64,000 bases of DNA from Gemmatimonadota bacterium. GTDB lineage: Bacteria; Gemmatimonadota; Gemmatimonadetes; Longimicrobiales; Gaopeijiaceae. The position numbers and the translations under genes were made by a program. The notes beneath the pieces are model-generated. The model was not told where the DNA came from, ran no database searches, and saw only the letters and a program-made list of their open reading frames with translations. Shown in pieces: positions 1-64,000 of this stretch. Location of the stretch: positions 1-64,000 of the forward strand of contig JAJDXM010000055.1 in assembly GCA_022823225.1 (NCBI GenBank). Reading direction: 5' to 3'. Positions within the stretch are counted from its first letter, which is position 1, and each line of letters begins with the position of its first letter.

Positions 1-56
1 ACTTCCATGAGGCTGATCCCCTTCCGGTGAGCCTTGCCCGGTGCCTTCTGTGCCAT
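1..56 (-). CDS. IS1595-family transposase, N-terminal fragment (cut by window edge)
   Basis: Only the first 18 codons lie in the window, read leftward from an ATG at 56. The peptide begins MAQKAPGKAHRKGISLME, which matches the typical KAPGK-x-x-RKGIS-L start of IS1595 (ISXO2-like) DDE transposases. An AAGGGG ribosome site sits six bases before the ATG. The rest of the gene and the terminal repeats lie to the left, so I cannot say whether the element is intact. The family call rests on a short peptide. Confidence 0.6.
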   Translation of the reverse strand, partial: MAQKAPGKAHRKGISLME

Positions 57-95
57 GTCTAACCCCTTGCGCTGGTGTCTTTTACCATGCATTGA

Positions 96-123
96 AGTTA
101 ACAGGATCGCCCCCGACTGTCAA
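96..123 (-). promoter_or_regulatory. Sigma70-like promoter for the transposase
   Basis: Read on the minus strand there is a consensus -35 TTGACA (123-118), a 16-bp spacer and a -10-like TTAACT (101-96), about 40 bases before the transposase start. The stretch just upstream reads TAAAGCCAACTTGACA, which resembles the left half of the nested palindrome at 9017. Confidence 0.5.
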
Positions 124-259
124 GTTGGCTTTATAATCCCCTTCGGTTTCGAGAGGTGAGACGCCGGGAGAGGGAGGAGCGTTTACCGGTAGCGCGCCGC
201 CGGGCGGAGAACCCGCCGACCATACTCGTCAACGCATCCCGGCGGGCAGCTTCGGGCAG

Positions 260-332
260 TGGAGCCAACCGGGATCGAACCGGTGACCTCTGGCTTGCAA
301 AGCCAGCGCTCTCCCAGCTGAGCTATGGCCCC
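260..332 (-). tRNA. tRNA-Ala (anticodon TGC)
   Basis: The minus strand reads as a complete cloverleaf. It begins GGGGCCATAGCTCAGCTGGG, has an anticodon arm CTGGC-TTTGCAA-GCCAG with TGC as anticodon, and a T arm with GGTTCGATCCC. The acceptor stem GGGGCCA/TGGCTCC contains the G3-U70 wobble pair that identifies alanine tRNAs. The discriminator is A and the 3' CCA is not encoded. The gene stands alone; no rRNA lies beside it. Confidence 0.95.
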
Positions 333-465
333 GTGAATCCGGCAAGTGCCGGTCGTAGTCAAGGTAACCCGGCCTGTCAGCGGGAGGAACCGAGGCGGAG
401 CGGCGACGGACGGGACGTGCGCGCGAACGCCAGACACCGATCCCGGGATTCCGCTACTTTTGTAC

Positions 466-1836
466 ATGTCAAGACTCCTGCAGGCAGCGCTCGTCACAGT
501 CCTTCTGACAGCGTGCGACGTCGGCGGCCGCCCACCCCGCGACGCTGACGACTCCGAGGGTGGGGCGCGGCCCACGGCGCCCACCGCGACCGACCCGGCA
601 CCGCTCGGCGAGCCAACTCCCGCAGATACTCCACCGGAGACCGCTTCCGCACCGGCAGACACCGTGCCGGTATCCCCGGCCACCGCGTCCGAACCCGAGC
701 GCGACTTCTTCTTCTTCGAGCGCCCCGACAAGGTGCGCGGTCTCTACCTCACCGCCTGGTCCGCCGGGTCCCGCAGGCGGCTGGCGGCGCTGACGGCCCT
801 CGCCGAACGCACCGAGATCAACAGCTTCGTCATCGACATCAAGGACGCGACGGGGTACGTGAGCCACCGCACGAAGGTGCCGCTCGCCAGGGCCATCGGC
901 GCCACCGGGGAGATCCGGATCCCGAGCCTGCCGTACATGCTGGGCAAGCTCGAGGAGGCGGGGATCTATCCGATCGCGCGGATCGTGATCGTCAAGGACC
1001 CGCTTCTCGCCGCGGCGCGTCCGGGCCTGGCGGTCCAGGACACCGCCGGGGGCGTCTGGGTCGACGGCAATGGGATCGTGTGGCTGAATCCGTACCAGAA
1101 AGAGGTCTGGGACTATCATGTCGCACTCGCCCGTGAGGTCGCGGAGTGGGGCTTCCCGGAGATCCAGTGGGACTACGTGCGCTTTCCGGACGCGCCGTCC
1201 TCAGAACTGGATCGCACGCATTTCCCCGGCGCCGACGGCCGGCCCAAAGCCCAGGCGATCCGCGACTTCCTCGCCTACAGCCGTGAACAGCTGTCGGATC
1301 TGGATGTGCACGTGACCGCAGACGTCTTCGGTGTCACCACCTCGGCGACCCGCGACGTGGGAATCGGACAGGTCTGGGAGTCGTTCATCGACGTGGTCGA
1401 CGTGGCGCTTCCCATGGTCTACCCGAGCCATTACTGGAAGGGCAGCTTCGGAATCGACACGCCGAACGCCTACCCCTACGAGATCGTCCGCACGGCGCTG
1501 GAACACGGCCTGCGACGCTCCGCGGAGGTGCCCGAAGCCGGCGCGACCCGCCCGTGGCTCCAGGATTTCACCCTCGGCAAGCCCCCCTACGGCGTCCCTG
1601 AGGTCCGGGCCCAGATTCAGGCCACCTACGACGTCGGGATCGAGGAATGGATCCTCTGGAACCCGGGGAGCCGCTACACGCAAGAGGCGCTGGAACCCGT
1701 CGGGGGCTTCGCCGTCGAGCCCCTGATGCGGATCGGCAACGAGATCGTTCCGGTGTCCCGGCGCTTCGAACTCTACGACACGACGACGGCGACCGTGGAG
1801 GTGGCGGACACTACCGCGAGCCCGCCGCGCCGGTAA
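466..1836 (+). CDS. DUF4015 putative glycoside hydrolase lipoprotein
   Basis: This is a 456-residue secreted lipoprotein. The chosen ATG gives MSRLLQAALVTVLLTACDVGG, a signal peptide with an LTAC lipobox; the longer open frame upstream of it is not plausible. A Pro/Thr/Ala-rich linker follows to about residue 75. A TIM-barrel-like domain then starts with VRGLYLTAWSAG, with INSFVIDIKDATG and IQWDYVRFPD typical of DUF4015. That family is predicted to act on polysaccharide but its substrate is unknown. The last 26 bases overlap convergently with the next gene. Confidence 0.75.
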   Translation: MSRLLQAALVTVLLTACDVGGRPPRDADDSEGGARPTAPTATDPAPLGEPTPADTPPETASAPADTVPVSPATASEPERDFFFFERPDKVRGLYLTAWSAGSRRRLAALTALAERTEINSFVIDIKDATGYVSHRTKVPLARAIGATGEIRIPSLPYMLGKLEEAGIYPIARIVIVKDPLLAAARPGLAVQDTAGGVWVDGNGIVWLNPYQKEVWDYHVALAREVAEWGFPEIQWDYVRFPDAPSSELDRTHFPGADGRPKAQAIRDFLAYSREQLSDLDVHVTADVFGVTTSATRDVGIGQVWESFIDVVDVALPMVYPSHYWKGSFGIDTPNAYPYEIVRTALEHGLRRSAEVPEAGATRPWLQDFTLGKPPYGVPEVRAQIQATYDVGIEEWILWNPGSRYTQEALEPVGGFAVEPLMRIGNEIVPVSRRFELYDTTTATVEVADTTASPPRR

Positions 1837-2800
1837 GCGCCGCCGCGTACCGGCGCACCACCTCGCCGGCCGGCAGGATCTCCGAAATCCCGGCCACGCT
1901 CTTCCCCGCCTGCCAGAGTTCGTCGTCCGGCCGCTTCAGCGACCTCTTGAGCTGCCAGAAGGACCTGACCGAGTACATCAGCCGCATCCAGTGCTTCGTG
2001 CGGCTGTTCCGCAGCAGGCGACGGGCGAGCGGGCCGGCGCGCAGTCCCATCCGCTGCACGCGGGGCGTGTTCAGCACCGAGACGGGCACCCCGGTCAGCC
2101 GTTCCGAGAGCACCACGTCCTCCTCGCCGGCTCCCAGGATCGCGCGCTTGTACGCCTCCGACGCGGTGCACTCCCGCGTCGCGATGAAGCGCGTGCCGAG
2201 CTGGACGCCGGCGTAACCCAGCCCCAACGCGCGCGCGAACTCGCCGGGCGTCCCCACCCCGCCCGCGCACACGACCGGCACACCGAGGTCCCCCACCTCC
2301 CCGATCAGCTCCTCCACGCCGCGGGGCCCCGCGTGCCCCCCCGCCCTGCAGTTCACTGCGATCAGCCCGTCCACCCCCGATTCCAGCCCCTTCAGCGCCC
2401 ACTTCCGCTCGGTCACGTCGTGGTAGACCACACCCCCGTGCGGCGACACCCGGTCGACCACCCACCGCGGCTTGCCCAGCGAGGTCACGAAGAACCGCAC
2501 CCCCTCCTCGAGCGCGATGTCGATCCACTCCGACATGCGTTCCTGGTACTTCCGCGACGCCTTCTCGATCAGCGCGTTCATCCCGATCGGCCGCGCGGTC
2601 AGGCGCTTCATGTAGCGCAGCCCCTCGCGGAAGCCGTAGCCGTGGACGTAGGTGAGGCTGATGGGCTGCAGGATCCCGATCCCCCCCGCCTCCGAGACCG
2701 CCGCTACCAGCTCCGGGTTGCTGCACGGGTACATCGCGCCGCCGATCAGCGGAATCTCGATCCCGGCGTGGGCGGTCAGGGGGGTTGCGGGCACACCCAC
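1811..2800 (-). CDS. Nitronate monooxygenase-like FMN enzyme
   Basis: About 329 residues with a TIM-barrel flavoprotein layout. It starts near IEIPLIGGAMYPCSNPELVAAVSEAGGIG and has AVNCRAGGHAG in the middle and VPVVCAGGVGTP followed by GVQLGTRFIAT at the FMN phosphate site, as in nitronate monooxygenases and FabK-like enoyl reductases. The GTG at 2800 was chosen because GGGAGAG lies about ten bases before it; an upstream GTG at 2845 is possible. The HAG motif favours nitronate monooxygenase over FabK. The physiological substrate cannot be told from sequence. Confidence 0.8.
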   Translation of the reverse strand: MGVPATPLTAHAGIEIPLIGGAMYPCSNPELVAAVSEAGGIGILQPISLTYVHGYGFREGLRYMKRLTARPIGMNALIEKASRKYQERMSEWIDIALEEGVRFFVTSLGKPRWVVDRVSPHGGVVYHDVTERKWALKGLESGVDGLIAVNCRAGGHAGPRGVEELIGEVGDLGVPVVCAGGVGTPGEFARALGLGYAGVQLGTRFIATRECTASEAYKRAILGAGEEDVVLSERLTGVPVSVLNTPRVQRMGLRAGPLARRLLRNSRTKHWMRLMYSVRSFWQLKRSLKRPDDELWQAGKSVAGISEILPAGEVVRRYAAALTGAAGSR

Positions 2801-2941
2801 GTCAGCAAAGCTCTCCCGACGGTCTCGCCCCCTGCGTGCCTGCACTGTCCATTCGGCTGCCTGTCACCCCTATATTGAAAACGCTCCGGACGCTCGCGCC
2901 ACCGCCAAAGCTACCCGGGACCACCCCTCGCCCGAAACGAC

Positions 2942-3724
2942 ATGTCATCGGACCCACCCGCCGAGATCCGCCGGTACAGCGACAAGGAGGTGACCCGCCT
3001 CCTGAAGAAGGCCGCCGAGATCCAGGAGGAGGAAGCCCGGCACGAACTTGAGGGCAGGGGCATGACGCTGACGGAACTCCAGGAGGTCGCGGCCGAGGCC
3101 GGCATCCACCCCCGCTACCTCCAGCAGGCGGCGGCGCGGATCGAACATCCCGGAAAGCCGGGCCTGGGCGCCGCGCTGGCCGGGACGCCGTTGACGATCA
3201 CCGTGGAGCGGGCGGTGCCGGGCACGCTGCTCGACGAAGACTTCGAGCGGGCCGTGATGGACATCCAGCGCGCATTCAGCGGTACCGGCGGCGCCTCGAT
3301 GGTGGGCCGCACCCTGATGTGGAAGTCCGAAGGGATGGATCACGAAACCTCGCTTCAGGTCACGGTGTCGTCACGCGGCGGCGAGACGCGCATCCTGGCC
3401 GAGGAGAGGTTTCACAACCTGGCGGCGGTCCTCCACTTCGGCGTGGTCGTGGGAGCGGGGACCGGGGTCGGGCTGGGGGTCGGCATGTCGGTCGGGATGG
3501 CCGTTCTCGCTTCGCCGCTCTTCGCCGCCCTGTTCCCCGTGGGAGTCATCGGCGGGCTGTACACGGGCGTGCGCCAATGGCTGAAGAAGAAGGGGATCAG
3601 ACGCCGGCGCGAACTCGAACAGCTGGTCGACCGGATCGCCGCCTACGCCCGAACCGACGCGCTGGAACCGGGAGGCCCGGGTTCGGCGGCCCTGCCCCCG
3701 GGCGTCAAAGACCTACCAGGATGA
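2942..3724 (+). CDS. Hypothetical membrane protein with charged N-terminal helix region
   Basis: A 260-residue protein I cannot name. The first 70 residues are charged and helical ([21 protein letters not shown], then [21 protein letters not shown], which looks like a small helical recognition module). A beta-rich middle follows, then two Gly/Val-rich hydrophobic helices around residues 160-205 and a basic [18 protein letters not shown] segment. It starts with ATG and its stop overlaps the 3' end of rpsN on the other strand by 12 bases. A membrane-anchored sensor or scaffold is possible but unproved. Confidence 0.6.
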
Positions 3725-4018
3725 CTTCCGCACCCCCGGAATCAGGCCATGAAGCGCCATCTCGCGCAGCGCGATCCGGGAGATCCCGAACTTGCGGACG
3801 AAACCGCGCGGCCGTCCCGTCATTTGGCAGCGGTTGCGGTATCGCACCGCGGCGGAGTCGCGCGGGAGCGACTGCAGCCTGGCCATCGCCTGACGCTTCT
3901 CGTCGGGAGATGCCTTGGGATCCTTCATGACTTCAACGAGCTGGCGGCGCGTCTCCGCGTACCTGGCCACCAGATCGGCGCGCCGGTCGTTCTTCTGAAG
4001 TTTGCCCTTCTTGGCCAT
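3713..4018 (-). CDS. rpsN: 30S ribosomal protein S14, zinc-independent (C-minus) form
   Basis: A 101-residue S14 that begins [20 protein letters not shown]; the longer open frame was trimmed to this conserved start. It ends with [24 protein letters not shown] and [11 protein letters not shown], the S14 signature. The protein lacks the CxxC...CxxC zinc site of the short form and has the normal length of the zinc-free form. It lies alone, not in a spc operon, downstream of mogA on the same strand. Together with the L31B, L33 and L28 genes nearby and folE2 it forms an apparent zinc-sparing set. Confidence 0.93.
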
Positions 4019-4188
4019 TCGCTCGGTTCTTCTGTGGGGTGGTTTCGTTGGTTGCCGGCGCATCCGGCGACAGTTCGGCGGCCCGCCGTGGTGCCGGCTA
4101 AGGCCGCCTAGCCATTAATCGTCGCGGTTTGGGGCGCGTCGGTCAAGGTTGAGGTCCGTCCCTCTCAAGTGCGCCCGCTCACATCCCC

Positions 4189-4743
4189 TCAATGCGGCCG
4201 GTGCGCCTTCACGCGCCCGGGATCTGTCTCCAGATAGGGCCCTCCGATCAGGTCGACGCAATCCGGCACCCCCGCGAACACGGCGTCGAGGCACTCGCGC
4301 ACCGCCTTGGGCGAGCCCGGCAGGTTGATGATCAGCGCCGAGCCCCGCACTCCCGCGGTCTGGCGCGACAGGATCGCCGTCGGCACGTGGGGACGCGACA
4401 CCGCGCGCATCGCCTCCCCGAATCCGGCCAGCTCCTTGTCCAGCACGGCGGCGGTCGCCTCCGGCGTGACGTCGCGCGGCGCCGGCCCTGTCCCCCCGGT
4501 CGTGATCACCAGGCAGCACCCGGCCGTGTCCGCGAGCTCGGCCAGCGTGTCGCGGATCACCTCCACCTCGTCGGGGATCACGCGCGCGACCGCTTCCCAG
4601 GGCGTGACGAGCACATCGTCCAGGTACGCGCGCACGGCCGGACCGCCCCGGTCCTCGTAGACGCCGCGGTGCGCGCGGTCCGACACCGACACGATGCCGA
4701 CGCGTACCGGCCGCCCGGTTGAAGCCATCTTCGAGTCGTCCAT
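4189..4743 (-). CDS. mog: Molybdopterin adenylyltransferase (MogA/MoaB family)
   Basis: About 184 residues. RVGIVSVSDRAHRGVYEDRGGPA at the start, VITTGGTGPAPRDVTPEAT in the middle and ALIINLPGSPKAVRECLDAVF near the end are the molybdopterin-binding signatures of the MogA/MoaB fold. The protein adenylates molybdopterin before molybdate insertion. Two starts are possible, ATG 4743 or ATG 4728 (MASTGRP). It reads toward rpsN with a 170-base gap in which I see no gene. It is divergent from the MazG-like gene, and the 74-base intergenic region contains an inverted repeat TGGCA-N14-TGCCA. Confidence 0.85.
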   Translation of the reverse strand: MDDSKMASTGRPVRVGIVSVSDRAHRGVYEDRGGPAVRAYLDDVLVTPWEAVARVIPDEVEVIRDTLAELADTAGCCLVITTGGTGPAPRDVTPEATAAVLDKELAGFGEAMRAVSRPHVPTAILSRQTAGVRGSALIINLPGSPKAVRECLDAVFAGVPDCVDLIGGPYLETDPGRVKAHRPH

Positions 4744-4817
4744 GTTCGACAATATGGCCCACTGCTGGCATTTTTCCACTCCCTGCCAATGATTCGACAG
4801 ACAGGACACCATCGCCC

Positions 4818-5171
4818 ATGACCCACGACGCCATCCATGACGCCGCCAGCGCGCTCCTCCCGGCGGGCTACGACGGGCTCCGCAGCCTTCAGCGGGAGTT
4901 CCGGCGATACCAGGCCGCCGCCTTCCCGGAGCGCCCTTCCAGGTTCTTCGCACTGGAACTCGCAGGCGAAACCGGCGAGCTTGCGAACCTTGAGAAGAAG
5001 GTCTGGAAGGGCAGAGATGTGGACGGCGGCGACTTCGAGGACGAATCGGCGGACGTGTGCATCGCGCTGCTCAACTACGTGAACAGCCGCGGAATCGATC
5101 TCGCCGCGGCCGTGGAAGAAAAGATGCGACGCATAGACGACAGCCGAGAAGCCGGGCCGGGCGGCCGATGA
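4818..5171 (+). CDS. MazG-like nucleotide pyrophosphohydrolase
   Basis: 117 residues from MTHDAIHDAAS. The all-alpha MazG fold is recognisable from FALELAGETGELANLEKKVWKG followed by DFEDESADVCIALLNYV, giving the ExxE...ExxD metal-binding pattern. The likely role is hydrolysis of non-canonical or excess nucleoside triphosphates to monophosphates. Its stop overlaps the folE2 ATG (ATGA at 5168-5171), so both genes are probably translationally coupled; a link to GTP pools used by FolE2 is an inference. Confidence 0.8.
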   Translation: MTHDAIHDAASALLPAGYDGLRSLQREFRRYQAAAFPERPSRFFALELAGETGELANLEKKVWKGRDVDGGDFEDESADVCIALLNYVNSRGIDLAAAVEEKMRRIDDSREAGPGGR

Positions 5172-5968
5172 TCAAGTCCGTCGACACGACCCCGCTGGCG
5201 GACGTGCAGGCCAACCCCGACAGCCGCCGGGTTCCGATCAGCAGGGTCGGCGTGAAGAACATCCGCTTCCCGATCGCGGTGCGGGACCGCCGGAAGTCCG
5301 CCCAGCACACGGTGGGCAGGATCGACATGTCGGTGGACCTTCCCCACCACTTCAAGGGGACCCACATGAGCCGGTTCATGGAGATCCTCAACTCCCACGA
5401 CGGGGAGGTGTCGGTGGAGGCGCTCCCGGCCATCCTGCGCACGATGCGCGAGCGGCTCTCCGCCGAGACGGCCCACCTGAAGATCTCCTTCCCCTACTTC
5501 ATGCCGAAGAAGGCTCCGGTCAGCGGCGCCGAGGGCCTCCTGTCGTACGACTGCGCATTCGACGCCTCGAGCGGTGCGGAGGACGACTTCGTGCTGACCG
5601 TCAACGTCCCCGTGACGACGCTATGCCCCTGCTCGCGCGAGATCAGCGCCCGGGGAGCGCACAATCAGCGCAGCATGGTGACGGTCCGGGCCCGCTTCGA
5701 CGGGGAGCTGTGGATCGAGGAGCTGGTGGCGCTGGTGGACGAGTCGGCGTCCTGCGATCTCTACCCGGTCCTGAAGCGGACCGACGAGAAGTGGGTCACG
5801 GAGCAGGCCTACGACAATCCGCGCTTCGTCGAGGATCTGGTGCGCGAGGTCACGCTGCGCCTGCGCGCCATGCCGCAGATCACCTGGTTCCATGTGCACG
5901 TGGTGAACTTCGAGTCGATCCACGAGCACGACGCCTACGCCACGGTGGAGGAGCCGCGGGAATCCTGA
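5168..5968 (+). CDS. folE2: GTP cyclohydrolase FolE2 (type IB)
   Basis: 266 residues. The protein has VGVKNIRFPIAVRDR near the start, KGTHMSRFMEIL, the metal-site motif TLCPCSREIS and RGAHNQRS, and DYPV-like ASCDLYPVLKR, all diagnostic of COG1469 FolE2. It converts GTP to 7,8-dihydroneopterin triphosphate for folate and queuosine, replacing zinc-dependent FolE. In many bacteria folE2 is a Zur-regulated zinc-sparing paralogue, which fits its zinc-free ribosomal protein neighbours. Start by ATGA overlap with the MazG-like gene. Confidence 0.92.
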   Translation: MIKSVDTTPLADVQANPDSRRVPISRVGVKNIRFPIAVRDRRKSAQHTVGRIDMSVDLPHHFKGTHMSRFMEILNSHDGEVSVEALPAILRTMRERLSAETAHLKISFPYFMPKKAPVSGAEGLLSYDCAFDASSGAEDDFVLTVNVPVTTLCPCSREISARGAHNQRSMVTVRARFDGELWIEELVALVDESASCDLYPVLKRTDEKWVTEQAYDNPRFVEDLVREVTLRLRAMPQITWFHVHVVNFESIHEHDAYATVEEPRES

Positions 5969-6019
5969 GGGGGCCACCGGGCGGGTCGTCGTCGGCCCGC
6001 ATGCCGGCCGGCACCCCGC

Positions 6020-6274
6020 TCAGTCGGCCTTTTCGATTCCGTAGCGTCGCTGGAAGCGTTCCACCCGTCCCGCGCTGTCCAGCAGACGCTGGGTCCCCGT
6101 GTAGAACGGGTGCGACGACGAAGAGATCTCGAGGGTGACGAGCGGGTACTCCTTCCCGTCCTCCCACTCGATCGACTTCTTCGACTCGATCGTGGAGCGC
6201 GTCAGGAAGGAGTATCCGGTGGAGACGTCCTGAAAGACGACAGGCCGGTATTTGGGATGAATGTCTTTCTTCAC
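6020..6274 (-). CDS. rpmE2: 50S ribosomal protein L31 type B (zinc-independent)
   Basis: 84 residues starting at a GTG that reads [20 protein letters not shown]; the open frame continues upstream but the family begins here. It has no CxxC zinc pair and includes the [23 protein letters not shown] and [10 protein letters not shown] segments of type B L31. It is read convergently toward folE2 and divergently from rpmG-rpmB. Confidence 0.93.
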
Positions 6275-6400
6275 TTCGCAGTTTCCGGTTTTTCGCGCCC
6301 TGGGGGATCGCAGCGGCCCGCCCCGGCCAGCCGCCCGCCCCCGGCGTTCCGTTCGATTGGAGGACAGCACTAATTCTATTCCATCTGGACGATCGCGGTC

Positions 6401-6421
6401 AACCGATTATCTTATTTGGTT
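6401..6421. promoter_or_regulatory. Candidate operator between rpmE2 and rpmG (Zur-like position)
   Basis: A 21-bp AT-rich imperfect dyad, AACCGATTAT-C-TTATTTGGTT, lies in the divergent region between two zinc-free ribosomal protein genes. Seven of ten arm positions pair. Its place suits a shared Zur operator, but it does not match a known Zur consensus closely, so this is a positional guess. Confidence 0.3.
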
Positions 6422-6496
6422 GCGTACGCCCGAGGCTGGATCCGGTCCGAAGGGGCCGGCGGCGGCCGGTGGGGTCGGCAAACCCGAGGAGAGATC

Positions 6497-6667
6497 ATGG
6501 CGAAGAAGTCGGGCAAGGGTCCGCGCGTGACCATCAAGATGTCCAGCACCGAGAGCCCCTACCGCTTCACCACCACGAAGAACAAGCGGAACCATCCCCA
6601 GCGCCTGGAGCTCAGGCGGTACGACCCCGTCCTGCGCAGGCACGTCCTCTTCAAGGAGGAGAAGTAA
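6497..6667 (+). CDS. rpmG: 50S ribosomal protein L33 (zinc-independent)
   Basis: 56 residues, [20 protein letters not shown], with [22 protein letters not shown] and the HVLFKEEK tail of L33. The usual two CxxC pairs are absent, which makes it the C-minus form. A GGAGAG site precedes the ATG. rpmB follows after three bases. Confidence 0.93.
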
Positions 6668-6670
6668 CCG

Positions 6671-6910
6671 ATGTCCCGCAAGTGCGACATCACCGGGAAG
6701 CGGCCCCTCGCGGGGAACAACGTCTCCCACGCTCACAACAAGACCAGGAAGCGGCAGCTGCCGAACCTTCAGACGAAGCGCATCTTCGTTCCGGAACTGG
6801 GCAAGTCGGTCCGGATCAAGGTCTCCACCTCCGCTCTGCGGTCGATCGACAAGATGGGGTTGAGGGCATTCCTGAGGAAAAACGGACTCTCGCTGAGCGA
6901 CGTGACCTGA
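6671..6910 (+). CDS. rpmB: 50S ribosomal protein L28 (zinc-independent)
   Basis: 79 residues, MSRKCDITGKRPLAGNNVSHAHNKTRKRQLPNLQ, then KVSTSALRSIDKMGL. Only one Cys is present, so the zinc pairs of the C-plus form are missing. The AAGGAGGAG inside the end of rpmG serves as ribosome site. Its 3' end runs directly into the next open frame. Confidence 0.93.
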   Translation: MSRKCDITGKRPLAGNNVSHAHNKTRKRQLPNLQTKRIFVPELGKSVRIKVSTSALRSIDKMGLRAFLRKNGLSLSDVT

Positions 6911-8964
6911 CCCGGCGCCGCCGGGCCGCCGCCACCCTCTACATCGTTTTCTGCGCCCTCGTTCCGGGGGCCGCTCCAACCCTCGCCCAGACGCGCGAGT
7001 TCGACGACTCCACCACGCTGGCCCTGATCCGGCTGGCGCGCGAGTACCGCCAGCTTGGCGCGGACGAGGGTGCGTTCGCGGCGTACCGGGCCCAGGCCGA
7101 GGGCCACGTCTACTTCTTCCTGGACCGCGACGACGGGGGCGAGCCGATCCCCATGCGCGTCGATCAGGTCGCGGTCGATCTCTATCAGGACGAACAGGGA
7201 CGGAGGCGCCAGATCATCCGCGGGCTGCGCAAGCGGCTCCTCCTCCCGATTCGCGATTTCAACTACTACGTCGATCGCCTCACGGCGGTCCAGAACGGCT
7301 TTGGGGACAGGATCGCGATCGGAGAAGCCCGAGACGTGCGCGATGTGCCCCACCCCCTCGGGATCGACGGCGAGCGGCACTACCACTACCGGATCGCGGA
7401 CTCGACCGGCCTGGTCATCCCCACCCTGCCCGAACCGATCCGCGTCTACCAGGTGGAGGTGCGGCCGCGGTCCGACGATGTCCCGGCGTTCGTGGGGAGC
7501 GTCTACCTCGACGCCAGGACGGGCGCGCTGGCGCGGATGGTGTTCAGCTTCACCCCGGCGTCGTATCTCGATTCCCGCGTCGACCGGGTCGATGTGCGGC
7601 TGGAACACAGGGGCTGGGAGGGGGGGCTGTGGCTCCCGTACCGGCAGGTCGTGGAGGTGCGCCGCGAGATGCCGGAGCTCGACCTTCCCGTCGGCTCGGT
7701 GATTCGGGCCACCCTGCGCGTCGCGGACTACGAGTTCGACCCGGAGCTGCCGCCGGGATTCTTCCGTCTGGGCCCGCTGGAGAGGGTGGCCTACGGCCAG
7801 GCCGACTCCACGGTGTACGAAGGCGGACTCATGGACCGGATGGCAGAGGAGGGACTTTCGCCAGTCAGTCTGGACCGGATCGAGGCCGAGGCCCGGCGCG
7901 TGGTGCGGGACCGCGTGGCCAGCGGTCTGCCGCGGCTGCGCCTCCACACGAACAGCTTTTCGCACCTGCTGCGGGCGAACCGAGCCGAAGGCGTCCGCGT
8001 GGGGGTGGGCGCGACCTTTTCGCCGGTGCCGGCGCTGCGCCTGAACGGCCAGGCGGGCTACGGGATCGGCGGCGGCATGGGGAGCGCCAACCTGCGCGGC
8101 CGCTGGATGAGCGCCGACGCCTCGGCAACCGCCAGCCTGGCGCTGTACGCCGCCGAGTTCCGCGACATGGGCCCGCGCCCCGGAGCGTCCGGCGCGATCA
8201 ACACCCTTTCGACCCTGCTTCGCAACCTCGACTACACCGACCCTTACTTCGCCACCGGGGCCCGGGTCTCGCTGAACCGCGCGATCGGCCCGGCCGCCTC
8301 GATCGAGATCGCGGCCGCGTTTGAAGAGCACCGCGGAGCCGCCAGCGCCTGGTCGGCCCCTTGGGGCCCGGAGTCGCCGGCACGGCCGCTGCGCGCGGTG
8401 GAGGAGGGGGTGTACGCGGGGGTGCGGGGGAGTGCTCGGCAACGCTGGGGCGGCCTCAGGTCCTGGAGCGGCGAGCTGGAGCTGACCGGCACGGCGGGCC
8501 GGTGGGAGGGCGGCGGAAACGGGTCGCTGGCTGCACGCATGGAAGGCCGGATCGCGTCGGAGGACCTGGCCCGGCACGCCCGCGTCGCGCTCGAGACCGG
8601 CGCGGCGTGGGGCGCGATGCCGCCGCAGCTCCTGTACCTGCTCGGTGGGCGAGGCACGTTGCCGGGTCACGCGTACCGCGCCTACGCCGGCGACCGCTAC
8701 TTCCTGGCCCGCGCCGAGGGGGCCTTCAGGATCGTGCCGGGACGGCTGACGGGGCGGTTGCTGGGGGGTGCGGGGGCGGTGGGGGGGTCGGCCCCGGCCG
8801 TGCAGGAGGACTGGGGGGCGCCCGCGTCGGGGCTGCGCGGCTACGTGGGTGGCGGGGTGGCGCTGGTGCACGACATTCTGAGGATCGACGGCGCCTGGGG
8901 CTTTCCCGATGGTGCGGTGGAGTTCATCTTCTCCATCGACCCGAGGCTTCGGCCATTCCTGTAG
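6907..8964 (+). CDS. Predicted outer-membrane beta-barrel protein
   Basis: About 685 residues. The first plausible residues after rpmB read LTRRRRAAATLYIVFCALVPGAAPTLA, a signal peptide, but no ATG, GTG or TTG is available there; CTG at 6907 is my best guess. An N-terminal periplasmic domain (roughly residues 30-290, with EGHVYFFLDRDDG and IRVYQVEVRPR) resembles the surface-antigen-associated domain of DUF5686-type proteins. The remainder alternates polar and hydrophobic residues like a barrel and ends in RLRPFL. The function is unknown. The start is the weak point, so the true gene could be missing a few residues or begin in rpmB. Confidence 0.6.
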   Translation: MTRRRRAAATLYIVFCALVPGAAPTLAQTREFDDSTTLALIRLAREYRQLGADEGAFAAYRAQAEGHVYFFLDRDDGGEPIPMRVDQVAVDLYQDEQGRRRQIIRGLRKRLLLPIRDFNYYVDRLTAVQNGFGDRIAIGEARDVRDVPHPLGIDGERHYHYRIADSTGLVIPTLPEPIRVYQVEVRPRSDDVPAFVGSVYLDARTGALARMVFSFTPASYLDSRVDRVDVRLEHRGWEGGLWLPYRQVVEVRREMPELDLPVGSVIRATLRVADYEFDPELPPGFFRLGPLERVAYGQADSTVYEGGLMDRMAEEGLSPVSLDRIEAEARRVVRDRVASGLPRLRLHTNSFSHLLRANRAEGVRVGVGATFSPVPALRLNGQAGYGIGGGMGSANLRGRWMSADASATASLALYAAEFRDMGPRPGASGAINTLSTLLRNLDYTDPYFATGARVSLNRAIGPAASIEIAAAFEEHRGAASAWSAPWGPESPARPLRAVEEGVYAGVRGSARQRWGGLRSWSGELELTGTAGRWEGGGNGSLAARMEGRIASEDLARHARVALETGAAWGAMPPQLLYLLGGRGTLPGHAYRAYAGDRYFLARAEGAFRIVPGRLTGRLLGGAGAVGGSAPAVQEDWGAPASGLRGYVGGGVALVHDILRIDGAWGFPDGAVEFIFSIDPRLRPFL

Positions 8965-9016
8965 CGGGTGGCAGGCCCCGGCAGGCAGGTGCGCACGCGT
9001 TCGGACACGAGCTGAT

Positions 9017-9053
9017 GTAAAGCCAACATGACAACTTGTAAGCTTCTCTTTAC
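9017..9053. promoter_or_regulatory. 37-bp nested palindrome over a start codon (copy 1)
   Basis: Outer arms TGATGTAAAG (9013-9022) and CTTTACATCA (9048-9057) enclose an inner dyad TGACA-N3-TGTAA, all centred on 9035. The ATG of the next gene lies inside. The same layout with the same central sequence recurs at 62577. This looks like an operator for a repressor that blocks translation-proximal transcription; the regulator is unknown. Confidence 0.55.
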
Positions 9054-9690
9054 ATCACGGATGGCGATCGCCGCCCTGGCACTCGGCACCGCGCTCTCGC
9101 CTCTGCCGGGCCTCGTCGGCGATCTCCAGGCTCAGGGCGAAGTCCTGCCGACGGGCATCCGCCTGCGCGTCACCGGCGCGACTGTGCTTCGTGGGGGGCC
9201 GGCTTCACCGCCGTTCCTCTCCCCGGTAATCCTGGACGGGACTGCTGTGGGACTGCGGGGAGACACGCTTCTGCTGGACATCGGACCCCAGGAGCCGGTC
9301 TACTGGATACCGCTCAGCCACCATCCCCTGGTCGAACAGAGGAAGGCCGTGAGCGACCTGACGCGGTCCCTGATCGTGGGAACGTCCGTGTCCGGCCTGG
9401 CCGGTGCGACCTTCGCGTGGGCGCTCAGGGACGAATGCACCGAGAACGAGGCCGCGGTCGAACTCGGACTGGCGGGCCGGTGCGGCGACCAGGAGAGCGG
9501 AGGCCGGGCCGCCCTGCGCGGATTCGCGGTGGGAGCCGGGGTCGGGGTGGTCGCGGGACTGGTGATCAGCCGCTTCGCGAAACGCCAGGCCTGGGTCCGC
9601 GTACCGCTGGAGGGGCTGAGCCTGGCTGACGGCCCCGGAATCGGACTGGCGGTCCGCCTGCCGACGGGACGGATTCCGCTGCTGCGGTGA
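9028..9690 (+). CDS. Hypothetical exported or membrane protein with two hydrophobic segments
   Basis: 220 residues beginning MTTCKLLFTSRMAIAALALG, a signal-like start. The region PVILDGTAVGLRGDTLLLDI is beta-rich. Hydrophobic helices at about residues 115-130 (SLIVGTSVSGLAGATFAWAL) and 170-190 (GFAVGAGVGVVAGLVISRF) would anchor it in the membrane; four Cys lie between or before them (ECTENEAA, RCGDQ). I recognise no family. Its start codon lies inside the 37-bp palindrome. Confidence 0.55.
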   Translation: MTTCKLLFTSRMAIAALALGTALSPLPGLVGDLQAQGEVLPTGIRLRVTGATVLRGGPASPPFLSPVILDGTAVGLRGDTLLLDIGPQEPVYWIPLSHHPLVEQRKAVSDLTRSLIVGTSVSGLAGATFAWALRDECTENEAAVELGLAGRCGDQESGGRAALRGFAVGAGVGVVAGLVISRFAKRQAWVRVPLEGLSLADGPGIGLAVRLPTGRIPLLR

Positions 9691-9694
9691 CGGT

Positions 9695-10600
9695 TCAGGC
9701 GACCGCGTTCTCGTAGGTGTACAGGAAGTTGGTGAACCCGCGGTCGTAGTCCGATAGTCCGTTCTGACCGGTGAGCTTCATCCGCTGGTCGTACATCTCC
9801 TTCATGGCCCTGGACACCACGCCCGTGCCCCGGTCCGGCGGCCGGAGACGGCGGAAGTCCTCCAGAACGTCGCCGGACAGCGGCGTCTCGTCGAGCAGTT
9901 CGCCGTAGCGCTGCGGATCGTCTCCGTCCAGGACGCGGAGATTGCGGTATACCCGTTCGGCAAGGGCCGACTGTCGGAGCTGCGGGTCGCGCGAGGTGGA
10001 GAGCGACAGGTATCCCAGCGCCTGGGCCTCCAGTTCCTTCAGATACCCCTTCCGGTGACTGAATTCGTGCGCCAGGATGTGCGGCTCGAAGACGCCCGAG
10101 GGTCGGAAGACCGCGACATCGCCGGAAAGGATGTCGCAGCTGCCGGCCGCGAACGGCATCATGAAGCGGGCAAGGGTGACGTTGCGGATCGCGCTGCTCG
10201 TCTCGACACGCTGGCCGGTGATCCCGGCGATATAGGAGGTGAGGCGCTCGTTTACGTCGGCGGCGACGCTGTCGCGGCCGCGCTTCACCGGCGCGTAGAT
10301 GTCCATCAGCTCTTCGGAGAAGCGCCGGATGTCCTCATGACGCCGCGACCCGGGCATCTCCTCCATGTTCTGAACGTCGGCCGAGAAGGTCTCGAGGAAG
10401 TCGATCTTTCTGACTCCCCGCCTGCTGGCCCAGTCACCGATCGCGCAGCCGATGTATGCGCCCGCCGCGGCCACCTGGACCAGGCGGCCCGGGAGCGTCG
10501 CGCCGATCAGCAGTCGCGACGCCAGCGGGGCCGCGAAGATGAGGTCGGTCAGCGCGACGGGCGAATAGGTCGCGCTATTGGGGATTCGTATCGTCTCCAT
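9695..10600 (-). CDS. DUF3810-like zinc metallopeptidase
   Basis: 301 residues. The central HILAHEFSHRKGYLKELEAQALGYLSL supplies an HExxH-type zinc motif (HEFSH) with a downstream Glu in the E-x-EA-x-x-x-x-YL pattern seen in DUF3810 proteins. A hydrophobic stretch near residues 35-52 may be a membrane segment. The substrate is unknown. It is divergent from the CoA transferase gene with 36 bases between. Confidence 0.65.
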   Translation of the reverse strand: METIRIPNSATYSPVALTDLIFAAPLASRLLIGATLPGRLVQVAAAGAYIGCAIGDWASRRGVRKIDFLETFSADVQNMEEMPGSRRHEDIRRFSEELMDIYAPVKRGRDSVAADVNERLTSYIAGITGQRVETSSAIRNVTLARFMMPFAAGSCDILSGDVAVFRPSGVFEPHILAHEFSHRKGYLKELEAQALGYLSLSTSRDPQLRQSALAERVYRNLRVLDGDDPQRYGELLDETPLSGDVLEDFRRLRPPDRGTGVVSRAMKEMYDQRMKLTGQNGLSDYDRGFTNFLYTYENAVA

Positions 10601-10636
10601 ATCTTATCCTAAACCAGCAGGGGGAACTGATCCACA

Positions 10637-11827
10637 ATGTCCAGATCGAGCCCGACGCGCGGGACCGACGCGAACGCCGCCGCGATAGCGCCGCTGACGG
10701 GAATCCGGGTGGCGGATTTTTCGCAGAATCTCGCTGGACCCTTCGCCGCGCAGATTCTGGGTGACCTGGGCGCGGACGTGATCAAGGTGGAGCCGCCCGG
10801 CGGCGATCCCGCCCGACAATGGGGACCGCCGTTCGTGGGCGGCCAGAGCGCCCTCTTCCAGGTCGTGAACCGGAACAAGCGCAGCGTGATCCTCGACCTG
10901 AAGACGGACGCCGGCCGCGCGGGGGCGCTCACGCTGGCGACCGGGTCCGACGTGGTGATCCAGGCGCTGCGGCACGGTGCGGCCGACCGTCTGGGGATCG
11001 GCGCCGAGCGGGTGCGCGCCGCCAACCCCGCGGCGATCTACGTGTCGGTGACGGCGTACGGGCCGGATGGTCCGCTGCGCGACGAACCCGGGTACGACCC
11101 GCTCATGCAGGCGCGCTCGGGCCTCATGTCGGTGACGGGCGCCCCCGGGGGTGAACCCACGCGCTCCGGCACCTCCATCGTCGACCTCGCCACGGGGATG
11201 TGGACGGCGATCGCCGTGATGGGCGCGCTCATGGAGCGCCGGAGCACCGGACGCGGCTGTCATGTCACCACCTCGCTCCTCGATACCTCGCTCGCGTGGA
11301 TGTCGTACCACCTTACCGGATACCTCGCCACCGGGGTCCTTCCCGGGCCGATGGGCACCTCAATCGGCATGATCGCACCGTATCAGGCGTTCCCGTGCAC
11401 CGACGGTTCGGTGATGATCGCGGCAGGCAACGACGACATCTTCGGGCGCCTGTGCGATGCGCTCGGGCTTCCGCAGTCCCGGCACTCAGACTACGCGGAC
11501 AACGCGTCGCGGGTTGCAAACAGCGAGCGACTGGCGGAGTTGATCTCTGAGCGGACCCGCCGGCATTCCACGGACGCGCTCCTTCGCCTCCTCAGTGACC
11601 ACCGCGTGCCCGCGGCCCCCATTCACGATGTCCCGGCGGCGCTGGAGGACCCCCAAACCGCGTGCAGCGGCATGCTCCGGCCGTGCGATCATCCGCTTGT
11701 CGCGGACTATGTGGATGTCGCGATGCCGGTCATGTGGGATGGCCGCCGAGCCGCGTTGCGGCGGGTTCCCCCGGGCGCGGGTGAGCACCAGCAGGAGCTG
11801 TTCCCGGAAACGGAGAGCGGGTCGTGA
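10637..11827 (+). CDS. CaiB/BaiF-type (family III) CoA transferase
   Basis: 396 residues. IRVADFSQNLAGPFAAQILGDLGADVIKVEPP is the family III signature. NRNKRSVILDLK, SVTAYGPDGPL and EPGYDPLMQARSG follow; the Asp of GYDP corresponds to the catalytic aspartate of formyl-CoA transferase. It moves CoA between carboxylic acids, with an unknown acid here. An AGGGGG site precedes the ATG. The stop overlaps a possible GTG of the following protease frame. Confidence 0.9.
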   Translation: MSRSSPTRGTDANAAAIAPLTGIRVADFSQNLAGPFAAQILGDLGADVIKVEPPGGDPARQWGPPFVGGQSALFQVVNRNKRSVILDLKTDAGRAGALTLATGSDVVIQALRHGAADRLGIGAERVRAANPAAIYVSVTAYGPDGPLRDEPGYDPLMQARSGLMSVTGAPGGEPTRSGTSIVDLATGMWTAIAVMGALMERRSTGRGCHVTTSLLDTSLAWMSYHLTGYLATGVLPGPMGTSIGMIAPYQAFPCTDGSVMIAAGNDDIFGRLCDALGLPQSRHSDYADNASRVANSERLAELISERTRRHSTDALLRLLSDHRVPAAPIHDVPAALEDPQTACSGMLRPCDHPLVADYVDVAMPVMWDGRRAALRRVPPGAGEHQQELFPETESGS

Positions 11828-11973
11828 AGGCGGACACCCCGCGCGGGCGGCCGCGAAGGAAACCTTGTGGTACGGCCGAGCGTACAGTATCCATGATCGA
11901 GTCTCAACCAACGCCGACGCGCGAACGCGCGAGACGCACGAGCATGCTGGCTCGCCGCGAAGGGTACACGGTC

Positions 11974-13047
11974 ATGTCCAGAAAGAACGCCATCCGTTTC
12001 GGAGCCCTGGCGCTCGCGGTGGCGCTGGATACGTACCTCCTGTTGCCGGTCGGCGGCCCGGGCGGCGCCAAGGGAACCCTGGCCACCCTCGCCTATGAGG
12101 ACCTGGCCGCGGCCATCGCCGTGCAGGAACACCACAATCCGGACCTGCTGGCCATGCCGGGGGTGGCCGGGACGGCGGTGGGGTTCGACCTGAGCGGCAA
12201 GCCGGTCGTGAAGGTCTACCTGACCCGCGAGAATGTGGCCGGAATCCCGGTCAGCCTCGATGGCCACGCGCTTGTCACCGAGGTCACCGGCGCCTTCACC
12301 GCCTGGGGCGACATGCCGCCCGAGGCCGCCGCTGCGGCCAACGACGAGACCGACCCGAAACGATCCTTCGCCCGCCCGGTTCCGATCGGGGTTTCAACCG
12401 GCCAGGTGGATGTCACGGCGGGCACGATCGGCGCAAGGGTCACCACCGGCGCGGAAGTCTTCGCGCTGTCGAACAACCACGTCTACGCCAACCGCAACGA
12501 GGCCAATCCGGGCGACAAGATCCTGCAGCCGGGACGCGTGGACGGCGGCATCGACCCGACCGACGCGATCGGCACGCTTCACGAATACGAGCCCATCCGG
12601 TTCTGCAGCCCCTTCCCCAACTGCCCCGCCAACCGCATCGACGCCGCGATCGCCGCAACGACGACCGACAACCTCGGCAACAGCACTCCCTCCAACGGCT
12701 ACGGCACCCCGCAGAGCAGGGTTCTGGAAGCCCGGCTCGGCATGGAGGTCCAGAAATACGGACGCACCACCGGTCACACCCACGGCAAGATCAGCGGATT
12801 GAACGCGACGATGAACGTCGGTTTCCGTGACAACACGGCGCGCTTTTCGGGCCAGATCGTGATCTCCGGAGGAGGCTTCTCCGGCCCGGGCGACTCGGGG
12901 TCCCTGATTGTCGCGGGGGGGACCGGCCCCGACAGCCGCCGCCCGGTCGGCCTTCTCTTCGCGGGCAGCCAGTCCAGCACGCTCGCCAATCCGATCGGCC
13001 TGGTCCTCGAAAGGTTCGGTGTCCGGATCGACGGGACCGACCGGTGA
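11974..13047 (+). CDS. Trypsin-fold serine protease with N-terminal propeptide-like domain
   Basis: 357 residues from MSRKNAIRFGALALAVALDTYLL, chosen because it gives a signal or anchor helix; upstream starts at 11824, 11893 and 11944 remain possible. Residues about 35-105 form a small domain (GVAGTAVG, KPVVKVYLTREN, GIPVSL, TEVTG). The protease core has ALSNNHVYA for the His, NRIDAAIA for the Asp and GFSGPGDSGSLIV for the Ser, a plausible catalytic triad. It is predicted to be exported or membrane-tethered. The next gene is coupled by GTGA and repeats the N-terminal domain alone. Confidence 0.75.
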   Translation: MSRKNAIRFGALALAVALDTYLLLPVGGPGGAKGTLATLAYEDLAAAIAVQEHHNPDLLAMPGVAGTAVGFDLSGKPVVKVYLTRENVAGIPVSLDGHALVTEVTGAFTAWGDMPPEAAAAANDETDPKRSFARPVPIGVSTGQVDVTAGTIGARVTTGAEVFALSNNHVYANRNEANPGDKILQPGRVDGGIDPTDAIGTLHEYEPIRFCSPFPNCPANRIDAAIAATTTDNLGNSTPSNGYGTPQSRVLEARLGMEVQKYGRTTGHTHGKISGLNATMNVGFRDNTARFSGQIVISGGGFSGPGDSGSLIVAGGTGPDSRRPVGLLFAGSQSSTLANPIGLVLERFGVRIDGTDR

Positions 13048-13259
13048 GCGGCTCGGTTGAGGCTGCCCATGACCGGCTGACCCGCTCGGTCATCGGGAAG
13101 AAGGGCGTGGCCGGGACCGCAATCGGCAGTCGGGGAGGAAGGCCCTGCCTCAAGGTGTACCTGGAGAAGAACGACCGGGCGCTTCGGAGGAAGCTGCCGA
13201 GCAGTGTGGGCGGGATTCCCGTGGACGTCGAGGTCACCGGGAAGATGAATCGCTGGTAG
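13044..13259 (+). CDS. Stand-alone copy of the protease N-terminal domain (possible inhibitor or chaperone)
   Basis: 71 residues starting with a GTG that overlaps the protease stop (GTGA). KGVAGTAIGSRGGRPCLKVYLEKN and GGIPVDVEVTGKM align with the protease N-terminal domain motifs GVAGTAVG, KVYLTREN, GIPVSL and TEVTG. There is no signal peptide, so it probably acts in the cytoplasm. By analogy with propeptide-type inhibitors it could hold the protease inactive or help it fold; that role is inference. Confidence 0.6.
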   Translation: MSGSVEAAHDRLTRSVIGKKGVAGTAIGSRGGRPCLKVYLEKNDRALRRKLPSSVGGIPVDVEVTGKMNRW

Positions 13260-13301
13260 GAGCTCGCAAGCCGGGAAACTGGAACCCGCCGAGCGCCCAA
13301 C

Positions 13302-14102
13302 CTATTCCGGCACGACCTGCGGCGCCTCGCCCTCCTCGAACGGGCGCGTCGCCACGCCGACCGGCCAATCGTACACCCGGGAGACGTTATCCGCAGTCAT
13401 GACGCTGGCGGTGTCACCCTCGGCGGCCATCCTGCCGCCCTCCAGAAGCAGGTGCCGATCCCCGAACCGAGCGGCCAGGTTCAGGTTGTGCGTGACCAGC
13501 AGGACCGCGACCCCGTCCCGGTGCGCCAGTCCGCGCAGGAGCCGAAAGATCGTCATCTCGTAGCGCATGTCGAGCGCGGCCGTCGGCTCGTCGAGCACCA
13601 ACGCGCGGGGTTGCTGGGCGAGCCCACGCGCGATTCGGGCGCGCTGCCTCTCGCCGCCGGAGAGGGTCTGGTAGCCGCGTTCGGCCAGCTCCGCCACGCC
13701 GCACCGCTCCATCGCGGCTGCGATCGCCTCGCGGTCGGCGGCCCCCTCGCGCCGCAGGGGCCCCAGGTGCGGATACCTCCCGATCGCGACCAGGCTTCGC
13801 ACGGTGATCGGGAAGGGGACGTGTTCGCGCTGAGTGACCACCGCGACCTCGCGGGCGATGTCGCGCCGGGGCCACCGCTCCAGCGGCCGGCCCGCGAAAC
13901 GGGCCGTCCCCGATGCAGGACGCAGCCCCCCCGCGAGCAGGCGGCACAGGGTGGACTTCCCGGAGCCGTTGGGTCCGAGGATTGTGGACAGCTCCCCGGG
14001 CGCGGCCCGCACCGAGACGCCCCCGACGGCGTCCACGGAGGCGCGGGGGTAGCGGTAGACGAGATCGATGCCCTCCAGTCGGGCGGCGGCGGCGGAGCTC
14101 AA
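13302..14102 (-). CDS. ABC importer ATPase, iron-complex/cobalamin type
   Basis: 266 residues from a TTG that overlaps the permease stop (TTGA). ILGPNGSGKST is Walker A, LSGGERQRARIARGLAQ the signature, ALVLDEPTAALD Walker B and VTHN the switch His. Similarity is to BtuD/FecE/HmuV. Last gene of the Fur-box operon, so an iron compound such as haem or a siderophore is the likely cargo; cobalamin cannot be excluded. Confidence 0.9.
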   Translation of the reverse strand: MSSAAAARLEGIDLVYRYPRASVDAVGGVSVRAAPGELSTILGPNGSGKSTLCRLLAGGLRPASGTARFAGRPLERWPRRDIAREVAVVTQREHVPFPITVRSLVAIGRYPHLGPLRREGAADREAIAAAMERCGVAELAERGYQTLSGGERQRARIARGLAQQPRALVLDEPTAALDMRYEMTIFRLLRGLAHRDGVAVLLVTHNLNLAARFGDRHLLLEGGRMAAEGDTASVMTADNVSRVYDWPVGVATRPFEEGEAPQVVPE

Positions 14103-15082
14103 CGCGCGCTCCGCACCAGCAGGACGGCGAAGAGGGGGACGCCGATCAGCGCCGTGATCACCCCGGTCGGGAGTTCCTGGGGCGCGACCACGGTCCGCGC
14201 GACCGTGTCCGTGAGCACCAGGAAGGTGCCGCCGCCGAGGAACGACGCGGGGAGGAGGAGGCGGTGGTCCCCTCCCCAGATCATGCGGATCCCGTGTGGG
14301 ATGATGAGTCCCACGAACCCGATGATTCCAACCACGGCCACGGTGGCTGCGACGGTGAGAGACGCCGTCAGATACCCGGCCTGCTTGACCCGTTCGACCG
14401 GAACCCCCAGGTAGGTCGCGTTCTCCTCGCCGACCATCAGAACGTTGAAGGGCCTGGCCAACGCGGCGATCACAGCCAGGCAGGGCACCAGAAACAGCGC
14501 CAGAGCACCCGCTTCGACGGGCCCGGCGCGTCCGAGGCTTCCCATCATCCAGAAGATCGCGGACTGAAACGACTCTGCGTCGGCGGCCGTGAGCAGCAGG
14601 AGAATGACCGCGTTGAAGAACGCGCCCGCAATCACGCCGGCGAGCAGCAGGATCCGCGTGTCGAGACGCGGCCCCGCTGCCAGCGCGACCCGCAGCACGA
14701 GTACGATCGCGACGACTGCGCCCACCAGCGCACCCGCCGTGACGCCGCCCCAGAGGGCGCCAAGGCCGAGCACAGTCACCGTGACCGATCCGACCGCGGC
14801 TCCCCCGGAGACGCCCAGGATATAGGGGTCGGCGAGTGGATTGCGCAGCAGCGCCTGGAAAACCGCGCCCGCGGTCCCGAGCGCACCGCCGGCGAGCAGC
14901 CCCAGCGCGATTCGCGGGAGCCGGATCTCGAGGATGACCAGGCGGGTGCGATCCTCGCCGCCCCCAAGGAGAACATCGAGCAGCTCGCCTGGAGCCACGG
15001 GCACCGATCCCACGCTCAGCCCGACCAGAGCCGCCCCCGCCATCAGGAGGAGAAGGAGGCAGAGGATCCGGATCGTCGACAT
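14099..15082 (-). CDS. ABC importer permease, FecCD/BtuC family
   Basis: 327 residues with about ten membrane helices. LRNPLADPYILGVSGGAAVG is the FecCD signature that contacts the ATPase, and GFVGLIIPHGIRMIWGGDHRLLLP is its usual C-terminal motif. The ATG shares one base with the stop of the binding-protein gene (TGATG). Part of the iron operon. Confidence 0.92.
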   Translation of the reverse strand: MSTIRILCLLLLLMAGAALVGLSVGSVPVAPGELLDVLLGGGEDRTRLVILEIRLPRIALGLLAGGALGTAGAVFQALLRNPLADPYILGVSGGAAVGSVTVTVLGLGALWGGVTAGALVGAVVAIVLVLRVALAAGPRLDTRILLLAGVIAGAFFNAVILLLLTAADAESFQSAIFWMMGSLGRAGPVEAGALALFLVPCLAVIAALARPFNVLMVGEENATYLGVPVERVKQAGYLTASLTVAATVAVVGIIGFVGLIIPHGIRMIWGGDHRLLLPASFLGGGTFLVLTDTVARTVVAPQELPTGVITALIGVPLFAVLLVRSAR

Positions 15083-16101
15083 CAGCGCCCGGAGGCCGGC
15101 GGCGATGACGGCCGCCGCTCCCGTGCCCCGGGCCCAGGCCGTGCCCCGCCGGGAGCCCTCTCCCCCACTCCGTGAATCCGTTGCGCCAGGTATCGCGCGG
15201 CTTCGCCCATGCGCGGGCCGGGCCGTCCGAAGAGTGACGCGTCGACCGAAACCACCCGTCCCGCGGCAACCGCGGGCACCTTCCCCCAGCCGAAGAGGTC
15301 CGCCATCCGGTCCGCGGACGGATCGCGGGCCCCCGGCGCCATCCGGGGCGTTCCATACCCCTCAACCGGCACCACCACGAAGTCCGGATCCCGCCAGATG
15401 ATCTGCTCCATGCTGATCGACGGCCAGTTGCCCTCGACATCGCGGAAGGAGTTGACGGCACCCGCGGCCAAGAAGATCGAATCGAGGAAGGTTCCGGGAC
15501 CGACGGTCATCGGCGGCTCCGCTTGAACGACGTAGACAATCTCCGCGGCCACAAGGCCCGGCCATGACTGACCGGCTGACGCCAAGTCCCTCCGCACGGC
15601 CGCGATGACCGAATCGGCGGCATGTGCGATTCCGAGGAGTTCGCCGAAGTTCGCCGCATGGCGCTCGAAGTCGGCCAGGGTGTTGATCGCGGCACCGTAC
15701 CACTGCAGCCCGACCTGGACGAATCGCTGACCGATCGGGCCGCCGTCGCCGCCCGTGGGCCACATGATCAGCAGGTCCGGTTCCAGGTGGGCCACCGCCT
15801 CGACGCTCGGCTCCAGGACCCCGCTCAGGATCGGCAGCGCCTCCAGTTCGGCCTGCTCATCGTAGCGCGTTCTCGCGATCAGGCGATCCGCGGCCCCCAT
15901 CTCGACCAGCGTCTCGGTGGCCGCCGGAATCAGGGAGATGATGCGCGTTCGAGGCGGATGCAGTGCGTGAACGTGCCCCACATCGTCCACGACGCCGTCC
16001 GCGGACGCATGTCCCGGATCCGGATCGGAGGAGAAGCAGCCCGCCGCCAGAATCGCCGGCAACCCACATGTGAGTCCGGCGCAGAACCGGCGCACCCTCA
16101 C
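15082..16101 (-). CDS. ABC importer substrate-binding lipoprotein (BtuF/FhuD-like)
   Basis: 339 residues from a GTG that overlaps the feoB stop by four bases (GTGA). The signal LTCGLPAILAAGC ends in a lipobox. RIISLIPAATETLVEMGAADRLIARTRYD, LEPDLLIMWP and GRVVSVDASLFGRPGPRMGEA are typical of the class III helical-backbone binding proteins for cobalamin, haem or siderophores. An open frame extends further upstream but inside feoB. Its location in a Fur-controlled operon favours an iron compound. Confidence 0.88.
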   Translation of the reverse strand: MRVRRFCAGLTCGLPAILAAGCFSSDPDPGHASADGVVDDVGHVHALHPPRTRIISLIPAATETLVEMGAADRLIARTRYDEQAELEALPILSGVLEPSVEAVAHLEPDLLIMWPTGGDGGPIGQRFVQVGLQWYGAAINTLADFERHAANFGELLGIAHAADSVIAAVRRDLASAGQSWPGLVAAEIVYVVQAEPPMTVGPGTFLDSIFLAAGAVNSFRDVEGNWPSISMEQIIWRDPDFVVVPVEGYGTPRMAPGARDPSADRMADLFGWGKVPAVAAGRVVSVDASLFGRPGPRMGEAARYLAQRIHGVGERAPGGARPGPGARERRPSSPPASGR

Positions 16102-18035
16102 AACAGTGCGTTCGCGGCCCAGGCTCCGACGTAGGCGAGGGCCAGCATGTACGCGAACTGAAGTATCGGCCATCGCCAGCCTCCTGTCTCGCGGCGCATC
16201 ACCGCCACGGTGGACATGCACTGCAGGGCGAAGACGAAGAATATCAGCAGGGCGACGGCCGAGCCCAGATCGAGATCCTGCTGGAGCGCGGCCTGAAGTT
16301 CGAAATCGGCTTCATCCCGGTTTTCCACGCCATAGATCGTCCCGAGCGTACCCACGATCACCTCCCTGGCGGCCAGAGAAGTGACCAGGCCGATTCCGAT
16401 GCGCCAGTCGAAGCCCAGCGGCTCGATCGCCGGCTCGATCACGTGGCCGATCCTACCCAATGCGCTTTCGCCGATTTCCGGCGGCGCACCGGCGGGTGTT
16501 CTTGGGAACTGCGTGAGGACCCAGAGGACCACGGTTACCGTCAGAATGATCTTGCCCGCGCGCCTCAGGAAGATCTTCGTCCGGTCGAGAAGGCGCGTCC
16601 CGATCGACCGGGCGGTGGGCCAGCGATACGGCGGCAGCTCCATCACGAACGGACCGCTGCGGCCCCCGAGCAGGGTGCCTTTGAGGATGGCCGCCGTTCC
16701 AAGGGCCGCCACCAGCCCCAATGCGTAGAGCCCTATCAGGACAGCCGTGCGCTGCCCCAGCGGCCCAAGGAAGGAGCCCGCCGGGACGAAGGCGGCAATC
16801 AGCAGCGCATAGACGGGAAGCCGCGCCGAACAGGTCATGAAGGGCGCGACAAAGATGGTGGCGATCCGGTCACGCTCATCCTCCACGGTGCGCGCGGCCA
16901 TCACCGCCGGGACCGCACAGGCATACGCCGACAGCAGCGGCAGAAACGACCTTCCCTGCAGTCCGGCCCGGTGCATCACGCGGTCCGCGATCACCGCCGC
17001 CCGGGCCATGTATCCCGAGTCCTCCAGGATGGCGATAAAGAAGAAGAGGATGAGGATCTGCGGCAGGAACACCACCACCGAGCCCACCCCCGCCCACACC
17101 CCGTCGATCAGGAGCGACCGCAGCCAGCTCTCCGGGAGGACCCCCGTCACGAATTCGCCCGACGCCGCAATCGCCGTTTCAGTCGCGTCCATCAGCGGAA
17201 TCGCCCAGGAGAAGATGGCCTCGAAGACGAGGGCCACGACGGCCATGAAGAGAATCGGCCCCAAGAACCGGTGCAGCGCCAACGCGTCCATGCGCTGGGT
17301 CATGCGGGAGGGACGGGGATCCTGGAAGCCGGCGGAGCGGCCCAGCGCGCGGGCACGCTTGCGCCGCTCCGCGAACAGGTCGACCACCGGAAGCGGGCGA
17401 CCCTGATGATGCTCGGCAGCCGCGTCGGCTACGGCAATGACCGGGCAGGCCCGCACCTCTTCGCCTCCGGTGTGAAGCGCCCGAAGGAACCGCCGCACGG
17501 TCCCGAGGGTCGCCGGGTCGCGCGCGTTGACCAGGGTCACCTCAACGCCAAGTTCGGCCCCGAGCGACTCCGTGTCGACTCCCCCGGCGCGCCGCTTCAG
17601 TTCATCCGCCATCGTGAGCACCACCAGCGTGGGCAGCCCCAGCCCGAGCAGCGGATCGGCCAGCATCAGCTGGGAGCGCAAGCGGGTGGCGTCGAGCACG
17701 AGAATCAACGCGTCCGGCTGTCTGTCGCCTTCCTGGCTGCCCATCAGGACATCGCGGGTCACCATCTGATCCAGGCTTCGGGGAGAGAGCCCGTGGACGC
17801 CGGGCAGGTCGATTACCTCAACCGACCCCGGGGGCTCGTTCACGACCCCGGACCTTCGCTCGACCGTCACGCCGGGGTAGTTGGCAACGCGCTGGCGAAG
17901 TCCGGTCAGCGTGTTGAAGAGGGTGGACTTGCCGGAGTTGGGAGGTCCGACCAGCGCTACGAGCGGATCCGGCACGCCCGCAACCTCGGCCACCGGCGTG
18001 GCCAACGCGGCGCTCGACCGCGCTGTTTCGCTCAA
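16098..18035 (-). CDS. feoB: Ferrous iron transporter FeoB
   Basis: 645 residues from TTG (TTGA overlap with feoA). The G domain has GPPNSGKST (30-38) and DLPG (76-79). The G4 position reads TMAD (141-144) instead of NxxD. The membrane part has the two Gate motifs, including ILEDSGYMARAAVIADRVMHRAGLQGRSFLPLLSAYACAVPAVMAAR and LAAREVIVGTLGTIYG. It imports Fe(II) across the inner membrane. Slightly shorter than many FeoB proteins. Second gene of the iron operon. Confidence 0.93.
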   Translation of the reverse strand: MSETARSSAALATPVAEVAGVPDPLVALVGPPNSGKSTLFNTLTGLRQRVANYPGVTVERRSGVVNEPPGSVEVIDLPGVHGLSPRSLDQMVTRDVLMGSQEGDRQPDALILVLDATRLRSQLMLADPLLGLGLPTLVVLTMADELKRRAGGVDTESLGAELGVEVTLVNARDPATLGTVRRFLRALHTGGEEVRACPVIAVADAAAEHHQGRPLPVVDLFAERRKRARALGRSAGFQDPRPSRMTQRMDALALHRFLGPILFMAVVALVFEAIFSWAIPLMDATETAIAASGEFVTGVLPESWLRSLLIDGVWAGVGSVVVFLPQILILFFFIAILEDSGYMARAAVIADRVMHRAGLQGRSFLPLLSAYACAVPAVMAARTVEDERDRIATIFVAPFMTCSARLPVYALLIAAFVPAGSFLGPLGQRTAVLIGLYALGLVAALGTAAILKGTLLGGRSGPFVMELPPYRWPTARSIGTRLLDRTKIFLRRAGKIILTVTVVLWVLTQFPRTPAGAPPEIGESALGRIGHVIEPAIEPLGFDWRIGIGLVTSLAAREVIVGTLGTIYGVENRDEADFELQAALQQDLDLGSAVALLIFFVFALQCMSTVAVMRRETGGWRWPILQFAYMLALAYVGAWAANALL

Positions 18036-18436
18036 TTCGAGTCTGTGACCCCCGCGGACTCAGGCAGCTCGGAACCGAGCCCCTTCCGCCCCTCGAGCGT
18101 CGCCCCATGGGCTGCCAGGACACTGCGTACACAGAGGCAGGAGGCGGTCTCTTTCCGCAGTGCGACGAGATCTCCGTCCACGCGATAGACGGTCGGGCCC
18201 CCGGCGGGTGCGTGCCGGATGGGACAGAGCGTGCATCCGGGCACGATACCGCGCTCCAGAAGAGCCTCGATGTCATCACCGGCCACGTCGAGCCTTACCA
18301 GGACGACCTCTTCCTCCAGCGGGACATCGGCCAGCATGCGCTCGTCCGGCTTCGATCCGGTATCTTCAGACTTTCCCGCGGGCTTTTCCACTCGGACCAA
18401 CCTGTGACCACCAAAACGCCAATTGACGCAAAGCAA
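18032..18436 (-). CDS. feoA: FeoA-domain protein
   Basis: Up to 134 residues. The core MLADVPLEEEVVLVRLDVAGDDIEALLERGIVPGCTLCPIRHAP, then VYRVDGDLVALRKETASCLCV, is the SH3-like FeoA domain that supports FeoB. The start is uncertain. The longest frame begins with TTG at 18436, only three bases from the Fur box, while ATG 18337 gives a compact domain with a GGA spaced seven bases. The C-terminal tail is longer than in typical FeoA. First gene of the iron operon. Confidence 0.8.
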   Translation of the reverse strand: MLCVNWRFGGHRLVRVEKPAGKSEDTGSKPDERMLADVPLEEEVVLVRLDVAGDDIEALLERGIVPGCTLCPIRHAPAGGPTVYRVDGDLVALRKETASCLCVRSVLAAHGATLEGRKGLGSELPESAGVTDSN

Positions 18437-18439
18437 TGA

Positions 18440-18460
18440 GATTGAGACTGATTCTCAATC
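18440..18460. promoter_or_regulatory. Fur box controlling the feoAB-ABC operon
   Basis: GATTGAGACT-G-ATTCTCAATC is a 21-bp palindrome with nine of ten paired positions. It closely matches the classical Fur consensus form TTGAGAATNATTCTCAA. It lies directly before feoA and 55 bases before the divergent yigZ-type gene, so Fe-bound Fur would repress the operon and perhaps the neighbour. Confidence 0.85.
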
Positions 18461-18514
18461 AGCCTTCGGAAATGTAGAGTAAGGAGAAGCACCGCAAATG
18501 GAAAGAGGGGCCGG

Positions 18515-19183
18515 ATGGCCGGCGACCGGTTGACCGGCGCGTATCCGGTGCCCGCCTCCGCGGTGGAGGTCCGCGAAGTCGTTCGCGGGAGCCGCTTCAT
18601 CACCCTGGTGGGTCACGCGGCCAGCCGGGACGACGCCTCGCGTTTCGTGGCGCAGCTGCGCGAGAGGCATCCCGGCGCGACCCACTACTGCTGGGCGTTC
18701 AACGCTGGGGAGCCCGGTTCGACCGCGACCGTGGGCATGAGTGACGCCGGCGAGCCCCACGGCACTGCAGGGCGACCGATGCTCAGCGCCCTCCTCCATT
18801 CGGGGCTGGGCGAGGTCGTCGCGGCGTGCGCCCGCTTCTACGGCGGTGTCAAGCTGGGGACCGGAGGCCTTTCCCGAGCCTACCGCGGGGGGGTGAAGAA
18901 GGCGCTTCGGGTCTGCCCGACGGTGACGAAGACCACATGGACACCTGTGTTAATCAAGGTGCCCTACGAAGCCGTCGATCGGGTGAGGCACCTGTTGGGC
19001 ACCCTGAACGCCACGATCGGCGAGCAGTCGTTCGGAGCCGAGGTGACCCTTGCAGCCCTGGTGCCCTCCGGACAGCGGCGGGCACTGGACGGGGCGGTCG
19101 CCGAAGCGACCCGTGGTCGTGGGGTTGTTCTGGACCGAGAGGACCAGCCGCCCGGCAGCCTGCGGGATGCCGGGCGGCCGTAA
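18515..19183 (+). CDS. YigZ/IMPACT family protein (UPF0029)
   Basis: 222 residues. SRFITLVGHAASRDDASRFVAQLRERHPGATHYCWAF, DAGEPHGTAGRPMLSALLHSGL and ARFYGGVKLGTGGLSRAY are the diagnostic YigZ/IMPACT motifs, with the smaller second domain at the C-terminus. Members are thought to bind RNA or ribosomes; the exact role is unsettled. Reads away from the Fur box. Confidence 0.9.
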   Translation: MAGDRLTGAYPVPASAVEVREVVRGSRFITLVGHAASRDDASRFVAQLRERHPGATHYCWAFNAGEPGSTATVGMSDAGEPHGTAGRPMLSALLHSGLGEVVAACARFYGGVKLGTGGLSRAYRGGVKKALRVCPTVTKTTWTPVLIKVPYEAVDRVRHLLGTLNATIGEQSFGAEVTLAALVPSGQRRALDGAVAEATRGRGVVLDREDQPPGSLRDAGRP

Positions 19184-19201
19184 ACCGATTGTCGTCCTGC
19201 T

Positions 19202-19411
19202 TCAGCTGACCCGGACGACGTTTTCCGCGGCGGGCCCCTTGGTCCCGTCCACTACGTCGAACTCGACTTCCTCGCCCTCGGCCAGGGTCCTGAAGCCGTC
19301 ACCCTGGATGGCGGAGAAGTGGACAAAACAGTCCTTTCCGTTGTCGGCTCTCGAAATGAAGCCGAAGCCCTTCTGATCATTGAACCACTTGACGGTCCCT
19401 GTCGTACGCAC
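19202..19411 (-). CDS. Cold-shock domain protein
   Basis: 69 residues from a GTG with a good AGGGAG site. [18 protein letters not shown] is RNP1 and [27 protein letters not shown] includes RNP2, followed by the usual [10 protein letters not shown] end. It binds single-stranded nucleic acid as an RNA chaperone. A strong hairpin with a T-rich tail lies in its leader. Confidence 0.93.
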
Positions 19412-19450
19412 GTTCCGTATTCTCCCTGATGTGTAGCGGAGCGGTCCGGA

Positions 19451-19494
19451 AACGAAAACGACGGGCTCCCCCAATGGCTTCGGGGCCCGTCGTT
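19451..19494 (-). terminator. Hairpin with T-rich tail in the cold-shock gene leader (possible attenuator)
   Basis: On the minus strand AACGACGGG (19494-19486) pairs with CCCGTCGTT (19465-19457), strengthened by an inner GGGG/CCCC stem and followed by TTCGTTT. No minus-strand gene lies upstream within 1 kb, so it is not a plain gene-end terminator. It sits 46 bases before the cold-shock start, where it could attenuate transcription or sense temperature. Confidence 0.5.
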
Positions 19495-19764
19495 CAACTC
19501 CGATAGTGCTTCCAGACATACTCCCGTTGTAGCTGCCCGAAAGCTGACGGGAAACTCCGTCCGGGTCAACCGTCTCGTTCGATTAGTGGCGCTGAAGCAC
19601 CGGCGCGGGATGGCCGCCGAGCTGCCGACATGACCGAAGTTGCCAACGATCCGCGTTGCTACTAGCGTTCACCTCCGGACAGGAGCCCCCGGTTGATCCC
19701 CCCACAGCGCAGTCCTTGTCGCGGGGATTCTGACTTGGGCTCGGACCATGCACGGAGATCCGTT

Positions 19765-20292
19765 GTGGCAAGCTGGAACGTTCGGCTCGATGGGGTCGAC
19801 CAGAGGCTCTTCCTGGCCCTCCTTTCACGCCGGAAGCCCTGGATGGACCGGCTGATGCGGGGCGTCACGGTGTTGGCGGAGCCGCCCGTAATCGTAGCCA
19901 TCGCGCTTATTCTGGCATCCGGTGCGATACCCTCCCTGGCGCCCGCCGGCCTGGAGTCGCTGGTCGTGCTCATTGTATCGCACGCCCTCGTGCAGTTTAT
20001 CAAGCGCGTTGCCACCCGCCCGCGCCCACGCCTTCCCGTGGGCGTTCGTTCGATCGCCCAGACTCCGGATCGCTTCTCGTTTCCTTCAGGCCATGCGACG
20101 GCTGCGCTTGCGGTGGCGCTGCCTCTGGTCGGGGCCGTCCCTCCGGGATTGACGGCACTGATCCTGGGTGTGGCGGCGGCCATCGGAGTCTCGAGGTGCT
20201 ATCTCGGCATCCACTATCCCGGAGACGTGGTTTCCGGGTGGGCTCTGGCAACGCTCACGTGGGCCATCGGCAACGCCACCTGGTTTGCCTGA
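19765..20292 (+). CDS. PAP2-family phosphatase, membrane-bound
   Basis: About 175 residues from a GTG preceded by GGAGA; an ATG-type start at 19693 is less likely. The three acid-phosphatase motifs are present: KRVATRPRP, FPSGHATAA and SRCYLGIHYPGDVVSGW. Several membrane helices surround them. It may dephosphorylate lipid phosphates such as undecaprenyl diphosphate. The downstream glycosyltransferase overlaps it by eight bases, suggesting a joint lipid-linked sugar pathway. Confidence 0.88.
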   Translation: MASWNVRLDGVDQRLFLALLSRRKPWMDRLMRGVTVLAEPPVIVAIALILASGAIPSLAPAGLESLVVLIVSHALVQFIKRVATRPRPRLPVGVRSIAQTPDRFSFPSGHATAALAVALPLVGAVPPGLTALILGVAAAIGVSRCYLGIHYPGDVVSGWALATLTWAIGNATWFA

Positions 20293-21472
20293 CCGGCTGC
20301 GCGTCGGCGTCTTCTCCGAAGTCGGACACCCCGAGTCCGGGTATCGGCACTTCAGCGGGGTGGGCAACTTCCTCACCTACAACCTCCGCTACTGCAAGCA
20401 GCGGGGTGTGGAGATGGATCTCCACAGCTACGCGGACCGGGACCGGATCGACGAGGACGGATCGGTTCAGCTCTTCGGGTGGCGGCCGCGCGTGCCAATC
20501 CGTGTCGACCCCACGATACCGCAGGACCTGCGCCACGTCGTTCTTGACCGCCGTATTCTGCGCGCCGCCGCCGCGCGCTGTTACGACGCCATCAATGTTG
20601 TCGCGCCGGGGACCATGGGGCTGCAGGGCAGGCGGATCGCCCGCCGCCTGGGTGTCCCCGCCGTCGCCATGTACACGACCAATCTGGCCGAATACGCCTC
20701 CAAGCGCGCAACGGAACTGCTCGGCCCAATGGGGTTCCTCAAACGGCCGACCGTCGCAGCCACCGAGGCGGTCGGGTGGCGGACGATGCGATGGTTCTAT
20801 TCGCGCCGCAACGGCATCCGGACCGTCCTGGTGCCGACCCGCAGGACGATGGAAGCGATACGTGATCGGCTGGACGCGCCGGCCGCAATGCTCGGGCGGG
20901 GGGTGGACACGGACCTGTTCAGGCCATCTCCGGAGGCGGTGCTCGATTCGAGGGATCCGCGCCGGCCGTTGATCCTCTATTCCGGGAGGCTCCATCGCGG
21001 CGACAAGGACCTCGACCGTTTCGCCGAGATCCTCGACGCTGCTCCGGAGGCGCGACTCCTCATGGTCGGGGACGGTCCCCACCGTGACGACCTCGAAGCC
21101 GAGTTGGGCGACCGCGCCGAATTCACGGGCGCTCTCGCGGGCGAGGAACTCGCCGCGGCGTATCGCCGATGCGACTTCTTCGTCTTTCCGAGCCGGCACG
21201 ACACCTTCGGGCAGGTCGTGATGGAAGCCATGGCGGCCGGCCTGCCGGTGGTGGTCACGGACCAGGGTGGACCGCAGGAACTGGTGGATCACCGCCGTAC
21301 CGGATTCGTGGCCGACGACGAAAGCTTTCTGTCGCGGGTCCGCCAGCTCGCCCGCTCCGCGGAGCTGCGGCGGGACATGGGGAGACGCGCGAGGAAGGCG
21401 GCAGAGGCCAGGAGCTGGACCCGCATCTTCGACGAGCTGATGGGCCACTACCGGCGCGCGGCGAACGAGTGA
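20285..21472 (+). CDS. GT4-family glycosyltransferase
   Basis: 395 residues from a TTG inside the end of the PAP2 gene (reads MPDRLRVGVFSEVGHPESG). A GT-B fold is indicated by GVGNFLTYNL at the N-terminus, LGRGVDTDLFRPS in the linker, LILYSGRLHRGDKDLDRFAEIL, LLMVGDGPHRDDLE and the sugar-nucleotide motif FPSRHDTFGQVVMEAMAAGLPVV. It resembles mannosyltransferases of glycolipid synthesis (for example PimB-like or MgtA-like enzymes). Acceptor and donor are unknown. Confidence 0.88.
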   Translation: MPDRLRVGVFSEVGHPESGYRHFSGVGNFLTYNLRYCKQRGVEMDLHSYADRDRIDEDGSVQLFGWRPRVPIRVDPTIPQDLRHVVLDRRILRAAAARCYDAINVVAPGTMGLQGRRIARRLGVPAVAMYTTNLAEYASKRATELLGPMGFLKRPTVAATEAVGWRTMRWFYSRRNGIRTVLVPTRRTMEAIRDRLDAPAAMLGRGVDTDLFRPSPEAVLDSRDPRRPLILYSGRLHRGDKDLDRFAEILDAAPEARLLMVGDGPHRDDLEAELGDRAEFTGALAGEELAAAYRRCDFFVFPSRHDTFGQVVMEAMAAGLPVVVTDQGGPQELVDHRRTGFVADDESFLSRVRQLARSAELRRDMGRRARKAAEARSWTRIFDELMGHYRRAANE

Positions 21473-21587
21473 AACCGCATGCCTTGCCAGTGTCTTTACC
21501 ACACTGTTACGGAAGCGGGACTCGCGCCGTTACGAATCGCGTCTACGTTGGATGAGGAAGGTCGGCACGGACATAGAGGTAATCGTG

Positions 21588-22316
21588 GTGAGCAAGACGC
21601 CGAAGAGCGCCGCAAGGATTCTCGTAGTTGAGGACGAGACGGACATCGCCGCCCTGGTTGCGTATCAATTGACGCGCGAAGGGTACCAGGTCGAGACCGC
21701 TTCCAACGGCGCGGCCGCGCTCGACGCGATCCGCCGTGAGAGACCGGCAATGCTGGTGCTGGACCGGATGTTGCCGGGCATCTCCGGGGACGAAGTTCTT
21801 GACACGGTTCGTTCCGACCCGGCAATGGTTGCGCTCCCGGTCCTGGTCCTGACTGCAAAGCGTGACCAGCAGGACAGGATCAAGGGGCTGGAACTCGGCG
21901 CCGACGACTATCTTACCAAACCGTTCAGTCCCCGGGAGCTGGTGCTCCGGGTCGAGGCGATCCTCCGGCGTGCATACGGCGAACTGAAGCCCATGGCGGG
22001 CGGAGGGAAGATCCTCAGCGTCGGACCGCTCAGGGTCGATGTGGGCGCTCACATCGTCACCCTCGACGGGGTCGAGCTGAGGCTCACTCCTACCGAGTTC
22101 CGGCTGCTCCAGACGTTGATGGAGCGCCGCGGCCGCACGCAGAGTCGCGTCCAGCTGCTGTCGGAGGCATGGGAGATCGATTCTTCGCTGGCGAACCGCC
22201 TCCGCACCCGAACGGTGGACATGCACATCCGTCGTCTGCGCGGAAAGATGGGAGCCGTGGGTGATTGGATCGAGACGGTCAGAGGGTTCGGCTACCGGTT
22301 TCAGGAACGAGGCTGA
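21588..22316 (+). CDS. OmpR/PhoB-family response regulator (orphan)
   Basis: About 242 residues. Receiver: ILVVEDETD, MLVLDRMLPG with the phospho-Asp, VLTAK and the KPFSPREL switch Lys. The winged-helix effector has LTPTEFRLLQTLMERRG, TRTVDMHIRRLRGKMG and VRGFGYRF. The GTG at 21588 was chosen because AGAGG precedes it; ATG 21552 is also open. No histidine kinase is adjacent. It is most like PhoB/RegX3. Confidence 0.88.
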   Translation: MSKTPKSAARILVVEDETDIAALVAYQLTREGYQVETASNGAAALDAIRRERPAMLVLDRMLPGISGDEVLDTVRSDPAMVALPVLVLTAKRDQQDRIKGLELGADDYLTKPFSPRELVLRVEAILRRAYGELKPMAGGGKILSVGPLRVDVGAHIVTLDGVELRLTPTEFRLLQTLMERRGRTQSRVQLLSEAWEIDSSLANRLRTRTVDMHIRRLRGKMGAVGDWIETVRGFGYRFQERG

Positions 22317-22331
22317 CTGGACTGGAGCGGT

Positions 22332-22826
22332 CTACAGCTCGTCCAGGTTGAGCAGCTTCCACCCGCTTGCGTGCTCGACGAAGACATCGAATGTGGACAG
22401 AGTGCCGGTGTCTCCTGTTTCAGTGCGCCGCACGACGACTTCGGCACCGGGGTGCAGGCGAAAGCCCCGATACGTTTCCGGCTCCTCCTTGAATTGAATG
22501 GAGACCAGCTCGAGCCGGTCGCCGCCAAAGCGCCCGAGGAGTTGACGCAGCCCCTTGCGTGAGTTGGCCTCGTTGAGGCCCCACACGAAGTCGAACGGCG
22601 TGTATTCGCTGTCGGGCAACCGCGGCCACAACGCCCCCTCGTACTCCTCTCTGCTCACAAGCAGGCGTCTCAGGGACTCCTCGTCACGATCCGCAACGGC
22701 CTCCAGCGCGGCAGCCACCAGTGTCTCGGCGCTGGGACGCGTGTGTGCGAGGGCGGGGCCGGCATCCCCGCCCCCGCACGACAGGTGCACCGCTACGGCC
22801 AGGAGGCATACGAACGGCAATCGCAT
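22332..22826 (-). CDS. Small lipoprotein, function unknown
   Basis: 164 residues from ATG 22826. MRLPFVCLLAVAVHLSCGGG is a lipoprotein signal. The body (ETLVAAALEAVADRDEESLRRLLVSREEYEGALWPRLP) is helical then beta-rich, like an NTF2/SnoaL or DUF4878-type domain, but I do not recognise it firmly. It lies downstream of the beta-helix lipoprotein and TonB receptor genes on the same strand. Confidence 0.6.
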   Translation of the reverse strand: MRLPFVCLLAVAVHLSCGGGDAGPALAHTRPSAETLVAAALEAVADRDEESLRRLLVSREEYEGALWPRLPDSEYTPFDFVWGLNEANSRKGLRQLLGRFGGDRLELVSIQFKEEPETYRGFRLHPGAEVVVRRTETGDTGTLSTFDVFVEHASGWKLLNLDEL

Positions 22827-22849
22827 GCCGGCAGCCCTGGGTCGCCGGA

Positions 22850-24655
22850 TCAGGTGCCCTGGTGGTTGGCGCGGGAGTCGCTGCCGTCGATGGACCAGAC
22901 CGTCCATCCGACGTACCAGGCCTCGTTCAGAGCCGTGCCGGGAGCCACCGCGCCCGGATACCGGGTGGGCACCAGCGTGCGGCCGTCGCCGGGGGCGAAC
23001 AGCGTGGCGCCGTCGAAGCCGACCGTGGACAGATCGAACGCCGTGTACCCCGCCGGCGCCGACTCGGCAATGATGTCGGGCGGCGACTCCATGCTGCCGA
23101 TGTTGTTGTAGCCCTCACGCAGCATGGGATCGGCCACCATGTTGTTGAAGGCGCCGGTCTGGAAGAAGTTCCGGTTCTGCTCGGCAGTGTATCCGGAGCA
23201 GCCCTCGAAGTTCTCGTCCGAGTCGGCGGCGCCCGCATTGTTCCATAGGATCGAGCCTTCGATGGACAGCGTCGTGGCCGGGTTGGTGTCGCCCGAGATG
23301 CGGTTGTTCGCGGCCACCACGGTCGCCGCGTTCTCGACGCAGAAGCCGGCGTCACCGAAGTCGCGGAAGATCGAGTTGTAGACGCGGTAGTGCGATCCCT
23401 CGCGGAACTGCACGCCCCGGTCACCGTTCGGGCCGCCGATTTCTCCCGACTGGAGCTTCTCGTCCCCGCCGATCATGGTGGCGTTGGCGATCACGGCCGT
23501 GGAGTGCGGAGCGAGGTTCGCGTCCTCGCCATCGTTGGAAAGCTCCATCCCGTTGTCGGCCTCGTCACCTCGCTGCTGGCCGATCACGAACTGCATGAAC
23601 CCGCGGTATCCGTCGGTGCCGTCGACCGAGTCGTCGCCGATGCCCGTGACCACCAGATGGTCCACCGAGACCGTTCCACCGAAGGGCTCGATTCCGTCGT
23701 CGACGTTGTAGTGGATCTGGACATACGAAATCGTTGTGCCGGAGCCGACCGCCTGCAGTGCCAATCCGTTGAGCTCGTCAGAGGGCGTGACCCGGTCGCC
23801 GGCGAATTCAATCCGCACGCCCCGCAGGATGCCGGAATCGTCCAGGTCGTTCTGACCGCCGAAGAAGCCCGAGTCGCCCTCGCCCTGCGCTTCGTCCCCG
23901 GCATTGGTCTGCGCCATGCCGTTGATGATCACTCCGCCCCAGTCGCCGCGGTCGCGTTGTCCGCGCGGCTTGTCGGAGGTGAAGACGATGACCTCGTCGG
24001 CCGAGGGTGGGCGTGCTTCACCGCCGGTTGCGTCGGCGATGATCTTCGAGCCCCGGCTCACGACCAGATACGCGCCGCGCACACCCTGCGGCAGGTCGGT
24101 CCTGCCCAGGATCGTCGTGCCCGGCTCGATCGTCAGCGTCGCCTGAACGCAGCCGGACTTTGCGCCGTCCACGCCGCAGTCGCTGCCCACGAAGGTCGGC
24201 TGCTGCAGGATCCAGACCTTGTCGCTGGTCCAGGTCGTGTTCGCCAGGATGTCCTGGGTGACCACCACGAACGTCGGTTGCTCTTCGGGTATCATGGCGG
24301 TCGCTGCCGCCGACGGGGTTTCGCCCACGCTGTTGATCGCGAAGACCTGCCCGGTATAGGTCGCGCCCGGGGTCAGGCCGCCGAAGGTAGCCGAGTTCTC
24401 GCCCGCCTGGCTGCGTGCCGTCTCGCCGGGCGTGGTCAGGGTCGCCCGGTGGCTGGTGGCGTTCGCCCCGGGGCTCCAGGTGACGGTAATGCTTGTCTCG
24501 CTCACGGACATGGCCACCGCCGACGGAGCGCCCGGCGGGGCTTCGGGTGGTTGGGGTGGGGGCGCGATCGGGTCATCCTCTCCGCCACATCCGGCCATCA
24601 GCGCCCCGATGGCCATGGCCCCGATGATGCTGAACGAACTCTGTTGCTTTCTCAC
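22850..24655 (-). CDS. Lipoprotein with Fn3 domain and right-handed beta-helix repeats
   Basis: 601 residues. The signal IGALMAGCGG carries the lipobox. A fibronectin type III domain covers roughly residues 40-120 (SETSITVTWSPGANATSHRATL, YTGQVFAINSVGETP). Then comes a parallel beta-helix-like region with RGDWGGVIINGMAQTN, NVDDGIEPFGGTVSVDHLVVTGIGDDSVD, YRVYNSIFRDFGDAGF and NNRISG. Such proteins often sit beside a TonB receptor as a surface partner, and here that receptor lies just upstream (45-bp gap). The ligand is unknown. Confidence 0.7.
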   Translation of the reverse strand: MRKQQSSFSIIGAMAIGALMAGCGGEDDPIAPPPQPPEAPPGAPSAVAMSVSETSITVTWSPGANATSHRATLTTPGETARSQAGENSATFGGLTPGATYTGQVFAINSVGETPSAAATAMIPEEQPTFVVVTQDILANTTWTSDKVWILQQPTFVGSDCGVDGAKSGCVQATLTIEPGTTILGRTDLPQGVRGAYLVVSRGSKIIADATGGEARPPSADEVIVFTSDKPRGQRDRGDWGGVIINGMAQTNAGDEAQGEGDSGFFGGQNDLDDSGILRGVRIEFAGDRVTPSDELNGLALQAVGSGTTISYVQIHYNVDDGIEPFGGTVSVDHLVVTGIGDDSVDGTDGYRGFMQFVIGQQRGDEADNGMELSNDGEDANLAPHSTAVIANATMIGGDEKLQSGEIGGPNGDRGVQFREGSHYRVYNSIFRDFGDAGFCVENAATVVAANNRISGDTNPATTLSIEGSILWNNAGAADSDENFEGCSGYTAEQNRNFFQTGAFNNMVADPMLREGYNNIGSMESPPDIIAESAPAGYTAFDLSTVGFDGATLFAPGDGRTLVPTRYPGAVAPGTALNEAWYVGWTVWSIDGSDSRANHQGT

Positions 24656-24700
24656 TGTCGATCTTCTCCCGATTCGGAAGATGGGTGGATTTGAGAGTTC

Positions 24701-27511
24701 TCAACGGAACTCCCACGAAATACCGACCGAGAACGTTCGGCCGGTGGTGTACAGGCGCTGGACCTGGGTGATGCCGTTCGCCTCCTGTTCGAAGCGGTAG
24801 TCGGCGTCCAGCAGGTTGATTGCCTTGAGCTTCGCCTTGGCGCCCCGCGGCAACGGGACGCCCAGGACCGCGTCCAACTGGTTGCGGGCCTTCTCGTACA
24901 GATCCGGAATGCCACTCCCGCCAGCGGCGGTCAGCCGGTCGCCAAACCGGTTAAGGAACGCGCCGGCCTCGATTCCGTACTCATCGGCGTAATTGAGACC
25001 GATGTTGAAGACGTATGCGGCCTGGCCCTCCAGCGGACGCATCGCGTTGGTCGGATTGAAACCGCCCTCCCCGCCCATCACCTCCACATTGGAATCGATG
25101 TACGCGTAGTTCGTCTGCAGGGAGAACGGTCTCAGGGCCCGGTGCAGCCGCTCCATGCCGACCCGCGCCTCGACTTCGAGTCCGAACACCGACGCCTCCC
25201 TGGCATTCTGGAAGGAGTACGCGGTCGAGGCCGCCGCGATGAACACCTGCTCGATCGGGTCGGTCATGCTCTTGTAGAAGCCGCCTGCCGAGAGCATCTC
25301 CCCGGGCGCGGGGAACCAGTCCACCCGGAGGTCGCCGCTGGTGATGCTGGCCGGGACAAGGTCGGGATTCCCGTAAAGTTGCCGCAGACTGGTCGCCTCG
25401 GTGAACTGAAAGGGGGCCATCTCACGAAACTCGGGGCGATCGACGGTGCGGCTCCCGGCCGCCCGCACCTTGAGATCCTCCCTGGGCGTCACGATGAGAT
25501 TGAGCGACGGGGCCACATCGAGTCGGTCGATCTCCTGCAGCACGTCGCCCCTTGAGTTCAGGTCGAGGTCGTAGGTCTCGACGCGCGCGCCGAAAAGGAG
25601 CTGAATCCACTCGGTAACCGGTGTATCGAAGAGGAAATACCCCGCGCTCCGACGGTCTCCGGCGTCGTACAGATCGCCAGGCTCGACGACATCCTCGATC
25701 GCGAATTCGTCGCGCCGACGGGCGTTGGTCACGATGGTGGCGTCGCTCAGGGCCGCGTCGAGATCTTCGATGGTGCCCCCGATGAAGTCCCAGTTGAGCC
25801 GCCTCGCCGCAAAGTCCCGCTCGCGGCTCCGCACCTCCCCGCCGACCTTCACGAACGTGTCGCCGCCCATAAGCGGGAACGGCAAGCTCCAGTCCGCCGC
25901 CAGCGACATGTCCTGGTCCGTCATGTCGCTCCAGAAGTAACGGCCGGATTCTCCGATCGGGTGAAGGAAGAACTGGCCGTCGTCCTCCAGATAGACCGAT
26001 TCGCGCAACAGCGGTTCGTCTCGCTCAGCCCGCGCCATCGTGGCCCTCCACTCGAGCCGGGAGCCCCCGGGCACCGTGTGCTCGCCCGACACCTGGCTCC
26101 AAAGCATGAGACGGGAAACAAAGCGAAGACGATCCGACCTGACGGTCCCGCCGATGTCCTCGCGGTTGTCGCCGATGTAGCGGCGGGCCTCGTCGTCGGC
26201 GCTGAGGTTGGCGGTGGTTCGCAACGAGATCTTCTGGCGTGGGTTCAACTTCACCGTCAGGTTGGCGATCCCGCCCCACTTGACGTTTCGGATGCCCCGA
26301 TTGAAGACGTAGTCCACGTTGGGGACCCGCAGGTGCTCGGGCACTTCGGGGTTGAAGGCGGAAACGCGCCATTTCCGCTCCACCTCGTCCGCGCGGATGG
26401 AGTAGCTGTCACCGTAGGTTCCGGCCAGGAAGTATCCGAGTTCCCCGTCGTCGAACAGATCCGCGCGGCCGCCCAGCGAGCCATTGAAGTCACGGTTGAG
26501 CGGAGTCGTCCCCGTTGCGGGCTGGAAGGTCGCTCCGCTCTCGCGCAGCGCGGTCGCGATCGCGATCAACTGCCCGGCGTCGGCGGGCAGCCGCCGGCCA
26601 CTCTGCACCTCCCCGACGATCTCCGTCAGTGTCGCCGGCTGGCCGCGCGATCCGTCGTCGAAACCCGCCCAGTCCAGACCGCCTCCTCCGTAGCTCAGGT
26701 AACCGTCGGCGAACTGGCTGTTGGAATTGAAGCTGGTGCCCATCCCGATCCGGATCACCCGTTCGTTGGGGAAGTCCCTGGTCTCGATCTTGACCGAGCC
26801 CCCCGAGAAGTCGGCAGGCAGGTCCGGCGTGTAGGATTTCTGCGTCTGGAGGCTTTGCAAAAAGCCCGCGGGAAAGAGGTCGAGCGGGACGACTTCCCGT
26901 TCCGGCTCCGGGCTCGGCAGCGAGGAGCCGTTCAGGGACGTCTGCGAGTACCGCCCCCCCAAACCCCTGATGAACGGATACTTGCCCTCCAGGACAGCGA
27001 CCCCGGTGAGTCGCTTTGCGATCTCCGCGGCATCTGAATCCGGGCGGCGCCCGATCTCGACGGCGCCGACCGCCTCGACCAGCGAACCGGAGGTGCGGCG
27101 TTCATCGAGCAGGAAGGCCTGGCTTCCACGTTCGCGCTCGACCGAGACCGTAATGCCCTGCACCTCCAGTGCCTTCGGATGGAGGGTCAGATCAAGCGCC
27201 GTTGCCCGGTCTTCCACGACCACCACATCGGTCACGGTCTTGGAGCCGTACCCGATCAGGGTGGCAGTCACGCTGACCGTACCGATCGGGACACCGCTCA
27301 ATAGGTAGCGTCCATCCAGGTCCGAAAGCGTTCCACCCCCGACCCCGTCGTTCACGTAAACCTGCACACTCATCAGGGGACGCCCCGACGATGCGTCGAC
27401 AACGCGCCCGATGATCCGCGAAACCGAAGCTCCGCCCTGGGACTTGGCGGAGGCCGCGGATAGCAGGACCAGCGGAAGGAGGATGAAGAGAGCGGAAAAA
27501 AGACGCCTCAT
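24701..27511 (-). CDS. TonB-dependent receptor with carboxypeptidase-regulatory-like domain
   Basis: 936 residues. Signal peptide LFSALFILLPLVLLSAASAKS; residues 30-110 are a CarboxypepD_reg-like domain (ISRIIGRVVDASSGRPLMSVQVYVN, LSDLDGRYLLSGVPIGTVSVTATLIGY). The plug has AVEIGRRPDSDAAEIAKRLTGVAVLEGKYPFIRGLGGRYSQTSLNG, and the barrel ends in GRTFSVGISWEFR. It imports a large ligand across the outer membrane. Likely co-transcribed with the two lipoprotein genes downstream. No obvious ligand clue. Confidence 0.9.
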   Translation of the reverse strand: MRRLFSALFILLPLVLLSAASAKSQGGASVSRIIGRVVDASSGRPLMSVQVYVNDGVGGGTLSDLDGRYLLSGVPIGTVSVTATLIGYGSKTVTDVVVVEDRATALDLTLHPKALEVQGITVSVERERGSQAFLLDERRTSGSLVEAVGAVEIGRRPDSDAAEIAKRLTGVAVLEGKYPFIRGLGGRYSQTSLNGSSLPSPEPEREVVPLDLFPAGFLQSLQTQKSYTPDLPADFSGGSVKIETRDFPNERVIRIGMGTSFNSNSQFADGYLSYGGGGLDWAGFDDGSRGQPATLTEIVGEVQSGRRLPADAGQLIAIATALRESGATFQPATGTTPLNRDFNGSLGGRADLFDDGELGYFLAGTYGDSYSIRADEVERKWRVSAFNPEVPEHLRVPNVDYVFNRGIRNVKWGGIANLTVKLNPRQKISLRTTANLSADDEARRYIGDNREDIGGTVRSDRLRFVSRLMLWSQVSGEHTVPGGSRLEWRATMARAERDEPLLRESVYLEDDGQFFLHPIGESGRYFWSDMTDQDMSLAADWSLPFPLMGGDTFVKVGGEVRSRERDFAARRLNWDFIGGTIEDLDAALSDATIVTNARRRDEFAIEDVVEPGDLYDAGDRRSAGYFLFDTPVTEWIQLLFGARVETYDLDLNSRGDVLQEIDRLDVAPSLNLIVTPREDLKVRAAGSRTVDRPEFREMAPFQFTEATSLRQLYGNPDLVPASITSGDLRVDWFPAPGEMLSAGGFYKSMTDPIEQVFIAAASTAYSFQNAREASVFGLEVEARVGMERLHRALRPFSLQTNYAYIDSNVEVMGGEGGFNPTNAMRPLEGQAAYVFNIGLNYADEYGIEAGAFLNRFGDRLTAAGGSGIPDLYEKARNQLDAVLGVPLPRGAKAKLKAINLLDADYRFEQEANGITQVQRLYTTGRTFSVGISWEFR

Positions 27512-27607
27512 TGTTGTTGCCCCCGGGTAAATGTGATCGAACCTCAGGGGACATCATCGGCGCCGAACGTAACGGGTATTCCGTTGGGGGGTAACAAGTT
27601 GACGACA

Positions 27608-27646
27608 GGGCCCGGTTCCACATCCATTTGGCGCCAAACCGGGCCC
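27608..27646 (-). terminator. Strong hairpin downstream of the metalloprotease gene
   Basis: Perfect 10-bp arms GGGCCCGGTT and AACCGGGCCC separated by 19 bases lie in the 155-base gap between the metalloprotease and the TonB receptor. There is no clear T-run, so it may work as a pause or Rho-linked end. Confidence 0.5.
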
Positions 27647-27666
27647 CGGAACGCGTTGTTCTCCTT

Positions 27667-30282
27667 CTAGCGGCCCCCGCCCCTCCCCGCCTGCCCCCCG
27701 ATCGGGTCGCCCGGCGGCAGTTGCAGCGACGGGGCGGGCGTGGTGTTGTCGATCCTGGCCTGCCAGCGCCGGATGTCGGCCGCGACCAGCCGCTCGTGCG
27801 ACGATGGCGACACGAGCACCTCCAGGCGTCCTGCAAGGCCGTTCAGCCGGTCGGCGAGCACCGCCCGCACCGCCGTCATCGTTCCGGCACTGCCGGCCTG
27901 CCGCATCATGTGGTCCACCACCGCGCGCTGAATCGCGTGCTGGACCTGGCGCCGGTAGGGATCGCTCTCGTCGGCCCCGCCCCAGGTCGCTGCCAGCAGC
28001 AGGTCCGCGACCTCCTCCAGGTCGGGATAGTCGCCCATGCTCCCGTAGACGACCAGCCGCGCCATTCGCTGCGGGTGCAGAATCTCGCCCACGGTGAAGC
28101 CGGCTGCCGCCTCCGCCGCGCCCAGCGGATCGAAGAGAAGTCCCGTGTGCCCCGCGAAGACCTCCCCTTCCTGATGGCGGAAGGCAGACGGCGGGATCAT
28201 GGCGACGACCTCCTGGGGGAGCGCGAGGAAGTCCACGGTCAGCGCGGACAGAATGGTTTCCAGCGCGTCCCGCTGCTCCTCGCCGGGAACGATTTCCACC
28301 GGGGTCTGCCCGTCCCCCTTCACGGCATAGCGGTAGTCGGCCCCGCCCAGGATCTGCGCGGCGGCGCGCAACTGGAAGCGGTGGTGCATGTAGAGGGGCA
28401 GCAGCACGTACTCGAGATCCGATAGCGGGCGACCGGCACGGATCACGTCGTCGCTGAAGCCCTGCATCCCGATGTTGCGGACCCGAATCTCGTGCTTGAG
28501 GTGGTCCACCAGGTTGGCGCCGTTGTCCCAGACGCCCGCGTACGGGTGGCCGGCCCCGATGAAGTTGTTGTTGCTGTGCGCCATGAAGATCAGGCCGTCG
28601 CGCATCCCCTGGGCGACGATCTCGGCCAGGGCCGCCGCCTCGTCGGTTCCGTCGGGAAACTCCCGGTACAGCCAGTTCACCGAGAGCTTGTCGTACTCGC
28701 CGATTCGCTGCACGTATGCGTTCGACAGGTCCAGTTCGCCGTCCCCATCGATTTCCACGTACGGGGCCGGATAGTCCATCACGCTTTCGCGCCCGTAGGT
28801 GCTGGCGAGGTAGTTGTGGGGGAACCCGAGCGTGTGGCCGACTTCGTGGGCGGAGAGCTGTCGCACCCGGGCCAGCGCCATTTCGACCGCGTCCGAGTTG
28901 TTCGCCACCTCGGCCAGGTATTCGAAGGCGGGGGCGAATGCCAGGTCGCAGGACTCGGCGTGCGCGAGGCCGGCGTCGTGGAAGCCGGACAGTGCGCCGG
29001 CGGTCGCGGCACCGTCGACCGCCGCGCCACTCGCCGCGCCACCGCCAACCGTGCCCGCGAAGGGCGCGACCATCCCCTTGCCCAGCAGAAAGTCCTGCCG
29101 CAGCCGCAGACTGCCCAGGTTCACCACGCCTCGGATGATCTCGCCGGTGCGCGGATCGATCACCGTGTTGCCGTAGGAGTATCCGCGAGTCCGCCGGTGG
29201 GTCCAGTGGATCATGTTGTAGCGGATGTCCTGCGGGTCGATTCCCTCGGGAAGGACCTCGACGCGGTAGGCATTCACGAATCCCGCGGCTTCGAAAGCCT
29301 CCTCCCACCACGCGGCCCCCTCGATGAGCGCGCTGCGGATAGGTTCCGGCGTGCCCGGATCGACGTAGTAGACGATCGGCTCGACGGGCTCCGAAGGCTC
29401 CCGCCCCGGGTTGCTCTTCTGAAGGCGGTGGCGTGCGGCGAGACGGATTCGAAGGTCCTCGTCAATGGGTGTGGCGTAGTCGAAGATGGTCGGGCCGTTG
29501 ACCCCGATGCGCGGATCGGCCAGCCGCGTGCGATAGCCGTCGTCGGGAAGCTGGATGAAGGAATGGTGCTGCCGCAGCGTGACCGCCCGGGGGTTCGCGG
29601 CGACCCCCTGAACCAGACCGCCGGGGTCGCTGGCGGTGAAGGTCAGGAGAGCCTCCACTTCCGTGTTTTCGGGGAAGGACCTGGTGGCCGGGAGGTGGAT
29701 GGCGGAGCGGGAGGGATCCAAGCTGAAGTTCCCTTCGCCCCGCTGTGCGATCTGCCCGATCACGTTGCGCGCGTCCCGTATGAAGAAGGGCGTCGCGTCG
29801 ACGAGCACCCGGTCGCCGGACTGGGCGACGATGTCGAAGCCCCAGTACACGGAAGGCGCGAAGGCGTCCCGCACGGCCTGAACCTCGGTCGGGTTGTCGC
29901 TCTTCGCCTGGAACTGGTAGTTCGGTTCCATGAGAAGGACCCGCGGCCCGATCCGGACAGCCTCGAGCACATGCGTGCCACGAAGTTGGCCGCGATCGAT
30001 CCCCACGGGATTCGACCCGAGCCCCGAACCCATCGAAATCTGGTAGAGAAACTCCACGCCGGCCGTATCGAGTTCCCAGTAGAGGACGCCTTCGTCGTCA
30101 TCCCAGTAGAGGTTGAAGAAGCCCTCCATGGCGGACGTGCCCGCGGTGGTGGCTGCGATGGTGGGGAGAGATTCCTGGGCTGCTGTCCCGGATGGGGCGG
30201 CGAGGAACGCGATCGCGATGGTGAAGACTGCAAGGGCCGTCCGGGCAATTGGACGTCGTGCGGTGTGAGACGAAGAGAACAT
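27667..30282 (-). CDS. Exported zinc-dependent metalloprotease (DUF5117/DUF4953 type)
   Basis: 871 residues with signal TALAVFTIAIAFLAAPSGTAAQ. The N-terminal DUF5117 part includes GFFNLYWDDDEGVLYWELD and GSNPVGIDRGQLRG. The catalytic motif is QLSAHEVGHTLGFPHNYLAS, an HExxHxxGFxH zinc site of metzincin type, followed by SVMDYPAP with the Met-turn. A C-terminal DUF4953 helical part follows. Large proteins of this type are common in Bacteroidetes and Gemmatimonadota; substrates are unknown. Confidence 0.85.
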   Translation of the reverse strand: MFSSSHTARRPIARTALAVFTIAIAFLAAPSGTAAQESLPTIAATTAGTSAMEGFFNLYWDDDEGVLYWELDTAGVEFLYQISMGSGLGSNPVGIDRGQLRGTHVLEAVRIGPRVLLMEPNYQFQAKSDNPTEVQAVRDAFAPSVYWGFDIVAQSGDRVLVDATPFFIRDARNVIGQIAQRGEGNFSLDPSRSAIHLPATRSFPENTEVEALLTFTASDPGGLVQGVAANPRAVTLRQHHSFIQLPDDGYRTRLADPRIGVNGPTIFDYATPIDEDLRIRLAARHRLQKSNPGREPSEPVEPIVYYVDPGTPEPIRSALIEGAAWWEEAFEAAGFVNAYRVEVLPEGIDPQDIRYNMIHWTHRRTRGYSYGNTVIDPRTGEIIRGVVNLGSLRLRQDFLLGKGMVAPFAGTVGGGAASGAAVDGAATAGALSGFHDAGLAHAESCDLAFAPAFEYLAEVANNSDAVEMALARVRQLSAHEVGHTLGFPHNYLASTYGRESVMDYPAPYVEIDGDGELDLSNAYVQRIGEYDKLSVNWLYREFPDGTDEAAALAEIVAQGMRDGLIFMAHSNNNFIGAGHPYAGVWDNGANLVDHLKHEIRVRNIGMQGFSDDVIRAGRPLSDLEYVLLPLYMHHRFQLRAAAQILGGADYRYAVKGDGQTPVEIVPGEEQRDALETILSALTVDFLALPQEVVAMIPPSAFRHQEGEVFAGHTGLLFDPLGAAEAAAGFTVGEILHPQRMARLVVYGSMGDYPDLEEVADLLLAATWGGADESDPYRRQVQHAIQRAVVDHMMRQAGSAGTMTAVRAVLADRLNGLAGRLEVLVSPSSHERLVAADIRRWQARIDNTTPAPSLQLPPGDPIGGQAGRGGGR

Positions 30283-30442
30283 CTGGCTGCCTTACCCGGA
30301 ATCGCTCCGGCGCATGGGGTTCCTGGAGACGCCGCCGATCCGCGGAGCGAACGCGCGGCCGTCCACCTGTGCCCGAGACACTGGAAACCCGCGCGATCCG
30401 GCGCAAGCGGCACAACGACGGCCGGGCGCGTCGCCGGGAGGT

Positions 30443-30931
30443 CTATTCCATGGAACCGCGTCCCACCGCCCCCTCCCGATCCTCCTCGCCGAACGCGTGT
30501 TCCTCGATGAACCGGACCCGTGCGTCGAGCCGTCCCAGGCGCTCCTTCACTTCGGAACCGAGCGTCGCAGCCTCTCCGCGCAGGTTCGTGCCCAGGGCCC
30601 CCATGTCGGCACGGGTGTCCGCGCGCAGCCTCACGATCTCGCCGCGCACCGACCTCAGTTCTTCGCGCATCCCCGTTTGGAGAGCTGCGAAGTCGACATC
30701 CAGCTCCTCGCCGAGCGACACGGTCTCGTCGCGCAACTCCGTCCTGGCCGAGGCGATCTCCGTCCGAAGATCGCTCCCGAGCGCCGAATTGGCCGCGAGA
30801 AACTCCGATTCCAGCATGGCGATCCGGTTGCGCACGGCAGCCAGATCTCTACGCGTCACGCGGCTGGTCGCGAGCTGCAAGACCGCCAGCACCACCCCGA
30901 TCCCGACCATCGTGATCACCTCGCCGCTCAT
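30443..30931 (-). CDS. Membrane-anchored coiled-coil protein
   Basis: 162 residues from MSGEVITMVGIGVVLAVLQLATS, one membrane helix. The rest is a long heptad-rich helix (RNRIAMLESEFLAANSALGSDLRTEIASARTELRDE and onward). It resembles DUF1640-like or apolipoprotein-like coiled coils. Function unknown. About 120 bases without features separate it from the amidase and 160 from the metalloprotease. Confidence 0.6.
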   Translation of the reverse strand: MSGEVITMVGIGVVLAVLQLATSRVTRRDLAAVRNRIAMLESEFLAANSALGSDLRTEIASARTELRDETVSLGEELDVDFAALQTGMREELRSVRGEIVRLRADTRADMGALGTNLRGEAATLGSEVKERLGRLDARVRFIEEHAFGEEDREGAVGRGSME

Positions 30932-31055
30932 TCGTCCACCACCCCTTGCCAGGATCACCGATTCTTGCGAAGGGCGCGACGTTCGCCGTTCGGCCCTTCA
31001 GTGGCCGCAGTCTAGGGACGCCGGACCCCCCAACGCAACCCTCCGCCTCAGCCGC

Positions 31056-32669
31056 CTATCCCGGTCCCTCCGTCAGCTTCGGAGCCACGCGGGCGGTTGT
31101 CGCCTGCTCCAGGCCGTAGGCGTAGGCGAGCAGCGCCGCGTCCGTCCACAGGTCGCCGATGAACGCCAGGACGAAGGGCGTGCCGTCCTCGTAATAGGCG
31201 AAGGGGACGGTCACGGTGGGAAGGCCGATGTCGTTGACGATGTTGCTGGGCAGCTCCGCGTGATTGTTGGGACGGAACTCGGGACGCTCCGGATCCTCGA
31301 CCAGGGGACGGATCGGCTCGCCCGCCTGCGGGAAGAAGAGCCCGTCCAGATCGTGCTCCTCCATCACCGCGCGGAAGAGTTCCCGCATCTCCTTGCGCCA
31401 GGCCTGGAAGGCGTCGCCCTCCTCGGTGGCCGTCGGCGCGACCGGGGGCCTGCGGCGGCCGCCCCGGAAGTCCCGACCTGCGAGCGCCTCCCATTCCTCG
31501 ACGCTGTTGAAGGCGGCGGACGGGCCCAGGCCCTGCATGTAGACCGCCATGTCGTGGCTGCCAGAGGGAGCCCGGGGGCTCTTCTCGTAGAGCTCCACCC
31601 AGCCGCTTTCGGCGAAGGGGTCCTCAACGACCGTTGCGCCTTCGGCCTCCAGCACGCGCACTGCATTCTCGTAGAGCGCCCCGGTCTCCGGTGCCAGCGG
31701 AAGAAAGGAGTCGCGCCACCCCGGGCCGACGAGTCCGAATCGCTTGCCGTTCAGCGCCGTGGCGGTGAGGCCGGCGGCGAAGCCCTGCTCGGGGATGTGT
31801 TCCGCCCCGGCATAGGAGGCGAAGTCCTCCGGGCTCGGGCCCGCGATCACGTCCAGGGTCAGCGCCGCGTCGCGCACGGTTCGGGCGAGCGGGCCGACAA
31901 CATCGCGGTAGGTCGCGTCCATGGGGACCACGCCTTCCAGAGGGACGAGGCCGAAGGTGGGCTTGACCCCGACCAGCGCCTGCGCGGCCGCCGGGTTCTG
32001 GATCGACCCGCCGGTCTCGGTGCCGAGCCCCAGGACGGCGAAGCTGGCATTCACGGCGGTCGCGGTTCCCCCGCTCGAACCCCCGGGCACCCGGTCCGGC
32101 GCGTAGGGGTTGAGCGTCTCCCCGGCGACGCTGCTGCGGGTGCGCGTCCCGTGTCCCGCGAAGTCCGGCATGTTCGTCTTGCCCAGGATGATCGCGCCGG
32201 CTTCCCGGAGCCGCTCCACCGCCACCGCATCGTCCCCGGGCACCATGTCGACGCCCCCCGTCGCCGCGCTGAACCCCTCGAAACCGGCCGTCGTCACCAT
32301 CCCCCCGTAGTCGAGGTTGTCCTTGATGACGACGGGGACGCCGTGGAGCGGGCCCCGCGGGCCAGTGGTCGCGAGTTCCGCATCGAGCGCGGCCGCGATC
32401 TGCAACACCTCCGGGTTCATCGAGATGAAGGCGTTGTAATGGTCCTCGTACCGCGCGATCCGGTCCAGGAAGGCCTGAGTGAGTTCGGTCACCGTGTAGC
32501 GGCCGGCAAGGAGGTCGTCACGGACCCGGACGGCGGTGAGTTCGACGACGTCGGGTGCAGTGCGGACTCCAGGAGCAGAGATGCCACCCGCCGTCAGCGC
32601 GACGGCCCCGATCGCAATCACCAGCCATGAGCGGCGGAAGCCAGCGTCGATTCGGGGATCATCGGACAT
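31056..32669 (-). CDS. Amidase-signature family hydrolase, exported
   Basis: About 537 residues. The start MSDDPRIDAGFRRSWLVIAIGAVALTAGG provides a signal anchor; GTG 32687 would add six residues. The Ser-cisSer-Lys triad is visible: Lys in VVIKDNLD, cis-Ser in GGSSGGTA and nucleophile Ser in GTETGGSIQNPAA. The family hydrolyses amides such as glutamyl-tRNA or free amides; an exported form more likely acts on extracellular compounds. Monocistronic as far as I can see. Confidence 0.88.
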   Translation of the reverse strand: MSDDPRIDAGFRRSWLVIAIGAVALTAGGISAPGVRTAPDVVELTAVRVRDDLLAGRYTVTELTQAFLDRIARYEDHYNAFISMNPEVLQIAAALDAELATTGPRGPLHGVPVVIKDNLDYGGMVTTAGFEGFSAATGGVDMVPGDDAVAVERLREAGAIILGKTNMPDFAGHGTRTRSSVAGETLNPYAPDRVPGGSSGGTATAVNASFAVLGLGTETGGSIQNPAAAQALVGVKPTFGLVPLEGVVPMDATYRDVVGPLARTVRDAALTLDVIAGPSPEDFASYAGAEHIPEQGFAAGLTATALNGKRFGLVGPGWRDSFLPLAPETGALYENAVRVLEAEGATVVEDPFAESGWVELYEKSPRAPSGSHDMAVYMQGLGPSAAFNSVEEWEALAGRDFRGGRRRPPVAPTATEEGDAFQAWRKEMRELFRAVMEEHDLDGLFFPQAGEPIRPLVEDPERPEFRPNNHAELPSNIVNDIGLPTVTVPFAYYEDGTPFVLAFIGDLWTDAALLAYAYGLEQATTARVAPKLTEGPG

Positions 32670-32688
32670 CGATCGAACAGGACTCACG

Positions 32689-33072
32689 TCACTTCAATTC
32701 CATGGAGGCGATTCCGGTTCCCTTCGGCGGCACACGAAATGCGAAGGGCACGTTTGTCTTGCCCGCCAACTCCTTCATTCGCGGCCAGTTGCGCACGAGT
32801 TGCTGAATGAGCTGGCATCGGTTGAGGTTCTTTCCGCCCATGAAGAACGCTCCCACCTGGTGCTGCTGCAAGGCCATCTTTTCGGCAGGCCGGTAGCGGA
32901 TTCGAAGGTCGCGGGTCACCAGGAACCAACCCTCCGAGCCGACACGGGGCAAGTATTCCGTGTCGTCCGCATCTTCCGGGAAGATCTCCGTGATGTGGAT
33001 CACATCCTCTCCGAAAGCCCTCATGCCATTTGCCAACCCCCGGCTGAGATTGTTGTCGATGAAGAACCTCAT
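32689..33072 (-). CDS. PIN-like toxin, DUF5615 type
   Basis: 127 residues beginning MRFFIDNNLSRGLANGMRAFGEDVIHITE, the DUF5615 start with an acidic Asp after the first strand. VTRDLRIRYRPAEKMALQQHQVGAFFMGG supplies the second acidic position. The family is predicted to be an RNase toxin related to VapC. Its ATG overlaps the stop of the upstream gene (ATGA), the standard antitoxin-toxin arrangement. Confidence 0.7.
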   Translation of the reverse strand: MRFFIDNNLSRGLANGMRAFGEDVIHITEIFPEDADDTEYLPRVGSEGWFLVTRDLRIRYRPAEKMALQQHQVGAFFMGGKNLNRCQLIQQLVRNWPRMKELAGKTNVPFAFRVPPKGTGIASMELK

Positions 33073-33758
33073 GCAGCCAATCCGACCTCGAACTCGACAG
33101 CAGCCTCGATTTCCGCATCCGTCAGGCCCCACCAGGCGCGAACTGCTCCAACGTGCCGATTCTCGGCGATGAAGAGGTCGTGAATGTTGGCCGTCTTGAC
33201 GCCCCGACCGACTATGCAGGGCGCGCCGAATGACACAAACGGGTCCAGAACCACAGGCTTGCTCCGCCCGAGCGGATACCACCGGCGAGCCAAGCCCTCA
33301 GGGGACTCGAATTCGATCTGTTCGGCAAGTTCCCGAATGAACTGGGCAATCACCCACTGTCCACCGGAAATGAGCTCCAGGATCGCCTCCCCCTTCTCCC
33401 AGACCTGCAGGTAGATGTTCCCGCCGTCAGTAAAGAACTTCTGCCTCGCGAAATGTCTCGTCCCCAGGATCCGGTGAGCTTCTTCAAGCGCCATGCGGAC
33501 CTTCTGAAGCGAGATCCCATAGTCCAGAAACTGCTTCACGAATAGCAGATCGACGAGATCCAGAAAGGACGCGTACGAGCCCGTGGCCCCTGAGCGGCGG
33601 ACCACCGGAGGCAAGCGGCGTACGCCGTCGCCATAGGCATATCCGTAACCAGTCAACCATCGGCGCACTCTCGCTGCCGTAAGCCCGACCAGTCGGCCCG
33701 CCTCAGCGGCAGGGTAGGACGGTCGATCCAGTCGATCGAACGATGCAGGGTCGGTCAC
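33069..33758 (-). CDS. MerR-like HTH plus DUF433 antitoxin
   Basis: 229 residues from GTG. The N-terminal SYPAAEAGRLVGLTAARVRRWLTGYGY is a MerR-type helix-turn-helix. The C-terminal LDPFVSFGAPCIVGRGVKTANIHDLF, then WWGLTDAEIEAAVEFE, is a DUF433 domain. DUF433 proteins pair with DUF5615 toxins, as here. Such antitoxins usually bind their own promoter; I found no convincing operator. Confidence 0.7.
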   Translation of the reverse strand: MTDPASFDRLDRPSYPAAEAGRLVGLTAARVRRWLTGYGYAYGDGVRRLPPVVRRSGATGSYASFLDLVDLLFVKQFLDYGISLQKVRMALEEAHRILGTRHFARQKFFTDGGNIYLQVWEKGEAILELISGGQWVIAQFIRELAEQIEFESPEGLARRWYPLGRSKPVVLDPFVSFGAPCIVGRGVKTANIHDLFIAENRHVGAVRAWWGLTDAEIEAAVEFEVGLAA

Positions 33759-33875
33759 AGTTGCTCTCCGCTTCGAGTGTGTCCCGCAGGCCCGGATGCG
33801 TCTCTCGGCGCGACACGCGTATTCGAAAGGTAACTCGGCCCAGTTAGCTTGGTATGTGACTTGACTCCGTCCACG

Positions 33876-34790
33876 ATGACAGATCCGGCCATGCCCAGTC
33901 CCTCCGACGCCATCACCGCACTGCTCGAACTCGAGCCGCTCGAGCGCAACATCTACCGGGGACGGAACCGCGACATCGGTTCCGGGCGGATCTTCGGCGG
34001 GCAGGTGCTGGGCCAGGCGCTGGTGGCCGCACGCCACACGATCGAGGAGGAGGACCGGGAGGCGCACTCGCTGCACGGCTACTTCATCCTCGAGGGCGAC
34101 CTGAGCATCCCGGTCGTCTACTTCGTCGACCGCACGCGCGACGGCAGGAGCTTCGCCACCCGGCGCGTCACTGCGATCCAGCACGGCCGCGCGATCTTCA
34201 CGCTGTCCGCGTCGTTTCACCGCACGGAGACCGCCCTGTCGCACCAGTCCGAAATGCCCGATGTTCCGCCCCCCGACGACCTCGTCTCCGAGCTGGACAT
34301 CCTGCGCGAGCACTCCGACAGGATCCCCGAGCACCTTCGGGCGGTGCTGACGCAGGACCGCCCCATGGAGTACCGTCCCGTGGAGCCATACGTCCCTTTC
34401 GACCGCACCCCGCGCCCCCCCGTCCGGCACATCTGGCTGCGCGCCTCCGATCCTCTCGACGACGATCCAGTCCATCATCAGGCGGCCCTTGCCTACGCCT
34501 CCGACTACGGGATCCTGTCGACCGCGCTGCAGCCGCACGGGCGCACGGTGCGCGATCCCGACCTCATGGCGGCGTCGCTGGATCATTCGCTGTGGTTCCA
34601 CCGGCCCTTTCGCGCCGACGAGTGGCTTCTGTACCGGATCGAGAGCCCGGTGGCACACGGCGCCCGGGGGTTCGGCAGGGGGGCGTTCTACGCGCGCGGC
34701 GGGGAGTTCGTGGCGTCGTCGGCCCAGGAGGGTCTGCTTCGCACGGGGATCAGGCCCCGGAGAAAGGCGAACCCGCACCCACATGCGTGA
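33876..34790 (+). CDS. tesB: Acyl-CoA thioesterase II
   Basis: About 304 residues with two hot-dog domains. NIYRGRNRDIGSGRIFGGQVLGQALVAARHT and HSLHGYFILEGD are in the first, and ALAYASDYGILSTALQPHG, then ASLDHSLWFHRPFRADEWLLYR, in the second; the Asp, Thr/Ser and Gln positions of TesB appear present. It hydrolyses medium and long acyl-CoA. The next gene starts eight bases inside it. Confidence 0.92.
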   Translation: MTDPAMPSPSDAITALLELEPLERNIYRGRNRDIGSGRIFGGQVLGQALVAARHTIEEEDREAHSLHGYFILEGDLSIPVVYFVDRTRDGRSFATRRVTAIQHGRAIFTLSASFHRTETALSHQSEMPDVPPPDDLVSELDILREHSDRIPEHLRAVLTQDRPMEYRPVEPYVPFDRTPRPPVRHIWLRASDPLDDDPVHHQAALAYASDYGILSTALQPHGRTVRDPDLMAASLDHSLWFHRPFRADEWLLYRIESPVAHGARGFGRGAFYARGGEFVASSAQEGLLRTGIRPRRKANPHPHA

Positions 34791-35358
34791 CCGATTCGAA
34801 TCCGCCCCGACTTTCCCCGAATACCTCGAAACCGTGCGCAAGAACGAAGACCTCTGGCGCGGCGTACATGACCGCGTGCGGCTTCCCGCCGATGTTCTGG
34901 AAGAGGCCCGCTCGCTGCCCGGCACCTGGCACCTGCTGGCGCTCAGCGAGGACTGGTGCGGGGACGCGGTCAACATCCTGCCCGTGGTGTCGCGCTTCGC
35001 GGAGGCGCTGCCCAATGTCGACCTCCGCGTCCTGGCCCGCGACGAGAACCTGGACATCATGGACGCCCACCTCACCAACGGCCGCAGCCGGTCGATCCCC
35101 ATCGTGATCGTCTACGACGAGGACTTCCGCGAGCGTGCCTGGTGGGGACCCCGGCCCAGCGAACTGCAGGAGTGGGTGATGACCGAGGGCATGAAGATGG
35201 AGCCGGGACCCCGCTACGCGCAGACCCGCCGATTCTATGCCCGCGACAAGGGGAAGGCGATCGTGGCCGAGGTACTGGAGATTCTGCGCTCCGTTGCCGC
35301 TTTGCATGAATACACCGCGTCCGGTAATATATCGTCAGGAAAAAAGCACGACCCCTGA
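34783..35358 (+). CDS. Thioredoxin-like protein with WCGD motif
   Basis: 191 residues, ATG inside the end of tesB. WHLLALSEDWCGDAVNILPVVSRFAEA is a thioredoxin-fold active site with only the first Cys (WCGDA), typical of the DUF/thioredoxin_9-like family of one-Cys proteins. NGRSRSIPIVIVYDEDF contains the cis-Pro. It may bind bacillithiol or glutathione-like thiols; not shown. Confidence 0.75.
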   Translation: MRDRFESAPTFPEYLETVRKNEDLWRGVHDRVRLPADVLEEARSLPGTWHLLALSEDWCGDAVNILPVVSRFAEALPNVDLRVLARDENLDIMDAHLTNGRSRSIPIVIVYDEDFRERAWWGPRPSELQEWVMTEGMKMEPGPRYAQTRRFYARDKGKAIVAEVLEILRSVAALHEYTASGNISSGKKHDP

Positions 35359-35370
35359 CACGGGTATCCA

Positions 35371-36210
35371 ATGCCGACCACCCGCTACATCGCCTGCTGT
35401 GCGGTCGTTCTCGCGACCGGCCTGGCGCTTCCGAACCCGTCCGCCGCCCAGGTCCCGCTCGGCATCCGCACCGCCTCCGGCCTGACCGTCACGCCCGCCT
35501 ACGAGGGCTGGTACGAGAACGCCGACGGCACCTTCAGCCTCTCCTTCGGCTACTACAACCGGAACTTCGAGGAGATCGTCGAAATCCCCGTCGGGACCGG
35601 CAACCACATCGCGCCCGCCGCCTTCGACGGCGGCCAGCCCACGCGCTTCCACCCGCGCCGCCACTGGGGCGTGTTCACGGTCGTGGTCCCGGCGGACTTC
35701 GGCGACCAGGCCATCGTGTGGACGATCGACTTCCGGGGCGAAAAGTACGCGATCCCGGGAACGCTTCACCTCGACTGGCAGATCGACGCGCTCGAGGGGG
35801 AGGCGGGGGCGGGCAACACGCCGCCGGTGCTCGCCTTCTCGGAGGGCGGGGCGGAGGGGGCCGGACCGGGCGGCATCTGGGGCGACCCGATTGAGGCCCT
35901 GGCGGGGGCGCCCGTCGCCCTTGGGGTATGGGCGCGGGACGATGGTCGCGGCGCCTTCACGCGGAACGAGGAGGGGCCGCAGGTCGCCCTGAGGTGGTTC
36001 AAGCACCAGGGTCCGGGCGACGTCACCTTCACCGAGGCTGTGGGTGAGGTCCCGATCTCCGGGGGCATGATGATGACCACCGCCACCTTCGCGGAGCCGG
36101 GCGCATATGTTCTCCGCGTGCGCGCCAACGACGCATCGGGAGTCTCAGGAGCCGGACACGCCCAGTGCTGCTGGACCAACGGATTTGTGCGAGTAAACGT
36201 CACCAACTGA
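35371..36210 (+). CDS. Exported hypothetical protein preceding a haem/copper-type protein
   Basis: 279 residues with signal ACCAVVLATGLALPNPSAAQ. YEGWYENADGTFSLSFGYYNRN and HWGVFTVVVPADFGDQAIVWTI indicate an immunoglobulin-like beta-sandwich. It ends with ANDASGVSGAGHAQCCWTNGFVRVNV, which suggests a PKD-like fold and paired Cys. It is followed after 17 bases by the cytochrome/monooxygenase-like gene with a perfect AGGAGG, so they are probably one operon. Function unknown. Confidence 0.6.
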   Translation: MPTTRYIACCAVVLATGLALPNPSAAQVPLGIRTASGLTVTPAYEGWYENADGTFSLSFGYYNRNFEEIVEIPVGTGNHIAPAAFDGGQPTRFHPRRHWGVFTVVVPADFGDQAIVWTIDFRGEKYAIPGTLHLDWQIDALEGEAGAGNTPPVLAFSEGGAEGAGPGGIWGDPIEALAGAPVALGVWARDDGRGAFTRNEEGPQVALRWFKHQGPGDVTFTEAVGEVPISGGMMMTTATFAEPGAYVLRVRANDASGVSGAGHAQCCWTNGFVRVNVTN

Positions 36211-36227
36211 CGATCAGGAGGAATTCC

Positions 36228-37607
36228 ATGCGCAGAGAGAACACCGTCCGCGGTTTGGCAGCCGTCTGCCTCGCGATCGCCTGCGCCCTCGTTGCCTGGC
36301 CCGCGCCGGCCGGCGCCCAGGACCAGCCCACCTACGCCCGCGACGTGGCGCCGATCATCCAGCAGAACTGCCAGGTGTGCCACCAGCCCGGGTCGATCGC
36401 GCCGATGTCGCTGATGACCTACGAGGCGGTGAAACGCTACGCGCCCCGGATCCGCGACAAGGTCACGGCCCGCCTCATGCCCCCGTGGCACATCGACCGG
36501 TCGGTGGGCATCCAGGAGTTCAAGAACGACATGGCGCTGACGGATGAGGAGCTCGAGACGCTGGTCGCCTGGCTGGACAGCGACATGCCCCTTGGCGACG
36601 AGGCCGACATGCCGCCGCCGGCCGTGTTCCCGGATCCGTCCGCATGGCAGTTCGAGTCGACCTTCGGCCGTCCACCCGACCTGATCGTTCCCTCCGAGCC
36701 CTACACGCTGGCCGCAAAGACCCAGGACAAGTGGTTCACGCCCACGGTCCCGACAGGGCTGACCGAGGAACGCTGGGTGAAGGCGATCGAGATTCGGCCC
36801 TCCTGGCCGGACGGGCCGAAGATCGTGCACCACGCGCTCGCCTTTCTCATCCAGCAGGAGGACTACGACGAGATGTCGGCGGAGACCGCGTCGCTCGCCT
36901 CCAGCAGCCGCGCGATGGGCGGGGCGGGCCTCTTCATGGAGTGGGCGGTCGGAAAGGTCGGCGAGATCTTCCCCGATGGTGCCGGCAAGCTCATGTTGCC
37001 GGGGTCGCGGGTCCGGTGGGAAGTGCACTACCACGCGATCGGCAGGGAGGTCAAGGACAGCTACGTGGAGCTGGGGATCTGGCTGTATCCGGAGGGCTAC
37101 GTCCCCGAGAACCGGACCCGGCTCCGCATGTTCAACGCCACCGGCGACGGGCTCGACATCCCGCCGGGCAGGGTCGCGGTCACGCAGGACACCTACACGC
37201 TGAGGTGGCCGGCGCGCCTGGAGAACTTCCAGCCGCACATGCACATGCGGGGCAAGGCGATGTCGATGTCGGCCATCTACCCGGACGGCACCAAGGAGCT
37301 CCTCAGCCAGGTCACGAACTTCCAGTGGAACTGGCACGTCAACTACATCTACGAGGACCACGCGGCTCCGCTCCTGCCGGCCGGCACCACCCTCGTGTTC
37401 ACGGCCTGGCACGACAACACGCCCGAGAATCCCAACAACCCGGACCACACCCAGTGGGTCGGCTGGGGCGACCGGACGGTTGACGAGATGGCGCACGCGT
37501 GGGTCGACGTCACCTACCTGACCGACGAGCAGTACGCGGCGGCGGTGGCCGAGCGCGAGGCCATGACGGCCGACCAGAACGAGAACAGGGAGGGGAACAA
37601 CCGGTAG
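36228..37607 (+). CDS. Periplasmic cytochrome c plus PHM-like copper monooxygenase-fold protein
   Basis: 459 residues, signal ACALVAWPAPAGAQ. Residues about 30-110 are a class I cytochrome domain with CQVCH as haem site and Met-rich ARLMPPWHID. The remainder resembles the two-domain PHM-type ascorbate-dependent monooxygenase fold, with IVHHALAF, RWEVHYHAIG and NFQPHMHMRGKAM as possible copper ligands. Substrate is unknown. Strong AGGAGG site; followed after 18 bases by an SLC13 symporter. Confidence 0.75.
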   Translation: MRRENTVRGLAAVCLAIACALVAWPAPAGAQDQPTYARDVAPIIQQNCQVCHQPGSIAPMSLMTYEAVKRYAPRIRDKVTARLMPPWHIDRSVGIQEFKNDMALTDEELETLVAWLDSDMPLGDEADMPPPAVFPDPSAWQFESTFGRPPDLIVPSEPYTLAAKTQDKWFTPTVPTGLTEERWVKAIEIRPSWPDGPKIVHHALAFLIQQEDYDEMSAETASLASSSRAMGGAGLFMEWAVGKVGEIFPDGAGKLMLPGSRVRWEVHYHAIGREVKDSYVELGIWLYPEGYVPENRTRLRMFNATGDGLDIPPGRVAVTQDTYTLRWPARLENFQPHMHMRGKAMSMSAIYPDGTKELLSQVTNFQWNWHVNYIYEDHAAPLLPAGTTLVFTAWHDNTPENPNNPDHTQWVGWGDRTVDEMAHAWVDVTYLTDEQYAAAVAEREAMTADQNENREGNNR

Positions 37608-37625
37608 GCTCCGGTTCCGGCTTCC

Positions 37626-39170
37626 ATGGCCGTAGAAAAACACGTTTCCTCGAGAGGCCGGGCCATCGGTCTGTGGCTCGGCCTCTCCGCGTTCGTCCTG
37701 CTGCTCGTCTTCCCGGTCGACCCAGGGAACCTGCCCGCCAGCCGCCTGGCCGCCGTGGCTCTGCTGATGGCGATCTGGTGGGTCACCGACGCGATTCCGC
37801 TCTTCGCGACGGCTCTGCTCCCCCTCGTCCTCTACCCGCTCCTGGGCATCATGTCCGGGCACGACACCGCGCCGATCTACTTCAACAGCACGATCGTGCT
37901 CTTCCTCGGCGGGTTCATGATCGCCCTGACGATGGAGAAGTGGAACCTTCACCGGCGGATCGCGCTCAACATCATCCACGCGGTGGGGGGCGGGCCCGCG
38001 CGCATCGTGCTGGGGTTCATGATCGCGGCGGCGTTCCTCTCGATGTGGATCTCGAACACGGCCACCGCGGTCATGATGGTCCCGATCGGGCTCGCGATCA
38101 TCCTGCAGATCGAGGGCGAATTCGGCCGCGACAAGGCGCACCATCTCTCGGTGGGACTCATGCTGGGGATCGCCTACGGCGCCACCGTGGGCGGACTCAC
38201 CACGCTCGTGGGCACGCCGCCCAACCTGTCGTTCGTGCGGATCTTCCAGATCCTCTTCCCCGAGGCGCCGCCGATCGCCTTCGGGCACTGGATCGTGATG
38301 GCCTTCCCCGTGGGGCTGATCATGCTGGTTGCGGCCTGGCTGATGATCACGCGCGTCTTCCACCGGGTGCCCGACAGCGTCAACGTCGACCAGGAGGTGG
38401 TGGCGGTGGAGCGCGGGCGCCTCGGATCGATCGCCTTCGAGGAGCGTGCGGTGATGGGGGTCTTCGTCGCGACGGCGCTGCTGTGGGTCTTCCGGGTCGA
38501 CCTGGAGCTCGGCTTCCTGACCATCCCGGGCTGGTCGCGCATCCTCCCCGACCCGGGCATGATCGACGACGGAACGATCGCCATCACCCTTGCGTCGGTG
38601 CTCTTCTTCATCCCGGCACGAAACCGCGAGAGCGGCGCGACGCGGGTCATGGGGCCGGACGTCATCCCCCGCCTTCCCTGGAACATCGTGCTGCTCTTCG
38701 GCGGCGGCTTCGCGCTGGCGGCCGGCTTTCAGGAAACCGGGCTCGCCCAGCTCATCGGCAACCAGTTCGAGGTGCTCGGCAACCTGCCGGTCTTTCTGCT
38801 GATCGTGATCGTGTGCGTGGCGCTCACCTTCCTCACCGAATTCACGAGCAACACCGCCACCACCGAGATGATCCTGCCGATCCTCGCGTCGGTGGCCGTC
38901 GTCACCGGCACCCATCCCCTGGTGCTGATGATTCCGGCGACGCTGTCCGCCTCCTGCGCGTTCATGATGCCCGTGGCAACGCCGCCCAACGCAATCGTCT
39001 TCGGGAGCGACCGGATCACCGTGGGCGAGATGGCCCGCACGGGGATCCTGCTGAACCTGATCGGAGTGTTGGTGATTGCGACCATCGTGTTCACCGTGGG
39101 GCTGACGGTCTTCGACATCGACCCGTCGGTGGTGCCGGAGTGGGCAAGGAGTCTGGCCGGGGAGTCCTGA
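37626..39170 (+). CDS. SLC13/DASS-family sodium:anion symporter
   Basis: 514 residues with about 11-12 helices. The two signature Ser-Asn-Thr hairpins are clear: FLSMWISNTATAVMMVPIG and TEFTSNTATTEMILPIL, with VGTPPNL and VATPPNAIVF at the two substrate loops. The family takes up di- or tricarboxylates or sulfate with Na+. It directly precedes the glucan locus but lies upstream of the operator at 39240. Confidence 0.9.
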   Translation: MAVEKHVSSRGRAIGLWLGLSAFVLLLVFPVDPGNLPASRLAAVALLMAIWWVTDAIPLFATALLPLVLYPLLGIMSGHDTAPIYFNSTIVLFLGGFMIALTMEKWNLHRRIALNIIHAVGGGPARIVLGFMIAAAFLSMWISNTATAVMMVPIGLAIILQIEGEFGRDKAHHLSVGLMLGIAYGATVGGLTTLVGTPPNLSFVRIFQILFPEAPPIAFGHWIVMAFPVGLIMLVAAWLMITRVFHRVPDSVNVDQEVVAVERGRLGSIAFEERAVMGVFVATALLWVFRVDLELGFLTIPGWSRILPDPGMIDDGTIAITLASVLFFIPARNRESGATRVMGPDVIPRLPWNIVLLFGGGFALAAGFQETGLAQLIGNQFEVLGNLPVFLLIVIVCVALTFLTEFTSNTATTEMILPILASVAVVTGTHPLVLMIPATLSASCAFMMPVATPPNAIVFGSDRITVGEMARTGILLNLIGVLVIATIVFTVGLTVFDIDPSVVPEWARSLAGES

Positions 39171-39239
39171 GACCGGCGTGGCTCATCCTGCCTCCAGGCG
39201 TTTTGGGGTCCTTCTTGACACCACGCGACCTGTCTCCAC

Positions 39240-39264
39240 ACTTTGTTCGGCGACCGAACAAAGT
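39240..39264. promoter_or_regulatory. 25-bp perfect palindrome, probable ROK operator (left)
   Basis: ACTTTGTTCGG-CGA-CCGAACAAAGT, two perfect 11-bp arms, lies 72 bases before the first binding-lipoprotein gene. The same sequence occurs, in the other orientation, at 57549. The TTTGTT...AACAAA core resembles XylR-type ROK operators, and a ROK gene lies in the locus. Confidence 0.75.
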
Positions 39265-39335
39265 CTGACGGGGGCGATTCGGCGTGCCGCGACAGCCGCA
39301 CGCCCGCGCCTACGATCCAACGCAGGAAGGTGAGG

Positions 39336-41258
39336 ATGGCAGCGAGCAGCGCACGCAGGATGATGGGCAGCGCCGCCGCGCTTCCTGCGCTCGCCCTCGC
39401 CGCCTGCGAACGCGACCTGACCGAGCTCGACCCGGCGGCCTTCCCACCCGAGCCGGCGGTCTTCTACGACGACTTCGCTCCGGGACTCCACTACGGAGCT
39501 TTCGGGGGGTCCAAGGTCGACGCCCTCGATATCGAACGCGATCTGGTCTACCGCGGAACCGCGGCCTTGAAGTTCTCCGTTCCGGCACCCAGCGATCCGA
39601 CGGGCGGCTACGCCGGGGGGGCCTTCTTCTCGACCGTGCCCCGGGATCTGTCGGGGTTCGACGCGCTGACCTTCTGGGCCCGCGCGAGCACGGCCGCTAC
39701 GCTGGACCGGGTCGGTTTCGGAGACGACAACACCGGCACCTCCCGCTTCCCGGCCACGCTCGACAATCTGTCGCTCTCGACCCGCTGGACGAAGTACGCG
39801 ATCCCCCTTCCACTGCCCGCCGTACTGGCCCAGGAGTCCGGACTCTTTCTCGTCGCGGACGCTTCCGAGTTTCCGGTCGGCTACGAGCTGTACTTCGACG
39901 ATGTTCAGTTCGAGCGGCTCGGCACGATCATCAATCCGCGGCCGGCGATCGACACGCGGACGGTAAGCGGCGAGGCCGGCGGCACCCTGGCGGTCGGCGG
40001 CACGCGCGTGACCTTCGACGTCAACGGGACCCACCTGACGGTCGGCGCCGCACCCGCGTACTTCACCTTCACCTCGTCGGACCCGGGGGTCGCGACGGTG
40101 AACCCCGACCACACCATCACGCTGGTCCGCCCCGGCACCGCCACGATCACGGCGACCCTGGGAGCGACCCCGGCCACGGGAGCGCTCACGGTCAACGTCG
40201 AGACGCCGCCAGAGGACGCGCCCCCGGTGCCGACGGTGCCCGCCGAGGACGTCATCTCCTTGTTCAGCGACGCCTACGCGGACGTGGCGGTCGACACCTG
40301 GTCGGCGGATTGGGACCAGGCCGACGTGGAAGACGTGGTCGTCGCCGGGAATCCGGTCAAGAAGTACACCAACCTGGCGTTTGCAGGCGTCGAGTTCACC
40401 TCGTCGACGATCGACGCCACGTCGATGACCCACCTCCACGTCGATCTGTGGACGAATGACGCCAACGCCTTCCGCATCAAGCTGGTGGACTTCGGCGCGA
40501 ACGGAATCTTCGGCGGAGGCGACGACAGCGAGCACGAGGTCACCTTCACGCCCGTGTCAACGACGCCGATCGCGCCGGGAACGTGGAACGTCCTAGACAT
40601 TCCGCTTTCGGCCTTCGGCGGACTGGCGGACCGCAGCCATCTCGCCCAGCTGATCATCTCCGGGTCGAGCCGGACGGTCTACCTGGACAACATCTACTTC
40701 TTCCAGGGTGAGACTCCCGTCGATCCCACAGGCCCCCCGGACCCCGCACCGACGCCCCAGGACGCGGCAAGGGACGTGATTTCGCTCTTCAGCGACGCGT
40801 ATGACGACGCGGCCATCGACACCTGGTCGGCGGAGTGGGACCAGGCCGACGTGGAGGACGTGGCGATCGAGGGCGACGCGACGAAGAAGTACACGAACCT
40901 GGTATTCGCGGGAATCGAGTTCACATCGCAGACCCTGGACGCCAGGAGCATGACGCACTTCCGAATGGACATCTGGACGCCGGACGAGACGGCGGCCGCG
41001 GGGTTCAAGGTGAAGCTGGTGGACTTCGGTGCGGATGGAGGGTTCGGCGGGGGGGACGACAGCGAGCACGAAGTCACTGTCACCGCCGCCGACGGGCTGG
41101 CGACGGGAGCGTGGGTGTCGCTGAATCTGCCCCTTGCGGACTTCGCCAACCTGGCCGGGAGGGAGAATCTGGCCCAGCTGATCATCTCGGGGGATCTGAG
41201 CACGGTCTACGTCGACAACGTCTATTTCCGGCGGCCCGCTTCCGGGCCCGGTCATTAA
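39336..41258 (+). CDS. Glycan-binding lipoprotein with Ig-like and two VISLFSDAY repeats
   Basis: 640 residues; ATG after AAGGTGAGG. Signal SAAALPALALAAC with lipobox. Residues about 35-190 form a carbohydrate-binding-like beta-sandwich (FYDDFAPGLHYGAFGG, TLDRVGFGDDN, ELYFDDVQF). A BIG2/Ig-like domain follows (TFDVNGTHLTVG, ATVNPDHTITLVRPGTATITATLG). Two ~145-residue repeats, at 40249 and 40777, have DVISLFSDAY, YTNL-FAG-EFTS, IKLVDFGA and VYxDNxYF. Such domains accompany GH16 laminarinases in Bacteroidetes, so beta-glucan capture at the surface is the inference. First gene after the left operator. Confidence 0.75.
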   Translation: MAASSARRMMGSAAALPALALAACERDLTELDPAAFPPEPAVFYDDFAPGLHYGAFGGSKVDALDIERDLVYRGTAALKFSVPAPSDPTGGYAGGAFFSTVPRDLSGFDALTFWARASTAATLDRVGFGDDNTGTSRFPATLDNLSLSTRWTKYAIPLPLPAVLAQESGLFLVADASEFPVGYELYFDDVQFERLGTIINPRPAIDTRTVSGEAGGTLAVGGTRVTFDVNGTHLTVGAAPAYFTFTSSDPGVATVNPDHTITLVRPGTATITATLGATPATGALTVNVETPPEDAPPVPTVPAEDVISLFSDAYADVAVDTWSADWDQADVEDVVVAGNPVKKYTNLAFAGVEFTSSTIDATSMTHLHVDLWTNDANAFRIKLVDFGANGIFGGGDDSEHEVTFTPVSTTPIAPGTWNVLDIPLSAFGGLADRSHLAQLIISGSSRTVYLDNIYFFQGETPVDPTGPPDPAPTPQDAARDVISLFSDAYDDAAIDTWSAEWDQADVEDVAIEGDATKKYTNLVFAGIEFTSQTLDARSMTHFRMDIWTPDETAAAGFKVKLVDFGADGGFGGGDDSEHEVTVTAADGLATGAWVSLNLPLADFANLAGRENLAQLIISGDLSTVYVDNVYFRRPASGPGH

Positions 41259-44200
41259 ACAGGAAAGAATTCATGAAATCGCACAGCAATCGCACAGTCC
41301 CAGTCCGGCGGTCGCCGGGACCCTTCACCCACCGCCACTCATTCCCACGGGGCTGGGCCGGCGTGCCCGTCGCGCTCCTTGTGTGCGGGGTGCTGGCCTG
41401 CGGCGACGACCCCGTCGAGCCGCCCGTCGCCACAACGGTCACGGTGTCCCCGGCGACGGCTTCGCTTGCATCGCTGGGTGAGACTGTCCAGCTGAGCGCC
41501 ATGGTTCGCGACCAGAACGGGGATGTGATGACCGGTGCGCCGGTGAGCTGGAGCTCGAGCGACGCCGCGGTCGCGTCAGTGAACACGTCGGGGCTGGTTA
41601 CGGCGGCGGGCAACGGGATGGCGACGATTACGGCGACCTCCGGGACCGCGAGCGGCACGGCGGCCGTCACGGTGGAGCAGGTCCCGACGGCGGTGTCGGT
41701 CACGCCCGAGTCGGTGACGCTCGCTGCGGTCGGAGAGACAGCTCAGTTCACAGCCGCGGTGCAGGATGCGAACGGGAACGCGGTCGCCGGCGCGGAGGTG
41801 AGTTGGGCGTCGGGGGACGAGGCGGTCGCGACGGTGGACGCGAACGGGCTCGTCACCGCGGTCGCCAACGGCACGGCGACGATCACCGCGACGTCCGGCA
41901 GCTTGAGCGAGAGCGGAACCGTGACGGTCGAGCAGGAAGCCGCGGCGGTCACGGTCGCGCCCGAATCGGTCCACTTGATCGTGTCCGGCGAGACGGCGCA
42001 GCTCGCGGCCGAGGTGACCGACGCGAACGGGAACGTGATCGAGGGTGCGACGGTGAGCTGGGCCTCGGCGGACGAGGCGGTTGCGACGGTGGACGCGAAC
42101 GGGCTTGTCGCCGCGGTGGCCGATGGCGCGACCATGGTCACCGCGACATCGGCCGGCGCGAGTGCGAGCGCGGCGGTCACGGTCATGCTGCAGGCCGCGC
42201 CCACCTCGGGGCCGCCCGCGCCGACCCACGCCGCACAGGACGTCATCTCGCTCTTCAGCGACGCCTACGAAGACGTGACGGTGGACACGTGGTCGGCGGT
42301 TTGGGATCAGGCCGATGTCGCGGACGTGGTGATCGCCGGGAACGCGGCAAGGAGATACACGAACCTGATCTTTGCAGGCGTCGAGTTCACTTCGCAGACG
42401 GTGGACGCGACGGACGCGACCCACTTCCGGATGGACATCTGGACGCCCGACGAGACCGCAGCCGCGGCATTCAGAGTGAAGTTGGTGGACTTCGGCGCGG
42501 ACGGCGCGTTCGGGGGCGGCGACGACAGCGAGCACGAGGTCGTGATCACGGCGGACGACGGGCTCGCGACGGAAGAGTGGGTGCAGCTGGACCTGCCGTT
42601 CACGGCCTTCCCGGGGCTCGCGGCGAGGGAACACCTGGCGCAGCTGATCATCTCGGGCGACCCGAATACGGTCTACGTGGACAACGTCTACTTCCGGCGG
42701 GGCGAGGCGCCGCCCCCGGAGCCCGTGCCTACCGAGGCGGCCCCGGTGCCCGGTGACGCGGCCGATGACGTGATTTCGCTCTACAGTGACGCATATGACG
42801 ATGTGACGGTGGACACCTGGTCGGCGGACTGGGACGTGGCGACCGTCGAGGACGTGGAGGTCGCGGGCAACGCGACCAAGAAGTACACCGGGCTGGTGTT
42901 TGCCGGGATCGAATTCACCTCCGCGACCGTCAACGCGGCCGACATGACCCACTTCCGCATGGACATCTGGACGCCGGACGAGACGGTGAACGCGGCATTC
43001 AAGGTCAAGCTGGTGGACTTCGGCTCCGACGGCGCCTGGTCCGGCGGCGACGACACCGAGCACGAGGTCACCATAACGGCCGCAGACGGCCTGGTGTCGC
43101 AGCAGTGGGTGCAGCTGGACCTGGCGCTGGCGGACTTCACTGGCCTGGGCGCGACGGAACACCTGGCGCAACTGATCATATCAGGCGACCCGAATACGCT
43201 CTACGTGGACAACGTGTACTTCCGGAAGGGGGCGGCACCGGCAGCACCGAGCGCGCCCGCTCCGACGCCGACGCACGGGGCGGACGCCGTGATCTCGCTC
43301 TTCAGCGGCCCGTACGCCGACGCCACGGTGGACACCTGGTCCGCGTCGTGGGACCAGGCCGACGTGGAGGACGTGGTGATCGAGGGCGATACGGTGAAGA
43401 AGTACACGAACCTTGTGTTCGCCGGGATCGAGTTCACGTCCGCGCCCATCGACGCCACCGCGATGACGCATTTCCACATGGACATCTGGACGCCCGACGA
43501 GACGGTGAACGCGGCGTTCAAGGTCAAGCTGGTGGACTTCGGGGCCGACGGCGCCTGGTCCGGCGGCGACGACACCGAACACGAGGTCACGCTCACCGCC
43601 GCCTCCGATCCCGCGCTGGCCACCGGCCAGTGGGTCAGCTACGATCTCGCGTTCGCCGACATGACCAACCTGGCTGCCCGCGAACACCTCGCCCAGCTGA
43701 TCATCTCCGGCGACCCGAACACGGTATTCGTGGACAACGTCTACTTCTATGCGCCGCCACCGAGCGAGCCTTCCGAGGCGGCGCCGACCCCGTCGCACCA
43801 CGCCGACAGCGTCATCTCGTTCTTCAGCGACGCCTACACCGACGTGACGGTCGACACCTGGTCCGCGTCGTGGGACCAGGCCGATGTCGAGGACGTGCAG
43901 ATCGCCGGGAATGCGACCAAGAGATACACGAACCTCGTATTCGCGGGTATCGAGTTCACCTCGAACGCCGTTGACGCCACCGGGATGACCCACTTCCGGA
44001 TCGACATCTGGACCCCCGACCCCACCGCCGCCCCGGCCGTCTTCAAGGTCAAGCTGGTGGACTTCGGTGCCGATGGCAGTTTCGCCGGAGGCGACGACAC
44101 CGAGCACGAGATCTCGCTCACCGCGAGTTCGGACCCGGCGCTCGCGACGGCCCAATGGTTGTCATACGACATCCCTCTGTCGGACTTCACGGCGCTCACG

Positions 44201-44277
44201 ACGCGGGGGCACCTTGCGCAGCTGATCATCTCCGGCGATCCCAATACGGTGTTCGTCGACAACGTGTACCTGCGCAA
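40240..44277 (+). repeat. Array of six ~145-residue VISLFSDAY domains across two genes
   Basis: Six related units start near 40249, 40777, 42241, 42769, 43291 and 43813. Each has DVISLFSDAY-(x)n-VDTWSAxWDxAxVxDV, a central MTHxHMDIWTPDE hairpin, VKLVDFGADG and a closing LAQLIISGDPNTVYVDNVYF. Nucleotide identity between the last four is high by eye, so recombination among them is likely. A seventh, permuted unit lies in the transporter gene at 46640. Confidence 0.8.
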
Positions 44278-44281
44278 ATGA
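41273..44281 (+). CDS. Large glycan-binding lipoprotein with three BIG2 and four VISLFSDAY domains
   Basis: 1002 residues; signal WAGVPVALLVCGVLACGDD with lipobox. Three BIG2 domains (about residues 45-135, 138-220, 222-305) each end in GxATITATSG-like strands and probably form a stalk. Four VISLFSDAY domains follow, joined by Pro/Ala-rich linkers such as PAPSAPAPTPTHG. The layout of a lipid anchor, a stalk and multiple binding heads suits cell-surface glucan capture. It starts 14 bases after the previous gene and its stop overlaps the ROK start (ATGA). Confidence 0.8.
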   Translation: MKSHSNRTVPVRRSPGPFTHRHSFPRGWAGVPVALLVCGVLACGDDPVEPPVATTVTVSPATASLASLGETVQLSAMVRDQNGDVMTGAPVSWSSSDAAVASVNTSGLVTAAGNGMATITATSGTASGTAAVTVEQVPTAVSVTPESVTLAAVGETAQFTAAVQDANGNAVAGAEVSWASGDEAVATVDANGLVTAVANGTATITATSGSLSESGTVTVEQEAAAVTVAPESVHLIVSGETAQLAAEVTDANGNVIEGATVSWASADEAVATVDANGLVAAVADGATMVTATSAGASASAAVTVMLQAAPTSGPPAPTHAAQDVISLFSDAYEDVTVDTWSAVWDQADVADVVIAGNAARRYTNLIFAGVEFTSQTVDATDATHFRMDIWTPDETAAAAFRVKLVDFGADGAFGGGDDSEHEVVITADDGLATEEWVQLDLPFTAFPGLAAREHLAQLIISGDPNTVYVDNVYFRRGEAPPPEPVPTEAAPVPGDAADDVISLYSDAYDDVTVDTWSADWDVATVEDVEVAGNATKKYTGLVFAGIEFTSATVNAADMTHFRMDIWTPDETVNAAFKVKLVDFGSDGAWSGGDDTEHEVTITAADGLVSQQWVQLDLALADFTGLGATEHLAQLIISGDPNTLYVDNVYFRKGAAPAAPSAPAPTPTHGADAVISLFSGPYADATVDTWSASWDQADVEDVVIEGDTVKKYTNLVFAGIEFTSAPIDATAMTHFHMDIWTPDETVNAAFKVKLVDFGADGAWSGGDDTEHEVTLTAASDPALATGQWVSYDLAFADMTNLAAREHLAQLIISGDPNTVFVDNVYFYAPPPSEPSEAAPTPSHHADSVISFFSDAYTDVTVDTWSASWDQADVEDVQIAGNATKRYTNLVFAGIEFTSNAVDATGMTHFRIDIWTPDPTAAPAVFKVKLVDFGADGSFAGGDDTEHEISLTASSDPALATAQWLSYDIPLSDFTALTTRGHLAQLIISGDPNTVFVDNVYLRK

Positions 44282-45495
44282 TCCCGCGCGAAGCTGTTGC
44301 GGTGCCGGAGGACGACCTGGCCCGGACGGTCCTGAACCTCGTCTGGGAGCGGCGGGCGGTCTCACGCGCCGAAATCGCACGCGGCACGGGACGGTCCCGC
44401 TCCACCATCTCCGAGGTGGTGGGGCGGCTCCTCGTCACGGGCCTGGTGGCGGAGGTCGGCGCCGGCGAGAGTCGCGGGGGCCGGCGTCCCATTCTGGTGG
44501 GATTCCAGGACGATGCGGGAGTGATTCTTGGGGTGGACGTGGGTGCGACCCATATCTCGGCGATTCTGACCGACCTTCGCGGGCGCGTGCTGGCCTGGCG
44601 TGAACGGGCTCACCCCGTGCGCACCGATCCCAAGGGCGCGGCGGCGCTGATTGCGGGGCTGGGCGAGGCATGTCTGGCCGAATGGAACGGGGAGCAGTCG
44701 CGACTCATGGGGATCGGTGTGGCCGTCCCCAGCCCGGTCGATCCCGGGTCGCCGGACCGGGTGCTGGAACGGGTGCTCCCGGCGTGGCGTGGCCACGGTG
44801 TGCTGGACCGGCTTAACCGCGTGTTCGGGGTGCCCGTCTTCGTGGACAACGACGCGAATCTGGGGGCGGTGGCGGAGCGGTGGTGGGGGGAGGCGGTCGG
44901 GATCGACGATTTCGTGTACCTGAAGGTCGCTACCGGGGTGGGGGCGGGGATCATGATCGGCGGTGAGATCTACCGTGGGTCCACAGGCGTCGCCGGCGAA
45001 ATCGGTCACGTGGCGATCGATCCGGGCGGACCCGAGTGCGTGTGCGGGAACCGGGGCTGTCTGGCGACCTTCGTGGGCACGCGCCAGCTCGTCGACCGGG
45101 CCAGGAGCCTTCTTGACGGCTACCCGGACAGCGCTCTCGTTGGAACCGAGCTCGGTATCCGCGCCATCGAGGACGCCGCGCTCGCCGACGACCCGCTCGC
45201 GCTGCAGGTCGTCAACGAGGCAGCGGTTCGCCTGGGCATCGTCGTCGCCGGCGTGCTGAATCTCCTGAACCCCGGATCGGTGATCCTTGGCGGGAGCCTG
45301 GCGAGGGTGGGCGACCGGCTCGTCAAACCGCTGCGCGAAGCCGTCGCCACCCGCACACTGGTGGCTTCGGCCGGGGCCTCGGACATCCGCACCAGTGACC
45401 TTGGCGAGCGGGCGGTCGCTCTGGGCGCCGCCACGCATGTGCTGGTGGCGGCCCTGGCCAATCCTCAGCTGTTTCCCGGCGTGAAATCGGCATGA
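44278..45495 (+). CDS. ROK-family transcriptional regulator of the glucan locus
   Basis: 405 residues. N-terminal winged helix (LARTVLNLVWERRAVSRAEIARGTGRSRSTISEVVGRLL), then a ROK sugar-kinase-like domain with GVDVGATHISAILTDL, VDNDANLGAVAE and GEIGHVAIDPGG, and the zinc motif CVCGNRGCL. The DNA-binding N-terminus marks it as a NagC/XylR-type regulator, not a kinase. It is coupled to the binding-lipoprotein gene and to GH16 by ATGA overlaps. The 25-bp palindromes at 39240 and 57549 are its likely sites. Confidence 0.88.
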   Translation: MIPREAVAVPEDDLARTVLNLVWERRAVSRAEIARGTGRSRSTISEVVGRLLVTGLVAEVGAGESRGGRRPILVGFQDDAGVILGVDVGATHISAILTDLRGRVLAWRERAHPVRTDPKGAAALIAGLGEACLAEWNGEQSRLMGIGVAVPSPVDPGSPDRVLERVLPAWRGHGVLDRLNRVFGVPVFVDNDANLGAVAERWWGEAVGIDDFVYLKVATGVGAGIMIGGEIYRGSTGVAGEIGHVAIDPGGPECVCGNRGCLATFVGTRQLVDRARSLLDGYPDSALVGTELGIRAIEDAALADDPLALQVVNEAAVRLGIVVAGVLNLLNPGSVILGGSLARVGDRLVKPLREAVATRTLVASAGASDIRTSDLGERAVALGAATHVLVAALANPQLFPGVKSA

Positions 45496-46295
45496 CCGGG
45501 GCGTGCCGCCGGCTCGTCCCCGTCGTGGCCCTCCTGTCCCTGGCCTGCGACAGCTTCGGCGCGGAGCCCGACCCCGACTGGACCCTGGTCTGGAGCGACG
45601 AATTCCACGGCCCCGCCGGGCAGCTGCCCAACCCCGCCAACTGGACCTTCGACATCGGCACCGACTGGGGCAACCGGCAACTCGAGTACGACACCGACCG
45701 CCCCGAGAACGTGTCGCTTGACGGCAACGGCAACCTCGCGATCACCGCGCGTCGCGAATCCTACCGCGGGAGCGCCTATACCTCCGGACGCATCAAGACA
45801 CAGGGGCTCTTCGAACAGGCGTACGGCCGCTTCGAGGCACGCATCCGGCTCCCCGCCGGGCGGGGGATCTGGCCCGCCTTCTGGATGCTCGGCAATGACT
45901 TCGGCACCGTGGGCTGGCCCGAGTGCGGCGAGATCGACATCATGGAGTACCGCGGCCAGGAGCCGTCGATCGTGCTCGGCACCGTCCACGGTCCCGGGTA
46001 CTCCGGAGGCGGTGGCATCGGGGCACGCTACGCGCTGACCGGCGCCCGCTTCGACACCGGATTCCACGAGTTCGCGATCGAGTGGACGGAGGAGCGCATC
46101 GTCTGGTTCGTGGACGGCCGGCGCTACCACGCCGTCGACCGGGACGATCCATCCGGCCGGTGGGTCTTCGACCACCCCTTCTTCCTGCTCCTGAACGTCG
46201 CCGTTGGGGGCACCTTCGTCGGACCGCCGAACGCGTCCACGACCTTCCCGCAGTCCATGCTCGTCGACTGGGTGCGCGTCTACCGCGCCGGGTGA
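45492..46295 (+). CDS. GH16 endo-beta-1,3-glucanase (laminarinase-type) lipoprotein
   Basis: 267 residues with signal VPVVALLSLACDS (lipobox). WTLVWSDEFHGPAGQLPNPANWTFDIG and WGNRQLEYDT are typical GH16_3 motifs. The catalytic ECGEIDIMEYRG holds the nucleophile and acid/base Glu in ExDxxE, and it ends VDWVRVYRAG. It cuts internal beta-1,3-glucan (laminarin-like) linkages, presumably at the cell surface. ATGA overlap with the ROK gene. Confidence 0.92.
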   Translation: MTGACRRLVPVVALLSLACDSFGAEPDPDWTLVWSDEFHGPAGQLPNPANWTFDIGTDWGNRQLEYDTDRPENVSLDGNGNLAITARRESYRGSAYTSGRIKTQGLFEQAYGRFEARIRLPAGRGIWPAFWMLGNDFGTVGWPECGEIDIMEYRGQEPSIVLGTVHGPGYSGGGGIGARYALTGARFDTGFHEFAIEWTEERIVWFVDGRRYHAVDRDDPSGRWVFDHPFFLLLNVAVGGTFVGPPNASTTFPQSMLVDWVRVYRAG

Positions 46296-46327
46296 CCCGG
46301 TGAGCAGCGGGTGACCCGGTGAGCAGG
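46290..46327 (+). repeat. 19-bp tandem duplication at the GH16-transporter junction
   Basis: Two adjacent copies of GGGTGACCCGGTGAGCAG(C/G) at 46290-46308 and 46309-46327. The first contains the GH16 stop TGA and the second the GTG start of the transporter. Only the second GTG continues in an open frame. Confidence 0.85.
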
Positions 46328-48484
46328 CGGACCGCCCCCGAAGACCGGGTATCGTCCCCGCACAAAGTCATCTACGGGATCGGCGGGTTCACGAACAACC
46401 TGCTGGGCCAGGGCATCGGCAACATGATGGCCGTGCTGACCCTGGCGCTGGGTGTGGACTTCCGCGCCGTCGGCCTGCTCGGCGGCCTGCCGCGCTTCTT
46501 CGACGCCCTCACCGATCCGCTCGTCGGCTTCGTGTCGGACAAGACGCGGTCCCGCTGGGGACGGCGGCGCCCGTTCCTCTTCGGGGGCGCGATCTCGGCG
46601 GGCGTCGTCTTCCTGCTGCTCTGGCAGATGCCGGCGCCCACGCAGCTGCGGCTCAAGCTGGTCGACTACGGGGCCGACCGCGTCTACAGCGGTGAGACGG
46701 ACGAATCCGAGGGGTGGCTGCGGGCCGCGGGCGACGCGCTAAGGGGGATCTTCACGGTGGAGGCGATCGACGATGTCGAGGACGAGGTCGCCGTTCTGCC
46801 CCCCACGCTGGTCACGGGCGCCTGGGTGAGCGTGGACGTGCCGCTGAGCGACTTCGACGGGCTCGCCACGCGCGAGAACCTGGCGCAGATGGTGATTTCG
46901 GGCGATCTGACCGAGGTGTACGTCGACAACGTGTATTTCTACCGCTCGGGCGAGGCGGCCGCGGGGGGACTGCCGGCGACGCCCCCCCCCGGCCAGGATG
47001 TCGAGGGTGCCACCGTCCCTGTCACTGGAGCGCCGGCCCCCGGGGTCCCGCCCGAGGACGTGATCTCCCTTTTCAGCGCCGCCTACCAGGACGTGCCGGT
47101 CGGGTCCTGGTCCGCCGACCCGGACGCGGCCGACCTGGCGGATGCCCAGGCCGGCGGCGACGAAGTCAAGCACTACACCAACCTTCGCGTCGCGACGATC
47201 GACTTCGGCAGCACCCCGATCGACGCCGGCGCGATGACGCACCTCCACATCGACATCTGGACCCCGGACGAGACCGGAGAGGGCTGGAGCCAGCAGGCCT
47301 ACTTCTGGTACTTCCTCATCGGGTCGCTGGTCTTCTTCCTGGCCTACACGATCTTCGCGACGCCGTGGGTGGCGCTCGGGTACGAACTCACCCCCGACTA
47401 CAATGAGCGCACCCGCCTCATGGGCGTGCAAAACTTCGTGTCCAACACCGTGTTCGTGATCGGCCCGTGGTTCCTCGTGATCGCGACCAACCCGGTGTGG
47501 TTCCGGAACCAGATGGACGGTGCCCGCTTCGTCGCGCTCGCGATCTGCGTCGCGACGATCGTGCTGGGCGTGCTGCCCGCGATTTTTCTGCGGGAGCGCG
47601 TGATCGGCGGAGGCGCGGCGGCGGCGGGTCCGGACCGCCGAGGCTCCCGGGCAAGCGGCGCGGACGAGCGCGCTGGCGGCCATGGCACCGGGGGACGCGT
47701 CACGAATCCGCGTACGGAGGGCCCCGGCTTCGGCGCGAGCGCGATGGAGTTTCTGCGCGGCCTGTGGCAAACGCTCAGCACCGGTCCCTTTCTGCTGCTC
47801 TGCATCGCGACCTTCCTGATGTTCAACAGCTTCATCATGATCTCGCAGTTCCAGTTCTGGGTGTTCGCCTTCTACATCACCGGCGGCAACGTCCCGGAAG
47901 GGGCTGCGCTCGCCGGCGTGGTCGGGACGGTGGGCACCGTCACCGGCTTCCTGGTGATCGCGCTCGTCACCTGGCTGGGGACCAGGATCGGGAAGAGGAA
48001 CGCGTTCTTCGTGTCCACGGGCATTTCGATGCTCGGATACGCGCTCAAGTGGTTCTGCTACACGCCCGACCAGCCCCTGCTGGCGCTGCTGCCCGCCCCG
48101 TTCCTGGCCTTCGGACTCGGCGGCCTCTTCACCCTCATGGGGTCGATGATCGCCGACGTGGTGGACCTGGACGAGATCACCACCGGAGAGCGTCGCGAAG
48201 GCATGTTCGGGTCGGTTTTCTGGTGGATGGTGAAGCTCGGCCAGAGCGGCGCGATCGTGCTCGGCGGGTTCCTGCTCTACTCGACCGGGCTCGACGCGTC
48301 GCTGGGCGCGAATCAGCCCGAAGGAACGATCTTCTGGCTGCGCGTCTACGACGCCTTCGTGCCGCTGATCGCGTCGGCGATCGCGATCTACGCCGTGTAC
48401 CGGTACCCGATCACCGAGCAGAGCGCGGGCGAGGTGAGGGCGGAGCTGGAGCGGCGGCGGGGGCGTGGCAAGACGCTGAGGTAG
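46319..48484 (+). CDS. GPH/MFS sugar transporter with inserted glycan-binding domain
   Basis: 721 residues from GTG. The host is a GPH (MelB-type) sugar:cation symporter: IYGIGGFTNNLLGQGIGN (TM1), DALTDPLVGFVSDKTRSRWGRRRPFLF (TM2-3 loop), YFWYFLIGSLVFFLAYTIFATPWVALGYEL (TM4), ERTRLMG, and IADVVDLDEITTGERREGMFGSVFWWMVKLGQS late. Without the insert it is 508 residues, near the family length. Residues about 108-320, in the short periplasmic TM3-TM4 loop, are a permuted VISLFSDAY domain. It lies 23 bases after GH16, consistent with import of glucan oligomers. No frameshift disturbs it. Confidence 0.85.
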   Translation: MSRRTAPEDRVSSPHKVIYGIGGFTNNLLGQGIGNMMAVLTLALGVDFRAVGLLGGLPRFFDALTDPLVGFVSDKTRSRWGRRRPFLFGGAISAGVVFLLLWQMPAPTQLRLKLVDYGADRVYSGETDESEGWLRAAGDALRGIFTVEAIDDVEDEVAVLPPTLVTGAWVSVDVPLSDFDGLATRENLAQMVISGDLTEVYVDNVYFYRSGEAAAGGLPATPPPGQDVEGATVPVTGAPAPGVPPEDVISLFSAAYQDVPVGSWSADPDAADLADAQAGGDEVKHYTNLRVATIDFGSTPIDAGAMTHLHIDIWTPDETGEGWSQQAYFWYFLIGSLVFFLAYTIFATPWVALGYELTPDYNERTRLMGVQNFVSNTVFVIGPWFLVIATNPVWFRNQMDGARFVALAICVATIVLGVLPAIFLRERVIGGGAAAAGPDRRGSRASGADERAGGHGTGGRVTNPRTEGPGFGASAMEFLRGLWQTLSTGPFLLLCIATFLMFNSFIMISQFQFWVFAFYITGGNVPEGAALAGVVGTVGTVTGFLVIALVTWLGTRIGKRNAFFVSTGISMLGYALKWFCYTPDQPLLALLPAPFLAFGLGGLFTLMGSMIADVVDLDEITTGERREGMFGSVFWWMVKLGQSGAIVLGGFLLYSTGLDASLGANQPEGTIFWLRVYDAFVPLIASAIAIYAVYRYPITEQSAGEVRAELERRRGRGKTLR
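46640..47278 (+). other. Circularly permuted VISLFSDAY domain inside the transporter
   Basis: The 213-residue insert first reads the C-terminal half of the repeat (LRLKLVDYGAD, WVSVDVPLSDFDGLATRENLAQMVISGDLTEVYVDNVYFYR). Then come a Pro/Gly/Ala linker (TPPPGQDVEG...GAPAPGVPP) and the N-terminal half (DVISLFSAAYQDVPVGSWSADPD, HYTNLRVATIDFG, MTHLHIDIWTPDET). The cut falls in the hairpin between DIWTPDET and VKLVDFG, so both ends of the insert would lie side by side, as needed for insertion into a loop. The linker equals those between tandem repeats, so the insert looks like one period taken from a repeat array. Confidence 0.8.
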
Positions 48485-48605
48485 CAGCTCCAAGGCGGTC
48501 TTCGTCTTCGGGGCTCTTGCGTTTCAGGAACGGCTCCCCACACCATCTGGACGGCGAATCTTGTGAATGGAGCGGTGATACTCCGCGCTGGCCCCGTGAC
48601 CGACC

Positions 48606-48623
48606 TTGTGAACGACTTCACAA
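48606..48623. promoter_or_regulatory. TGTGA-N6-TCACA palindrome (CRP-like site) before the selenoprotein gene
   Basis: TTGTGAA-CGAC-TTCACAA, perfect 7-bp arms, with the CRP/FNR-type TGTGA-N6-TCACA core, lies 67 bases before the ATG at 48690. A similar site covers the GH3 start at 54218. A LacI-type repressor could also use it. Confidence 0.5.
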
Positions 48624-48689
48624 TCTCGCCTCTTTCATCCGTATCGCTCTTCCAGCCGGTTCAGATCACCCGTTTCCCGCAGGCCTACC

Positions 48690-49343
48690 ATGCCCACACT
48701 CGCACAGACACTCAAGCGGATCAGGGAAGCCGGAGCAGCCAGGCGCGACCCTGCTATCAAAAGGACACTCGTACGCGGAACGGCCGACCTGAAGGCGTCG
48801 GGAATCCTGGACGGCGTGGTGAAGACCGGCGACAGGGCGCCCCTCTTCGCCCGGCTCAATCTGAGTCACGACACGGTGCGGCTCGCGCGGGTGCTGCGGC
48901 GTGGCCCTGTGGTCGTAAGCTTCTTTCGCGGCCGCTGGTGACCCTACTGCCGCGCGGAGCAGGCTGCTCTCCAGTCACTTCTGCCCGAGTTCACGGCGCG
49001 GGGCGCAACCGTGATTACCCTGTCGCCTCAGCTGCACAACTTCGCGGCTGCGTGGGCGCGGGAAGACGGGATCGGGTTCGACATCCTCGTGGACAGCGGC
49101 AACGGGGTCGCACGCTCGTACGGGCTGGTCTTCCGGATGCCCGATGCGTTGCAGGACGTCTATCGGGATCACCTGCGGATCGACGTCGCCCGGTTCAATG
49201 GCGATACGACGTGGGAATTGCCCATTCCGGCGACGTACGTAGTCGGGCAGGACGGGATCGTGGCGTGGGCGGGGGTCGACGCGGACTACACGGAACGGCC
49301 GGAGCCGGAGGAATTGCTGAAGGTGCTGGACGGGATGGGTTGA
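48690..49343 (+). CDS. Peroxiredoxin-like selenoprotein (UPYC redox motif)
   Basis: 217 residues if the in-frame UGA at 48939-48941 (residue 84) is read as selenocysteine. The sequence runs GPVVVSFFRGRW-U-PYCRAEQAALQSLLPEF, exactly where homologues of the AhpC/TSA-like family have RGGWCPYC. The protein continues in frame with GATVITLSPQ, VDSGNGVARSYGLVF, NGDTTWELPIPATYVVGQDGIVAWAGVDADYTERPEP, all family motifs, to a TGA at 49343. A SECIS-like stem-loop follows the UGA. Predicted thiol-dependent peroxidase or disulfide reductase in the cytoplasm. A gene caller would report an 83-residue and a 110-residue fragment. Confidence 0.85.
48939..48972 (+). promoter_or_regulatory. Selenocysteine UGA with bacterial SECIS-like stem-loop
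   Basis: Nineteen bases after the UGA, GGAGC (48956-48960) pairs with GCTC-T-CC (48966-48972) around the loop AGGCT. This parallels the E. coli fdhF SECIS, where a GC-closed AGGUCU loop with a bulged U lies 17 bases after the UGA. Flanking ACT and AGT may extend the stem. SelB would bind here. Confidence 0.7.
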
Positions 49344-49457
49344 GGGAGGGCGGGTACACGAGAGTGCCCGCGCCCCGGGATCTGCATCGACCGGCGTCGC
49401 GATGACGACGAACACGGGCTCGAGGTACGGTGTTCCGGCCGGATCCACCCCGCCCCA

Positions 49458-49494
49458 AAGCCCCCCCCAGGGCAACTCGGCCCGGGGGGGGCTT
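49458..49494. terminator. GC-rich hairpin between convergent genes
   Basis: AAGCCCCCCCC and GGGGGGGGCTT form an 11-bp perfect stem with a 15-base loop, between the selenoprotein gene and the convergent small lipoprotein gene. No T-run follows, but the position suits a bidirectional terminator. The rest of 49344-49524 shows nothing else. Confidence 0.55.
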
Positions 49495-49524
49495 GCGGAG
49501 AGAGGCCGCGCATTCGACCGGGCG

Positions 49525-49683
49525 CTACCTCTTGACCGTCTCGTCCGGCGGGTCGCCGGGAAGGGTGGGAGTGGGGGCCTTGCTGCCGCCGGGATCGGTC
49601 GGCAGCGGGTCGATGCAGGCCGAGCCCAGGAGAACGAGCGCGATCACGCCCGCGGTGGTGAGTCGTGTGAGTGCCGTCTTCAT
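49525..49683 (-). CDS. Small lipoprotein (52 residues)
   Basis: MKTALTRLTTAGVIALVLLGSAC is a full lipoprotein signal with lipobox, followed by a short Pro/Asp-rich tail (DPLPTDPGGSKAPTPTLP, then GDPPDETVKR). No domain is recognisable. Its upstream region carries the three-palindrome module shared with the gene at 51826, so it probably belongs to the same regulon as that gene. Confidence 0.6.
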   Translation of the reverse strand: MKTALTRLTTAGVIALVLLGSACIDPLPTDPGGSKAPTPTLPGDPPDETVKR

Positions 49684-49794
49684 CAGGGGTGCCTCCGTTC
49701 GGTTGGCTCTTTGCGGATTCTGCGTCGCCAGACGGGCCAGCCGCTTCTGTGCCCGCTACCTGATAGGACGCGTTTCGCCGGGTGCGATCTGAGG

Positions 49795-49852
49795 GGGAAA
49801 ACCCTGGAATTTTGCGGGGGTTTGCCCGCGGTCCTGCTGGGGGGAGATTCCC
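49795..49852 (-). promoter_or_regulatory. Three-palindrome promoter module (copy 1)
   Basis: Three G/C-flanked dyads stand in line: GGGAAAACCC (49795-49804), GCGGGGGTTTGCCCGC (about 49815-49830) and GGGGAGATTCCC (49841-49852). Centres are 23-24 bp apart. The nearest lies 112 bases upstream of the small lipoprotein start. A module with the same order and spacing precedes the gene at 51826. Confidence 0.6.
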
Positions 49853-49872
49853 GCCAGCCAGCAACCGCCGCC

Positions 49873-50529
49873 CTACTCCTCGTCTTCAGCTCGCAGGAGT
49901 CCGGCCTCGACGGCGAAGCGCACGATGTCGCGGCGGCTTGACAATCCCAGTTTCGTCCTGGCGCGCGCGAGGTAGCCCTCCACGGTCTTGGGGCTGAGGA
50001 ACATGCTCTCGCCCGCCTCCCGGGCCGAGAACCCCTTCGCGTACAACTCGATCGCGGTACGCTCGCGCTCCGACAGCACCTCAAGCCCCGGTTTGCCGCC
50101 CGATCGGTCGCGGCGCGCTCGCATTCGTGCCAGCAGCGCAGCCGCGCGTCGGGGCAGATAGGAGTGGCCGCGCGCGATCGCCTCGATGGCGCCCATGAGA
50201 TCGGTGTCGGCGACCGACTTGTTCAGAAAGCCCGCTGCGCCGGCATCAAGGGCCGGAATGAGGAACTCGTCCTCGTCGTGGATCGTCAGCACCAGGACCC
50301 TCGTTTCGAGTTCGAGGGCGGTAATCCGACGAGTGGCCTGAATGCCGTCCATCCCGGGCATCGCCAGGTCCATGATGACGATATCCGGCTCCAGGGTCCG
50401 GGCCTTTTCCACCGCCTCCGCACCGGACGAAGCCTCGCCCACGACGTCCACTCGTCCGGTGGATTCGAGCAACGCCCTCAGACCGGCTCGCACCACCTTG
50501 TGGTCGTCGGCCAGCAGGATCCTCATCAT
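49873..50529 (-). CDS. NarL/LuxR-family response regulator
   Basis: 218 residues. Receiver domain with ILLADDHKVVRAGLRALL, IVIMDLAMPGMDG (phospho-Asp) and GFLNKS switch Lys. C-terminal LuxR helix-turn-helix: LSERERTAIELYAKGFSAREAGESMFLSPKTVEGYLARARTKLG. Its start overlaps the kinase stop (ATGA), so the two form one operon. It may bind the three-palindrome modules on both sides. Confidence 0.93.
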   Translation of the reverse strand: MMRILLADDHKVVRAGLRALLESTGRVDVVGEASSGAEAVEKARTLEPDIVIMDLAMPGMDGIQATRRITALELETRVLVLTIHDEDEFLIPALDAGAAGFLNKSVADTDLMGAIEAIARGHSYLPRRAAALLARMRARRDRSGGKPGLEVLSERERTAIELYAKGFSAREAGESMFLSPKTVEGYLARARTKLGLSSRRDIVRFAVEAGLLRAEDEE

Positions 50530-51602
50530 GGTTCGCGGCCCGGGCTCACCATCGGCACAGTGGCCCGCACTGTGGTTCCCTTGCCCGGCGAGGTCCGTAC
50601 GGTCAGGCTTCCCCCGGCCAACTCCGCTCTCTCACGCATCCCGGCGAGCCCGGCGTGGCCCTCGTCCCGTGCCGTTCCGGGATCGGTCAACTCGAACCCG
50701 CATCCCTGGTCCCGGATCTCCGCTACGATCACCCCGTCCTCCGATCTGACAATCACGGCGGCCTCGCTCACCCCGGCGTGCGTCGCTGCGTTGGTCACGG
50801 CCGCCTGCACGATCCGGTACAGGGCCAGGACGGCGACCGGATCCAGTTCGTCGGCCACCCAGTCGAGGTTCACGCTGGCGCGGATCTTGACCCCATGAAC
50901 CTTCCGGGTATCACGAAACAGGGTGGCGAGCGCGGAAACAAGACCCTGCCGTTCGAGTTTCGGAGACCCCAGTCCCCGAATCATCTGCTTCACCCCCTGG
51001 ATCGCGCCCAGGATCTCGTCGGCGATCACCGCCCACGCGCGTTCCCTTTCCTTCCGGTCCGCCTCGTCGACCAGGAGCTTCCCCCTGAGCTTGAACGCCA
51101 CGAGGAACTGGAGAAACTCGTCGTGCAGTTCGCGGGAAAGGTGCCTTCGCTCATTCTCGGCCGCCTTCAGCTTCATTCTGGACAGCCACCGCATCCGCTT
51201 CCAGCTCGTGATGTCCCGGATCGTGCAAATCACGTGTTCCAGCCCCGAAGCCAGTTTGCCGGGGCTCAGGCTGATCTCCACCGGGAACGTCGTGCCGTCC
51301 TTGCGCACGGCCTGCAGCTCGAGTCCCTGCCCCATCGGCCGCGCACGTGGTGCCTCCGCGTAGCGCCGACGGTGACGCTTGTGCCGGCTCCGGCTGGCGG
51401 CGGGAACCAGCCGATCCACTCTCGAGCCTTCCATCTCTTCGCGGCTCCATCCGAACATCGAAAGAGCCTGCGGGTTGAGATCCCGGATCACGCCGCCGGA
51501 ATCCACGATCAACATCGCGTCCGGCGATGCCTCGAACACGGCTCGGTAGTCCCTGTCGCTGAGCAACGGCAGCTCCATCCTTTCGCTGGAACGAATTGAC
51601 AT
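50526..51602 (-). CDS. PAS-domain sensor histidine kinase (HisKA_3/NarX type)
   Basis: 358 residues. PAS domain at about residues 15-130 (YRAVFEASPDAMLIVDSGGVIRDLNPQALSMFGWSREEMEG, EGSRVDRLVPAASRSRHKRHRRRYAE, FPVEISLSP). HisKA_3 H-box ERRHLSRELHDEFLQFLVAFKL, then the HATPase with VTNAATHAGVSEAAV, DQGCGF and HAGLAGMRERAELAGG. No membrane helix or haem/flavin Cys evident, so it is a cytoplasmic sensor. Start ATG 51602; an upstream GTG-type frame exists. Confidence 0.9.
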   Translation of the reverse strand: MSIRSSERMELPLLSDRDYRAVFEASPDAMLIVDSGGVIRDLNPQALSMFGWSREEMEGSRVDRLVPAASRSRHKRHRRRYAEAPRARPMGQGLELQAVRKDGTTFPVEISLSPGKLASGLEHVICTIRDITSWKRMRWLSRMKLKAAENERRHLSRELHDEFLQFLVAFKLRGKLLVDEADRKERERAWAVIADEILGAIQGVKQMIRGLGSPKLERQGLVSALATLFRDTRKVHGVKIRASVNLDWVADELDPVAVLALYRIVQAAVTNAATHAGVSEAAVIVRSEDGVIVAEIRDQGCGFELTDPGTARDEGHAGLAGMRERAELAGGSLTVRTSPGKGTTVRATVPMVSPGREP

Positions 51603-51653
51603 CACGCACCCACGAGAAGCGCCCGGTCGGACAAAAGTCAACTCCCGCCGGCT

Positions 51654-51833
51654 TCAGCGTTGCGGCCGGGATGTGCCCGTCAGCAGTTCCGCGCGACGGG
51701 AGGTTGCAGCGAAACGCTGCGTTCGGCGATAGCGCAGGCCCCATAGGGTGGTGAGCACCAACCCCAGGCCAACCCCGAACACGACCGGCCCGATCCCTGC
51801 TCGCGCGCCGGTGGCCTGTTTCCGCTCAGGCAT
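51654..51833 (-). CDS. Small single-pass membrane protein
   Basis: 59 residues from MPERKQATGARAG. One membrane helix, IGPVVFGVGLGLVLTTLWGL, then a basic tail RYRRTQRFAATSRRAELL. It starts eight bases inside the end of the 51826 gene and would be co-transcribed with it. Function unknown. Confidence 0.45.
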   Translation of the reverse strand: MPERKQATGARAGIGPVVFGVGLGLVLTTLWGLRYRRTQRFAATSRRAELLTGTSRPQR

Positions 51834-52140
51834 CCTGTGCCATCCTTTGCCAACTCGTTCGGGCGGCCGTCGCGCCAAGCCGTCCCAGCCGGGCGGCCTC
51901 GCGTACAGGTCTTCGCTCGTCGAACGGCACCGCGTCCGGGCTCATGCTCACTGTTGCCAGCACCCTGCCGCAGGATGTCCACGCTGTCGCTCGGTGGGGT
52001 TCGTGCCGGACCCTCGCGTAATGCCGCGCCGTGGCGGCGAGTTCCGCGAAGAGCTCGTTGATGGTCACCACATCGACGAGCCGCACGGATTCGTACGCGC
52101 CGTCCGATGGCAACTGCCGGACTCGGATTGCCACAGTCAT
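51826..52140 (-). CDS. Hypothetical protein under the three-palindrome module
   Basis: 104 residues, MTVAIRVRQLPSDGAYESVRLVDVVTINELF, no signal peptide and no recognisable domain. It begins 86 bases after the nearest palindrome of the module at 52226. Together with the small membrane protein it forms a two-gene unit upstream of the kinase-regulator operon on the same strand. Confidence 0.5.
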   Translation of the reverse strand: MTVAIRVRQLPSDGAYESVRLVDVVTINELFAELAATARHYARVRHEPHRATAWTSCGRVLATVSMSPDAVPFDERRPVREAARLGRLGATAARTSWQRMAQDA

Positions 52141-52225
52141 TCCAGCCTCCTTCCGTTTGGGGCCGGACCGGCGCGTTCCGGACCGGCAAGTTCAATGTGG
52201 GCAACCCATGTCAGCCTTCCATAGA

Positions 52226-52284
52226 GGGAAAACCCGGCAATTCGTGAGGGGGAGATTACGCCACGCGTTGGGGGGAGAATCCCC
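52226..52284 (-). promoter_or_regulatory. Three-palindrome promoter module (copy 2)
   Basis: GGGAAAACCC (52226-52235), GGGGGAGATTACGCC (about 52248-52262) and GGGGAGAATCCCC (52272-52284) have centres 23.5-24 bp apart. Order and spacing equal copy 1 at 49795, and the flanks also match (GAGGG-AAAACCC-GG-AATT). The rest of the 265-base region 52141-52405 shows no gene. Confidence 0.6.
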
Positions 52285-52405
52285 GCAAGCTTGCCGGGCC
52301 GTAACATCCCATCCGATCTCGCTGCGGCCCTCGACCGGGAGAAGCGCAGGCGGGGGCAGTCGCTGAATCGCACCGCGATCGACGGGGCGAGCTGGAGCAG
52401 CCGCT

Positions 52406-54235
<1,830 letters not shown>

Positions 54236-54310
54236 AAGCCCGCTCCGGCGGTTGGCGCGCGCATGGGATTCGGAGTGTACACGAAGCAGATCACGGGTGC
54301 GTCCCCCCTG

Positions 54311-57300
54311 CTACATCCCGATGTGCAGGTACGTCCGGATCTCCCACTCGCGCCCCGGGTCCCCGCCGATGCCCGGGTTGCACTCCATTCGCCCGAAGTC
54401 GTCGGGCGTCCGCGCCGGACAGTACCGCGGCGAGTACTCGTTGAGCGTGCGCATGGTCGCGCGCACCCCGACGCGGGTCTGCGGCAGGTCGAACCAGTCC
54501 GGCGGCCCGAGCGAATACGAGACATCGCCCATCAGCTGAAGCGGGAAGGTGAGGTTGAAGTCGCGGTGGTAGTCGTACGGGCCCCAGTCGTTCCGGCTGG
54601 CCATGCCGTGGAACTTGACCGAACCGTGGATGACGCGGAGGTCGATCCCGGCGCGGCGGACCTCCCGGTCGTCGTCGCCGTTGGGCTCGCCGGTCCCCGC
54701 GAAGATGTTCGCGATCAAGCCGGGCCCCGCGCGCCGCTTCGACACGACCCGCGCCTTGACTTCCCAGAGGTCGCGCGCGGGCGGCGCCCCGGGGAACGCG
54801 AAGGTGGAGCGGCCGTCGGCGAAGATCCCGATCCCGGCGTCCCGGGTGGTGGGGAAGCTGAAGTACACGAAGCCTACCGAGGCGGCCAGGACCGCGTCCT
54901 CGCGCCGGTCGCTGTCCCAGTTGTACATCCAGGTGGCGGGCGTGGGGTCGTAGGTGACGAGGAGCTCGGCCGCGTGGGTTTCCCGGTTGCCGCGCACCGC
55001 AAAGGGGTCGTCCAGGACGTTGCGGGGTCGCCCCGGGGCAGGGACGCCGGCCGGGACCGGACCCACGAGCGGCTTGCGCCACAGCACGTTGGGGGCGATC
55101 TGCCAGTCGCCCGCCAGCCAGGTCAGGCCGGTGATCACGTTGCGCTGGTTGCCGCTCCCGGTGTCCTTCAGCGTCCAGCCGGTGAAGGTCTGCGTCTGCG
55201 TCGGACCGCCGTCGGCCACGAGACCCATCGCCGCCCCCTGCAGGTACCAGTTGAGGCGTCCTCTGGTGAGGCTGACCTTGGCCTTCGCGCCGAACGCGTC
55301 GGAGTTCCGGATCTCGTCCTGCAGCACGCGGTAGGCGCCCGGCTCGCCGTCGACCAGCTGGAACATCTGGCCAGCTTTGGTGCTCCCCGACATGATGCCG
55401 CCGACTTCGAAGGTCGCGCCGCCCCTCGCCGCGGTCAGGTGCACCGTCGCCTTCCGAGTCGGCGGCAGCGGGATCGCGAACGAGCTCGACGCCTGTCCCG
55501 CCTCGGCCAGATCCTCCTGGTAGATGACGGTGCCCTGAACGGGACCGAGGCTGGCCTGCTGCTTGACGAGCACCGCCGGGTTCGCCCCCCACCACAGCTC
55601 GGGACCGATCGCCACCTTGAGTCCGCTCAGCGACCGCTTCCCGGCAATCTCCATTCCGACCGGCGCGAGCCCGTTGTACACGTCGATGTTGGGCCCGTAG
55701 TTGGCCTCCTGGTAGAGCCCGAAAAAGTCGCCTTCGTAGCCCCAGTGGTAGTGGCCGGATCGGTAGAAGCCCTCGAGCCGGAACCACCGGTCGTCCCACG
55801 AGACGCTGGCGCTGTAGACCTTGAGCCGCTCGATGTCCTGAAGCGTCACGTCCCCGCCCTGGCCGCGGACGTCGCGCGGACGGCCCCGGTTCTCGTAGAA
55901 GATTTCGTCGATCGGGTTCGTGGGAACATCGCCGAGCATGTTGAACGACACGGTCGCGAGCATGTTCGCGGTCGGCTGCGCCGTCAGGTCCGCGTAGAAG
56001 GACTGCATCTGGTCGAAGCCGCGGAAGCTCGGGTAGGTGGGGTTCGTCTCGGGCGGATCCTCGGGCGTGCTGACCAGGGAGCCGCCGGTGCTGAAGGTCT
56101 CCAGCTCGATGCGCACACCGCTCACGCGCACGCGGTCGAGCGCGGTCGCGAGGAGCGCGGCCCGGTCGCCCTGCGCGCGGAGTCCCATGTCGGCCGGCTG
56201 AATGCGCGCGAAGTGCTCCCGGATCGCGGCGAGGTCGGTTCCGGGCGCGTACGGGTCGAGGGTGTAGGCCGCCTGGAGCGCGTAGTAGGCGGCGCGCGGG
56301 TAGAGCTCGTAGAGGTTGTTGGGGTCGGTGGGGCCCTTGGCGACAATCCCCCACCACTCCTCGTTCATGTTGTTGTCGCCCTCGACGAAGTCCTCCGTGT
56401 AGCCGCCGTTCGCCCACGACGCGTTCGTGTCCTGGATGTCGAGCCGGTCCTCCTGGCCGAACTTCCACCAGCCGTCGGTCCACTGGAAGGTGGCGCCGCC
56501 GATCGAGTTGCCGACCAGGCCCTTGCCCGCCGACTGCTCGTAGATCTCCCGCCACTGCCCGATGAGGTACCGGGCCTGCACGACCTGGTCCTCGTGCATG
56601 TTCTTCGCATTCCAGGCGTCGGCGCCGAACTCGGTGAACATCACGGGGCGGTCCAGCACGCCCTTCACCTCCTGGTAGAGATCCCCGAACGAGATGCCCC
56701 GGTAGACGTTGGTGCCGAAGATGTCCAGGTCGGGCACCTCCTCGGCGATGATCTCGAGGTACTGCAGATCGCCGTTGGCCATCGCGACGGGGCGGGTGGG
56801 GTCGATCTCCTTGATGCGCCGCGCCACCTCGCCGAAGAGTGAATACATGTGGCGCGCGCGGACCGTGTTGGCCTCCTCCTCGGGAAGGTCCTCGGTCTCG
56901 GCCGAACTCCACACCAGCCCGTAGTTGTTCTCGTTGCCCAATAGCCACATGAGGACGCCGGGCGTGTCCTTGAACTCGTCGACCAGCGCCTCGACCTCGG
57001 CCATCAGCACGGCGCGGGCCCGGGGGTCCGAGTAGTCGGTGTTCGCGCTGTAGACGCCGCCGGCCGTGACCCCGTAGCGGCCCAGCGCGTGGTTCAGGAT
57101 CGTGTAGATCCCGTAGCGCTCGTAAATGTGCCGCACCCACCGCGGCGTGATCCCGACGTAGGTGCGGATCGCGTTGCCGCCCATCGCCCTGAGGAGCGAC
57201 ATCTCGCGGTCGAGCGCGGCCTCGATGACGTGGTCTGGCTCGGTCCAGAAGCTGTAGTTGTAGGTCGTGCCGCGCGGGAAGTAGTCCCAGTTGACGCCCT

Positions 57301-57517
57301 GGACCATCATGTCGCGGCCGTCGATCTGGAGGCGGGTGCCGGTGGCGTCCGTGACGAGCTCGATGACGGGGAGCGGCGGGGGGGCTTCCTGGGCGGTGGC
57401 GGGGTTGGGGGGGGACGCGGCGAGGGCCGCCAGCGCGACGAGGGGCGCCAGGCGGGCGCGGCAGCCGGCCGGAGTCGTTGTGGTTGAGAGCGCGGTATCG
57501 GTGCGGATCGGACGCAT
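54311..57517 (-). CDS. Clan GH-A glycosidase fused to an outer-membrane beta-barrel
   Basis: 1068 residues from ATG 57517, after the right operator. Signal peptide LAPLVALAALAASPPNPATAQ. Residues about 50-370 are a TIM-barrel glycosidase. GVNWDYFPRGTTYNYSFW and GGNAIRTYVGITPRWVRHIYERYGI fit, and the Glu pair lies in GNEN (E196) and TEFG (E296), the clan GH-A acid/base and nucleophile pattern. From about 470 on, alternating strands (VYSASVSWDDRWFRLEGFYRSGHYHWGYEGDFFGLYQ, GLTWLAGDWQIAPNVLW, VGFVYFSFPTT) form a barrel of 16 or more strands ending TYLHIGM. GH2/GH72-like affinity is uncertain. It likely shows a glucan-cleaving domain at the cell surface. Confidence 0.8.
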   Translation of the reverse strand: MRPIRTDTALSTTTTPAGCRARLAPLVALAALAASPPNPATAQEAPPPLPVIELVTDATGTRLQIDGRDMMVQGVNWDYFPRGTTYNYSFWTEPDHVIEAALDREMSLLRAMGGNAIRTYVGITPRWVRHIYERYGIYTILNHALGRYGVTAGGVYSANTDYSDPRARAVLMAEVEALVDEFKDTPGVLMWLLGNENNYGLVWSSAETEDLPEEEANTVRARHMYSLFGEVARRIKEIDPTRPVAMANGDLQYLEIIAEEVPDLDIFGTNVYRGISFGDLYQEVKGVLDRPVMFTEFGADAWNAKNMHEDQVVQARYLIGQWREIYEQSAGKGLVGNSIGGATFQWTDGWWKFGQEDRLDIQDTNASWANGGYTEDFVEGDNNMNEEWWGIVAKGPTDPNNLYELYPRAAYYALQAAYTLDPYAPGTDLAAIREHFARIQPADMGLRAQGDRAALLATALDRVRVSGVRIELETFSTGGSLVSTPEDPPETNPTYPSFRGFDQMQSFYADLTAQPTANMLATVSFNMLGDVPTNPIDEIFYENRGRPRDVRGQGGDVTLQDIERLKVYSASVSWDDRWFRLEGFYRSGHYHWGYEGDFFGLYQEANYGPNIDVYNGLAPVGMEIAGKRSLSGLKVAIGPELWWGANPAVLVKQQASLGPVQGTVIYQEDLAEAGQASSSFAIPLPPTRKATVHLTAARGGATFEVGGIMSGSTKAGQMFQLVDGEPGAYRVLQDEIRNSDAFGAKAKVSLTRGRLNWYLQGAAMGLVADGGPTQTQTFTGWTLKDTGSGNQRNVITGLTWLAGDWQIAPNVLWRKPLVGPVPAGVPAPGRPRNVLDDPFAVRGNRETHAAELLVTYDPTPATWMYNWDSDRREDAVLAASVGFVYFSFPTTRDAGIGIFADGRSTFAFPGAPPARDLWEVKARVVSKRRAGPGLIANIFAGTGEPNGDDDREVRRAGIDLRVIHGSVKFHGMASRNDWGPYDYHRDFNLTFPLQLMGDVSYSLGPPDWFDLPQTRVGVRATMRTLNEYSPRYCPARTPDDFGRMECNPGIGGDPGREWEIRTYLHIGM

Positions 57518-57548
57518 GCTCGCTTTCCGGTCGAAGCGCCCCGAACAG

Positions 57549-57573
57549 ACTTTGTTCGGTCGCCGAACAAAGT
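57549..57573. promoter_or_regulatory. 25-bp perfect palindrome, probable ROK operator (right)
   Basis: ACTTTGTTCGG-TCG-CCGAACAAAGT, identical arms to the site at 39240 with the spacer reversed. It lies 32 bases before the GH-barrel start, where bound repressor would block a minus-strand promoter. No gene occupies 57574-57677. Confidence 0.75.
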
Positions 57574-57677
57574 GCGGTGAGGCTGCGGCCCCTGTCAAGG
57601 AGGTCGCGTCACCTCACGGGCGGGCTTGGGCACACACCCACTGCCAATAACCGCTCGGAAGTGCCGAGAACGCTGGA

Positions 57678-58370
57678 TCACCGCCCCTCGCAGACGTGGT
57701 CGAAGACCGCTACGGCCATCCTTCCGCATGCAGCCCTCACCTTCCCCCAATCCTGCCACTGCGGTGCCAGGTCCCGGTATTCGGAGAGGTCCAGCTCGTC
57801 GAGATCGTATGGGAGCGGGTTGGCCAACTGAGCCTGGAGCTGCTGCAGGGCGGACTCGCCGCTCTCCTGGGGATAGAGCCGGTCGAACGATCGCAGCGCG
57901 TGTGCGGTCGACTCTGTCCCCATGCGGGTCGCCAGGGCGACGAAGTCGAGGTAGTCTCTCGTGGCGTTGCGCTTGAGGATGAGGACGCCCTTGATGCGCA
58001 GGATCTCCGCATCGGTCGGGATGGTGAGCGCCAGTCCCTCGACATCGAGCGTCGTCGTCTCCAGTGGTGTCGCCCGGATCAGCTGCCGGACCCCTGTCTG
58101 GATCCCTTCCAGACTGCCCAGTATCTGCACGGGCCGGGCCACACGGGCCGTCTTCCATCCCGCTACGGATTCAAGTTGTCCGAGAACCTCGTCAAAGCGG
58201 ACACGCAGATCCGTGAGCACATGGTCCGCATCCAGGGAGAAGCGGTGCTCGGCAAGGATCGCCGCCGCCGTTCCGCCGACCCGGACGGCGCCTGGCAGGA
58301 TCTCCTGAAGACGGGCTGCTGACGAGAGCAGCCGTTCCCACTCAGGAAGCCGTGCGGGATTCCCTCGCAT
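57678..58370 (-). CDS. AbiEii-type nucleotidyltransferase toxin
   Basis: 230 residues from MRGNPARLPEWERLL. ILPGAVRVGGTAAAILAEHRFSLDADHVLTDL contains the GG and DxD motifs of the minimal nucleotidyltransferase fold. ILRIKGVLILKRNATRDYLDFVALA matches the second half of the AbiEii/MenT-like domain. Such proteins can modify tRNA. It overlaps the small upstream gene by 29 bases, as expected for a type IV-like pair. Confidence 0.7.
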   Translation of the reverse strand: MRGNPARLPEWERLLSSAARLQEILPGAVRVGGTAAAILAEHRFSLDADHVLTDLRVRFDEVLGQLESVAGWKTARVARPVQILGSLEGIQTGVRQLIRATPLETTTLDVEGLALTIPTDAEILRIKGVLILKRNATRDYLDFVALATRMGTESTAHALRSFDRLYPQESGESALQQLQAQLANPLPYDLDELDLSEYRDLAPQWQDWGKVRAACGRMAVAVFDHVCEGR

Positions 58371-58569
58371 ACAGCATCCAGAAGTGATACCGCTGTGCTC
58401 GCGGATCGCGGACGTGCCGGGCGCAAGCCCGCTCGATCCTCTCCAGTACGGCAGCATCCCGCGGCGCCGCCTGCCGCAGATCGGCCCAATGCCGCCACTG
58501 CCCGCTCGCGATGATGTCGTCGATGGCGGCAAGGGTGAGTCGGCTGTGATTCAGGTGGCGATGACGCAT
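58342..58569 (-). CDS. Small antitoxin-like partner of the nucleotidyltransferase
   Basis: 75 residues, MRHRHLNHSRLTLAAIDDIIASGQWRHWADLRQAAPRDAAVLERIERACARHV, then RDPRAQRYHFWMLYARE. All-helical with no DNA-binding motif I recognise. Overlap with the downstream toxin gene suggests coupled translation. The antitoxin role is inferred from context. Confidence 0.6.
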   Translation of the reverse strand: MRHRHLNHSRLTLAAIDDIIASGQWRHWADLRQAAPRDAAVLERIERACARHVRDPRAQRYHFWMLYARESRTAS

Positions 58570-58580
58570 GATTCCCCCCT

Positions 58581-60832
58581 TCAGAACGCCTTCAGATACG
58601 TCAGCTTCACCACCCCCGTCCTGCGTTGCCAGCGCTCCGTCCGCGGATCCAGCAGGTCACCCGTCAGGTAGCCCGTGTCGAACACGACGAAGAGGTCGCT
58701 GCCGGGCGTGTGGATCCAGTTGATGCGCACGTTGGCCTGGACGACGTTCGAGACATCGTCGTACTGGATGAGGGCGTTGGCGAAGAGCGCGCGGCTGACC
58801 GCGCCCAGGATGGTCACGCTGACGAGCCGGGTGGTGAAGTCGCCGTCCTGGCGGACATCGGGCGGGAGGTCGGCGAGCGGCTGAACGGGAAGGCTGACGT
58901 CGTTCCAGCTGTAGTCGCCGCTGACCGTGAGGTGGGGGCCGGTCTTCCACATCAGCCCGCCCGAAAGCTGCGTCCGGGTGCCGCCCCAGAAATCGCCGGC
59001 CGCGACGCTGCCGCGCACCGAGAACTCACGGGAGTCGTTGGAGGTGAAGCGAACTTCGGCGCCGGTGAAGTCGTACTCGCCAGCCGCCAGAGCGCGCCCC
59101 TGGATGTGCGACGGCCGGGCAAGCGACTCGCTGCGTCGCACGATCGCCACCGAGGCGCGGTCGCCCGTCTGGAAGCTGAGGAGATTGCTGAATGCGAGCG
59201 CCGCGCTCTGCCGGGTGCCGTCCAGCCCGGCGATGTACTCGCCCCGCAGCGCGCTCACGAGCTGCCGCGCCCAGGTGCTCCGTTCGAAGCGCGGATGCGC
59301 GCCGACCGACCCGATGTAGCGCTGCATGTCGTTGCGCAGCACGAAGCCCAGCGCAGGGTCGAAGCCGACGGGGATGCGCCGGTATCCGGCTCCGGCCGCC
59401 AGCAGGCTGCTGCGCAGGTCGGCCTGGATGGCGCCGGCGATCGGGGTGCCGAAGTCGTCGTCCGTCCCGGTCGCCTCCGCCGCGCCGGCGCCCTGGTCAA
59501 CCCCGCCGTCCCATGAGCGCGCGATCCACCCGCTGACCGAGCTCGACCCGCCGAAACGCACCTGGAAGTCGCTTCCGAGCACCCGGTTGAAGCCGCCGTC
59601 CGCGTCGACCGACGTCAGGATTCCTCCAACGGTGGTCCTCGAAAAGGGATCGGCGCGCAGCCGCACGACCGAGTTGAGTCCCCCGGGGTTCGCGTGGCGG
59701 CTCCAGTCCCGCGGCGCGTCCTCGGTCAACAGGCTCAGCGCCCCGATCGAGAGCGGCCCCGCCTGTCCGGTCAGCCGCGCGCCGCCCGCGATGTCGTTGT
59801 CGATCCCGATGCGCCGGCTGAAGAAGACGACCGTCTCCCGCGCGTCACCGAAGTCGAAGAGCCCGGCGCGCTCCAGGAAGAACTCGCGCTTCTCGGGGAA
59901 GAAGAGGCTGAAGCGCGTCAGGTTGATCTGGACGTTGTCCGCCTCCACCTGGGCGAAGTCGGGGTTGACGGTCGCGTCGAGCGTCAGGTTCGAGGTGATC
60001 GAGTACTTGAAATCGAGGCCGAGGTCGGTGAGGGTCTCGGTGGCCGTTTCCGTGTTGCCGCGGCGGCCGGCGACCGAACGCCCCGCAATCGCGAAGGGCT
60101 TGGCCTCCATGTAGCGGCCGCGCCTCAGTCCCTCCAGGCCGGTCAGGGTGGCATACTGAGAGACCTGCGTGAGCGCGCTGCGGACCTCTTGGCCGATGTG
60201 GGGAAAGTACACCATCTCGTTCTTGCGCCGGATGGTGCGCTCCAGGAGGATCCCCATCTCGGGGGCGTCAGTGTCCGCGAAACGGATCGTCGTGAACGGG
60301 ACCGCCGCCTCGACGACCCAGCCGTCCTCGGTGATGCGCGCCTCGCTCTCGTAGACGCCCCCCAGTTCCAGTCCGAAATCGTCATCGACTCGTCGGTGAT
60401 CAGCGCGTCGCCCTGGGTCCCGAAGGGATTGATCTCGAAGATGTAGGCGTTGCGCTTGTCGTTGTACGTGTCGAGGCCGATGCGGATGTTGTCGTCCTGG
60501 TCGATGCGGCCTTCACGGTGCAGGATGCTGCGTCGGATTCCCTCCGGGTCCGAATCGTGGAGGACGATCGCGAAGTAGAGGTTGTTGTCGTCGAAGGCGA
60601 CCCTCAGTTCGGTGCGCTCCGACGCGGGCGCGCCGTCGACGGGAACGCGCTGGCGGAAGTCGGTTACCGGCTCGATCCGCTGCCAGAAGGGCTCGTCGAG
60701 AACGGCATCGATACTCGGGGGACGGTCGGCGCGAACCGCGTGGATGGTCTGGCCGCGCGCGTCCTGGCCGTGCGCGGTGGCGGGTGCACTGGTGGCCAGG
60801 CCCGCCAGGGCGATGAGGAGCAGTCCGTGCAT
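58581..60832 (-). pseudogene. DUF5916 outer-membrane barrel protein with carbohydrate-binding-9 domain, frameshifted
   Basis: The intact protein would have about 750 residues. Signal LLLIALAGLATSAPATA; CBM9-like domain with PPSIDAVLDEPFWQRIEPVTDFRQ, TELRVAFDDNNLYFAIVLHDSDP and AYIFEINPFGTQGDALITDES. The frame breaks at the C6 run 60358-60363. Adding one base restores DWNW-GGVYESEARITEDGWVVEAAVPFTTIRF and continues through GILLERTIRRKNEMVYFPHIGQ to a barrel ending LTYLKAF. So it is one gene with a single-base deletion in a homopolymer; sequencing error and phase variation are both possible. Confidence 0.8.
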
Positions 60833-60893
60833 CGCCGCGCGAAAGCGGCGAGAATCCGTTCCACGAGCCGCTGAACCCCTGCGGAGCTTCAAT

Positions 60894-61253
60894 TCAGGAG
60901 TCGTCGGCCTCAGCTGCGGCTTCGGCCTCTTCCACGACCTCCGCCTCGGCCTCTTCCGCCTCCGCCCCCGCGCCCTTGTCGCAAGCGCCCTCACCATTGC
61001 TGCCGCGCTGGCGGCAGGTGTAGCCACATCCCCACCGGCAGCATCCGCGGCCACCCCATCCGCCGGACCAGAACCAGCCGCAGGATTCTTCGTCCGACTC
61101 GTCGCATGCCTTGCGGCAGCGCGCCCGCCGCAGCCACATGAGGATGAGGATCAGAAGCACGATCTGGGGAAGCCCGAGCCGCAGGACCCCACCCCAGAAG
61201 TCGACGAGGGCGCCGAAGTACCAGCTGAAGAAATCGCCTATCATGATGGACAT
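60894..61253 (-). CDS. Small membrane protein with Cys-rich middle and acidic tail
   Basis: 119 residues. One or two N-terminal membrane helices (FFSWYFGALVDFWGGVLRLGLPQIVLLILILMWL), a Cys-rich Gly/Trp segment with nine Cys (RCRKAC, ESCGW, GRGCCRWGCGYTCRQ, GACDKG) and a low-complexity Ala/Glu tail. The Cys cluster could bind metal or form disulfides. No family recognised. 61254-61441 between it and the next gene shows nothing clear. Confidence 0.5.
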   Translation of the reverse strand: MSIMIGDFFSWYFGALVDFWGGVLRLGLPQIVLLILILMWLRRARCRKACDESDEESCGWFWSGGWGGRGCCRWGCGYTCRQRGSNGEGACDKGAGAEAEEAEAEVVEEAEAAAEADDS

Positions 61254-61441
61254 CCCCGTGTTTGTTGTTTCACCTCGGACCGCTCACCCCTGATACGCCG
61301 GCGGTGCGGATTTGGTTTCCTCGCGGCGCCATGCACGGACGGGCAGGCGGTCTCGGCCCGGCCCGCCCGGCGCCCCGGCTCGCGGACGACCAGGCAGCCT
61401 CGGCGCGGCGCACCCGACGGCCCGGCTCGCGCACAGCAATC

Positions 61442-61630
61442 CTATATCAAGGAATCGGACCTCAGGCGGTAGATGGCAAGCCCTACCCACGCGCCGATCA
61501 GGGTGCCGCCGACGATGGACCACGTTGTCGCGGGTACGATCCAGCCGGTCACGGTCAACGCGCCAAGGGCCGCCGCACCGACGACGCAGTAGATCGCCAG
61601 GATGCGGTATTCACGGCGTCGGTCGGTCAT
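61442..61630 (-). CDS. Small two-helix membrane protein
   Basis: 62 residues, MTDRRREYRILAIYCVVGAAALGALTVTGWIVPATTWSIVGGTLIGAWVGLAIYRLRS, with two membrane helices and cytoplasmic basic ends. It overlaps the stop of the upstream beta-propeller lipoprotein gene by four bases (ATGA), so the two are co-translated. Function unknown. Confidence 0.6.
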   Translation of the reverse strand: MTDRRREYRILAIYCVVGAAALGALTVTGWIVPATTWSIVGGTLIGAWVGLAIYRLRSDSLI

Positions 61631-62589
61631 CGGGACCTCACCATTGCGATTGCGGTGCCGTCGGGGCTGACTGCGATCCGGGAAATGTCGCCGGACGGCG
61701 CGATCCCCGCCACCACGGTCCAGCCGGCATCGGCCGTCCAGGCGTGGAGAACCGGGCCGTCACCCATCAGGATCTCGCCAGTGGGCGTCCACGCGTAGTC
61801 CTCTCGGCCGGGCAGCGTGCGGGCAATGCGCTCGGCTTCGCCGGTCGCCGGGTCGAGCCCTTCGATCCACCACTCCTCGTCCGACACCTTGCGCACGAAG
61901 GAGACCGTGGCCGTCCCGGGGATCCGGTGGATGGAGCGGCCGGGGTTCGCGGCGACCGTGCGCACCTCGCCGGTGAGCGCGTCGCCGAGGCGCAGGGTGG
62001 GCGGGTCGCCGAGCACGAACATCGCCGCCGTGCGCTCGTCGGCCCACGCGTGATAGCCGACGGGCTCCACGGTCCCGAAGATCGGGCCCAGGTCGGCGCC
62101 GTCCGTGCCGTAGCGCCAGAGGTACTGTGCGCCGCGCTCCTCGTGGATGGCGGAGAAGGCGTCCTGGCCGGGGATCACGTTGGGGGAGAACTCGCTGGCG
62201 GCGGGGGTGCGGGTGACCTGGCCAGCGGCGCCGTCCTCGAGGCTGTACCGGAAGATCTCCGTCTGCGTGGAGTCCACCGCCGAGGTGTAGTAGAGGGCCG
62301 CTCCCGAAGGGTCGAAGGAGGGCTGGTTGTCGTAGCCGTCGCGGTCGGTGGCGTTGGTGAGTCCGGTGACGGCGATGGTGCCGTCCTCGGCGCTTTCGAG
62401 GCGGCCGACCCAGATGTCGGTCGAGGGGGCACCTGCCGCGGTGGGGCGGTAGTCCTCCGGAGCCGGGCCGATCTCGGGAGGCGGTCCGTCCGCGGGGGTG
62501 GCATCGAAGGGGTCGCCGGCAGGCGGTCCGCCGGGGTCCGGGTCCCCGGTGCAGGACAGGGCGACCGCCACTGAAAGTAAACAAAACAT
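61627..62589 (-). CDS. TolB-like beta-propeller lipoprotein
   Basis: 320 residues from ATG 62589: MFCLLSVAVALSCTGD is a short lipoprotein signal. Repeated strands such as NQPSFDPSGAALYYTS, SEFSPNVIPGQDAFSA and RIAVSPDGTAIAMVRS are PD40/WD40-like propeller blades. Its start codon lies inside the second 37-bp nested palindrome. Role unknown. Confidence 0.75.
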   Translation of the reverse strand: MFCLLSVAVALSCTGDPDPGGPPAGDPFDATPADGPPPEIGPAPEDYRPTAAGAPSTDIWVGRLESAEDGTIAVTGLTNATDRDGYDNQPSFDPSGAALYYTSAVDSTQTEIFRYSLEDGAAGQVTRTPAASEFSPNVIPGQDAFSAIHEERGAQYLWRYGTDGADLGPIFGTVEPVGYHAWADERTAAMFVLGDPPTLRLGDALTGEVRTVAANPGRSIHRIPGTATVSFVRKVSDEEWWIEGLDPATGEAERIARTLPGREDYAWTPTGEILMGDGPVLHAWTADAGWTVVAGIAPSGDISRIAVSPDGTAIAMVRSR

Positions 62590-62613
62590 GACATTGTGTA
62601 AGGTTTTGTTTAC
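62577..62613. promoter_or_regulatory. 37-bp nested palindrome over a start codon (copy 2)
   Basis: Perfect 11-bp arms GTAAACAAAAC (62577-62587) and GTTTTGTTTAC (62603-62613) enclose TGACA-N3-TGTAA, all centred on 62595. Inner sequence and geometry equal the copy at 9017. It covers the ATG of the propeller lipoprotein on the minus strand. Confidence 0.6.
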
Positions 62614-62677
62614 AGTGTGGCTTGTCGAACACGACCGTGCGGCGCGGATCCAGCGGCGGCCAGACATGGGACGGGGT

Positions 62678-63091
62678 TCAGTCATCGGCTTCGGCCAGTG
62701 CGGCAGCGAGTGCGTCCTCCCTCATTCCCCAGCCTTCCAGCACGCCGCGCGATTCGTCGTCGCCCGCCTTCGCAACGCCGACCAGAAGGTGGGCGCTCGC
62801 GGTCGGGTTGCCGGGTCCGGCAGATTCGATGGCGGCGGCGAGGACCTCGTGGGCGTCGGGGGTGAAGGGGAGGTGCCCTCCGTACACTTCGGGGGCGTCG
62901 CGGAGGTGCTCGGGGAGGGCGTCGAGGGCGAGGGCGAGCTGGTCCAGGGCTTTGATCAGCGCGGGGGCGCGCTGGGAGATGGCGCCCGCGAGGATGTGCC
63001 CCGGCGTAATCGCCTCCTTGTCTTCGCGCGCGGCCGCGGCGGCGGCCCGATTCAGCGCGTGGACAGCGTCTTCGGTCAGGTTGATGGCCAT
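62678..63091 (-). CDS. Stand-alone Clp N-terminal (ClpN) domain protein
   Basis: 137 residues. LTEDAVHALNRAAAAAAREDKEAITPGHILAGAI and PTASAHLLVGVAKAGDDESRGVLEGWGMREDALAAAL are the two Clp_N repeats. There is no ATPase. Such proteins may compete for ClpA/ClpC substrates or adaptors. Stands alone between two lipoprotein genes. Confidence 0.75.
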   Translation of the reverse strand: MAINLTEDAVHALNRAAAAAAREDKEAITPGHILAGAISQRAPALIKALDQLALALDALPEHLRDAPEVYGGHLPFTPDAHEVLAAAIESAGPGNPTASAHLLVGVAKAGDDESRGVLEGWGMREDALAAALAEADD

Positions 63092-63136
63092 GCTGGAATC
63101 TGGGATCGTGGCCGGGAGCGTTTCAAGGCCGGACGG

Positions 63137-64000
63137 TCAGCCGCCTGCACCGGCGAACCACGCGACCACCCGCGCGCCGAAGTCGTCTGCGTCAAAGCCA
63201 GGCACGTGGCCCCCGTCCTCGACGGTCCAGAGTTCCACCCTCAGGCCGCCGTCACAGCCAGTGTCGTAACGAGTCACGTCCGTCTCATCGTCGGGCAGCG
63301 CCTCGACCAGGTCCATCGCCGGCATGGCTTCCGCGGCTTCCATTTCGCACCCCGCGCGGGCGGCCCAGCGGTGCACGGTCTCTTCGGCACCGGGATAGCG
63401 AGCCCCCCCTTCACGACCGCCCCCGGCGTACCGAATGGTGCGGTCCGCGGTTCCGTGGATGTGCAGGATCGAGATCGGGCGGGCGCCTTCGCACCTGGCA
63501 GGGTCCTGGAAGGTGGTGCCGGCCACGGACGCGATCGCCCGCAGCTCCGGCATCGACTCGCAGGCCATCCGGTACGACATGAACCCACCGTTGGACAGGC
63601 CGATCAGGTACACGCCGTCGACCGCCATGTGCTCGGCCGCTTCTTCGACCAGGCCGTTCAGGTAGGCGACATCGTCGACTTCGCTCCCCTGAAGGTTGCA
63701 GCAGAAGTCGGTTGCGTTCCAGAATGATCGGTCCTGGGAATCGCGGGTGCCGTTGGGCAGGATGACCGCGATTCGATCCGACTCAATGCGCCGCGAAATG
63801 CCGAAGTAGGCATCGGTCCACTCGGCATTGCTGGTGAATCCGTGCAGGACGATCACCAGCGAAATGGGGGTGCCGGCTTCGTAGTCGCTGGGGAGCGTCA
63901 GCGTCGCGGGCCGGTCGCCGCCGATCGTGCGGACGGGGTCGCTGACGGGGCTGCTGGTCTCGGCTTCGTCGTAGCACGCGGTCAAACCCGCGAGCGCCAG
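63137..64000 (-). CDS. Esterase of the LpqC/PHB depolymerase family, lipoprotein (5' end beyond window)
   Basis: 288 codons are visible. The residues before the cut read LALAGLTACYDEAETS, the end of a lipoprotein signal with an LTAC lipobox. VIVLHGFTSNAEWTD gives the oxyanion region, YLIGLSNGGFMSYRMA the nucleophile Ser (GLSNGG), and VEDGGHVPGF the catalytic His. Related to feruloyl esterases and extracellular PHB depolymerases; the substrate is open. Confidence 0.85.
   Translation of the reverse strand: MALAGLTACYDEAETSSPVSDPVRTIGGDRPATLTLPSDYEAGTPISLVIVLHGFTSNAEWTDAYFGISRRIESDRIAVILPNGTRDSQDRSFWNATDFCCNLQGSEVDDVAYLNGLVEEAAEHMAVDGVYLIGLSNGGFMSYRMACESMPELRAIASVAGTTFQDPARCEGARPISILHIHGTADRTIRYAGGGREGGARYPGAEETVHRWAARAGCEMEAAEAMPAMDLVEALPDDETDVTRYDTGCDGGLRVELWTVEDGGHVPGFDADDFGARVVAWFAGAGG

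What the first reader, a model, noticed from the sequence alone, without database searches (positions are those of the whole stretch)
11974..13259. Serine protease coupled to a free copy of its own N-terminal domain
Seen: the 71-residue protein repeats the GVAGTAxG, KVYLxxN, GIPVxxxxEVTG pattern of the protease N-terminal domain and starts by a GTGA overlap. Inference: a propeptide-like inhibitor or folding aid made in step with the protease; it has no export signal, which would suit cytoplasmic protection.
Basis: partly seen in the sequence, partly recalled or inferred. Interest (0 to 1): 0.55.

Follow-up and report, generated by a model that had tools for sequence, protein, structure and literature searches.

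The report
Protease paired with its own pro-domain
In a little-studied group of bacteria, a trypsin-like enzyme is nearly always encoded next to a small protein that is a loose copy of the enzyme's own front domain, probably a dedicated brake or folding partner for it.

Summary
The window (Gemmatimonadota) encodes an intact trypsin-like serine protease of the plant NAL1 type (11974-13047) followed, by a GTGA overlap, by a 71-residue free copy of the protease's N-terminal domain (13044-13259). This is an old two-gene cassette: of 298 genomes of the phylum, 84 hold the protease, 80 of these also a free copy, and 77 have both side by side on one strand. Of 88 free copies, 77 are adjacent. The pair recurs in a gammaproteobacterial family (7 of 7 genomes with the domain). 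Gene order varies, and the two kinds of domain copy fall on two sides of a single (weakly supported) tree split. The predicted fold resembles the N-terminal domain of rice NAL1 and, less securely, the pro region of alpha-lytic protease. Many relatives export the free copy as a two-cysteine lipoprotein; in the window's genus it has no signal and one cysteine. Best reading: a dedicated trans-acting pro-domain that restrains or helps fold its neighbour, like SpeB-Spi but for a serine protease. Binding and inhibition were not shown. New variant of a known kind.

The parts
11974..13047 (+). NAL1-type trypsin-like serine protease, 357 aa
   Evidence: Pfam PF25819 Nal1_C 26.7 bits against a cut-off of 26.1; PDB sequence matches to rice NARROW LEAF 1 (profile E 7.5e-12); model of a close relative aligns with NAL1 8pmi_A at Z 24.3 over 277 residues
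11995..12051 (+). N-terminal hydrophobic segment (residues 8-26) with an acidic residue inside; no lipobox
   Evidence: sequence; among 42 pairs of this type (five f7 loci apart) 38 carry D or E in the segment (hand-corrected)
12103..12297 (+). protease N-terminal domain (residues 44-108), homologous to the free copy
   Evidence: profile of free copies, E 1.4e-15 in this genome; coordinates
12367..13044 (+). catalytic domain; triad His169 (12478-12480), Asp223 (12640-12642), Ser308 (12895-12897); Cys211 and Cys217
   Evidence: the equivalent H, D and S are invariant in the 32 aligned relatives
12784..12867 (+). beta-hairpin just before the catalytic Ser, the place at which the alpha-lytic protease pro region docks in its own enzyme
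   Evidence: strands 236-249 and 254-264 of the relative's model; sequence match of this stretch to alpha-lytic protease residues 91-153; role of the hairpin from PMC2829044. Docking here is inference
13044..13259 (+). free copy of the N-terminal domain, 71 aa, GTG start, no export signal
   Evidence: AF2 model mean pLDDT 90, order alpha-beta-beta-alpha-beta
13146..13148 (+). lone cysteine (residue 35) of the free copy
   Evidence: one cysteine is present in 51 of 53 distinct non-exported free copies
13044..13047 (+). GTGA overlap of protease stop and free-copy start

Best explanation
The pair is a protease with its own dedicated, separately encoded pro-domain. The free copy binds the neighbouring NAL1-type protease in trans, most likely on the catalytic domain where the protease's own N-terminal domain (or, in alpha-lytic protease, the pro region) sits. 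It restrains the enzyme and/or guides its folding until the enzyme is where it should work. In much of the phylum both partners are made as lipoproteins, so the brake travels with the enzyme. In the window's genus and several relatives the free copy has no signal, has one cysteine instead of two, and stays in the cytoplasm, where it could hold back protease that folds before or instead of export. Shown: homology, pairing, fold resemblance, compartment signals. Inferred: binding, site, inhibition or folding help.
For: Pairing: 77 of 84 protease-bearing genomes have the free copy adjacent on the same strand; of 77 adjacent copies 66 lie downstream and 11 upstream. It recurs in a gammaproteobacterial family, 7 of 7 genomes with the domain, so order changed while linkage held. 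Fold: the small protein's model matches the NAL1 N-terminal domain (8pn1_A Z 6.4, 64 residues) and the alpha-lytic protease pro region (4pro_C Z 6.3, 68 residues). N-terminal and catalytic domains together align with NAL1 at Z 24.3. The triad is invariant in 32 aligned proteases. Tree: free copies and built-in domains separate with one change among 142 rows (support only 76), so the free copy looks like an old, co-inherited paralogue. Fusions: one free copy is fused to the Pfam 'intracellular proteinase inhibitor' BsuPI (L091, E 1.8e-24) and two lie in one frame with a PEBP domain (L181, L182). Precedent: Spi, called a propeptide analogue, is encoded beside SpeB (PMC2873492, passages). Spi and staphostatins are thought to act in the cytoplasm, and in Bacteroides both C10 proteases and neighbour inhibitors are lipoproteins (PMC3462683, passages).
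Against: No interaction was seen: the model of protease and free copy in one chain gave no coordinates to inspect, so docking is unknown. The protease already carries its own such domain and could be self-sufficient; four Ignavibacteria/Bacteroidetes genomes and one Gemmatimonadota genome, G049, have the protease and no convincing free copy. Fold matches are at Z 6-7, tied with unrelated metal-binding domains (MamB Z 6.1). No Pfam pro-domain family matched. Compartments do not always agree: five gammaproteobacterial pairs have a protease without a signal and a lipoprotein free copy. Non-exported free copies are basic (median net charge +6; window +8), which would also suit RNA or membrane binding.
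Confidence: 0.5

Rival explanations
1. Assembly partner: the free copy takes the place of the N-terminal domain between subunits and sets the oligomeric state of the protease rather than blocking its active site.
For: The N-terminal domain is a stable part of NAL1 structures, for which entries titled 'open' and 'close' are deposited (titles), and is placed alike in the model. A free domain could swap with it.
Against: No oligomer data for this protease; the partner gene is absent in some lineages with the protease.
Confidence: 0.17
2. Repurposed small protein: in the window's genus the cytoplasmic, basic, single-cysteine copy has left protease control and binds RNA, membrane or another protein; the shared operon is a leftover.
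For: No signal and one cysteine instead of two; core net charge median +6 against -3 in exported copies; weak Foldseek match to the KH domain of ribosomal protein S3, E 0.012.
Against: Linkage to the protease is as tight in this genus as elsewhere; the sequence stays recognisable at 44-70% identity across most of the family.
Confidence: 0.15
3. Substrate, decoy or reporter: the free copy is cut by the protease, and its cleavage or saturation reports on protease activity.
For: Same domain, same locus, conserved basic-hydrophobic C-terminus in the genus (listing).
Against: No cleavage evidence; in the window's genus the two may lie on opposite sides of the membrane.
Confidence: 0.1
4. No functional tie: a tandem duplication relic kept by chance.
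For: The domains are paralogous and adjacent.
Against: One old split on the tree, pairing conserved across families and in a second phylum with changed gene order.
Confidence: 0.04

Closest known systems
SpeB-Spi of Streptococcus pyogenes (operon-encoded propeptide analogue; PMC2873492 and PMC3462683, passages read)
   Same: Small gene beside the protease gene; the small protein resembles the protease's own N-terminal pro part; thought to act in the cytoplasm.
   Different: Cysteine protease of family C10; here a trypsin-fold serine protease whose N-terminal domain seems to stay in the mature enzyme, and a free copy that in many relatives is an exported lipoprotein.
Bacteroides C10 protease / staphostatin-like inhibitor pairs (PMC3462683, passages read)
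   Same: Lipoprotein protease next to a lipoprotein or periplasmic inhibitor, gene either upstream or downstream.
   Different: Those inhibitors resemble staphostatins, not the protease's own domain.
Alpha-lytic protease and its pro region (PMC2829044, passages read; action in trans recalled)
   Same: Catalytic domain of the same fold (Z about 17); pro region with a similar alpha/beta fold (Z 6.3); docking hairpin before the catalytic Ser present.
   Different: There the pro region is made in cis and cut off; here the domain seems to stay in the protease and a second copy is a separate gene. No Pfam pro-domain match.
Rice NARROW LEAF 1 (NAL1)
   Same: Same domain order and relative placement of N-terminal and catalytic domains (Z 24.3, 277 residues, 22% identity).
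   Different: No free copy is known to me for the plant protein (not searched here).

Membership tests
NAL1-type protease (Pfam PF25819 Nal1_C) | Profile match above the curated cut-off | tested here: met
   26.7 bits against 26.1, narrow
NAL1-type protease (Pfam PF25819 Nal1_C) | Ser-His-Asp triad on a trypsin-like fold | tested here: met
   (fold by the model of a relative, L005)
NAL1-type protease (Pfam PF25819 Nal1_C) | N-terminal domain placed on the catalytic domain as in solved NAL1 | tested here: met
   8pmi_A Z 24.3, rmsd 3.0, 277 aligned, model residues 8-321; the linker 79-116 has low confidence
NAL1-type protease (Pfam PF25819 Nal1_C) | Proteolytic activity | not testable with these tools
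   needs an assay
Alpha-lytic protease type pro region (Pfam pro-domain, recalled as PF02983) | Pfam profile match of the free copy | tested here: not met
   36 free copies scanned at E up to 10: only DUF6767 (5 members, best 0.01) and Urocanase_C (1), no pro-domain
Alpha-lytic protease type pro region (Pfam pro-domain, recalled as PF02983) | Same fold as the pro region | tested here: inconclusive
   4pro_C Z 6.3 over 68, 2pro_C Z 5.8 over 63; tied with MamB and others
Alpha-lytic protease type pro region (Pfam pro-domain, recalled as PF02983) | Acts as foldase and inhibitor | not testable with these tools
   needs refolding and inhibition assays
Operon-encoded propeptide-analogue inhibitors (Spi kind) | Gene next to its protease, same strand | tested here: met
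   77 of 84 genomes
Operon-encoded propeptide-analogue inhibitors (Spi kind) | Homologous to the N-terminal part of that protease | tested here: met
   E 1.4e-15
Operon-encoded propeptide-analogue inhibitors (Spi kind) | Inhibits the protease | not testable with these tools
   needs an assay
Spi family proper (inhibitors of C10 cysteine proteases) | Partner is a C10 cysteine protease | tested here: not met
   partner is a serine protease

The most novel reading that the evidence does not exclude
A whole branch of the NAL1 protease family is run by a two-gene logic in which a pro-domain-like module exists twice, once built into the enzyme and once as a dedicated free brake. The free brake was moved between compartments during evolution, gaining or losing its lipoprotein signal together with a disulfide. 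It implies that the N-terminal domain of plant NAL1 is itself a retained regulatory pro-domain.
Probability: 0.3. Interest if true: 0.72.

Novelty: new variant of a known kind. Interest (0 to 1): 0.55.

Why it matters
Pro-domain-like inhibitors encoded beside their protease are known for cysteine proteases; here the arrangement appears for a trypsin-fold serine protease of the NAL1 family, with a domain that has no Pfam or NCBIfam model. If the free copy controls the enzyme, it gives a genetically encoded inhibitor for NAL1-type proteases and a direct test of what the N-terminal domain of NAL1, a yield gene in rice, does. The strict link between export signal and cysteine number in the free copies is a clean natural record of a protein changing compartments.

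Tried and rejected
Rejected: chance resemblance (E 1.4e-15 and a phylum-wide pair). Rejected: that the domain is mainly a non-protease domain (77 of 88 copies adjacent). No sign of a defence system (no PADLOC match) or of plasmid cargo (no match of the small protein in the plasmid collection). Considered and left open: Tat export of a folded protease kept silent by a cytoplasmic copy; twin-arginine-like starts occur in some relatives but are not conserved (by eye).

Led nowhere: mixing free copies into the protease alignment, because MAFFT laid them on the N-terminal domain (A1), so A3 was made without them; promoter and terminator scan, nothing found; papers on the NAL1 structures did not turn up in the library, and six paper searches listed nothing on bacterial NAL1-type pairs, which is no proof of absence in print. 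BsuPI fusions: 298 genomes were searched with L091 and the 20 loci returned were checked: none of them has both domains in one ORF, so L091 remains a single case.

The alpha-lytic pro region and the NAL1 domain stand among tied structural matches (a designed binder ranks first at Z 7.1, MamB follows at 6.1). I did not file the free copy as a member of the alpha-lytic pro family, because the Pfam test was not met.

Automatic calls corrected by hand: lipobox in L011, L050 and L157 (false; the real start lies downstream), export of L085-L088 and L182 (signal missed by the script), protease lipobox in L012, L014 and the five f7 loci L180, L183, L184, L187, L188 (no lipobox by eye). Raw counts before correction: 33/6/5/50 (exported with two close cysteines, exported without, not exported with, not exported without) and 40/22/8/2 of 72 pairs (neither, both, only protease lipobox, only free copy exported). 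On the trees the switches are few (3 to 7 changes; 2 to 3 independent pairs on well supported branches), so these associations are not many independent events.

Full report
What is there. The window encodes, on the + strand, a 357-residue protein (11974-13047) and, overlapping its stop by GTGA, a 71-residue protein (13044-13259). The long protein is a trypsin-like serine protease of the NAL1 type: it passes the Pfam Nal1_C cut-off narrowly (26.7 against 26.1 bits), and its best sequence matches among solved structures are rice NARROW LEAF 1 and then Streptomyces proteases (profile search). Its triad is His169, Asp223, Ser308, invariant in the 32 relatives aligned. The nearest named relatives are records titled Gemmatimonadetes or Longimicrobiales.

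The repeat. A profile of free copies finds two places in this genome at E up to 0.001, the free copy (E 5.8e-31) and the protease N-terminal domain (E 1.4e-15). Without a profile the match is 36-39% identity at E 4.4e-4 and 1.7e-4. An HMM of 31 free copies hits the protease N-terminal domains of family f1 loci at about 1e-9 to 1e-13 and those of Ignavibacteria/Bacteroidetes at 1e-7 to 0.03. The domain has no good match in Pfam or NCBIfam.

The pair is old and general. Among 52 oriented loci from the first searches (some are the same genome twice), BLAST finds the free copy beyond the protease stop in 44; the eight without are L017, L018, L020-L024 and L052. L024 was later found to have one, and L017 and L052 run into locus ends. 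In the genus the free copy usually starts 6-8 nt after the stop. In an even sample of 298 genomes of the phylum, 84 hold the protease (E up to 1e-20). I took as free copies the 88 best places listed (E up to 2.2e-17), leaving out the one of them inside a protease ORF; weaker and unlisted places were not used. 83 genomes hold one, 80 hold both, and 77 hold both side by side on one strand, within 4.5 kb downstream or 3 kb upstream of the protease match. Of the 88 free copies 77 are adjacent, 66 downstream and 11 upstream; the upstream ones are all of genus g74. Seven protease genomes are unpaired (G049, G090, G099, G103, G234, G284, G300); in G099, G234, G284 and G300 a match lies near a contig end. 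Three genomes have only a free copy (G035, G158, G289).

Other phyla. In the family of a Methylomicrobium MAG, 7 of 151 genomes have the domain and all seven have a protease ORF adjacent: five with a lipoprotein free copy downstream of a protease without a signal, two with a free copy without a signal upstream. One of these two (L226) also has a degenerate second copy downstream. In contrast, four Ignavibacteria/Bacteroidetes genomes have only the protease's own domain (one further 70-aa ORF at E 0.0037 is unconvincing). So the protease can exist without the free copy.

Descent. In a tree of 142 domain copies (74 free, 68 built-in) the two classes are separated by one change, against 47 for shuffled labels, but the split itself has SH-aLRT 76 and rests on few columns. 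The simplest reading is one old separation followed by joint inheritance, not repeated recent duplication.

Fold. The AF2 model of the 71-aa protein has mean pLDDT 90 and the order helix-strand-strand-helix-strand. Foldseek gives no match at E 0.001 or better. In the VIA-align second look the list is headed by a designed binder (Z 7.1), then the N-terminal domain of rice NAL1 (8pn1_A, Z 6.4, rmsd 2.3, 64 residues, 19% identity) and the pro region of alpha-lytic protease (4pro_C Z 6.3 over 68; 3pro_D and 2pro_C Z 5.8), with MamB domains close behind (Z 6.1). Alone these would be weak. They gain weight because both families are domains of trypsin-fold proteases, and because the model of a relative's protease aligns with NAL1 over N-terminal and catalytic domains together at Z 24.3 (8pmi_A, rmsd 3.0, 277 residues), while alpha-lytic and Streptomyces proteases align over the catalytic part only at Z about 17-18. 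That model (L005, protease and free copy read through one TGA as W; mean pLDDT 79.9, pTM 0.72) has a low-confidence linker at 79-116.

How alpha-lytic protease informs the mechanism. In that enzyme the pro region speeds folding 10^9-fold, and the complex shows a beta-hairpin of the protease C-terminal domain, next to the active site, joined to the pro region in one five-stranded sheet (PMC2829044, passages). The window protease has a long hairpin in the same place before the catalytic Ser (strands 236-249 and 254-264 of the relative's model; sequence match to alpha-lytic protease residues 91-153). That the free copy uses it is inference.

Compartments. Among 94 distinct free-copy cores, after hand correction, 41 are exported and 53 are not. 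Of the exported, 38 have two cysteines a few residues apart and 3 have none; of the others, 51 have one cysteine in that sense and 2 have none (a few of the 51 carry a second, distant cysteine). No exported copy has one cysteine and no unexported copy has the close pair. The protease shows a parallel: of 72 pairs, after correction, 47 have an unexported free copy with a protease without lipobox, 22 a lipoprotein protease with an exported free copy, and 3 are mixed (L171, L045, L024). These are large counts but few evolutionary events, 3 to 7 changes on weak trees. The window's protease has a hydrophobic N-terminal segment with an acidic residue in it and a possible disulfide pair (Cys211, Cys217), so it probably faces outward while the free copy stays in. 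This topology is unproven, and the gammaproteobacterial pairs show the reverse mismatch. I therefore claim no general compartment rule beyond the cysteine-signal link.

Hints for an inhibitor role. One free copy (L091, a lipoprotein) continues into a BsuPI domain, Pfam 'intracellular proteinase inhibitor' (E 1.8e-24), and two (L181, L182) run in frame into a PEBP domain. BsuPI proteins are common in the phylum without the free copy, so this is one fusion, not a trend. Four genus members have a beta-propeller lipoprotein ending in a copy of the domain (L085-L088; Pfam run on L085 and L086 only). Against a simple inhibitor: unexported copies are basic (median +6, window +8) and exported ones acidic (median -3), while catalytic domains have median -4 and -12 in the two groups. 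Charge could serve protease binding, but also membrane or RNA binding.

Comparison. The closest known arrangement is SpeB-Spi, where the neighbour gene encodes a propeptide analogue (PMC2873492, passages). Spi and staphostatins are thought to stop prematurely active protease in the cytoplasm, and in Bacteroides both proteases and their neighbour inhibitors are lipoproteins or periplasmic, with the inhibitor gene on either side (PMC3462683, passages). A malaria subtilisin propeptide-like inhibitor exists too (PMC6993865, search listing only). The present pair works most plausibly like these, for a different protease class and with an unnamed domain.

Verdict. Observation confirmed; interpretation partly supported; mechanism probable but unproven (0.5). 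New variant of a known kind, interest 0.55.

Noticed in passing
L091:17-709 (+): Lipoprotein in which the free domain is followed by a BsuPI 'intracellular proteinase inhibitor' domain (Pfam E 1.8e-24); no second such ORF among the 20 loci returned by a 298-genome search.
   Followed up: yes
L085, L086, L087, L088: Lipoproteins with a six-bladed beta-propeller region (DUF5128/NHL in L085 and L086) that end in a two-cysteine copy of the domain, away from any protease, in four members of the window's genus.
   Followed up: partly
L181 (2348-3367, -) and L182 (1941-3770, +): Free copy in one open frame with a PEBP/YbhB-type domain (Pfam PBP).
   Followed up: partly
11995-12051 and relatives: The protease's N-terminal hydrophobic segment has a conserved D or E in its middle in most relatives of this type, odd for a signal sequence.
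   Followed up: partly
L148, L144, L178, L137: Relatives of the protease in family f4 carry long C-terminal extensions (about 230 to over 900 residues; CARDB repeats in L137 and L148), and the free-copy gene still follows.
   Followed up: no
L226: A protease flanked by a free copy without signal upstream and a shortened lipoprotein-like copy downstream.
   Followed up: no
10637-11827: A CoA-transferase-like gene directly upstream (named from recall, not scanned) is conserved in 13 of 23 loci searched; its stop overlaps the most upstream possible protease start (11824).
   Followed up: no
13146-13148 and relatives: Lone cysteine kept in 51 of 53 unexported free copies, with no known partner.
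   Followed up: no

Follow-up and report, generated by a model that had tools for sequence, protein, structure and literature searches.

A predicted beta-glucan oligosaccharide symporter of Gemmatimonadota carries a circularly permuted lipoprotein array domain in its TM3-TM4 loop

We analyzed a 64,000-nucleotide stretch of Gemmatimonadota DNA (hereafter the window) in which a sugar symporter of the GPH/MFS_2 type, encoded at 46319-48484 on the plus strand, carries a domain inserted in the loop between transmembrane helices 3 and 4 (TM3-TM4). We propose that this protein is a symporter for beta-glucan oligosaccharides in which a permuted, one-period periplasmic beta-sandwich would serve as a tethered substrate catcher, a reading to which we assign a probability of roughly 0.6. 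Computational analysis revealed the architecture of the protein, the permutation and conservation of its insert, the placement of the insert on the periplasmic side, the operon context, and two separate gains of a domain at this loop.

The reading frame starts with GTG and is uninterrupted through 721 codons, and the 721-aa product matches PF13347 (MFS_2) at 185 bits against a cut-off of 27, in blocks on both sides of the insert, with MFSD2A and MelB as homologues in the PDB. The first host part (aa 1-107; 46319-46639, +), delimited by flank comparison, runs from the N-terminus through TM3 and includes a cytoplasmic motif-A-type loop (SDKTRSRWGRRRPF); its residues 12-102 align with MelB residues 4-95, and the GRRRP motif-A-type loop is present. 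The second host part (aa 321-721; 47279-48481, +) extends from TM4 to the C-terminus, is recognized by Pfam, and is continuous with insert-free relatives. With residues 108-320 removed the transporter is 508 aa long, and insert-free relatives have open reading frames of about 480-530 aa with 0 extra residues at the TM3-TM4 point, in agreement with the original prediction that the host is of normal family length without its insert. TIGR00792 (gph) scored 137 bits on the window transporter against a cut-off of 231, and scored 167 and 185 bits, likewise under the cut-off, on transporters of a second insert-bearing clade described below. Because the insert fragments the match in the window transporter, and proteins of the second clade also fall under the cut-off, we read the window transporter as a distant GPH relative and not a strict TIGR00792 member. 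Its predicted function is cation-coupled (sodium or proton) sugar import. The protein resembles the GPH:cation symporters (MelB, MFS_2 PF13347, MFSD2A) in its homology over TM1-3 and TM4-12, its motif-A-type loop, and its length minus the insert; it differs in that sampled insert-free relatives have a short TM3-TM4 loop, whereas the window transporter has 213 residues there as a beta-sandwich. Some eukaryotic MFS proteins, MFSD2A included, have extracellular domains, which differ in kind and occupy different loops.

The insert comprises residues 108-320 (213 residues) and lies in the TM3-TM4 periplasmic loop. To relate it to the domains arrayed in the neighboring lipoproteins, we searched transporters with a profile of 160 positions built from 236 array domains of related loci. 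The first part of the insert (aa 108-209; 46640-46945, +) corresponds to the second half of the array domain (profile positions 81-160; E = 2e-22, 72 bits) and is all-beta in an AlphaFold2 model, while the second part (aa 238-319; 47030-47275, +), with the motif VISLFSAAY, corresponds to the first half (profile positions 2-83; E = 2e-27, 89 bits). Profile and alignments place a linker between the two, at approximately aa 210-237 (46946-47029, +), the end of which keeps the A-P-x-P linker motif of the arrays. Both halves of the profile are therefore found in the window insert, in an order other than the canonical one, and the same reversed order (80-160, linker, 1-84) was seen by profile search in all 22 distinct insert-bearing relatives. 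Judged by its sequence, the window insert is a circular permutant of the VISLFSDAY array domain, and its similarity to that domain is not a matter of chance. This is the arrangement that had been predicted for residues 108-320, of second half, linker and first half; the halves and the linker stand as proposed, and the layout needs correction in that the linker is about 28 aa long and the first part contains an additional segment of about 27 residues. This extra segment (approximately aa 127-153; 46697-46777, +), apparent in an alignment of the 22 inserts and in the AlphaFold2 model, is absent from array domains and is predicted with low confidence to form a short helix at model residues 46-54. 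The insert had no Pfam match, and no Pfam or NCBIfam carbohydrate-binding family scored above its cut-off for either the insert or the array domain; some canonical array domains gave sub-threshold matches to CBM_11, CIA30 or CBM30, and a PDB sequence search with the array domain returned chance-like matches only.

Two features bear on where the insert came from. Its two ends map to one point of the repeat, at profile positions of about 80-84, and the inter-domain A-P-x-P motif of the arrays is retained mid-insert (A in 22/22, the first P in 21/22 and the second P in 22/22). Together these fit well with an origin in which exactly one period was cut out of a tandem array, as originally predicted, and such an origin would provide a clear example from nature of how excising one tandem-repeat period yields a circular permutant. 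No donor array domain could be singled out: the best half-domain identities, about 60-70%, were found with many arrays. Of 36 columns conserved in the arrays, 31 are retained by the window insert. At W32 of the profile, a tryptophan in 98% of array domains, the window insert has P instead, and 8 of the 22 inserts lack the tryptophan. Most inserts also differ from the arrays at G57; the earliest-branching inserts (L120 and L121) retain both.

The structure of the insert was modeled with AlphaFold2 as a TM3-insert-TM4 fragment, using an alignment of 72 rows made up of 15 insert-bearing sequences and natural array stretches running from mid-domain to mid-domain. Since the array rows were put in permuted order by choice, the model is support for the permutation and not an independent test of it. 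The fragment folded as an all-beta sandwich flanked by two helices, with a mean pLDDT of 84, about 90-97 over most of the sandwich core, and lower values in the linker and helix, so the confident all-beta sandwich expected of the insert was recovered. Foldseek and VIA gave no good PDB fold match for the permuted model, and sequential aligners did not list CBM11, an outcome also expected when a sequential aligner is applied to a permuted domain. Concanavalin A-type lectins (VIA Z 4.5) were unconvincing as a fold for the permuted model and were not used. With regard to topology, the cytoplasmic GRRRP motif-A loop precedes TM3, and the insert comes after this helix; the insert is also strongly acidic (37 D/E versus 9 K/R). 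Position and composition point to the periplasmic side, in keeping with the earlier assignment of the insert to a periplasmic loop, and both contradict a cytoplasmic one.

The transporter gene lies downstream of the genes for two array lipoproteins. Lipoprotein 1 (39336-41258, +) has a lipobox, an N-terminal domain and two tandem array domains at 40215-40736 and 40740-41252 (together 40215-41252, +), and lipoprotein 2 (41273-44281, +) has a lipobox, three Big_2 domains and four tandem array domains at 42206-42730, 42734-43249, 43253-43771 and 43775-44278 (together 42206-44278, +), as delineated by Pfam scan, sequence and alignment. The six upstream repeats of the original prediction are thus present as two plus four, and these copies are 65-71% identical to the first. 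Between the lipoproteins and the transporter are a ROK-family regulator (open reading frame 44155-45495, +, true start probably near 44278; PF00480 at 4.4e-57, NagC/Mlc-like) and a GH16 endo-beta-glucanase (45492-46295, +; PF00722 at 5.2e-26) with the lipobox LSLAC and the catalytic motif GEIDIMEYRG. The gene order array lipoprotein, ROK, GH16, transporter is common to the window, to insert-free loci of Ignavibacteriota and other Gemmatimonadota, and to the second clade, where the operon at locus L077 has a GH30 in addition. Given this shared operon order, and the GH17 fusions of related transporters, as in a laminarin locus, the substrate is most likely a beta-glucan oligosaccharide. A sodium:sulfate-type symporter (37626-39170, +) lies directly upstream of the array lipoproteins and recurs beside the operon in many insert-bearing Gemmatimonadota loci. 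On the other side of the transporter, the frame at 54311-57598 (−) encodes about 1095 aa and gave no Pfam match in a scan that used an overlapping shorter frame; it is homologous to an 883-aa protein, partial in its locus, beside the L077 array lipoprotein. Many related loci, among them L054, L066 and L076, have a similar protein beside their array lipoproteins. The window protein is therefore a probable component of this glucan system, even though it lies 6 kb away here.

In the mechanism that we propose, the lipoproteins would capture glucan, the lipoprotein GH16 would cut the captured glucan, and the loop domain would hold the resulting oligomers at the periplasmic mouth of the transporter, raising the local substrate concentration. 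Ligand binding, the identity of the substrate and hand-over to the transporter are predicted. For the insert itself, glycan binding is suggested by the fact that it is a paralogue of array domains from a glucan locus and by the modeled fold of a second, unrelated insert at the same loop.

We measured the TM3-TM4 gap in all fetched relatives and found mostly no extra residues, the exceptions being L077 (Neomarinimicrobiota) and the related L107, which have about 175 extra residues at the same point. Phylum searches recovered this second insert (~170 residues) in further Neomarinimicrobiota and in several Cloacimonadota genomes, and hhalign related its sequence neither to the first insert nor to the array domain (probability under 1%). 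In a tree built from host sequences without their inserts, with the second clade represented by 19 distinct sequences from Neomarinimicrobiota and Cloacimonadota, each insert type formed one fully supported clade with insert-free relatives between them; the relatives sampled in Bacteroidota and KSB1 were insert-free as well. A single origin of both inserts was rejected (AU p = 0.0033, in a comparison whose constrained set has long branches), and the two inserts lack sequence similarity. The separate clades and the insert-free relatives between them indicate at least two gains at one site of a loop domain that appears to be periplasmic and is probably glucan-binding. Among the best matches, no third insert type was found in 345 + 247 genomes (overlapping samples) from the phyla of two Bacteroidota/Ignavibacteria loci, nor in 82 genomes from the phylum of the KSB1 locus; some of the longer frames met in these searches proved to be C-terminal extensions.

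The L077 insert was likewise modeled as a TM3-insert-TM4 fragment, from two sequences, with a mean pLDDT of 61. At that confidence, the model matched CBM11 by Foldseek (E = 1.6e-4, probability 1.0) and by VIA (Z 8.5 over 147 residues, rmsd 4.7), with CBM30, CBM65 and the laminarin-binding CBM 8qx6 nearby, and VIA also listed the complex I assembly-intermediate chain 7zkq_A at Z 9.5. The likeness to CBM11 (Clostridium thermocellum, 1v0a/6r31) and to the laminarin-binding CBM X584 (8qx6) is thus a fold match of a low-confidence second-clade model; there is no significant sequence membership in these families, and the window insert differs further in being permuted and unmatched. The colinear match to CBM11 indicates that the second-clade domain is apparently unpermuted. 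The earlier argument that permutation explains why the loop tolerates the domain is therefore not needed, as an apparently unpermuted domain occupies the same site. Downstream of the second-clade transporters are proteins of about 1110 aa (L077 11751-15077 and L107 5548-8940), the L077 one without a Pfam match, which we take to resemble large beta-1,3-glucan phosphorylases (GH149/GH161).

The main alternative is a docking or scaffolding role, in which the inserted domain contacts the array lipoproteins or the GH16 and holds an uptake complex together, with no binding of glycan. The insert is paralogous to domains of the lipoproteins from its own operon, the array-invariant tryptophan is lost in 8 of its 22 copies, and a helix-bearing segment absent from the arrays has been gained, all of which such a role would accommodate. 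It accounts less readily for the second clade, in which a domain with no detectable sequence relation to the arrays (hhalign under 1%) occupies that loop site in an operon of the same type and has a glucan-binding module as its best fold match, and we consider docking without glycan binding unlikely. Somewhat less likely still, in our view, is a passenger or spacer that the protein tolerates, for example one that protects or stabilizes the loop, with little role in transport. Insertions are tolerated in periplasmic loops, and the insert evolves faster than its host: the median pairwise dN/dS (NG86; pairs not independent) was 0.31 for the insert versus 0.19 and 0.22 for the two host parts. These values nevertheless place the insert clearly under purifying selection, looser than that on the host, and it has been kept under this constraint without observed loss in a 22-member clade, while this transporter family gained a second insertion at that site, again in this type of operon. 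That a domain was gained twice at a single loop, within one transporter family and one type of operon, argues that the insert has a function, and we favor that of a tethered catcher of beta-glucan oligosaccharides. The wider claim, that MFS symporters with a periplasmic glycan-capture domain between TM3 and TM4 are a distinct importer architecture with two or more origins in beta-glucan loci, one of them through a permuted array period, we regard as an even bet.

The permuted insert is distributed well beyond the window. Within the window's genus the transporter gene was found in 15 of 23 genomes, with the insert in every complete or readable copy, and insert-bearing relatives are up to 87-88% identical to the window transporter. 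A survey of 395 Gemmatimonadota genomes extended the range of the insert to additional genera and to another family, many others having an insert-free homologue, so the homologue search proposed at the outset returned the same insert in related GPH transporters of several genera and two families. A domain repeat 2 kb upstream is a setting in which assemblers can err, but a chimera of array genes and transporter is refuted, its probability being negligible, by the same junctions in many independent assemblies, including the complete chromosomes OX639991 (L041) and OX638356 (L049), and by the nearest other array-domain copies in the window's genome being just 50-55% identical over comparable length. 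Of the observations named beforehand as telling against the insert, an identical copy elsewhere was not found; the junctions recur in independent genomes, and with no identical donor, the insert is neither a recent nor an artefactual copy. In the host-sequence tree the Candidatus Palauibacter copies are nested among those from the window's genus, a placement suggestive of horizontal transfer. Within the window's genus, two genomes (G005, at loci L011 and L023, and G006, at L012 and L024) have two insert-bearing transporters each, one of each pair on a short contig, and the L012 match has an in-frame TAG. In another genome (G020; L017/L028/L050) the insert-bearing transporter is split into two frames of 647 and 231 aa, by a frameshift or a sequencing error. 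Matches by tblastn over query residues 106-393 at L067, L072 and L105 fell on array proteins and were not counted as insert-bearing transporters; the L105 genome has a second-clade transporter at another place.

MFS symporters are textbook solo transporters that work without a binding protein. Among ABC transporters, OpuA and GlnPQ are importers with covalently linked substrate-binding domains, which are bilobed and sit at a terminus. The window transporter would share their working principle, a tethered periplasmic binding domain beside the transporter, but it is an MFS symporter with a jelly-roll-type loop domain and has no homology to these ABC proteins. If our reading is correct, a secondary transporter can gain a substrate catcher tethered to it, much as in some ABC importers, and the TM3-TM4 loop may offer a generally usable position at which to engineer domains into MFS transporters. 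Because the closest relatives without an insert provide natural pairs, the effect of the domain on affinity and rate would be measurable.

The nearest known case to the window importer is FbGH17b, an MFS-GH17 fusion from a laminarin polysaccharide utilization locus of Formosa sp. (PMC6246565). There an MFS transporter of a laminarin locus is joined to a carbohydrate-active domain (PMC6246565), but that domain is a hydrolase at the C-terminus past the last helix, whereas the window protein has a non-catalytic domain inside a periplasmic loop. Searching open-licence papers for MFS proteins with an inserted carbohydrate-binding domain, we found nothing relevant; MFS fusions with carbohydrate-active enzymes are already known, and what is new relative to this literature is a non-catalytic, circularly permuted domain in an MFS loop. 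Bacteroidota homologues with a GH17 fusion belong to the transporter tree described above, and in Bacteroidota this family often has a GH17-type domain fused to its C-terminus. At L059, L062, L083, L114 and other Bacteroidota loci, the transporter has a C-terminal domain of about 300 aa that looks GH17-like by eye and by comparison with the Formosa fusion (PMC6246565). The 1113-aa transporter at L071 (6479-9817) has a C-terminal stretch that by appearance is a candidate GH3 beta-glucosidase, and a KSB1-phylum match (G1189:C10:52046-53497, L195) lies in a similar frame of 1118 aa.

Follow-up and report, generated by a model that had tools for sequence, protein, structure and literature searches.

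A peroxiredoxin-like gene with an in-frame UGA at a W-U-P-Y-C site in a Gemmatimonadota genome: a predicted selenoprotein

The locus and its interrupted frame

The window analyzed here is a stretch of 64,000 nucleotides from a Gemmatimonadota genome. At positions 48690–49343 of its plus strand lies a peroxiredoxin-like gene that we read as encoding a selenoprotein of 217 residues plus stop, with selenocysteine (Sec) at residue 84. The frame opens with ATG at 48690 and ends with TGA at 49341–49343; an internal TGA at 48939–48941 forms codon 84. Read as Sec, this UGA supplies the U of a W-U-P-Y-C motif, where homologues have Cys, as a preliminary description of the locus had proposed. Calling ORFs without read-through returned two separate ORFs, one at 48690–48941 (83 aa) and one, started by GTG, at 49011–49343 (110 aa)—the fragmentation foreseen for standard gene calling. 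The gene exemplifies those that standard annotation would split or shorten in many genomes.

Coding signal continues across the internal stop. When every TGA in the window was scanned for codon bias, the one at 48939–48941 ranked first among those flanked by coding frame on both sides, with an equal signal of +13.9 on each. The earlier claim of same-frame coding to the natural end also held: the frame stays open to the final TGA, and residues 47–193 of the read-through product match PF00578 (AhpC-TSA) at E = 8.8e-26 and 90.7 bits (Pfam gathering cut-off, 26). A promoter scan gave no signal beyond chance.

Upstream of the gene, an MFS_2 sugar transporter (46319–48484) contains an insertion of about 210 residues (residues 110–320) that is 43–52% identical to repeats of a Big_2-domain protein encoded farther upstream (40835–44281). 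It would be unusual for a transporter to contain such a module. Several other genomes of the genus yield matches across the same full span at 67–87% identity, which makes an assembly error improbable. Adjoining the transporter, 44155–46295 holds a ROK-family regulator and a glycoside hydrolase family 16 gene, a probable beta-glucan use locus.

Conservation on both sides of the UGA

We compared 395 Gemmatimonadota genomes, counting the gene as present at E ≤ 1e-20. It occurs in 42 of them; 41 copies have exactly one internal TGA, and the other (in G244) has none, with TGC at that codon. The internal TGA falls on the first residue of UPYC, equivalent to codon 84, in all 41 UGA-form genes, and the genomes that carry these belong to several families, with protein identity falling as low as about 38%. 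TGC or TGT stands at codon 84 in 12 of 12 Cys-form homologues; those from Pseudomonadota and Bacteroidota bear the NCBI annotation "peroxiredoxin-like family protein." Alignment, which the preliminary description had suggested as a check, pairs Sec with Cys exactly at this residue. The true stop varies freely among TGA, TAG, and TAA in the UGA-form genes (one of which is cut by a contig end). Pairwise dN/dS downstream of the UGA was 0.05–0.45, with similar values upstream; judged from these ratios, purifying selection acts on both sides.

These patterns weigh on whether the locus is a pseudogene, in which a nonsense mutation or sequencing error would have replaced a Cys codon with a stop, leaving only a truncated protein. 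Such a lesion agrees with plain translation, which yields two fragments. Recurrence of the same TGA across families, purifying selection downstream of it, and the varying true stops speak against a pseudogene and make it vanishingly improbable; a mixture of stop codons among relatives, the earlier-named mark of a true pseudogene, did not appear, with no TAA, TAG, or frameshift at codon 84 in any relative compared. With about 40 related genomes showing this arrangement too, we take 48690–49343 to be one intact gene that makes a full-length selenoprotein, its UGA inserting Sec at the active site (probability about 0.95). We infer Sec incorporation itself, as well as the protein's reaction, substrate, and electron donor.

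A full SelA is encoded in 40 of the 41 UGA-form genomes; the overall figure is 282 of 395 (P = 8e-6 by a hypergeometric test, uncorrected for kinship). In the lone UGA-form genome with a partial SelA match (G334), the assembly is 90% complete. A tree of 53 proteins intermixes Sec and Cys rows, giving three changes between the two states, at least two of which are forced by well-supported branches, and several long branches make the exact count of exchanges unsure. About 70% of the genomes sampled from this little-studied phylum have SelA, and the gene gives the phylum a further selenoprotein, one for which the comparative evidence is strong.

A fixed-offset hairpin and the host Sec machinery

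A putative bSECIS hairpin, GGAGCA-GGC-UGCUCU with an invariant GAGC/GCUC core, lies at 48956–48970 (plus strand). The preliminary description put it 19 bases after the UGA; that figure is the distance to the loop, since the GGAGC arm begins 14 nt after the UGA. Depending on how the loop is drawn, it starts at 19 nt (AGGCU) or 20 nt (GGC). The published bSECIS model has a stem of 4–16 bp, a loop of 3–9 nt with G in the first two loop positions, 16–37 nt from UGA to loop, and a minimum free energy at or below −7.5 kcal/mol (PMC13188914, Fig. 2A). With a 6-bp stem, a GGC loop, and a distance of 20 nt, the host hairpin fits this geometry, and the proposed likeness to bacterial SECIS elements in spacing and loop type holds. 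Folded in isolation, the host hairpin reaches −6.3 kcal/mol (z = 0.30, like shuffled sequences), weaker than the model limit; among relatives, the L037 hairpin reaches −10.7 kcal/mol. A wider 50-nt host fold reached −13.4 but with other pairing (z = 0.69, no better than shuffles).

Single-sequence folding was thus not significant, and we rejected thermodynamics alone as support for the hairpin. Free-energy ranking of SECIS candidates was likewise discarded; it returned the wrong register for the window gene, having scored the surrounding fold and not the core stem. A fixed-offset stem test was used in its place.

Because the host sequence folds no better than shuffles, the case for the hairpin is comparative. 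At the fixed offset, 41 of 41 UGA orthologues have at least 4 contiguous base pairs and a loop G, versus 0 of 12 Cys homologues; synonymous resampling gives an expectation of about 8% per gene. Folding, which had been recommended as a check, was unremarkable on the host sequence alone, and support for the element came from its retention among orthologues. Codon choice carries the same imprint. All 29 distinct genes use GCT for the Ala at +9, where the background usage is 16%; this is the greatest excess uniformity of the 130 codon columns scored, and the Glu codon at +6, GAG in 29 of 29, ranks second. These two codons make up the two hairpin arms, and their usage indicates that the hairpin freezes codons otherwise free to vary. 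For the question of what SelB recognizes in this lineage, the frozen codons make a clean natural data set.

Outside the core, pairing is looser. The outer hairpin pairs covary (covariation score 0.093 versus 0.056 after shuffling; 0/500), with GAGCA/UGCUC changed to GAGCU/AGCUC in L073 and L078, and they are absent from part of the sequences. RNAalifold found only the 4-bp core, without covariation inside it. Given this variability and partial loss of the outer pairs, we base the case for a structure on the core, its offset, and the codon freeze. An Rfam scan of 48600–49400 returned no SECIS family or other element, only chance-level matches.

The host assembly (4.19 Mb in 97 contigs; 96% complete) encodes all four components of Sec synthesis and insertion that the preliminary description had asked after. 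The tRNA-Sec (selC) scores 79.6 bits, above the Rfam cut-off, and ARAGORN assigns it the anticodon TCA (UCA); SelA (470.4 bits), SelB (306.9 bits), and SelD (381.1 bits) all lie above their curated cut-offs. The SelD gene (L018; contig C52:13402–14319) has one internal TGA of its own, in frame at L018:1531 in the context HGAG-U-GCKLG and followed downstream by a strong inverted repeat, GCUCGGC-CAG-GCCGAGC; the host SelD is predicted to be itself a selenoprotein.

An open frame alone does not tell which residue goes in, and an alternative code or a suppressor could place Trp or another ordinary residue at the UGA. Position 84 is, however, Cys in homologues and never Trp, and TGA also terminates this gene and many of its orthologues. 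The complete Sec machinery and a hairpin kept at SECIS distance in UGA forms only add to the case against an ordinary residue, which we consider very improbable. Under the selenoprotein reading, SelB carrying Sec-tRNA(Sec) would bind the hairpin about 19–20 nt past the UGA, and Sec would be inserted at residue 84 in place of termination.

Fold, active site, and relation to known families

The product is predicted to adopt a peroxiredoxin fold. An AlphaFold2 model built from eight sequences reached a pLDDT of 85.0 and a pTM of 0.84. Among solved structures it lies closest to peroxiredoxins, with AhpE at Z = 20.7 (rmsd 1.6 across 151 residues) and Bcp4 at Z = 20.5. The fold domain covers residues about 45–217 (48822–49340, plus strand). 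It is preceded by a modeled N-terminal extension of two helices, residues about 4–36 (48693–48797, plus strand), which has lower model confidence and lies outside the span of the structural matches. No NCBIfam model scored above its cut-off for the protein.

The active-site stretch reads VVVSFFRGRW-U-PYCRAEQ. Its W-U-P-Y-C site resembles the thioredoxin CxxC at the level of sequence, and of the solved structures, 3hdc, a thioredoxin-family protein with WCPYC, matches best in sequence. Cys87 (48948–48950, plus strand), the partner of Sec84 in UxxC, falls on the alignment position of the peroxiredoxin peroxidatic Cys: in the alignment with the thiol peroxidase 2cx3 it stands opposite the Cys of S-P-V-C, in this family the peroxidatic Cys, and Sec84 stands opposite the Ser. 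By this pairing, the peroxiredoxin Pro and Thr are lost; measured against the canonical PxxxTxxC/U motif, Arg80 stands for Pro and Sec84 for Thr, with Cys87 in the Cys place.

Two functional readings can be drawn from this site. In a true peroxiredoxin, Sec84 or Cys87 would reduce H2O2 or alkyl hydroperoxides and the protein would not be a general disulphide reductase; the fold, the AhpE and Bcp neighbors, and the alignment of Cys87 and Sec84 with the peroxidatic Cys and the Ser/Thr three residues earlier fit this reading, while the missing PxxxTxxC signature, the thioredoxin-like W-U-P-Y-C, and the 3hdc match count against it. We regard it as quite possible without favoring it. Thioredoxin-type chemistry of the Sec84/Cys87 protein is, in our assessment, moderately probable. 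With Sec standing in for the catalytic Thr and a second Cys in the peroxidatic place, a thioredoxin-type selenenyl-sulphide reductase or peroxidase would be the most likely function. In such a cycle, the Sec84 selenolate would attack a disulphide or peroxide, Cys87 would resolve the intermediate to a Sec84–Cys87 selenenyl-sulphide, and the cycle would close with its reduction by thioredoxin or a similar thiol. A neighborhood comparison found no conserved gene neighbors common to different genera that would hint at the substrate.

The replacement of Cys by Sec in thiol-oxidoreductase folds had been noted at the outset as a recurrent theme, and proteins of this kind are already catalogued. Sec-containing Prx-like UxxC proteins were reported from the Sargasso Sea (22 sequences; PMC1088965) and in the GOS data (225 sequences in Prx-like 1, PF00578; PMC2398784), and a 2026 catalogue has Prx-like UxxC beside cd02970 UxxS and Redoxin UxxC families (PMC13188914). 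The protein of 48690–49343, with PF00578 and a UxxC motif, belongs to this broad class. It shares with the Prx-like thiol:disulfide oxidoreductase selenoproteins the PF00578 domain, Sec in the first position of UxxC, a thioredoxin-like motif, and a peroxiredoxin-related fold; it differs from the Prx-like UxxC selenoproteins, in a comparison by description only, in its N-terminal helical extension and W-U-P-Y-C. The cd02970 UxxS peroxiredoxin-like/AhpC-TSA family selenoprotein, from an Olavius symbiont metagenome (PMC13188914), also has Sec at the first motif position and the same NCBI label as the closest Cys homologues; its motif is UxxS and not UxxC, and a putative cd02970 link for the present protein is suggested by the NCBI product names of its homologues.

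Other Sec-containing relatives are more distant. PrxU, a Sec-peroxiredoxin with TxxU, shares the peroxiredoxin fold but carries Sec at the peroxidatic Cys, whereas here Sec lies three residues earlier, in the Thr place, and the peroxidatic Cys is kept; the NF040737 PrxU model scores the protein at 12.1 bits (cut-off 270). SelL and SelL-related proteins (NF040769) have a thioredoxin/peroxiredoxin-like redox domain, to which the match is weak (33.5 bits; cut-off 120). SelL contains two Sec in a UxxU motif, in contrast to the UxxC found here. The eukaryotic selenoprotein U/PRXL2 group has a peroxiredoxin-like fold with a CxxC/Sec motif; its SECIS and lineage are eukaryotic, and the likeness is no more than a lead.

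In a literature search covering few subscription journals, no paper mentioned this Gemmatimonadota protein or referred to a UPYC motif. Set beside the catalogued families by description only, the protein perhaps represents a new subfamily. We tentatively suggest, short of favoring it, that it belongs to a distinct, uncatalogued Sec subfamily, patchy in Gemmatimonadota and marked by the helical extension and W-U-P-Y-C, with Sec at the catalytic-Thr place and Cys at the peroxidatic place. Were that so, the Sec/Cys pair may be what turns a peroxiredoxin scaffold toward chemistry of the thioredoxin type.

The same genome encodes a second Prx-like gene outside the window, on the same contig (L022; C61:94843–95322, minus strand). 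Its product is about 32–36% identical to that of 48690–49343, and here too a TGA lies in frame within W-U-P-Y-C; the gene's own hairpin, UCAGCUC-GUG-GAGCUGA, has its loop 21 nt past the UGA. It is likely a second Prx-like selenoprotein.
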